Source: Magnetococcales bacterium
GTDB lineage: Bacteria > Pseudomonadota > Magnetococcia > Magnetococcales > DC0425bin3
Direction of reading: 5' to 3'
Assembly: GCA_015229045.1 (NCBI GenBank)
Contig: JADGCJ010000048.1
Coordinates: 1-22,975 of the forward strand
Length of the DNA: 22,975 nt
This document shows positions 1-22,975 of this stretch, piece after piece. The position numbers and the translations under genes were made by a program. Position 1 is the first letter of the stretch, and each line of letters opens with the position of its first letter. The notes below the pieces were generated by a model. The model saw only the letters and a list, made by a program, of their open reading frames with translations. It searched no databases and was not told the DNA's origin.

Positions 1-10
1 AGAGTCCTGG

Positions 11-32
11 TGGGGTTCGGGGCGAAGCCCTG
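11..32. repeat. GC-rich hairpin, part of a dispersed intergenic repeat
   Basis: The left edge carries a short GC-rich motif with a GGGC-GAA-GCCC hairpin at 20-30. The bases before it (tcctggtggggt, 5-16) resemble the last bases of the window (tccctggcgggt), so both edges appear to hold overlapping parts of one repeat type. I recall intergenic blocks of this kind in magnetotactic alphaproteobacteria, but could not check. Bases 33-152 between this motif and the DUF29 stop show no gene I can support. Confidence 0.35.
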
Positions 33-152
33 ACAAAGGCTTTCATGTCCAGGCCCTTCTTGAGAGGGTACTGATATGGTGACGAGGGTGCCATGGAGAT
101 CCGTCCCACGCTCTTCTGTGTGCCGGACGCGGGCATGACCAGGGAGATCCTC

Positions 153-605
153 TCAACGATCGGATCCGGGCCAGAACTCATGGTCCATCATCTGCTCGAA
201 CGACCACGGGCAGACCTCCGGAAATGTGCGTTCCGGGCTGCCGGTTGCGACAAAAGCCTCACGTTTGGCACGTCGATAGGCTACTGAAACGGCATCTGCA
301 AGAAGTGATTTGAGGCTGGGATTGTCAGCCAAGTGGCTGACAAGGTCGTCACGGGTGTTGGCAATGAAAGCCCACCATGAACGTCCCCGACGCTTCGGCT
401 GGTATTGCCACTTGAGAAGGTGCAACAACAAAATCGTCAGACGACTGACCAACTCGCGTTTTTCTGCCCGGCCCATGCTTTCGATCTCCTCGGCAATGTT
501 GTCAATATCGGCCGCCGACAAATTGCCGGCTCGCAACAGGGCAGCCTGTTCGTTGGCCCAGGCATAAAAATCGCGGTCATAAAGCGAGGTGGCAGGATCA
601 CTCAT
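153..605 (-). CDS. DUF29 family protein
   Basis: A 150-residue protein of the DUF29 family, a small helical family of unknown function common in cyanobacteria and alphaproteobacteria, often in many copies. Visible family features are the N-terminal LYDRDFYAWANEQAALLR stretch, the DIDNIAEEIESMGRAEKREL segment (about 32-51), the LLLHLLKWQYQPKRR segment that follows, and the C-terminal CPWSFEQMMDHEFWP closing motif. The start is the ATG at 605 because GGAGG lies 8 bases upstream; an in-frame alternative start further upstream would overlap gltX and has no such site. The gene begins 26 bases after the gltX stop on the same strand, so the two are probably co-transcribed. Nothing in the sequence indicates a catalytic role. 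Confidence 0.85.
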   Translation of the reverse strand: MSDPATSLYDRDFYAWANEQAALLRAGNLSAADIDNIAEEIESMGRAEKRELVSRLTILLLHLLKWQYQPKRRGRSWWAFIANTRDDLVSHLADNPSLKSLLADAVSVAYRRAKREAFVATGSPERTFPEVCPWSFEQMMDHEFWPGSDR

Positions 606-631
606 GGCAAAACCTCCAAAGCAAAGAACCC

Positions 632-2047
632 TCACGCCCCTGCGCACCGCTCGCGGAAAAAGGTCAGGCAGGCGTTCAACCGGGCCAGGGTGTTCTCCCG
701 TCCCAAAAGGGCGAGAATATCAAAAACACTCGGCGACACATCGGAACCCGTGATGGCCACGCGCACCGGCTGGGCCAGTTGTCCCATCTTGAGGCCATGG
801 TCGGCGATGCATTGCTTGAAGATCGCCTCGATGCTCATGGCCTGCCACTCGGCAAGGGTCGTCAGACTGGCGACCAGGGCAGTGAACGGCCCCAGGATCG
901 GTTTCTGTAAATGTTTTTGCACCGCTTTTTCATCGTAAGCTTGTGGCGCCTGGAAATAAAAACGACACTTGTCGGCCATCTCCACCATGGTTTTGGCACG
1001 TTCGCGCACCGTCGGCAGGATGGCACGGACAAAATCGATGTCTGGATTGACGATCCCCAGACGCTCCAGGTGAATCCTCAATTCGGGAAGCAATTGCTCC
1101 GGCGTCGAGGAACGAATATGGTGCCCGTTGATCCAATCCAGCTTGGAGACATTGAAGATGGCCGCCGACCGCCCGACCTCGCGCACCTCGAACAGGCGTT
1201 CCATCTCGGCCATGGTGAAAATCTCCTGGTCACCGTGCGACCAGCCCAGACGCACCAGATAGTTGTTGACCGCCTCCGGCAGATAGCCATTGTCCCGATA
1301 CTGCAAAACCGAAACCGCCCCGTGCCGCTTGGATAATTTTGCCCCATCGGTACCGTGCAGAAGGGGCATGTGCGCATAAATGGGCGGCTGCCAACCCAGT
1401 GCCCCGAAAATATGAATCTGTCGGGGGGTGTTGCTGAGGTGATCCTCCCCCCGGATGACGTGCGTGATCCCCATATGGTGATCATCGGCAACGACGGCCA
1501 AGTTGTAGGTCGGCGAGCCATCCGAACGCAGCAGGATCAGGTCGTCCAACTCGCCATTGCTGACACGAATCTCGCCCTGAATCAGGTCGTTCCAGACCAC
1601 ATCTCCCTCGCGGGGGGTCTTCAGGCGCACGACAAAAGGGCGATCTGCCGGGGCCGGTCCGGACCTTTCACGACAGCGACCATCATAGCGGGGCTTTTCC
1701 TGCCGCAACCTTTGCTCTTCGCGCATGGCGTCCAACTCTTCGCGGGTGCAATAGCAGCGATACCCTTTGCCGAGGTCCACCAGGTGCTGGGCGGTCTGAC
1801 GATGCAGTTCGGTTGTGTCGGATTGGAAAAAAGGCCCCTCATCCGGCTTGAGTCCCAACCAGTGCAATCCTTCGAGGATGACCTTGACCGCCTCCGGCGT
1901 GGAGCGTTCCCGGTCCGTATCTTCCACCCGCAGGATGTAGACACCACCCGTGTGCCGGGCAAACAGGTAACAAAACAGGGCCGTGCGGGCACCGCCGATA
2001 TGCAAAAATCCAGTCGGCGAAGGGGCGAATCGAGTGCGCGTGGTCAT
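632..2047 (-). CDS. gltX: glutamyl-tRNA synthetase
   Basis: Class I aminoacyl-tRNA synthetase that attaches glutamate to tRNA-Glu in the cytoplasm using ATP. The protein is 471 residues, normal for bacterial GluRS. It opens with the ATP-binding FAPSPTGFLHIGG segment (HIGH-type motif, H16) and has the KMSKS-type motif as KLSKR at 237-241. A CYC pair near residue 100 and a later DGRC give three of the usual zinc ligands; the fourth position is Glu rather than His. The C-terminal half matches the helical anticodon-binding domain. The start is the ATG at 2047, preceded by GGGAG at a 6-base gap; a TTG two codons upstream is less likely. Whether it is discriminating or also charges tRNA-Gln cannot be told here. 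It is divergent from the SEC-C gene and followed by the DUF29 gene. Confidence 0.97.
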   Translation of the reverse strand: MTTRTRFAPSPTGFLHIGGARTALFCYLFARHTGGVYILRVEDTDRERSTPEAVKVILEGLHWLGLKPDEGPFFQSDTTELHRQTAQHLVDLGKGYRCYCTREELDAMREEQRLRQEKPRYDGRCRERSGPAPADRPFVVRLKTPREGDVVWNDLIQGEIRVSNGELDDLILLRSDGSPTYNLAVVADDHHMGITHVIRGEDHLSNTPRQIHIFGALGWQPPIYAHMPLLHGTDGAKLSKRHGAVSVLQYRDNGYLPEAVNNYLVRLGWSHGDQEIFTMAEMERLFEVREVGRSAAIFNVSKLDWINGHHIRSSTPEQLLPELRIHLERLGIVNPDIDFVRAILPTVRERAKTMVEMADKCRFYFQAPQAYDEKAVQKHLQKPILGPFTALVASLTTLAEWQAMSIEAIFKQCIADHGLKMGQLAQPVRVAITGSDVSPSVFDILALLGRENTLARLNACLTFFRERCAGA

Positions 2048-2099
2048 GAACAACTCCCTTGCATCGCAAAAAAAGCGGGTTTACGTCGGGCGAAAGGAG

Positions 2100-2105
2100 A
2101 TTATA
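2100..2105 (-). promoter_or_regulatory. candidate -10 box for gltX
   Basis: On the minus strand these bases read TATAAT, a perfect sigma70 -10 hexamer, about 53 bases upstream of the gltX ATG. No convincing -35 lies 16-18 bases upstream. The box sits inside the loop of a 7-bp inverted repeat (2084-2090 and 2112-2118), which could be an operator. Inference from sequence only. Confidence 0.4.
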
Positions 2106-2244
2106 TCGTTCCCCGACGACAGGCCACTCTTTTCCGACACTGGTCAGGAACGGGTGATTGCGTTTAATATCGCTCCCGATTGACTATGTACCAGGAGTTC
2201 AGATCCATTGGCACAGGCATGTCCGAAAAAAAGGAGCTTCCGTC

Positions 2245-3279
2245 GTGGGGTCCCCCAGAAATCTCAACGAACCACAAATCTATGCCGAGGCATTGGTCCG
2301 GGCCGTTCAAGAACCCGATACCCGACGGCTGGCCGCCTGGTTGGCCGATGATGAGACTATCGCTCAAAGCCCGCTCTTCAAATGGTATACCTATCTCGCC
2401 GAACGCTTGAAGGATCTGGCCCCGCGCCCGGAACAAGGTTTTGTGGCCCGACCCCAGCATACCACGCCCGTCCCGAAGATAGGCCGCAACGAGGTCTGTC
2501 CTTGTGGCTCCGGGAAAAAATTCAAGCAGTGCCACCTGGGCAAGGAGGAGTCTGTTGCCTGGAAATTGGGCTCCCCCACACCAGTCATCCGCAACATGGC
2601 CGCAGCCATCCTGATCCAGAGCATGAACGCCGAAGAGTTGGACAAGGTGCCTGCGGCCAAGGCATCGGCATTGGTGCGCAGCGAAATGGCAGCCTCCTAC
2701 CATCGCGACGGGCAGATCGAAAAGGCTGTCAAACTGCTCAAGACCGTCCTGGATGGTGACCGGGACGAGTCGTTCATGATCTTTGACTTTTGGATCGCCC
2801 GCTATGCCGAATGGCTTGTCGAAATGGGCGAAGCCAAGCAGGCGGAAGAGTTTCTCCTGGACGAACACGACCACTGTCGCGGCGTCTCTGCCTGGCAGGT
2901 GGCCCAAAAACTGGCCGCCTTCTACCTGGACCAGGGCGATACCGACAATGCCGATACCTGGGTGGAATCCTCCCTGGAGGGGGAACCCAACAATCCTTTC
3001 AGTCACTACCTGAAGGGTTTGCTGCGCCATGGGCTGGATCAATGGGATCAGGCCGTAGCCTCCTACGAGAAAGCCCTGGAACTGAGCCATCAGTTCCGTC
3101 CTCAAGAGAAGGCATACATGACGCATATGGTCAACGACTCCCTCTCCCGCGCCCGCCATCATCTGCCGGTGGAGGAGATCTCCCTGGAGACAGCCCCGGA
3201 AGAAGACGCGGATCCGGAGGCGGATACAATAGTCGCCCCACCCGTCACACCCCCCTCTGCGTCTGAATCGGTGTCGTGA
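2245..3279 (+). CDS. SEC-C motif and TPR-repeat protein
   Basis: A 344-residue soluble protein. A SEC-C zinc-binding motif sits at about 80-98, with C85, C87, C96 and H97 as ligands ([13 protein letters not shown]). The region from about 145 to 290 is made of TPR-like helical hairpins, for example around [13 protein letters not shown] and [15 protein letters not shown]. The tail is acidic and then Pro/Ser/Thr-rich. SEC-C motifs are known from SecA, where they bind zinc and SecB, and from YecA-like proteins; here a binding or adaptor role is only inferred. The start is GTG at 2245 because AAGGAG lies 8 bases before it; in-frame codons upstream lack a ribosome site. The last 13 codons lie in the first copy of a tandem duplication that runs to aspS. 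Confidence 0.8.
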
Positions 3280-3374
3280 ACCGATCCCCGCAGCAGGTCG
3301 CAAGAAGACCCGTCACACCCCCCTCTGCATCCCATCGGTACCGTGACCGATCCCCGCAGCAGGTCGCAAGGAGA
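3241..3374 (+). repeat. imperfect tandem duplication, 68 + 66 bp
   Basis: Copy 1 is 3241-3308 and copy 2 is 3309-3374. Each begins CCCGTCACACCCCCCTCTGC and ends in a nearly identical CCGATCCCCGCAGCAGGTCG block plus CAAGAAGA or CAAGGAGA. The copies differ mainly in the ten or so bases in the middle. Copy 1 holds the last codons and TGA of the SEC-C gene; copy 2 holds the AGGAGA ribosome binding site of aspS. Confidence 0.9.
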
Positions 3375-3379
3375 ATGGC

Positions 3380-5257
3380 ATGAAACGCAGTCACTACTGC
3401 AACGCAGTTCGGGAAGATTCAATCGGCAGTCGCGTCGAGTTGTGTGGTTGGGTCAACCGCCGTCGTGACCATGGCGGGGTGATTTTTGTCGATCTGCGGG
3501 ATCGCACCGGCCTGGTCCAGGTGGTGTTCAGCCCCGAGCGGGAGGGCCAGGTGCATGGCCGTGCCCATGATTTGCGCAGCGAGTTTGTCATCCGCGTGGC
3601 CGGGGTGGTGGCGCCTCGACCCAAGGAGACCGAAAATCCCAACCTGGATACCGGCATGATCGAGGTGAATGTCGACCATCTGGAGATTCTCAACACCTCC
3701 CAGGCATTGCCCTTCCAGCTGGACGACCCCGACCTTGGCGAAAGCACCCGTCTCACCTGGCGTTTTCTCGATCTGCGCCGCCCGGCGATGCAGCGCAACC
3801 TGATGTTTCGCCATCGGGTGATGCAGACCATGCGCACCTGTCTCGATCAGGCAGGTTTTCTGGAGATCGAGACCCCGATGCTCACCCGCAGCACCCCCGA
3901 GGGGGCGCGTGACTATCTGGTGCCCTCGCGGGTCAATCCCGGCCAGTTTTATGCCTTGCCGCAATCGCCACAGCTGTTCAAGCAGTTGTTGATGATCTCG
4001 GGTTATGATCGTTATTTCCAGATTGTGCGCTGTTTTCGCGACGAGGATCTGCGCGCCGACCGGCAACCCGAGTTCACCCAGGTCGATCTGGAGATGTCTT
4101 TCGTCGAGGCCAACGATGTCATCACCAGCGTGGAGGGGATGATCGCCCGCATTCTCAAGGAGTCGCTGGGTATCGATCTGGAGCTGCCCATTGCCCGCAT
4201 CACCTACAGCGAGGCCCTGGAAAAGTATGGCCTGGATGCCCCGGACATGCGCATTCCCATGGAGCTGGCCGATATCACCGAGGCCATGCGGAAAACCTCC
4301 TTCAAGGTGTTCGCCGAGACGGCCAACCTGCCTGGCGCCCGGGGTTTGAACGGGGTGATCAAAATATTGCGCGTCCCCGGCGGCGGACGCCTCACCCGCA
4401 AGCAGATTGACGATTACGGTGCTTTTGTCGCTGTCTATGGAGCCAAGGGACTCGCCTGGATCAAGGTCAATGCTCCCTGGCAGGAGGATGGCTGGCAGTC
4501 GCCCATCGTCAAATTTTTCTCCGAGAGCGAGAAGGCGGCCATTCAGGCGGCCTCCGGAGCGCAGCCGGGTGATTTGATCTTCTTCGGGGCGGATCGTTCG
4601 GGGGTGGTCAACGAGGCGTTGGGGCGCCTGCGCGTCAAGGTGGCGCATGATCTGGGGCTGCTCGAAGAGCGGCGTTTCGCCTTTGTCTGGGTGACCGATT
4701 TTCCCCTCCTGGATTGGGACAAGGAGGCACGGCGTTACACCGCTGTGCATCATCCGTTCACGGCACCGCATCCGGACGAGCTGTCCGCCTTTCAGCAGGC
4801 AACCAGCGAGCAACTCACCGGCGGGGTGGCCGATCCAACCCTGATGGCCATGCGTGCCCAGGCCTATGATCTCGTCCTCAATGGCACCGAGGTGGGGGGC
4901 GGATCGATTCGTATCCACAATCCGGCGGTGCAGCTGCGCATGCTGGAACTTTTGCACATCGATCAGGCCGAGGCCGAAGCCAAGTTTGGTTTTCTCCTCA
5001 AGGCGCTGGACTATGGTGCCCCGCCGCATGGTGGTCTCGCCCTGGGGTTGGATCGCCTGGTCACCCTGATGCTCGGTCTCGACTCCATCCGCGAGGTGAT
5101 CGCCTTCCCGAAAACGCAAAAAGCCGCCTGCCCCCTCACCCAGGCCCCTTCTGCCGTGGCCCCCGAGCAATTGCGTGAACTCAATCTGCGCTCCACCTTC
5201 CGGCCCAAGGAGGGGGAGCAGGGTGCTTCTGCGGCCAAGGGGGAGGAGCATGGATAG
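3380..5257 (+). CDS. aspS: aspartyl-tRNA synthetase (probably Asp/Asn type)
   Basis: Class II aminoacyl-tRNA synthetase that charges tRNA-Asp, 625 residues, slightly longer than the usual ~590 because of a polar C-terminal tail. The N-terminal OB-fold anticodon domain (VELCGWVNRRRDHGG) is followed by the catalytic core with motif 2 around FRDEDLRADRQPEFTQVD, the bacterial GAD insertion in the middle, and motif 3 around GLALGLDRLVTLML. Residue 31 is His, the residue reported for non-discriminating AspRS (Pseudomonas aeruginosa H31), whereas the E. coli discriminating enzyme has Leu in this stretch. This suggests it also makes Asp-tRNA-Asn for GatCAB, although gatCAB is not in the window. AGGAGA lies 5 bases before the ATG. 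Its 3' end overlaps the DUF262 gene by 8 bp. Confidence 0.97.
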   Translation: MKRSHYCNAVREDSIGSRVELCGWVNRRRDHGGVIFVDLRDRTGLVQVVFSPEREGQVHGRAHDLRSEFVIRVAGVVAPRPKETENPNLDTGMIEVNVDHLEILNTSQALPFQLDDPDLGESTRLTWRFLDLRRPAMQRNLMFRHRVMQTMRTCLDQAGFLEIETPMLTRSTPEGARDYLVPSRVNPGQFYALPQSPQLFKQLLMISGYDRYFQIVRCFRDEDLRADRQPEFTQVDLEMSFVEANDVITSVEGMIARILKESLGIDLELPIARITYSEALEKYGLDAPDMRIPMELADITEAMRKTSFKVFAETANLPGARGLNGVIKILRVPGGGRLTRKQIDDYGAFVAVYGAKGLAWIKVNAPWQEDGWQSPIVKFFSESEKAAIQAASGAQPGDLIFFGADRSGVVNEALGRLRVKVAHDLGLLEERRFAFVWVTDFPLLDWDKEARRYTAVHHPFTAPHPDELSAFQQATSEQLTGGVADPTLMAMRAQAYDLVLNGTEVGGGSIRIHNPAVQLRMLELLHIDQAEAEAKFGFLLKALDYGAPPHGGLALGLDRLVTLMLGLDSIREVIAFPKTQKAACPLTQAPSAVAPEQLRELNLRSTFRPKEGEQGASAAKGEEHG

Positions 5258-5792
5258 TTCCGACTCCCCTCCATCTCTCGATCCGCGTCAGGTTAAAATC
5301 GAGACCAAACAAGTCACTCTGGCATCCCTCATCAAACGCATGCGCGAGGGCAGGATCGGCCTGGATGCGTACCAGCGTTTGGGAACATGGAGTCGCGATG
5401 CGCAGAGCCGATTGATCGAATCCATGCTGATTCGCATACCCCTGCCATCGTTTTGTATGGATGTGGCCAATGAGGAGGGTTGGGTCGTCGTTGATGGGTT
5501 GCAAAGGCTCCTCGCCGTGCGCGATTTCATCCTTCCCCAAGATCCTGGCAAGGGATTGCTCCTGCAAGGGTTGGACTTTCTCAAGGATTTGGAAAGAAAA
5601 GGCTTTACTGACCTGCCACGGCACTATCAGAGACGCATCGAAGAGACCGAGATCACGCTCTTCCTGATTGAAAAGGGAACACCTGAACCTGTCAGAGATA
5701 ACATTCACAAGCGCTTCAGACCAAACCGATTCTCAATGGATTTCCAAACAGGATTAATAAGTGATTCAGTCGATCAGGTTGACCAACTTTAA
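5250..5792 (+). CDS. DUF262 domain protein, apparently C-terminally truncated
   Basis: A 180-residue protein with the N-terminal DUF262 fold, related to ParB/Sulfiredoxin nucleases and to the GmrS half of GmrSD. Family marks are VTLASLIKRMREGRIGLDAYQR (about 22-43, given here for orientation only), LIESMLIRIPLP (55-66) and the diagnostic VVDGLQRL (80-87, usually DGQQR). Full-length DUF262 proteins normally continue past a NIFKRINTGG-type motif for 150 residues or more; this one reads NIHKRF (151-156) and then diverges into an unrelated tail of about 24 residues that ends inside the next gene. That points to an internal deletion near 5715, so it may be inactive. The ATG at 5250 has GGGAGG just upstream and overlaps the aspS stop, suggesting translational coupling. 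First gene of a three-gene module. Confidence 0.75.
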   Translation: MDSSDSPPSLDPRQVKIETKQVTLASLIKRMREGRIGLDAYQRLGTWSRDAQSRLIESMLIRIPLPSFCMDVANEEGWVVVDGLQRLLAVRDFILPQDPGKGLLLQGLDFLKDLERKGFTDLPRHYQRRIEETEITLFLIEKGTPEPVRDNIHKRFRPNRFSMDFQTGLISDSVDQVDQL

Positions 5793-6882
5793 GTGTTTTG
5801 AATCTGTTTCGATTCCGTTAGCCGGCCTTACGCTCCTCACCGGCTTGAATGGCACGGGAAAGTCGTCGATTATCCAAGGATTGCTTCTCTTGAGGCAAAC
5901 ATATTACCTGAACATGACCAACCAAATGTCCGGCAGCGAAACGTTGAGCATTCACGGAGACTTGGTTGGTTTTCCAAATGCAAAGCCTATATTATTTGAC
6001 AATTCGGAAGCAAGCGAATTCGGTATTTGCATTACAGACAAGAACGATATTGATATATTAAAGTTGATTTCTAATGTGGCAAACGATTCTGGCAATATAT
6101 CGACAAAATCAATAACAAAAACAGCCGACACTTTCTCAGAAAATCTATTTACGCACCGTTTTCAATATCTCCAAACAGAACGTCTTGCGCCACAAATGGC
6201 CTATGCAATGTCCGAGTTTCACGTCCGTCAGCTTCAACGTTTAGGGTCGCGCGGCGAATTTACAGCACATTTTTTGGATGTCTTTGGCAAAACTGAGATC
6301 AATTCCTCATTGAATCATGAAAAAGCACGTTCTGGTCAACTCATTCACCAGGCAGCTGCATGGCTTGGTGAAATCAGCCCTGGAATCGATATTCACATCG
6401 CTCCACATACTAACGTGAACGCGGTTGTTCTTGAATACTCCTTTGCCACCTCTTTGGGGCGCAGCAGGAATTACCTGCCTACAAATGTCGGTTTCGGTAT
6501 CACTTACACACTGCCGATCATTGTTGCCATTCTGGCGGCACAACCGGGTGACATGCTCATTCTGGAAAACCCGGAAGCACACCTCCACCCACAAGGACAA
6601 GTCCGGATGGCAGAACTGGTCGCCCGTGCTGCCAGGGCAGGCATACAAATTATTCTTGAGACCCACAGCGATCATATCATCAACGGCGTCAGAGTCGCCG
6701 TAAGGCAGGGGAAATGCGCACCCGGAGATGTGTCGATACACTACTTCTCCAAGAAAGAAGCGGAAGATGGTCGGATATACAGTGATTTTGTGTCGCCAAT
6801 CATCGACAAAAATGGGCGTATCACTCCTTGGCCCGAGGGGTTTTTTGATGAGTGGGAAAAAAGCCTCGAAGCCCTTTTTTAA
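5761..6882 (+). CDS. AAA family ATPase with DUF3696 C-terminus
   Basis: A 373-residue ABC/SMC-like ATPase of the OLD-like AAA group. The Walker A motif is GLNGTGKSS at 28-36, an ABC-signature-like TNVGFGITYTLP lies at 241-252, the Walker B LILENPEAHLHP at 266-277, and the H-loop region ETHSDH at 300-305. The last 50 residues (VSIHYFS ... NGRITPWPEGFFDEW) match my knowledge of DUF3696. No nuclease (TOPRIM or HNH) is fused. The start is the GTG at 5761 with AGGA 7 bases upstream; it overlaps the DUF262 frame by 32 bp. Base composition is more AT-rich than aspS, consistent with transfer. ATPases of this type usually power or gate an effector in antiphage or toxin systems; that role is inferred here. 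Confidence 0.88.
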   Translation: MIQSIRLTNFKCFESVSIPLAGLTLLTGLNGTGKSSIIQGLLLLRQTYYLNMTNQMSGSETLSIHGDLVGFPNAKPILFDNSEASEFGICITDKNDIDILKLISNVANDSGNISTKSITKTADTFSENLFTHRFQYLQTERLAPQMAYAMSEFHVRQLQRLGSRGEFTAHFLDVFGKTEINSSLNHEKARSGQLIHQAAAWLGEISPGIDIHIAPHTNVNAVVLEYSFATSLGRSRNYLPTNVGFGITYTLPIIVAILAAQPGDMLILENPEAHLHPQGQVRMAELVARAARAGIQIILETHSDHIINGVRVAVRQGKCAPGDVSIHYFSKKEAEDGRIYSDFVSPIIDKNGRITPWPEGFFDEWEKSLEALF

Positions 6883-6908
6883 TTGCCTGTTGCCAGAGTG
6901 ATCTCTCC

Positions 6909-7847
6909 ATGGAGATGGTTTTTAACGAATTGAGTCAGCGTCACCTTGCACCTAACCTGGATGAGGCTCGGAAACATGTAAAAATGCTGCTTGATACCAT
7001 ACGTGCTGCTTCTCAGAAGGGTGTCAGTCGTCAGTTGCGGACCTCAGAAAGTTTTAGAAACAAACCACTGGCCGATAAATATTCCTGGTACAACTGGAGT
7101 CAGGACAAGAACGTCCCCAGGGAACTGCGACACTATTTTTTAAGTATCGCTACACGAGCGCCTTATCTCGATGGGTTGGAAAATACACAGGAAAAAGCAA
7201 CAGGATTTGACATATTGTTTGAAGGTGAAATTGCCGAAGGTCTGGGTGTAGCCTTCCTGACCGGCGGTTTGGCGGTCAGCCTGCCTTCGAGTCCTGAATG
7301 GGAATCTCCTTTTGTAACCCTGGACATTCAGGAGTTACAAGAAGATGGTTCGCTTTTGAAGTACCCGAAGGAGGTCCATCACGCCAGCGTTCCTTCCCAT
7401 GTTGACCATGACCATACAAAGTGGATTGAAGAGGCTTTACGCCAGTCCGTTATAACGGCTGATGATCTGTGGCAAGAAAGAAATTCTCTTTTCCCCTCTC
7501 TCGAATTTTGCACCGTTGTCAAAAAGCAAATGTATGGCCTGCCTAAAGGGACCCTTCTTCGGTTCCTGCGTGGCCTGCGCTGTTTGGAAGAGTATTGTCA
7601 GCAATGGCAATGCGGCAATTTTGACCAAGCCGGGTTAGGGTGCGTGTCCTCGACGGAAACACCGAAGACATTGAAAGAGTACGGACAGGAGAGGACTTTC
7701 ACCTGCCCTGATGGCACAAGTCGTGTCTTCAGTCACCATGTCAAGCTCGGTGATCTATGGCGTATCCATTACTATCCGATGAGACCTGGGAAAATTATTA
7801 TCGGCTACGTTGGACGACACCTTAATACCTCAAGATATCATCATTAA
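6909..7847 (+). CDS. conserved protein of unknown function, third gene of DUF262/DUF3696 module
   Basis: A 312-residue protein with no domain I can name. The N-terminus (MVFNELSQRHLAPNLDEA ... MLLDTIRAASQKG) looks like a family I recall next to DUF262 and DUF3696 genes, which typically opens with NELS and an amphipathic helix. The C-terminus has a compact pattern: FTCPDG, then SHHVKLGDLWRIHYYP and IIIGYVGRHLNT, two strands with His, Lys and Arg that resemble a small RelE/HigB-like or nuclease-like strand pair, though this is weak. No signal peptide or membrane segment is seen. I chose the ATG at 6909, 26 bases after the ATPase stop, because family similarity begins there; a GTG at 6852 inside the ATPase gene is possible but less likely. 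Probably co-transcribed with the ATPase. Confidence 0.7.
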   Translation: MEMVFNELSQRHLAPNLDEARKHVKMLLDTIRAASQKGVSRQLRTSESFRNKPLADKYSWYNWSQDKNVPRELRHYFLSIATRAPYLDGLENTQEKATGFDILFEGEIAEGLGVAFLTGGLAVSLPSSPEWESPFVTLDIQELQEDGSLLKYPKEVHHASVPSHVDHDHTKWIEEALRQSVITADDLWQERNSLFPSLEFCTVVKKQMYGLPKGTLLRFLRGLRCLEEYCQQWQCGNFDQAGLGCVSSTETPKTLKEYGQERTFTCPDGTSRVFSHHVKLGDLWRIHYYPMRPGKIIIGYVGRHLNTSRYHH

Positions 7848-7908
7848 TGTTATCATATTGGAGTGATTGCTTTACCCAACATCGAATCGAGTGCATATGC
7901 AGGAAACC

Positions 7909-10900
7909 ATGATCGACACCACCCGAGAAAAGCCATTGATCCTGCTGGTGGATGACGACCAGGAGACGAGTCATCGCCTGATGGAGATTCTGCTGCCGGA
8001 AGGGTATCAAATCCGCAAAGCGCACTCCGGCGAGCAGGCGGTCGAGCTGTTCCAGGAGACATCGCCCGATCTGGTTCTCATGGACGCGGACATGCCGGGC
8101 ATGTGCGCCTTCGATGCCTGCGCCCGCATCAAGCACCTCCAGGGCGAACGCAATGTGCCGGTGGTGTTCATGGCCGCCTACCCCTGCGAAGGAGAGATCC
8201 TGCGCAATGTCTACCAGGTCGGGGCGGAAGAGTTCGTCTACAAGCCGGTCAATCCGGATATTCTGCGCCATCGCCTGGCCCGGCTGATCATCGGCAATCA
8301 GGAAAAGCGCGTTCTTCAGGAAAAAGAGACCCGCCTGCGCCAGATCCTCGAATCGACCGTGGATGGCATCATCACGATCGACCGGACAGGCATCATTCAA
8401 TCCTTCAATCCCGGGGCACAGCGTATCTTTGGCTATGAACTCGATGAAGTCATAGGACACAACATACGCATGCTGATGCCGCAACCCTACCGGGATGAAC
8501 ATGACGGCTACCTCCAACGCTACCTGGAAACAGGTGAATCCAGGGTGGTGGGACAGGGCCGCGAATTGCAGGGCCAACACAAAAATGGCCTCATCTTTCC
8601 ACTCTATGTGGCCATCAACAGCATGCGGGTCGGAGGACGGGTCTATTTTACCGGCATCCTCCGCGACATGACTCACGCCAAGGCCGCCGAAGAGGAGATC
8701 CAAAAACTCGCCCGGGTGGTCGAAGAGAGCCCCAGCATGATCATGATGACCGATCCAGAGGGCACCATCGAATACGTCAACAAAAAATTTCAGGCCGTCA
8801 CCGGCCATGACATCCACGACCTGCTGGGGCAACACGCCGATCTCCTGCAAAGCCGGGAACAGGCGCCGGATATACCGACCCACATGTGGGAAACGGTCCG
8901 CCAGGGTCTTGTCTGGCGCGGCGAAATCTCCTATCGCCGCCAGGATGGAACCCCCTTCTGGGCCGGGGTCACCATGGCCCCCATCTTTGGACTCTCGCAG
9001 GAGATCACCCATTTTGTCGCCACGTCATCAGACATTACCAAACGCAAACTGGCCGAAGAGCAGGTTCTGCGCAGCCAGGAGTCACAAAAGGTCATCAATG
9101 CCCTGCTGAAAACCGCCGTCGATGCCCTGCCCCTGAAACGCCAACTCGATCAGGCCCTGGAGATTCTGCTCTCGGCCCCGACATTGACGGCCATGATCCA
9201 GGGGGCGGTGCTGTTGATGGATGATCGTACCGGGGAGCTGGTGATGGAGGTGCAGCGCGGGGTCGATCCCGTCATACCCCACACCTGTCTGCGCGTGGTG
9301 ACCGGGCATTGCCTCTGCGGACAGGCGGTTCAGTTGCGGGAGATTGTTTTTTCGTCCAGCTCGTCAGACGAACGCCATGATATTCAGGTTGCAGGGAAGA
9401 AACCCCACGGTCACTACTGTGTCCCCATCATTGGCGAGACCAAGATTCTCGGTGTGATCTGCATCTCCATCCAGGAGGGGCATCGGCGATTACCGGAAGA
9501 GGAGTCCTTCCTGACCTCGGTGGGCCAGACCCTGGCCAGCATGATCCAGCGCAAACGCTTTGAAATGGCCCTGCAACGCATCGCCGCCGAACAGGATGTC
9601 ATCCTGGCCAATACGGCTGTGGGCATCGCCTATCTGCAAGAGGGCCGCTTCATCCGCATCAACACCCGCATGGAAGAGCTGATCGGCTGGAGCGAACCGG
9701 AACTGCGCGACAAGACCGCCGAGATGTTGTTCTCGTCCCGGATTGAATTTCGTGAACTGGCACGGGCAGCGTTGCGCGCCTTGTCCAAGGGTCGCACCTT
9801 TCGCGCCGAACGTCTCATGCAGCGCAAGGATGGACGACGTTTCTGGTGCCGCCTGGTGGGCAACTCCGTCGAAGACGACAGCCTGCGCAACAAGGCCATC
9901 TGGATCCTGGATGACATCACCCAGGAAAAAGAGGTGGAAGAGGCCCTGCGCCGCGCCAAGGATGCCGCAGAACGCGCCAGCCGGACCAAGTCCACCTTCC
10001 TGGCCAACATGAGCCATGAAATTCGTACCCCGATGAACGGCGTCATCGGCATGCTCGAACTGTTGGGCAAGACCGAATTGACGGCCCAACAGCGCCACTA
10101 TCTGGACGTGGCGGCCAGCTCGGCTGACATGCAGTTGAACATTATCAACGACCTGCTCGATTTTTCCAAGATCGAGGCCGGCAAGCTCGATCTGGAGCGC
10201 GTCCCCTACTCCCTGGCCGAGGCGGTCGATACCGTCACCCGGATTCTTTCGGGCCGGGCGCATCGCAAGGGGTTGGAGTTCAACTGTTTCGTCGACCCGA
10301 ATCTCCCCCGCCGAGTGGTGGGCGATCCCATGCGTCTGCGTCAGGTATTGATCAACCTGATCGGCAATGCCATCAAGTTTACCAACAAGGGGGAGGTCTC
10401 CATCCGGGTGGAGTCGGAGTGGCGTGGGCGGGATCTGGTCCAGGTACGCTTTCAGGTGTTGGATTCCGGCATTGGTATCGATCAGGAGACCCAGGGGCGT
10501 CTGTTCAATCCCTTCACCCAGGCCGACAGCTCCACCACCCGCGAATATGGCGGTTCCGGGCTGGGTCTGGTCATCTGCAAACAGCTTGTCGAGGCCATGA
10601 ACGGTCGCATTGGCATGAGCAGCCAGTTGGGGCGCGGATCGACGTTCTGGTTCTCCATGCCTTTCGAGATTCGCGAGGGAACCGAGGCCGGCAATCTCCA
10701 GACCGTGAAAGAGCTGCGCACTCTGGTTGTCGACGACAATGAAACCAACCGCATCATTCTCGGTGAATACCTCGCCTCCTGGGGAACCCAGTTTGAAAGC
10801 GCCGCCGGGGCGGAACGCGCCCTGGATCTGATCCAGAAAAATCGCAACTCCGGCGAATCTTACAGTTTGATCATCCTCGACATGCACATGCCCGGGCTGG

Positions 10901-11988
10901 ATGGTCTGGGGTTGGCGCGGCGCATTCGTAGCACCTGCGGTGTGCAATCCCCGCCCATGTTGATGTTGACCTCGGGGGAACAACCCGATGAGTGGTCACT
11001 CCAGGAGGCGGGTATCCAGTTGAGTCTGGCCAAGCCGGTTGGTCAGTCGCGGCTGCTCGATGCCATCTCCATGGTCATTGCCGACCAGAGGAAGGATCTC
11101 TCCCCGCCCCCGCCGGGAGGTAACATGCCGCAATTCAAGGGGCGGGTCTTGCTCGTCGAGGATGTGTTCGTCAATCGCGAGGTGGCTCTGGGCATGCTCG
11201 AACGCATGGGTCTGGAGGCCCAGGTCGCCAACAATGGCCGGGAGGCGGTCGAACAGGTCTTCGACACCCCCTTCGACCTGGTGCTGATGGATGTCCAGAT
11301 GCCGGAAATGGATGGCATCGAGGCCACCCGGCGCATTCGCAGATCGGTGACCGAGCGGCGGGTACCCATCGTGGCCATGACCGCCCACGCCCTGACCGGC
11401 GACCGGGAGCGCTGCCTGGATGCCGGCATGGATGATTATCTGGCCAAACCTGTGCGTTGGAACGATCTGGCCGGGGTCTTGAGCAAGTGGCTCCCGATGA
11501 TCGCCGCGCCGACGGCCATGCCCTCCCTGGTCAATGTAGGGGACTCTTCCGAACACCTCGCCTCCACCCCCGGCCCGACTGTCGGCACTGCTCCAGGCAC
11601 AACGCGAAAAAAGACCGGCGGCCTGGACATGGGAACCCTCAAAACTCTGCGCGACGTCCTGGCCGGGGCGCCGGGACGCTTTGCCCTGGTTTTGGAGAAA
11701 TATTTGGAAGGGGTGCCCAAATATTTGGACGATATGGGCGAGGGCTTCAAAAACGGCGATGCAGAGGCAGTCTACCGGGCGGCCCACACCTTGAAGTCAC
11801 AAAGCCTGTCCGTGGGAGCCGTGGAGCTGTCGCGTTTTTGTCGCGAGTTGGAGGTCGTGCGCCAGGGGAACAATCTGCCCGAATTCGCCTGGTACTATCA
11901 GACCATCCTGACAGAGTTTTCCCGCGTCCGTCCTGCCCTGGAGGAGGAGATCAAAAACATCTCCGACAGCCGGGTTATTCTGCCTTGA
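7909..11988 (+). CDS. soluble hybrid sensor histidine kinase / response regulator
   Basis: A 1359-residue multidomain kinase without any membrane segment, so it should sense a cytoplasmic signal or a partner protein. Order: REC1 (about 10-130, acceptor D59), PAS (143-258), PAS (265-381), GAF (389-551), PAS (553-674), HisKA (691-757, H703 in NMSHEIRTP), HATPase_c (801-919, with NAIKF, DSGIGID and GSGLGLVICK boxes), REC2 (937-1057, D991), REC3 (1079-1194, D1128) and HPt (1242-1341, H1293 in AHTLKS). All phospho-acceptor residues are present, so an internal His-Asp-His relay is possible. The start is ATG 7909 with AGGA 4 bases before it; ATG 7897 is the alternative. It follows the unknown gene by 61 bp and may share its transcript. 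No output regulator lies nearby, so the target is unknown. Confidence 0.95.
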   Translation: MIDTTREKPLILLVDDDQETSHRLMEILLPEGYQIRKAHSGEQAVELFQETSPDLVLMDADMPGMCAFDACARIKHLQGERNVPVVFMAAYPCEGEILRNVYQVGAEEFVYKPVNPDILRHRLARLIIGNQEKRVLQEKETRLRQILESTVDGIITIDRTGIIQSFNPGAQRIFGYELDEVIGHNIRMLMPQPYRDEHDGYLQRYLETGESRVVGQGRELQGQHKNGLIFPLYVAINSMRVGGRVYFTGILRDMTHAKAAEEEIQKLARVVEESPSMIMMTDPEGTIEYVNKKFQAVTGHDIHDLLGQHADLLQSREQAPDIPTHMWETVRQGLVWRGEISYRRQDGTPFWAGVTMAPIFGLSQEITHFVATSSDITKRKLAEEQVLRSQESQKVINALLKTAVDALPLKRQLDQALEILLSAPTLTAMIQGAVLLMDDRTGELVMEVQRGVDPVIPHTCLRVVTGHCLCGQAVQLREIVFSSSSSDERHDIQVAGKKPHGHYCVPIIGETKILGVICISIQEGHRRLPEEESFLTSVGQTLASMIQRKRFEMALQRIAAEQDVILANTAVGIAYLQEGRFIRINTRMEELIGWSEPELRDKTAEMLFSSRIEFRELARAALRALSKGRTFRAERLMQRKDGRRFWCRLVGNSVEDDSLRNKAIWILDDITQEKEVEEALRRAKDAAERASRTKSTFLANMSHEIRTPMNGVIGMLELLGKTELTAQQRHYLDVAASSADMQLNIINDLLDFSKIEAGKLDLERVPYSLAEAVDTVTRILSGRAHRKGLEFNCFVDPNLPRRVVGDPMRLRQVLINLIGNAIKFTNKGEVSIRVESEWRGRDLVQVRFQVLDSGIGIDQETQGRLFNPFTQADSSTTREYGGSGLGLVICKQLVEAMNGRIGMSSQLGRGSTFWFSMPFEIREGTEAGNLQTVKELRTLVVDDNETNRIILGEYLASWGTQFESAAGAERALDLIQKNRNSGESYSLIILDMHMPGLDGLGLARRIRSTCGVQSPPMLMLTSGEQPDEWSLQEAGIQLSLAKPVGQSRLLDAISMVIADQRKDLSPPPPGGNMPQFKGRVLLVEDVFVNREVALGMLERMGLEAQVANNGREAVEQVFDTPFDLVLMDVQMPEMDGIEATRRIRRSVTERRVPIVAMTAHALTGDRERCLDAGMDDYLAKPVRWNDLAGVLSKWLPMIAAPTAMPSLVNVGDSSEHLASTPGPTVGTAPGTTRKKTGGLDMGTLKTLRDVLAGAPGRFALVLEKYLEGVPKYLDDMGEGFKNGDAEAVYRAAHTLKSQSLSVGAVELSRFCRELEVVRQGNNLPEFAWYYQTILTEFSRVRPALEEEIKNISDSRVILP

Positions 11989-12063
11989 GGGGGTGTTGGT
12001 TCGATGTGTGTGCGTTTCATCAGGTACCATGATCAGACAAAAAATCGTGACACCCAGCAACAT

Positions 12064-12076
12064 GTAATACCGTTTC
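12064..12076 (+). repeat. left terminal inverted repeat of IS remnant
   Basis: GTAATACCGTTTC, the exact reverse complement of 12331-12343. The match stops at 13 bases. Confidence 0.75.
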
Positions 12077-12107
12077 GGTAAATTTGGGAGAGTCATTTTC
12101 TCTGTTT

Positions 12108-12275
12108 TTGCCATTCGTGAATGGCAAGTGTTTTGAGCTTTTTCTTCAGAATTTCAGTACCGCGTTCCCGCAGACAGAGATTCTTCTGCTCATGGACAAT
12201 GCGCCCAGCCATACGAGCGGAAAAGTCGTTTGGCCAGAACGAGTCTATGGCTTGCACCTGCCACCATACGGCCCA
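12108..12275 (+). pseudogene. IS630-family transposase fragment
   Basis: About 56 codons in one frame encode the DDE core around the second catalytic Asp: FVNGKCFELFLQNF, then LLLMDNAPSH (the D-N-A-x-x-H signature) and LHLPPYGP. In intact proteins the last motif continues as ELNPxE, carrying the catalytic Glu; here it breaks into unrelated sequence after PPYGP. The N-terminal HTH, the first Asp and the C-terminal Glu are missing, so it cannot be active. The frame stays open past the break until 12551, but that part is an antisense shadow of the next gene. Confidence 0.75.
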
Positions 12276-12330
12276 ACGACTCACTCGCTTTCCCTGGTGG
12301 CCCGTCATAACATCAGGCCATTAGTGTTTG

Positions 12331-12343
12331 GAAACGGTATTAC
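12331..12343 (+). repeat. right terminal inverted repeat of IS remnant
   Basis: GAAACGGTATTAC, the partner of 12064-12076. Confidence 0.75.
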
Positions 12344-12368
12344 GCACCCTCTTCGGTTTGATTTTGAC

Positions 12369-14723
12369 CTACACCATCACCCGTACCTGCCGATTGGCGC
12401 AATCCATGGCGAGAACCTTGGCCTGCGACCACTCGCGGAACAAAATCTCCCCCGCCCCGATTACAGCCGGGATGCCCAGCTCCCCCGCTCGAATGGCCAT
12501 ATGCGAGTTGACCCCGCCAAACTCGGTGATGAAACCGCCGATGCCGTGTGAAAAGAGCCAGTCATAGCCGGGGTCGGCATTGGAAATCATCACCACGTTG
12601 CCCTTCAATTTTTCATGGGCAGTGTCTTCGTGCACCACTTCGCCGACGACATTTTCCAGGGTGATGTAATTGGGATGGTCGACAGGGATCTGAAACTGGT
12701 AGACATCCTCCGGATGGACGATCAAAGGTGGCAGGGAGACGCTCTGGGTCATGGCGTAACGCCGCCGTCCCTCGGCAATGGCCTGGGCCAGCACTGTCGA
12801 CGGATCTTCGCTCCCCGAATAAAGCTGATGGATGACACCAATGTCGGCATAGGAGAGATCATCGCGGGTGAAACCAAATTTTTCGGCGTACACTTCGAAC
12901 AACTGCAACGCCGCACTCAGACTTTTGGTGAAAATGAACTTGGCCTGTTCCCGTCCCTCGATGGCCCCCTGGATAAACTTGAACAGGCTGAGGACGTCGT
13001 GGTCGATACCATGTTTCTTCAACAGGGTGAGAATGTTTTCCATCTTGCCCAAGGTCAGGGAGAAGGGTTCCCGGCTCTCCCGGGCCTCTTTCTTGGTTTG
13101 TGCGGCAGCAGTTGTCCGGGCGGACCAGTCGAAGTACAGCTCCGGGTTTTCATCATAGCGGGGTGAAAGAATGTTGTAGGTTCCAGGCCGCAAATGGCCA
13201 TAACGACTCAGAAACTCCTCCCGGCCCAAGGTGTGGAAATCCTCTCCCATGTGCGAGCTGACGGTTTGCAGGGAACTCATGAACGCCCCATAATCCCTGG
13301 CCGACAAAACCCCCACCTGCACCATCGATTTCAACATTTGCACGGCGATGAATCCGGCTCGCGCTAGGCCGGCAAAGGGGAGGGTGCCATAGCGTTTGCA
13401 ATCTTCGAGGATCCAGTAAATCTTGCTGAGGAGATCCTGGTCGCTGTCGATGATCCGGCGGCGGCGCTCTTCCAGCTCCTGGACGCGCTTGATGTCCCCC
13501 TTCCAAAGCCCGGCCTCCTCGCCGATAATCCGGTTGGTCAACCTTCTGAGGCTCTGTTCCAGGGTTTCGATCTCCTGTTGGGAGAAACCGTCATCGTGCA
13601 GGACCAGGAGTCGTTCTGGCAGATCGAAGGTGTAGCAGGAGTAGATGACGTCGAACTCCACCTTGTCGTGTTGATGGGGATTCTCCTCCAGGCGGTCGAT
13701 GTAGTGGTTGACCAGGCGTTCGGCGAGATCGTCGGGAATATCTGCCGGGACGAAGGAGTTGAAGCTGACCCGGACATCGATGTAGGGCAGGCCGGCAAAA
13801 TCGATCAGCAGGGGAAAGCTGCGCAAATTTCTGTAGCCATAGTTGTCCCGCTGATAGGCCCAGATGTGATCGGTCACCAGCTCCTTGTACAGGGACAAGG
13901 CGAGGAGACGGGGCCGAATACCGATGATTTCGGCAGGATTCCAGTCCGGCATGATGCCAAAAATCGAGCGTCGTCCATAGAGATAGGGGTGGGGCTGCGT
14001 GTGGGTGGTGATTTTCCGGTGAATGTGTTGCAAAACCTGCTGGTGGGCCTGCGCATCGGCCAAAAATCCCCCCGCCCGGTGCAGGGGCCGCACCTGGAAC
14101 AGGTATAACGTGCCATCGCCCGCCACGGCGAACTCCACATCCAGGGCATCGCGGGCAAAGAGGCTCTCCAGCTCCTGCAACAGACGGAGCAGATCGCCCC
14201 AGGGTTGGGTGGGTGTTATGGGCGCATGGCGGGCAAAGTAGAGGGTTTGCAAATGGCGCCCGGCCCCGGAGGTGACACTGTCGGTGCTGCCTGAATGGGC
14301 ATCATAGTTGATGACATGATAGTGGCTGCCGTTGTTCGGGTCGCGGGTGAAGGCCACACCGCTCAGGCGTACCTGGGACAAAAAGGGCTGGATGAAAATT
14401 TGATCGTCCAGGGTGTTATCCGGGAAGGAGGCCAGCACCTGTTCGATGGCCCGGCTCAGGCCATCGCGGCTGACGACGTTGCCCACCGAAGTGAAATGGC
14501 CGGCCATGGAGGTGGTATCGGTATCCTCGCTCCGGGCAGAGCTGCGCACGATCAGCGCTCCCTGCGACCAGGTCGTTGCAAAGATGCGCTTCAATATTTT
14601 ACCCGGAGACTGGCGCCACTGCCGGGCCGTCAAGCGGATCTGCGGCAGGATGCGGGCGTGTTTGACGAGGGGTTCCAGCAGCGCCAGCGTCTCTGCTTTG
14701 GTGCCAAATTGCAGCATGGCCAT
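12369..14723 (-). CDS. PEP-synthase-like phosphotransferase (ATP-grasp plus swivelling His domain)
   Basis: A 784-residue protein of the pyruvate phosphate dikinase/PEP synthase superfamily. The N-terminal ATP-binding domain (about 1-230) has the VRSSARSEDT signature with R60 and closes with the typical LYLFQVRPL strand. The C-terminus holds the swivelling phospho-His domain: GGVNSHMAIRAGELGIPAVIG with catalytic H741. Between them lies a large region (about 240-690) that is not the PEP/pyruvate TIM barrel, so PEP synthesis is unlikely. This order, ATP domain then substrate domain then His domain, recalls rifampin phosphotransferase, which moves the beta-phosphate of ATP to a small molecule; the substrate here is unknown. 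The start is ATG 14723 with GGAG 8 bases upstream; it lies 19 bases after the methyltransferase stop, so they form one operon. Confidence 0.85.
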   Translation of the reverse strand: MAMLQFGTKAETLALLEPLVKHARILPQIRLTARQWRQSPGKILKRIFATTWSQGALIVRSSARSEDTDTTSMAGHFTSVGNVVSRDGLSRAIEQVLASFPDNTLDDQIFIQPFLSQVRLSGVAFTRDPNNGSHYHVINYDAHSGSTDSVTSGAGRHLQTLYFARHAPITPTQPWGDLLRLLQELESLFARDALDVEFAVAGDGTLYLFQVRPLHRAGGFLADAQAHQQVLQHIHRKITTHTQPHPYLYGRRSIFGIMPDWNPAEIIGIRPRLLALSLYKELVTDHIWAYQRDNYGYRNLRSFPLLIDFAGLPYIDVRVSFNSFVPADIPDDLAERLVNHYIDRLEENPHQHDKVEFDVIYSCYTFDLPERLLVLHDDGFSQQEIETLEQSLRRLTNRIIGEEAGLWKGDIKRVQELEERRRRIIDSDQDLLSKIYWILEDCKRYGTLPFAGLARAGFIAVQMLKSMVQVGVLSARDYGAFMSSLQTVSSHMGEDFHTLGREEFLSRYGHLRPGTYNILSPRYDENPELYFDWSARTTAAAQTKKEARESREPFSLTLGKMENILTLLKKHGIDHDVLSLFKFIQGAIEGREQAKFIFTKSLSAALQLFEVYAEKFGFTRDDLSYADIGVIHQLYSGSEDPSTVLAQAIAEGRRRYAMTQSVSLPPLIVHPEDVYQFQIPVDHPNYITLENVVGEVVHEDTAHEKLKGNVVMISNADPGYDWLFSHGIGGFITEFGGVNSHMAIRAGELGIPAVIGAGEILFREWSQAKVLAMDCANRQVRVMV

Positions 14724-14742
14724 GGGGGTCTCTCCGCTTGCC

Positions 14743-15492
14743 TCAGATGCTTTGGGCCATCCAGATGCGTGTCGTATAGGGAATGGGAATGGATGTTTTG
14801 CCGCTGTCCCGGACCAGCTTCTCGATGGCCTGGATGATGGTTGGCAAATGGTCACCGGCCTGGCGTTGCAACGTGGCATGGGAGCGCCAGGCTTCGACGA
14901 GATCTTCGGGGGTTTGCGCATGCACCACGCTGCCTTCGATGGTCACCACCTCGCCGAACAGACCCGAGGCCTGGATGACGTCGGTCTGATCCTGGCGGCG
15001 GGTACCGTAGTCATAGTCGGGGATGGAGCGGCGGATGATCTGTTCGATGGCCATCTGGAACGGATCGTCGAGATCCCGATGGTTCCACAGCGCCGCGAAC
15101 CACCCCCCTTTTTTCAGGATGCGATGGCTCTCGCGCAGGGCCGCCGGGCGATCGGTCACATTGAAGGAGGAACCGAAGGTGACCAGCTCGAAGCGAGCGG
15201 AGGGTTGCCCGGTCTGTTCGCCGCTCCCTTCGGACCACTGCACCTGGGGCAGATGGGCGGTTTGTTGGCGCCCCAGGGTGCGCATGGCGTCGTTGGGTTC
15301 CACGGCCTGGACGAGCAACCCCCGGCTGGCCAGTTGCAAGGTCAGATGCGCCACTCCTGCACCCACATCGCACACCTCCGCCCCGGCTCGACACCCCGCC
15401 CTGGCCACCAGTTCATCCATGGCCGAGGCAGCGTAATCCGGGCGTTTCAAGTAGGCCTGCGCCAGATTGGAATAGTCCCATTCGGTCTTCAT
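14743..15492 (-). CDS. class I SAM-dependent methyltransferase
   Basis: A 249-residue Rossmann-fold methyltransferase of the Methyltransf_11/25 type. Motif I is VCDVGAGVAHLTLQLA (about 40-55), the acidic residue ending strand 2 is in VQAVEPNDAM, and the post-strand-4 segment reads FELVTFGSSFNVTD followed by ILKKGGWFAALWNHRD. The N-terminal WDYSNLAQAYLKRPDY resembles small-molecule or lipid-type methyltransferases rather than rRNA or DNA enzymes. The start ATG at 15492 has AGGTGA about 9 bases upstream. It is the first gene of a two-gene operon with the PEP-synthase-like phosphotransferase, so both probably modify the same small molecule or cell-surface building block; that is inference from position. 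Confidence 0.88.
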   Translation of the reverse strand: MKTEWDYSNLAQAYLKRPDYAASAMDELVARAGCRAGAEVCDVGAGVAHLTLQLASRGLLVQAVEPNDAMRTLGRQQTAHLPQVQWSEGSGEQTGQPSARFELVTFGSSFNVTDRPAALRESHRILKKGGWFAALWNHRDLDDPFQMAIEQIIRRSIPDYDYGTRRQDQTDVIQASGLFGEVVTIEGSVVHAQTPEDLVEAWRSHATLQRQAGDHLPTIIQAIEKLVRDSGKTSIPIPYTTRIWMAQSI

Positions 15493-15851
15493 CGTTTTGT
15501 TTCACCTCACCTTGTCCGCGTCGGGCAATTTTTTCCCTGCTGCCCTCGGGCATTTTTTTCCCCAACGGAGTGTTCCCCGCACCGAAGGAGGGGCCGGATC
15601 GGCCATCCATCCCCATGGCGGCGGGCCTTTTGTCCCTGGCTGCACTCCCCGTGGGTTGGGGAAGCATAAAGTGGGCCATGAGGGATGGGGTGAATTGGGA
15701 CACTACGCATCCCAAATAATTCGTATCTTAAAAGGTATTCTTACATGAGAGATGGGTTGTTTGTAGGTAATGATAGCTATTTCTTGCATCGTAATGGGAT
15801 ATATATGTATAAAATTGATTCTCCATCATGGTATTGCAATAAATAAATTTA

Positions 15852-15881
15852 TTGACAGTTGTCGATCTGCGTTGATACTAT
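15852..15881 (+). promoter_or_regulatory. candidate sigma70-like promoter
   Basis: A perfect -35 TTGACA (15852-15857) is followed after 18 bases by TACTAT (15876-15881); GATACT at 15874-15879 with a 16-base spacer is an alternative -10. It faces the small frame at 15909 and the TPR gene at 16206. Confidence 0.45.
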
Positions 15882-15908
15882 AAAAGAGAATACAAAATAG
15901 GGTAGTCT

Positions 15909-16067
15909 ATGCAAAACATCTTTTCGGTTTTAGGACGGTTTTGGGCTAAATCCGTTATTTTTCTTGGTATGATAGCTTCTTTGCTGTCATCTGCGGTTTC
16001 ATTTCGACAGCTAGGGAGCAAGACTGGAACGTCGTCGACACTTTCATGCAGGATCGCGAATTCTTGA
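15909..16067 (+). CDS. possible small secreted or membrane peptide, 52 aa
   Basis: The ATG at 15909 has AGGG 6 bases upstream and a good promoter about 30 bases before it. The product has a short basic N-terminus (GRFWAKS), a hydrophobic stretch VIFLGMIASLLSSAV (about 16-30) and a polar Ser/Thr-rich tail with one Cys. This looks like a signal peptide or single membrane helix followed by a short tail. I recognise no family. It could be the 5' remnant of a longer exported protein that broke, since the tail stops abruptly. Length alone does not exclude chance. Confidence 0.3.
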   Translation: MQNIFSVLGRFWAKSVIFLGMIASLLSSAVSFRQLGSKTGTSSTLSCRIANS

Positions 16068-16205
16068 CCCAACGCCTTCGCTCTGTATGGCCACAGAGGG
16101 AGTGCCCATAGAGTCTTTTCTTGACTTATTTGTACGCAATTAAAAATACCAGCAACGGTAGTGTCAAGGCTGCTGTTGCACAATGTGCTCTACAGGAGGT
16201 TCTCT

Positions 16206-17213
16206 GTGAAAATCCATACCTCGTCATCGTTAAAAACTCTTCGTCAGGCAGGCAAGGTTTCGTGTTTGATTTTGGTTGGTTGCATACTGGCAGAAAAGTC
16301 AGTTGATTTCGGGTGGGCTGAGAACACATCGCTTTGTCACAGCGATCTCATGAGTGGTACAACTGATAAAATGATATACTTGCTAACTGAATGCATTGAC
16401 AGGGAAAACGCAGACAGCACTAAAAAAGAAGATTCTAAAGCGGAACTCTATTTCAGAAGAGCATCTGTTTACAATAATGCGAAAAAATACTCTGAAGCAC
16501 TTGATGATGTCGGTGTTGCAATTAAATTAAACCCGAAACGAGGCGGATTTTATGCGTTGCACGCATATATCCTTACAGGATTAAAAAAATACGAAGAAGC
16601 GCTGGAAGTTATTAAAGCTGCTGTAACTATTCAGAGGTACGACAATCGGGAATATTCCGAATTATACAACGTGCAGGGCGTGGCCTTGAAAAACTTGGAG
16701 AGACTATCTGAAGCAATTGAGAGTTATAGTCAGGCAATCAGGTTTAATCCGGCTGCTCACATCCATAGAAACCGTGCAATTTCTTACAAAAAACAGGGGA
16801 AAAACAGACCAGTATCAGATAGTAAGAAAGCTGATGAAGATTATAAATTAGCGCTTCAAGACTTGAATGAGGCAGATAAGATGAAGTCGTATGACTTTGA
16901 AACTCTGAAATATAGAGGTCAAATATATCTTTTTTTAAAGGACTACCCGAAGTCTATTGCTGATTTCAGTAATGCAATAAATATAAATCCGAATGATTGC
17001 TCCTTATATGCGGATAGAGGTTATGCTTATGGTAAGGTGGGGCAGGAAGAACTAGCTATCAAGGACAAAACGAAATCTTTAGAGGTGTTAAATCCGGGTA
17101 AAAAAATATCCGTCGGAATGGATGGGAATGTTACAATCAATGAGAAAGTTGGCATGGGGGGGTATCAGATTCGACTGTGCCTTGATCCCGGCGCATCCTT
17201 TTCTATGAAATGA
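16206..17213 (+). CDS. exported TPR-repeat protein, possibly a lipoprotein
   Basis: A 335-residue protein whose body is TPR repeats. The N-terminus has basic residues, a hydrophobic run (about 18-29) and an LVGC sequence ending at C26, which fits a lipobox; a Sec signal cleaved near FGWA is the alternative. At least five TPR hairpins follow, for example AELYFRRASVYNNAKKYSEA, EEALEVIKAAVTI, SEAIESYSQAIRFNP and SIADFSNAININP. The start is GTG 16206, chosen because AGGAGG lies 6 bases upstream (16194-16199); a GTG at 16161 lacks this. TPR proteins act as protein-binding scaffolds; the partner is unknown. The gene is strikingly AT-rich and uses A/T-ending codons unlike its neighbours, a sign of horizontal transfer. 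Confidence 0.78.
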   Translation: MKIHTSSSLKTLRQAGKVSCLILVGCILAEKSVDFGWAENTSLCHSDLMSGTTDKMIYLLTECIDRENADSTKKEDSKAELYFRRASVYNNAKKYSEALDDVGVAIKLNPKRGGFYALHAYILTGLKKYEEALEVIKAAVTIQRYDNREYSELYNVQGVALKNLERLSEAIESYSQAIRFNPAAHIHRNRAISYKKQGKNRPVSDSKKADEDYKLALQDLNEADKMKSYDFETLKYRGQIYLFLKDYPKSIADFSNAININPNDCSLYADRGYAYGKVGQEELAIKDKTKSLEVLNPGKKISVGMDGNVTINEKVGMGGYQIRLCLDPGASFSMK

Positions 17214-17271
17214 AGGTACCACCCGGGTGCCCTGTTTAGCATGGAAAACGATCACAAGACTATGAAAAATT

Positions 17272-17577
17272 TTATAAATTTTGAATAAGAAAATCGGCCA
17301 CGGGGCGCTCTCCCCGGGCGAGTCGCATCAGAATGGCTGCCTGCATCCTGGCGTCCGGGGCGACCTCATGCGCTCCCGGTATGCCCTTGGAAGGCTCTGG
17401 AACGGGTTTGCCGTGGTCCAGCCGCCACTCCAGCATGGCTGTCAGCACTTCGGCGGCGTTGAAGAGCGCTTCCTCCTCTGTCTTGCCCTCGGTGAAAGCA
17501 TCATCCAGGTCTGGAAATGTGACAAGAAAACCTTCAGGTTGTTGGGGTTCGAGCAGGGCAGGGTAGCGGATTTCCAT
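17272..17577 (-). CDS. HicB-family antitoxin-like protein, apparently truncated
   Basis: A 101-residue protein with the HicB partial-RNase-H fold: YPALLEPQQPEGFLVTFPDL, then EGKTEEEALFNAAEVLTAML and KPVPEPS. HicB proteins neutralise the HicA mRNA interferase and often carry a C-terminal HTH or RHH domain that represses the operon. Here the C-terminal part begins as expected (MQAAILMRLARGERPVAD) but stops after FLIQNL, just where an HTH helix would continue and where the DNA turns AT-rich. No hicA-like gene lies on either side, so it is an orphan. The start is ATG 17577 with AGAGG 7 bases upstream. It lies 60 bases after apaH on the same strand. Confidence 0.75.
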   Translation of the reverse strand: MEIRYPALLEPQQPEGFLVTFPDLDDAFTEGKTEEEALFNAAEVLTAMLEWRLDHGKPVPEPSKGIPGAHEVAPDARMQAAILMRLARGERPVADFLIQNL

Positions 17578-17637
17578 GATGCCACCTCTCATAAGGAAGA
17601 TTGCCATCGGGTTATTTCGTCCTGGCCCCCCCCCTCC

Positions 17638-18495
17638 TCAATCCGGCGCCACATAGGCTTTGCTGGGTACCTGGATGATCGGGTGTTGGGGGTCGTCCAG
17701 GCGCATGGCGGTGAGTCCGCGCCCATAGACGCACCCCGAATCGAGGCCAAAGGAGTGTTTGCGTAGGGTCAGACCGGCCGAGGCCCAGTGACCGTAGATC
17801 ACCTTTTCGTGGGGTTGCCACGGGCGAACATCGTGCCAGGCCTGGAAGGGGGAGTCGGTGGCGGGGGGGAGAAAGGGGTTGTCGTTGCGGCCCATTTCGG
17901 TGCCGGGCCAGAGAAAACGCCCTTCGGCGGTACAGCGCCGCAGACGTGTAAAGACGGTCAACTCCAGCCAGTAGCGATCCAGGGGGTGCATCCCCTCGGT
18001 TTCGAGGGTGGGGAAGGAGCGATCTTCGTTGTGGTGGAAAAAATTGACCCGGGCCAGGGTGTCGGTCAGGATGGTACTCACCTCTTCGGCGCGGCGGGCG
18101 CTCGACTCCAGGCTCCAGCGCGGCGAGAGTCCCGCATGCACCATGGCAAACCCCAGCTCCGCATCCCAATGGAACAGTGGCAGCTGGATCAACCAATCGA
18201 GAATCTGATCGGCATCCGGGGCCTTGACCAGGTAGGACATGTGTTCGCGAAAATAGGGCGATCCTCCGCGACACAGACCCAGGATGGCACGAAACTCATG
18301 GTTGCCCATGACAACCGTGGCCTGTTGGCCCAACCCCCGTATCAGTTGCAAAACCCCCAGGGAGTCGGGCCCACGGTTGATCAAATCGCCTACGAACCAG
18401 AGACGATCCCGTTGCCAGTCGAAGCGGACCCGTTTCAGGAGTGCTTCCAACTCTGCGATGCACCCGTGGAGATCGCCGATGGCATAGACGGCCAT
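17638..18495 (-). CDS. apaH: symmetrical bis(5'-nucleosyl)-tetraphosphatase ApaH
   Basis: A 285-residue metallophosphatase that splits diadenosine tetraphosphate (Ap4A) into two ADP and also removes Np4 caps from RNA in bacteria. The phosphoesterase motifs are complete: GDLHG at 7-11, GDLINRG at 36-42 and GNHEF at 64-68. Length matches the E. coli enzyme (about 280). The ATG at 18495 follows the CYTH gene stop by only 4 bases, with GGAG 8 bases upstream, so the two are co-translated. Ap4A is made by aminoacyl-tRNA synthetases as a by-product. The gene lies far from gltX and aspS in this window, so no operon link is implied. Confidence 0.95.
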   Translation of the reverse strand: MAVYAIGDLHGCIAELEALLKRVRFDWQRDRLWFVGDLINRGPDSLGVLQLIRGLGQQATVVMGNHEFRAILGLCRGGSPYFREHMSYLVKAPDADQILDWLIQLPLFHWDAELGFAMVHAGLSPRWSLESSARRAEEVSTILTDTLARVNFFHHNEDRSFPTLETEGMHPLDRYWLELTVFTRLRRCTAEGRFLWPGTEMGRNDNPFLPPATDSPFQAWHDVRPWQPHEKVIYGHWASAGLTLRKHSFGLDSGCVYGRGLTAMRLDDPQHPIIQVPSKAYVAPD

Positions 18496-18499
18496 ATCC

Positions 18500-18994
18500 T
18501 CAACTCCCCCCTGCCGCGCCCCCCGCCGATTGCCAGCGGCAATAGGGATGGACGATCAAATTGGAATTAAAATAACGCGGATCGTGCGACACCTCCTCCC
18601 CCACCCACGGAGGCAGGGCCACGAGCTGATCAGCGGTCGTCAGCTCCACCTCTGCCAGGAGCAGGCCTTGGTTCTCCCCGGTAAACTCATCTACTTCCCA
18701 GACCAGGTCTCCCGCAGGAATCCGATAGCGGATTTTTTCGATCAGGGGGTGCAGGCACAGGTAGTCCAGCAGGAACCGGGCATCTTCCACGGGGATGGGA
18801 TACTCAAATTCCGCTCTGGCCAGATTTCTGGTCGGTCCCTTGATGGTCAGGGTGGCGGCATCCCCGGCGATGCGCACCCGTACCACCCGTTCCCGATCCG
18901 CAGAAAGAAACCCCTGCCGGTAGGGGGTTCCCGCGCCCAGGGATCGCCAGGCATCCCCCCTGACCAGAAATTTACGTTCAATTTCCAGGCCCAT
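18500..18994 (-). CDS. CYTH domain protein (triphosphate tunnel enzyme family)
   Basis: A 164-residue CYTH protein. It opens with the ExExK signature EIERK (4-8) and has the charged-strand pattern VVRVRIAGDAATLTIKGP, then EKIRYRIPAGDLVWEVDEF and LLAEVEL, typical of the eight-stranded triphosphate tunnel fold. Small single-domain bacterial members are usually inorganic triphosphatases (tripolyphosphate to diphosphate and phosphate); class IV adenylate cyclases share the fold, so the exact reaction cannot be fixed. AGGGG lies 7 bases before the ATG. It sits 32 bases after the CBS gene and 4 bases before apaH, suggesting a CBS-CYTH-apaH operon dealing with nucleotide or polyphosphate compounds. 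Confidence 0.9.
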   Translation of the reverse strand: MGLEIERKFLVRGDAWRSLGAGTPYRQGFLSADRERVVRVRIAGDAATLTIKGPTRNLARAEFEYPIPVEDARFLLDYLCLHPLIEKIRYRIPAGDLVWEVDEFTGENQGLLLAEVELTTADQLVALPPWVGEEVSHDPRYFNSNLIVHPYCRWQSAGGAAGGS

Positions 18995-19026
18995 GCCACG
19001 CCCCTGGTTACAGGATCACAAAGAGG

Positions 19027-19479
19027 TCAAATACCCAGTTCCCGCTTGAAGATGGCCTTGTGAATGTCGCCCAGGCTGACGATACCGGCCAGGGTGCCAT
19101 CCTTTTCCACCACCGGCATGCGGCGGAAATTGTGCAGGGCCATCTGTGAGGCGGCCTTCATGACCGGATCCTCGGGGGAGATGGTGAAGAGCTTTTTGGT
19201 CATGAGGCTGGTGACCTCTTTTTGCAAAACGGCGGAGTAGCTCTTTTCCATGCCGACAAAGTCCCTGGCGCCGATGGGGTCTTCCAGAAAGTCATGGTAG
19301 CTCGGCAGCAGGGTATTGAGGATATCTTTTTCCGAGATCAGGCCGATGAGCTTGTTCTGGTCGTCCACAACGGGCAGACCGCTGATCTTGTTCGTACAAA
19401 TGATGGCTGCAACCGAACGGACCGAATCCGCAGCCTTGACTGTGCGTACTGACTTCACCATGACTTCACGAACCAACAT
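19027..19479 (-). CDS. CBS domain-pair protein
   Basis: A 150-residue protein made of two CBS domains: the first at about 5-60 (VREVMVKSVRTV ... SGLPVVDDQNKLIGLISEKDIL) and the second at about 90-145 (SLMTKKLFTISPED ... RRMPVVEKDGTLAGIVSLGDIHKAI). Such pairs bind adenosine nucleotides such as AMP, ATP or SAM and act as energy sensors for a partner protein. No enzyme domain is attached. The ATG at 19479 has GGGAG 8 bases upstream; the frame is open further upstream, but that part has no domain similarity. It appears to lead the CBS-CYTH-apaH operon. Confidence 0.9.
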   Translation of the reverse strand: MLVREVMVKSVRTVKAADSVRSVAAIICTNKISGLPVVDDQNKLIGLISEKDILNTLLPSYHDFLEDPIGARDFVGMEKSYSAVLQKEVTSLMTKKLFTISPEDPVMKAASQMALHNFRRMPVVEKDGTLAGIVSLGDIHKAIFKRELGI

Positions 19480-19551
19480 GGTCTTTTCTCCCTTTTGTTC
19501 AAGGAATACCAGCCACTTTTGTTCCGGATGACGGCCCCCCCCGGCTGCGGA

Positions 19552-19580
19552 GGTATCCCAAAAATGGTTTAGTGTCTCAA
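19552..19580 (-). promoter_or_regulatory. candidate promoter of the CBS-CYTH-apaH operon
   Basis: On the minus strand a -35-like TTGAGA (19575-19580) is followed after 17 bases by GATACC (19552-19557). The -35 matches consensus at five of six positions, the -10 at only three. It lies about 73 bases upstream of the CBS start codon. Confidence 0.3.
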
Positions 19581-19700
19581 GACTGAGTTTATAACAGACT
19601 CCCCACCCCTTTTCCAGCCCGGAAAACAACCCCTCCATCATGGCAGATCCAGCCCGCAACAGGGAGGTAAATCATCCATGCCGGGCGAAAAAGGGCGACT

Positions 19701-19729
19701 ATTTTACAAAAAAGTCGGTTATTTTACAA
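19701..19729. repeat. short direct repeat at the end of rimI
   Basis: ATTTTACAA occurs at 19701-19709 and 19721-19729, 20 bases apart, one copy overlapping the rimI stop. CGACT (19696-19700) and AGTCG (19713-19717) form a weak 5-bp stem between them. This could be a poor terminator or chance. Confidence 0.3.
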
Positions 19730-20219
19730 TCAGGGGTGCATGGTCAGGAGGTGGGTAGGGATGGATGCCGGTTTTGGAGTCGAGAGGGAGTTCCATGACC
19801 AGGGCATCTTCGGGGAGGGGGGTACGATAGTAGTGGCGACGTCGATGCAGGAGACGAAACCCCAGGGATGCGTAAAGGCGTTGGGCAGGCAGATTGGAGA
19901 GACGTACCTCCAGCAACAACACCCGTCCCTGGTGTTCCACGGCATGCCGGATGGCCTCGTGCAGGAGAAAACCTCCCCAGCCGCAGCCCTGCCAGGCCTG
20001 ATCGATGCCGATGGCCATGAGGTGCCACTCATCGAGCAGGGGGCGCAGGAGAGCATAACCGACCTGCTTTTCTGCATCGGTGACGAGAACCCGGCAGAAC
20101 GATCCCTGGCGCAGTTCATCGGCCAGCATGGATGTACTCCAGGGTTGCGGCGTCAGCCTGGCTTCGAGGGCGGCGACGGCATCCAGGTCGGATGACAGCA
20201 TGGCACGGGAGCGCATCAT
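19719..20219 (-). CDS. rimI: GNAT acetyltransferase, RimI-type
   Basis: A 166-residue GNAT-fold acetyltransferase. The acetyl-CoA pyrophosphate loop is QGCGWGG after the strand MAIGIDQAW, and the C-terminal LEVRLSNLPAQRLYASLGF segment is the classic RimI signature (usually EVRxSNxxAxxLYxxxGF). RimI acetylates the N-terminal alanine of ribosomal protein S18 in enteric bacteria. Its position directly after tsaB, with an ATGA overlap, is a common arrangement for rimI and supports the name. A short Pro-rich tail after residue 150 exceeds the usual length. A second in-frame ATG follows the first. Function in this organism is inferred from homology and context. Confidence 0.9.
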   Translation of the reverse strand: MMRSRAMLSSDLDAVAALEARLTPQPWSTSMLADELRQGSFCRVLVTDAEKQVGYALLRPLLDEWHLMAIGIDQAWQGCGWGGFLLHEAIRHAVEHQGRVLLLEVRLSNLPAQRLYASLGFRLLHRRRHYYRTPLPEDALVMELPLDSKTGIHPYPPPDHAPLIVK

Positions 20220-20919
20220 GCGGGGTCGGAAGGGGGCGACAGTGCCTTTTCGGCGTCGGCACGGCGCAGATAGAGGGGTTCCAGGGTCAAAGGATTGTCA
20301 GACCCTCTTTCGCGGAGATGGCGAAGGCCCAGACGACCCAGAGTGACGGGATCACAGAGGCCGTCATCCACCCTGAGTACCCCCCCGGGGAGCTTGGCCA
20401 CCCGGGCGTCCAGGGTTTCGGGTTGCCAGCGTTGGGGCGACCACAAGAGCAGGCCATCGGGTTGGAACAGGGCCGCGAAGAGATCGCCACGGCGGGCGTC
20501 CATCGTGACCAGGAGGGGTTGTTGAGTGACGGCCAGGCTCGTAGGCAGAGGAGGGGTGAGTGTCTCCGACGGCAGCGACCGGGCAGAGGAGAGGGGAGGG
20601 GTCGCGGCAAGCCTGGCGGTGGCGGCCATCAGCTCCAGGGTGGAGATGCCGATCAGCGGCAGATGGCGGGCCATGGCCAACCCCTTGGCGAATCCCAGAC
20701 CGATGCGCAGGCCGGTAAAGGCCCCGGGACCGATGGTCACCGCGATCAGCTCCAGGGAGGCCGGAGTCCAGGCGGCAGCGGCGAGCATCGCGGTCACCGC
20801 TTCGGGCAGATGGAGCATGTGCCCTTCCGGACCCTGAAAGTGGCGTTGATCGACGGCAGACTCTCCGTCCAGCAGGGCGGCGTGTCCTTCGCGGTTGGCG
20901 GTATCGATGGACAGAATTT

Positions 20920-20923
<4 letters not shown>
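20216..20923 (-). CDS. tsaB: TsaB, t6A tRNA modification protein
   Basis: A 235-residue protein of the ASKHA fold. TsaB pairs with TsaD and TsaE to place threonylcarbamoyl on A37 of tRNAs reading ANN codons. Recognition comes from the N-terminal MKILSIDTANREGHAALLDG, the HMLHLPEAVTAML segment and the highly conserved TIGPGAFTGLRIGLGFAKGLA (about 63-83, quoted for orientation) followed by IGISTLELMA. TsaB lacks the metal-binding His residues of its paralogue TsaD and is a structural partner. It overlaps the helicase stop by 4 bp (ATGA) and rimI by 4 bp (ATGA), so the three genes are translationally coupled. Confidence 0.95.
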
Positions 20924-22848
<1,925 letters not shown>

Positions 22849-22944
22849 GCCGGTCATCTCCTGGCGACATTCAAGCCTGTGGTCAGGGCAATCGCATTTG
22901 AGATTTTCGAGGACCATGAATAGTGATTCGGGGAGCTGTCAAAA

Positions 22945-22975
22945 CGGGGTCCAGGGGGCTGGCTCCCTGGCGGGT
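22945..22975. repeat. GC-rich hairpin repeat at the right edge
   Basis: CCAGGGGG (22951-22958) and CTCCCTGG (22963-22970) pair as a 7-of-8 stem around a short loop. The following bases resemble the first bases of the window, suggesting the same dispersed repeat family at both edges. It is cut by the window end. Confidence 0.4.

What the first reader, a model, noticed from the sequence alone, without database searches (positions are those of the whole stretch)
5250..7847. Three-gene DUF262 / DUF3696-ATPase / unknown-protein module, defence-like
Seen: a DUF262 frame, an AAA ATPase with DUF3696 tail and a 312-residue unknown protein lie head to tail with overlaps or short gaps, in DNA that is more AT-rich than aspS. 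Known: DUF262 proteins include GmrS-like nucleotide-dependent nucleases, and OLD/AAA ATPases are common in antiphage systems. Inference: the set is a mobile immune or toxin-like module with the third protein as possible effector. A named comparator I recall but could not verify is the three-gene Menshen system.
Basis: partly seen in the sequence, partly recalled or inferred. Interest (0 to 1): 0.7.

Follow-up and report, generated by a model that had tools for sequence, protein, structure and literature searches.

The report
Menshen antiphage operon, shortened first gene
Three genes behind a housekeeping gene of a magnetotactic-type bacterium form a known kind of antiphage operon (Menshen), unusual in that its first protein has lost its second half and that one relative carries the same shortened form.

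Summary
Three head-to-tail ORFs lie in an AT-rich patch at 5250-7847, between aspS and a histidine kinase. Their best PADLOC hits are, in order, NsnA (2e-46), NsnB (2e-113) and NsnC (4e-81).

NsnC fits the layout Gerdes 2025 gave for PtuZ of ptuXYZ: its modelled C-terminal domain has the RelE/YoeB fold. This is structural only; a profile-profile test found no sequence similarity.

The twist is NsnA. It is cut to its N-terminal lobe (180 aa, profile 39-182 of 385). The 7 intact loci in related genomes and 5 plasmid triplets all have full-length NsnA. Relative G011 has the same stub at the same aspS site, with nsnB and nsnC mostly lost. Relative G010 has full-length nsnA there without nsnB or nsnC. 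Stub-to-stub dN/dS is 0.17-0.21, and gene trees, start codon and break point suggest one truncation.

Best reading: a reduced Menshen still under selection (0.55). Main rival: a slowly decaying Menshen (0.33). Full-length NsnA was tested and not met, so I file this as a variant, not a complete Menshen. Activity is untested.

The parts
5250..5792 (+). nsnA stub: DUF262/GmrSD N-lobe only, 180 aa; start codon overlaps the aspS stop
   Evidence: PADLOC NsnA 2e-46 over profile 39-182 of 385; Pfam GmrSD_N; same stub in G011
5761..6882 (+). nsnB: P-loop ATPase with DUF3696 tail, 373 aa, GTG start inside the nsnA 3' end
   Evidence: PADLOC NsnB 2.2e-113 over 1-343 of 345; Pfam AAA_15, AAA_21, DUF3696
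6909..7847 (+). nsnC: N-terminal alpha/beta domain (about 1-183) plus RelE/YoeB-like C-terminal domain (about 193-312), 312 aa
   Evidence: PADLOC NsnC 4e-81; AlphaFold2 and VIA-align; keeps 74 of 78 invariant columns
3380..5257 (+). aspS, the gene behind which the operon sits (context, not part of the system)
   Evidence: homologues in 47 of 48 class genomes at E <= 0.001, some of them only distant
7867..11988 (+). histidine kinase with PAS, GAF, response-regulator and Hpt domains (context; also found near this site in G010 and G011)
   Evidence: Pfam; 85% and 79% identical in G010 and G011

Best explanation
A Menshen-type operon (nsnA-nsnB-nsnC; the same layout that Gerdes called ptuXYZ) sits behind aspS. 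Shown: nsnB and nsnC are full length; nsnA is reduced to its DUF262 N-lobe; the same stub occurs at the same site in one relative. Supported by comparison: one truncation in a common ancestor, after which the stub stayed under purifying selection. Inferred mechanism: NsnB is the ATP-driven sensor or switch. The NsnA lobe no longer works as an NTPase, because its FQRN-type motif is altered and its RINTGG-type motif is gone, and serves as a structural or regulatory partner of NsnB/NsnC. On infection NsnC is activated and its RelE/YoeB-like domain cleaves RNA, probably on ribosomes, and stops translation. The NsnA role, the trigger and the RNA target are inference.
Against: A review passage says that mutation or deletion of the DUF262 gene abolished Menshen protection, so a stub may not suffice. 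The stub keeps 61 of 90 and NsnB 105 of 132 invariant columns, below the intact ranges 0.97-1.00 and 0.93-0.99. G011 lost most of nsnB and nsnC. If the two truncations were independent, dN/dS would partly reflect earlier full-length history; the aspS tree does not resolve the three genomes, and CCAA is only four bases. The RelE-like assignment has no Foldseek significance and no profile-profile support. dS is above 1, near saturation.
Confidence: 0.55

Rival explanations
1. A decaying Menshen: nsnA was broken in the ancestor, the system no longer protects, and the window copy is an early stage of the loss that is advanced in G011.
For: NTP-pocket motifs altered or gone; NsnA 0.68 and NsnB 0.80 of invariant columns kept; G011 retains 91 residues of NsnB and 187-310 of NsnC, with Q for H304; G036 shows another broken locus; protection needs the DUF262 gene in the studied system.
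Against: Open frames in both lineages with dN/dS about 0.2 at dS above 1; NsnC as conserved as in intact loci.
Confidence: 0.33
2. The operon works with a full-length NsnA supplied in trans from another locus of the same genome, and the stub is a left-over.
For: G010 has several NsnA-family genes, one at the aspS site and one in a complete nsnABC.
Against: G011 has no NsnA-family match other than the stub (draft genome). No whole genome is held for the window, so not testable there.
Confidence: 0.08
3. Assembly or sequencing error shortened nsnA.
For: The window appears to be a whole 22,975-base contig of a draft (contig length).
Against: An independent assembly (G011) has nearly the same break at the same site with diverged sequence.
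Confidence: 0.02

Closest known systems
Menshen (NsnA-NsnB-NsnC; Millman et al. 2022, seen only as cited in PMC10952713; Li et al. 2025 NAR gkaf357 is not held and was not read)
   Same: Gene order, best PADLOC hits for all three proteins, full-length NsnB and NsnC
   Different: NsnA lacks its C-terminal half and part of its NTP-pocket motifs; sits behind aspS with an overlapping start codon
ptuXYZ (Gerdes 2025, PMC11980606; section 26 read)
   Same: DUF262 protein, P-loop ATPase and a third protein with a PIN-like N-terminal and a YoeB-like C-terminal domain; on layout this looks like Menshen under another name (not tested by sequence)
   Different: First protein truncated here; in my own search the N-terminal domain of NsnC alone gave no clear PIN match
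RelE/YoeB/HigB toxins and the RelE domain of Cami1
   Different: Second half of a 312-residue protein; no neighbouring antitoxin gene was looked for; no sequence similarity detected
GmrSD, BrxU, SspE (DUF262 plus DUF1524 enzymes)
   Same: DUF262 N-terminal domain
   Different: No DUF1524/HNH domain found; works inside a three-gene operon

Membership tests
Menshen (complete system) | NsnA, NsnB and NsnC genes adjacent in this order | tested here: met
Menshen (complete system) | Full-length NsnB ATPase | tested here: met
   2.2e-113, profile 1-343 of 345
Menshen (complete system) | Full-length NsnC | tested here: met
   4e-81, profile 2-304 of 305
Menshen (complete system) | Full-length NsnA | tested here: not met
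   profile 39-182 of 385; in 7 intact class loci NsnA reaches 383-384 of 385 and in 5 plasmid triplets 382-384
Menshen (complete system) | Protection against phage | not testable with these tools
   needs an experiment
ptuXYZ (Gerdes 2025) | Third protein with PIN-like N-terminal and YoeB-like C-terminal domains | tested here: inconclusive
RelE/ParE superfamily (NsnC C-terminal domain) | Fold | tested here: met
RelE/ParE superfamily (NsnC C-terminal domain) | Detectable sequence or profile similarity | tested here: not met
   hhalign probability 0.2-0.7% against 10 YoeB and 29 ParE sequences; YoeB against ParE as positive control 93%
GmrSD type IV restriction enzyme | DUF1524 HNH nuclease domain | tested here: not met
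   no such Pfam hit in the three proteins at E <= 1

The most novel reading that the evidence does not exclude
The stub is a natural minimal NsnA: without an NTP pocket or C-lobe, and translated in overlap with an essential tRNA-synthetase gene, the DUF262 N-lobe alone is enough to hold or license an NsnB-NsnC RNase switch, so full-length NsnA is not needed for every Menshen-type response.
Probability: 0.35. Interest if true: 0.55.

Novelty: new variant of a known kind. Interest (0 to 1): 0.36.

Why it matters
If the stub works, it separates the roles of the two halves of NsnA in a system whose mechanism I found little on in the papers held here, and gives a natural minimal construct. The comparison also suggests that Menshen and ptuXYZ are one system under two names, which would carry the RelE/YoeB-like effector idea over to Menshen. 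If the stub does not work, the three aspS-site genomes show different states of a defence operon being taken apart at one chromosomal site.

Full report
OBSERVATION. The window carries three + strand ORFs at 5250-5792, 5761-6882 and 6909-7847, with overlaps of 8 nt (with aspS) and 32 nt and a gap of 26 nt (read). Their GC is 0.508, 0.463 and 0.477 against 0.615 for aspS and 0.599 for the downstream histidine kinase. Pfam finds GmrSD_N (DUF262), AAA_15/AAA_21 with DUF3696, and nothing for the third protein. The best PADLOC hits are NsnA, NsnB and NsnC in order.

ORIGIN. No whole genome is held for the window. Two of the nearest NsnC proteins carry the names Magnetococcus and Magnetococcales, and an aspS scan returned 8 Magnetococcales loci at 67-73% identity among 27 loci. 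One of them (L007, handle G007) served as centre for searches of 48 genomes of its class.

THE SYSTEM RECURS. NsnC matches were found in 9 of 48 genomes. In 7 of the 9 nsnA, nsnB and nsnC are contiguous and intact; G011 has shortened versions of all three; G036 has nsnA and two nsnC fragments without an nsnB match. NsnA-family matches are wider, 22 of 48 genomes. On plasmids, of 20 records matching NsnB 11 were looked at. Five are triplets in Methylobacterium (next to a Mu-type transposase and an AAA gene), Photobacterium, Acinetobacter, Paracoccus and Psychrobacter, each with a full-length NsnA (375-453 aa) and an NsnC by profile. Six cyanobacterial ones have another arrangement. Only one plasmid record matches the window's own NsnC by tblastn, so NsnC is variable.

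NsnA IS A STUB. The window NsnA matches profile 39-182 of 385. Three full-length relatives have 199-206 further residues after the KRIN motif; these have no match in the window beyond chance (best E 0.35). The leader before the DUF262 lobe is also shorter than in the relatives. In the alignment the FQRN-type motif is altered and the RINTGG-type motif absent, while DGLQR is kept. That all three belong to the NTP pocket is my own knowledge; the review passage seen names only (I/V)DGQQR.

THREE STATES OF ONE SITE. G011 (aspS 88% identical) has behind aspS the same stub (P0021, 170 aa; 182 aa as longest ORF), 91 residues of NsnB and NsnC residues 187-310. In both, the nsnA start overlaps the aspS stop (ATGGATAG in the window, ATGGCTAA in G011), and CCAA follows the break. 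In G011 the kinase lies about 3.8 kb further on, on the other strand. G010 (aspS 90%) has a full-length nsnA (382 aa; profile 27-383 of 385) 83 nt behind aspS, followed by an AAA-type ATPase and a TPR gene instead of nsnB and nsnC, then the same kinase. G010 also has a complete nsnABC elsewhere. Of the other aspS loci fetched, 13 (L004-L007, L026, L079-L086) have 3.7-8.1 kb downstream of aspS, and none shows an nsn match at the thresholds printed (1e-8, 1e-12).

ONE TRUNCATION, THEN CONSTRAINT. The NsnA tree groups window and G011 (99/97) within an aspS-site set with G010 (96/94); the nsnB and nsnC pieces also group window and G011 (100/99 and 86/89). The aspS tree leaves the three genomes unresolved. 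Between the two stubs (159 codons) differences fall 38/28/84 on codon positions 1/2/3; dN/dS is 0.166 (NG86) or 0.21 (YN00). The bootstrap upper 97.5% is 0.27 (300 resamples, undefined values counted as 0), and in a neutral simulation 2 of 400 frames stayed open at 0.6 changes per site per lineage, 10 of 400 at 0.3 and 88 of 400 at 0.1. For the nsnB and nsnC pieces dS was not defined. Against full function: the stub keeps 61 of 90 columns invariant in the 7 intact NsnA (intact ones, leave-one-out, 0.97-1.00; G010's aspS-site copy 71 of 90), and NsnB 105 of 132 (intact 0.93-0.99). NsnC keeps 74 of 78 (intact 0.86-0.97), so the probable effector is the best preserved part. G036 was left out of the intact set. 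G011 has no other NsnA-family match in its draft genome.

MECHANISM. Shown: gene content, truncation, its sharing with G011, conservation. Inferred: NsnB as ATP-dependent switch, NsnC as RNase effector, stub as structural or regulatory partner. A review passage reports that mutation or deletion of the DUF262 gene abolished Menshen protection (PMC10952713), so the studied system needs NsnA; whether the stub suffices is open. I put a selected, reduced Menshen at 0.55 and a slowly decaying one at 0.33.

VERDICT. Ordinary as a system; the shortened, apparently retained NsnA is an unusual variant. New variant of a known kind; interest 0.36.

Noticed in passing
L077 (G010) 4221-8194: At the aspS site of G010 a full-length nsnA stands without nsnB/nsnC and is followed by a 455-aa protein with a weak AAA_22 match and a 442-aa TPR protein; perhaps another pairing of NsnA.
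   Followed up: partly
L045 (G011) 5086-5877 and 5813-6586, minus strand: Two tandem, nearly repeated ORFs (263 and 257 aa) follow the nsnC remnant in G011; function not examined.
   Followed up: no
window 12084-12551 (+): ORF with a weak DDE_3 transposase match (1.1e-4, below the Pfam cut-off), perhaps an insertion-sequence remnant.
   Followed up: no
window 17272-17607 (-): HicB-like antitoxin gene (Pfam HicB_lk_antitox 2.3e-9) beside an AT-rich stretch of about 15.5-17.5 kb.
   Followed up: no
P0084, P0109, P0116: Short DUF262 proteins (161-167 aa) from metagenomes that end near the same lobe boundary as the stub, P0084 with an intact-looking FQR motif; possible independent N-lobe-only forms.
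   Followed up: partly
L174-L179 (Nostoc and Tolypothrix plasmids): NsnB-like DUF3696 ATPases with an HNH-domain gene nearby and no annotated DUF262 gene; a different arrangement.
   Followed up: no
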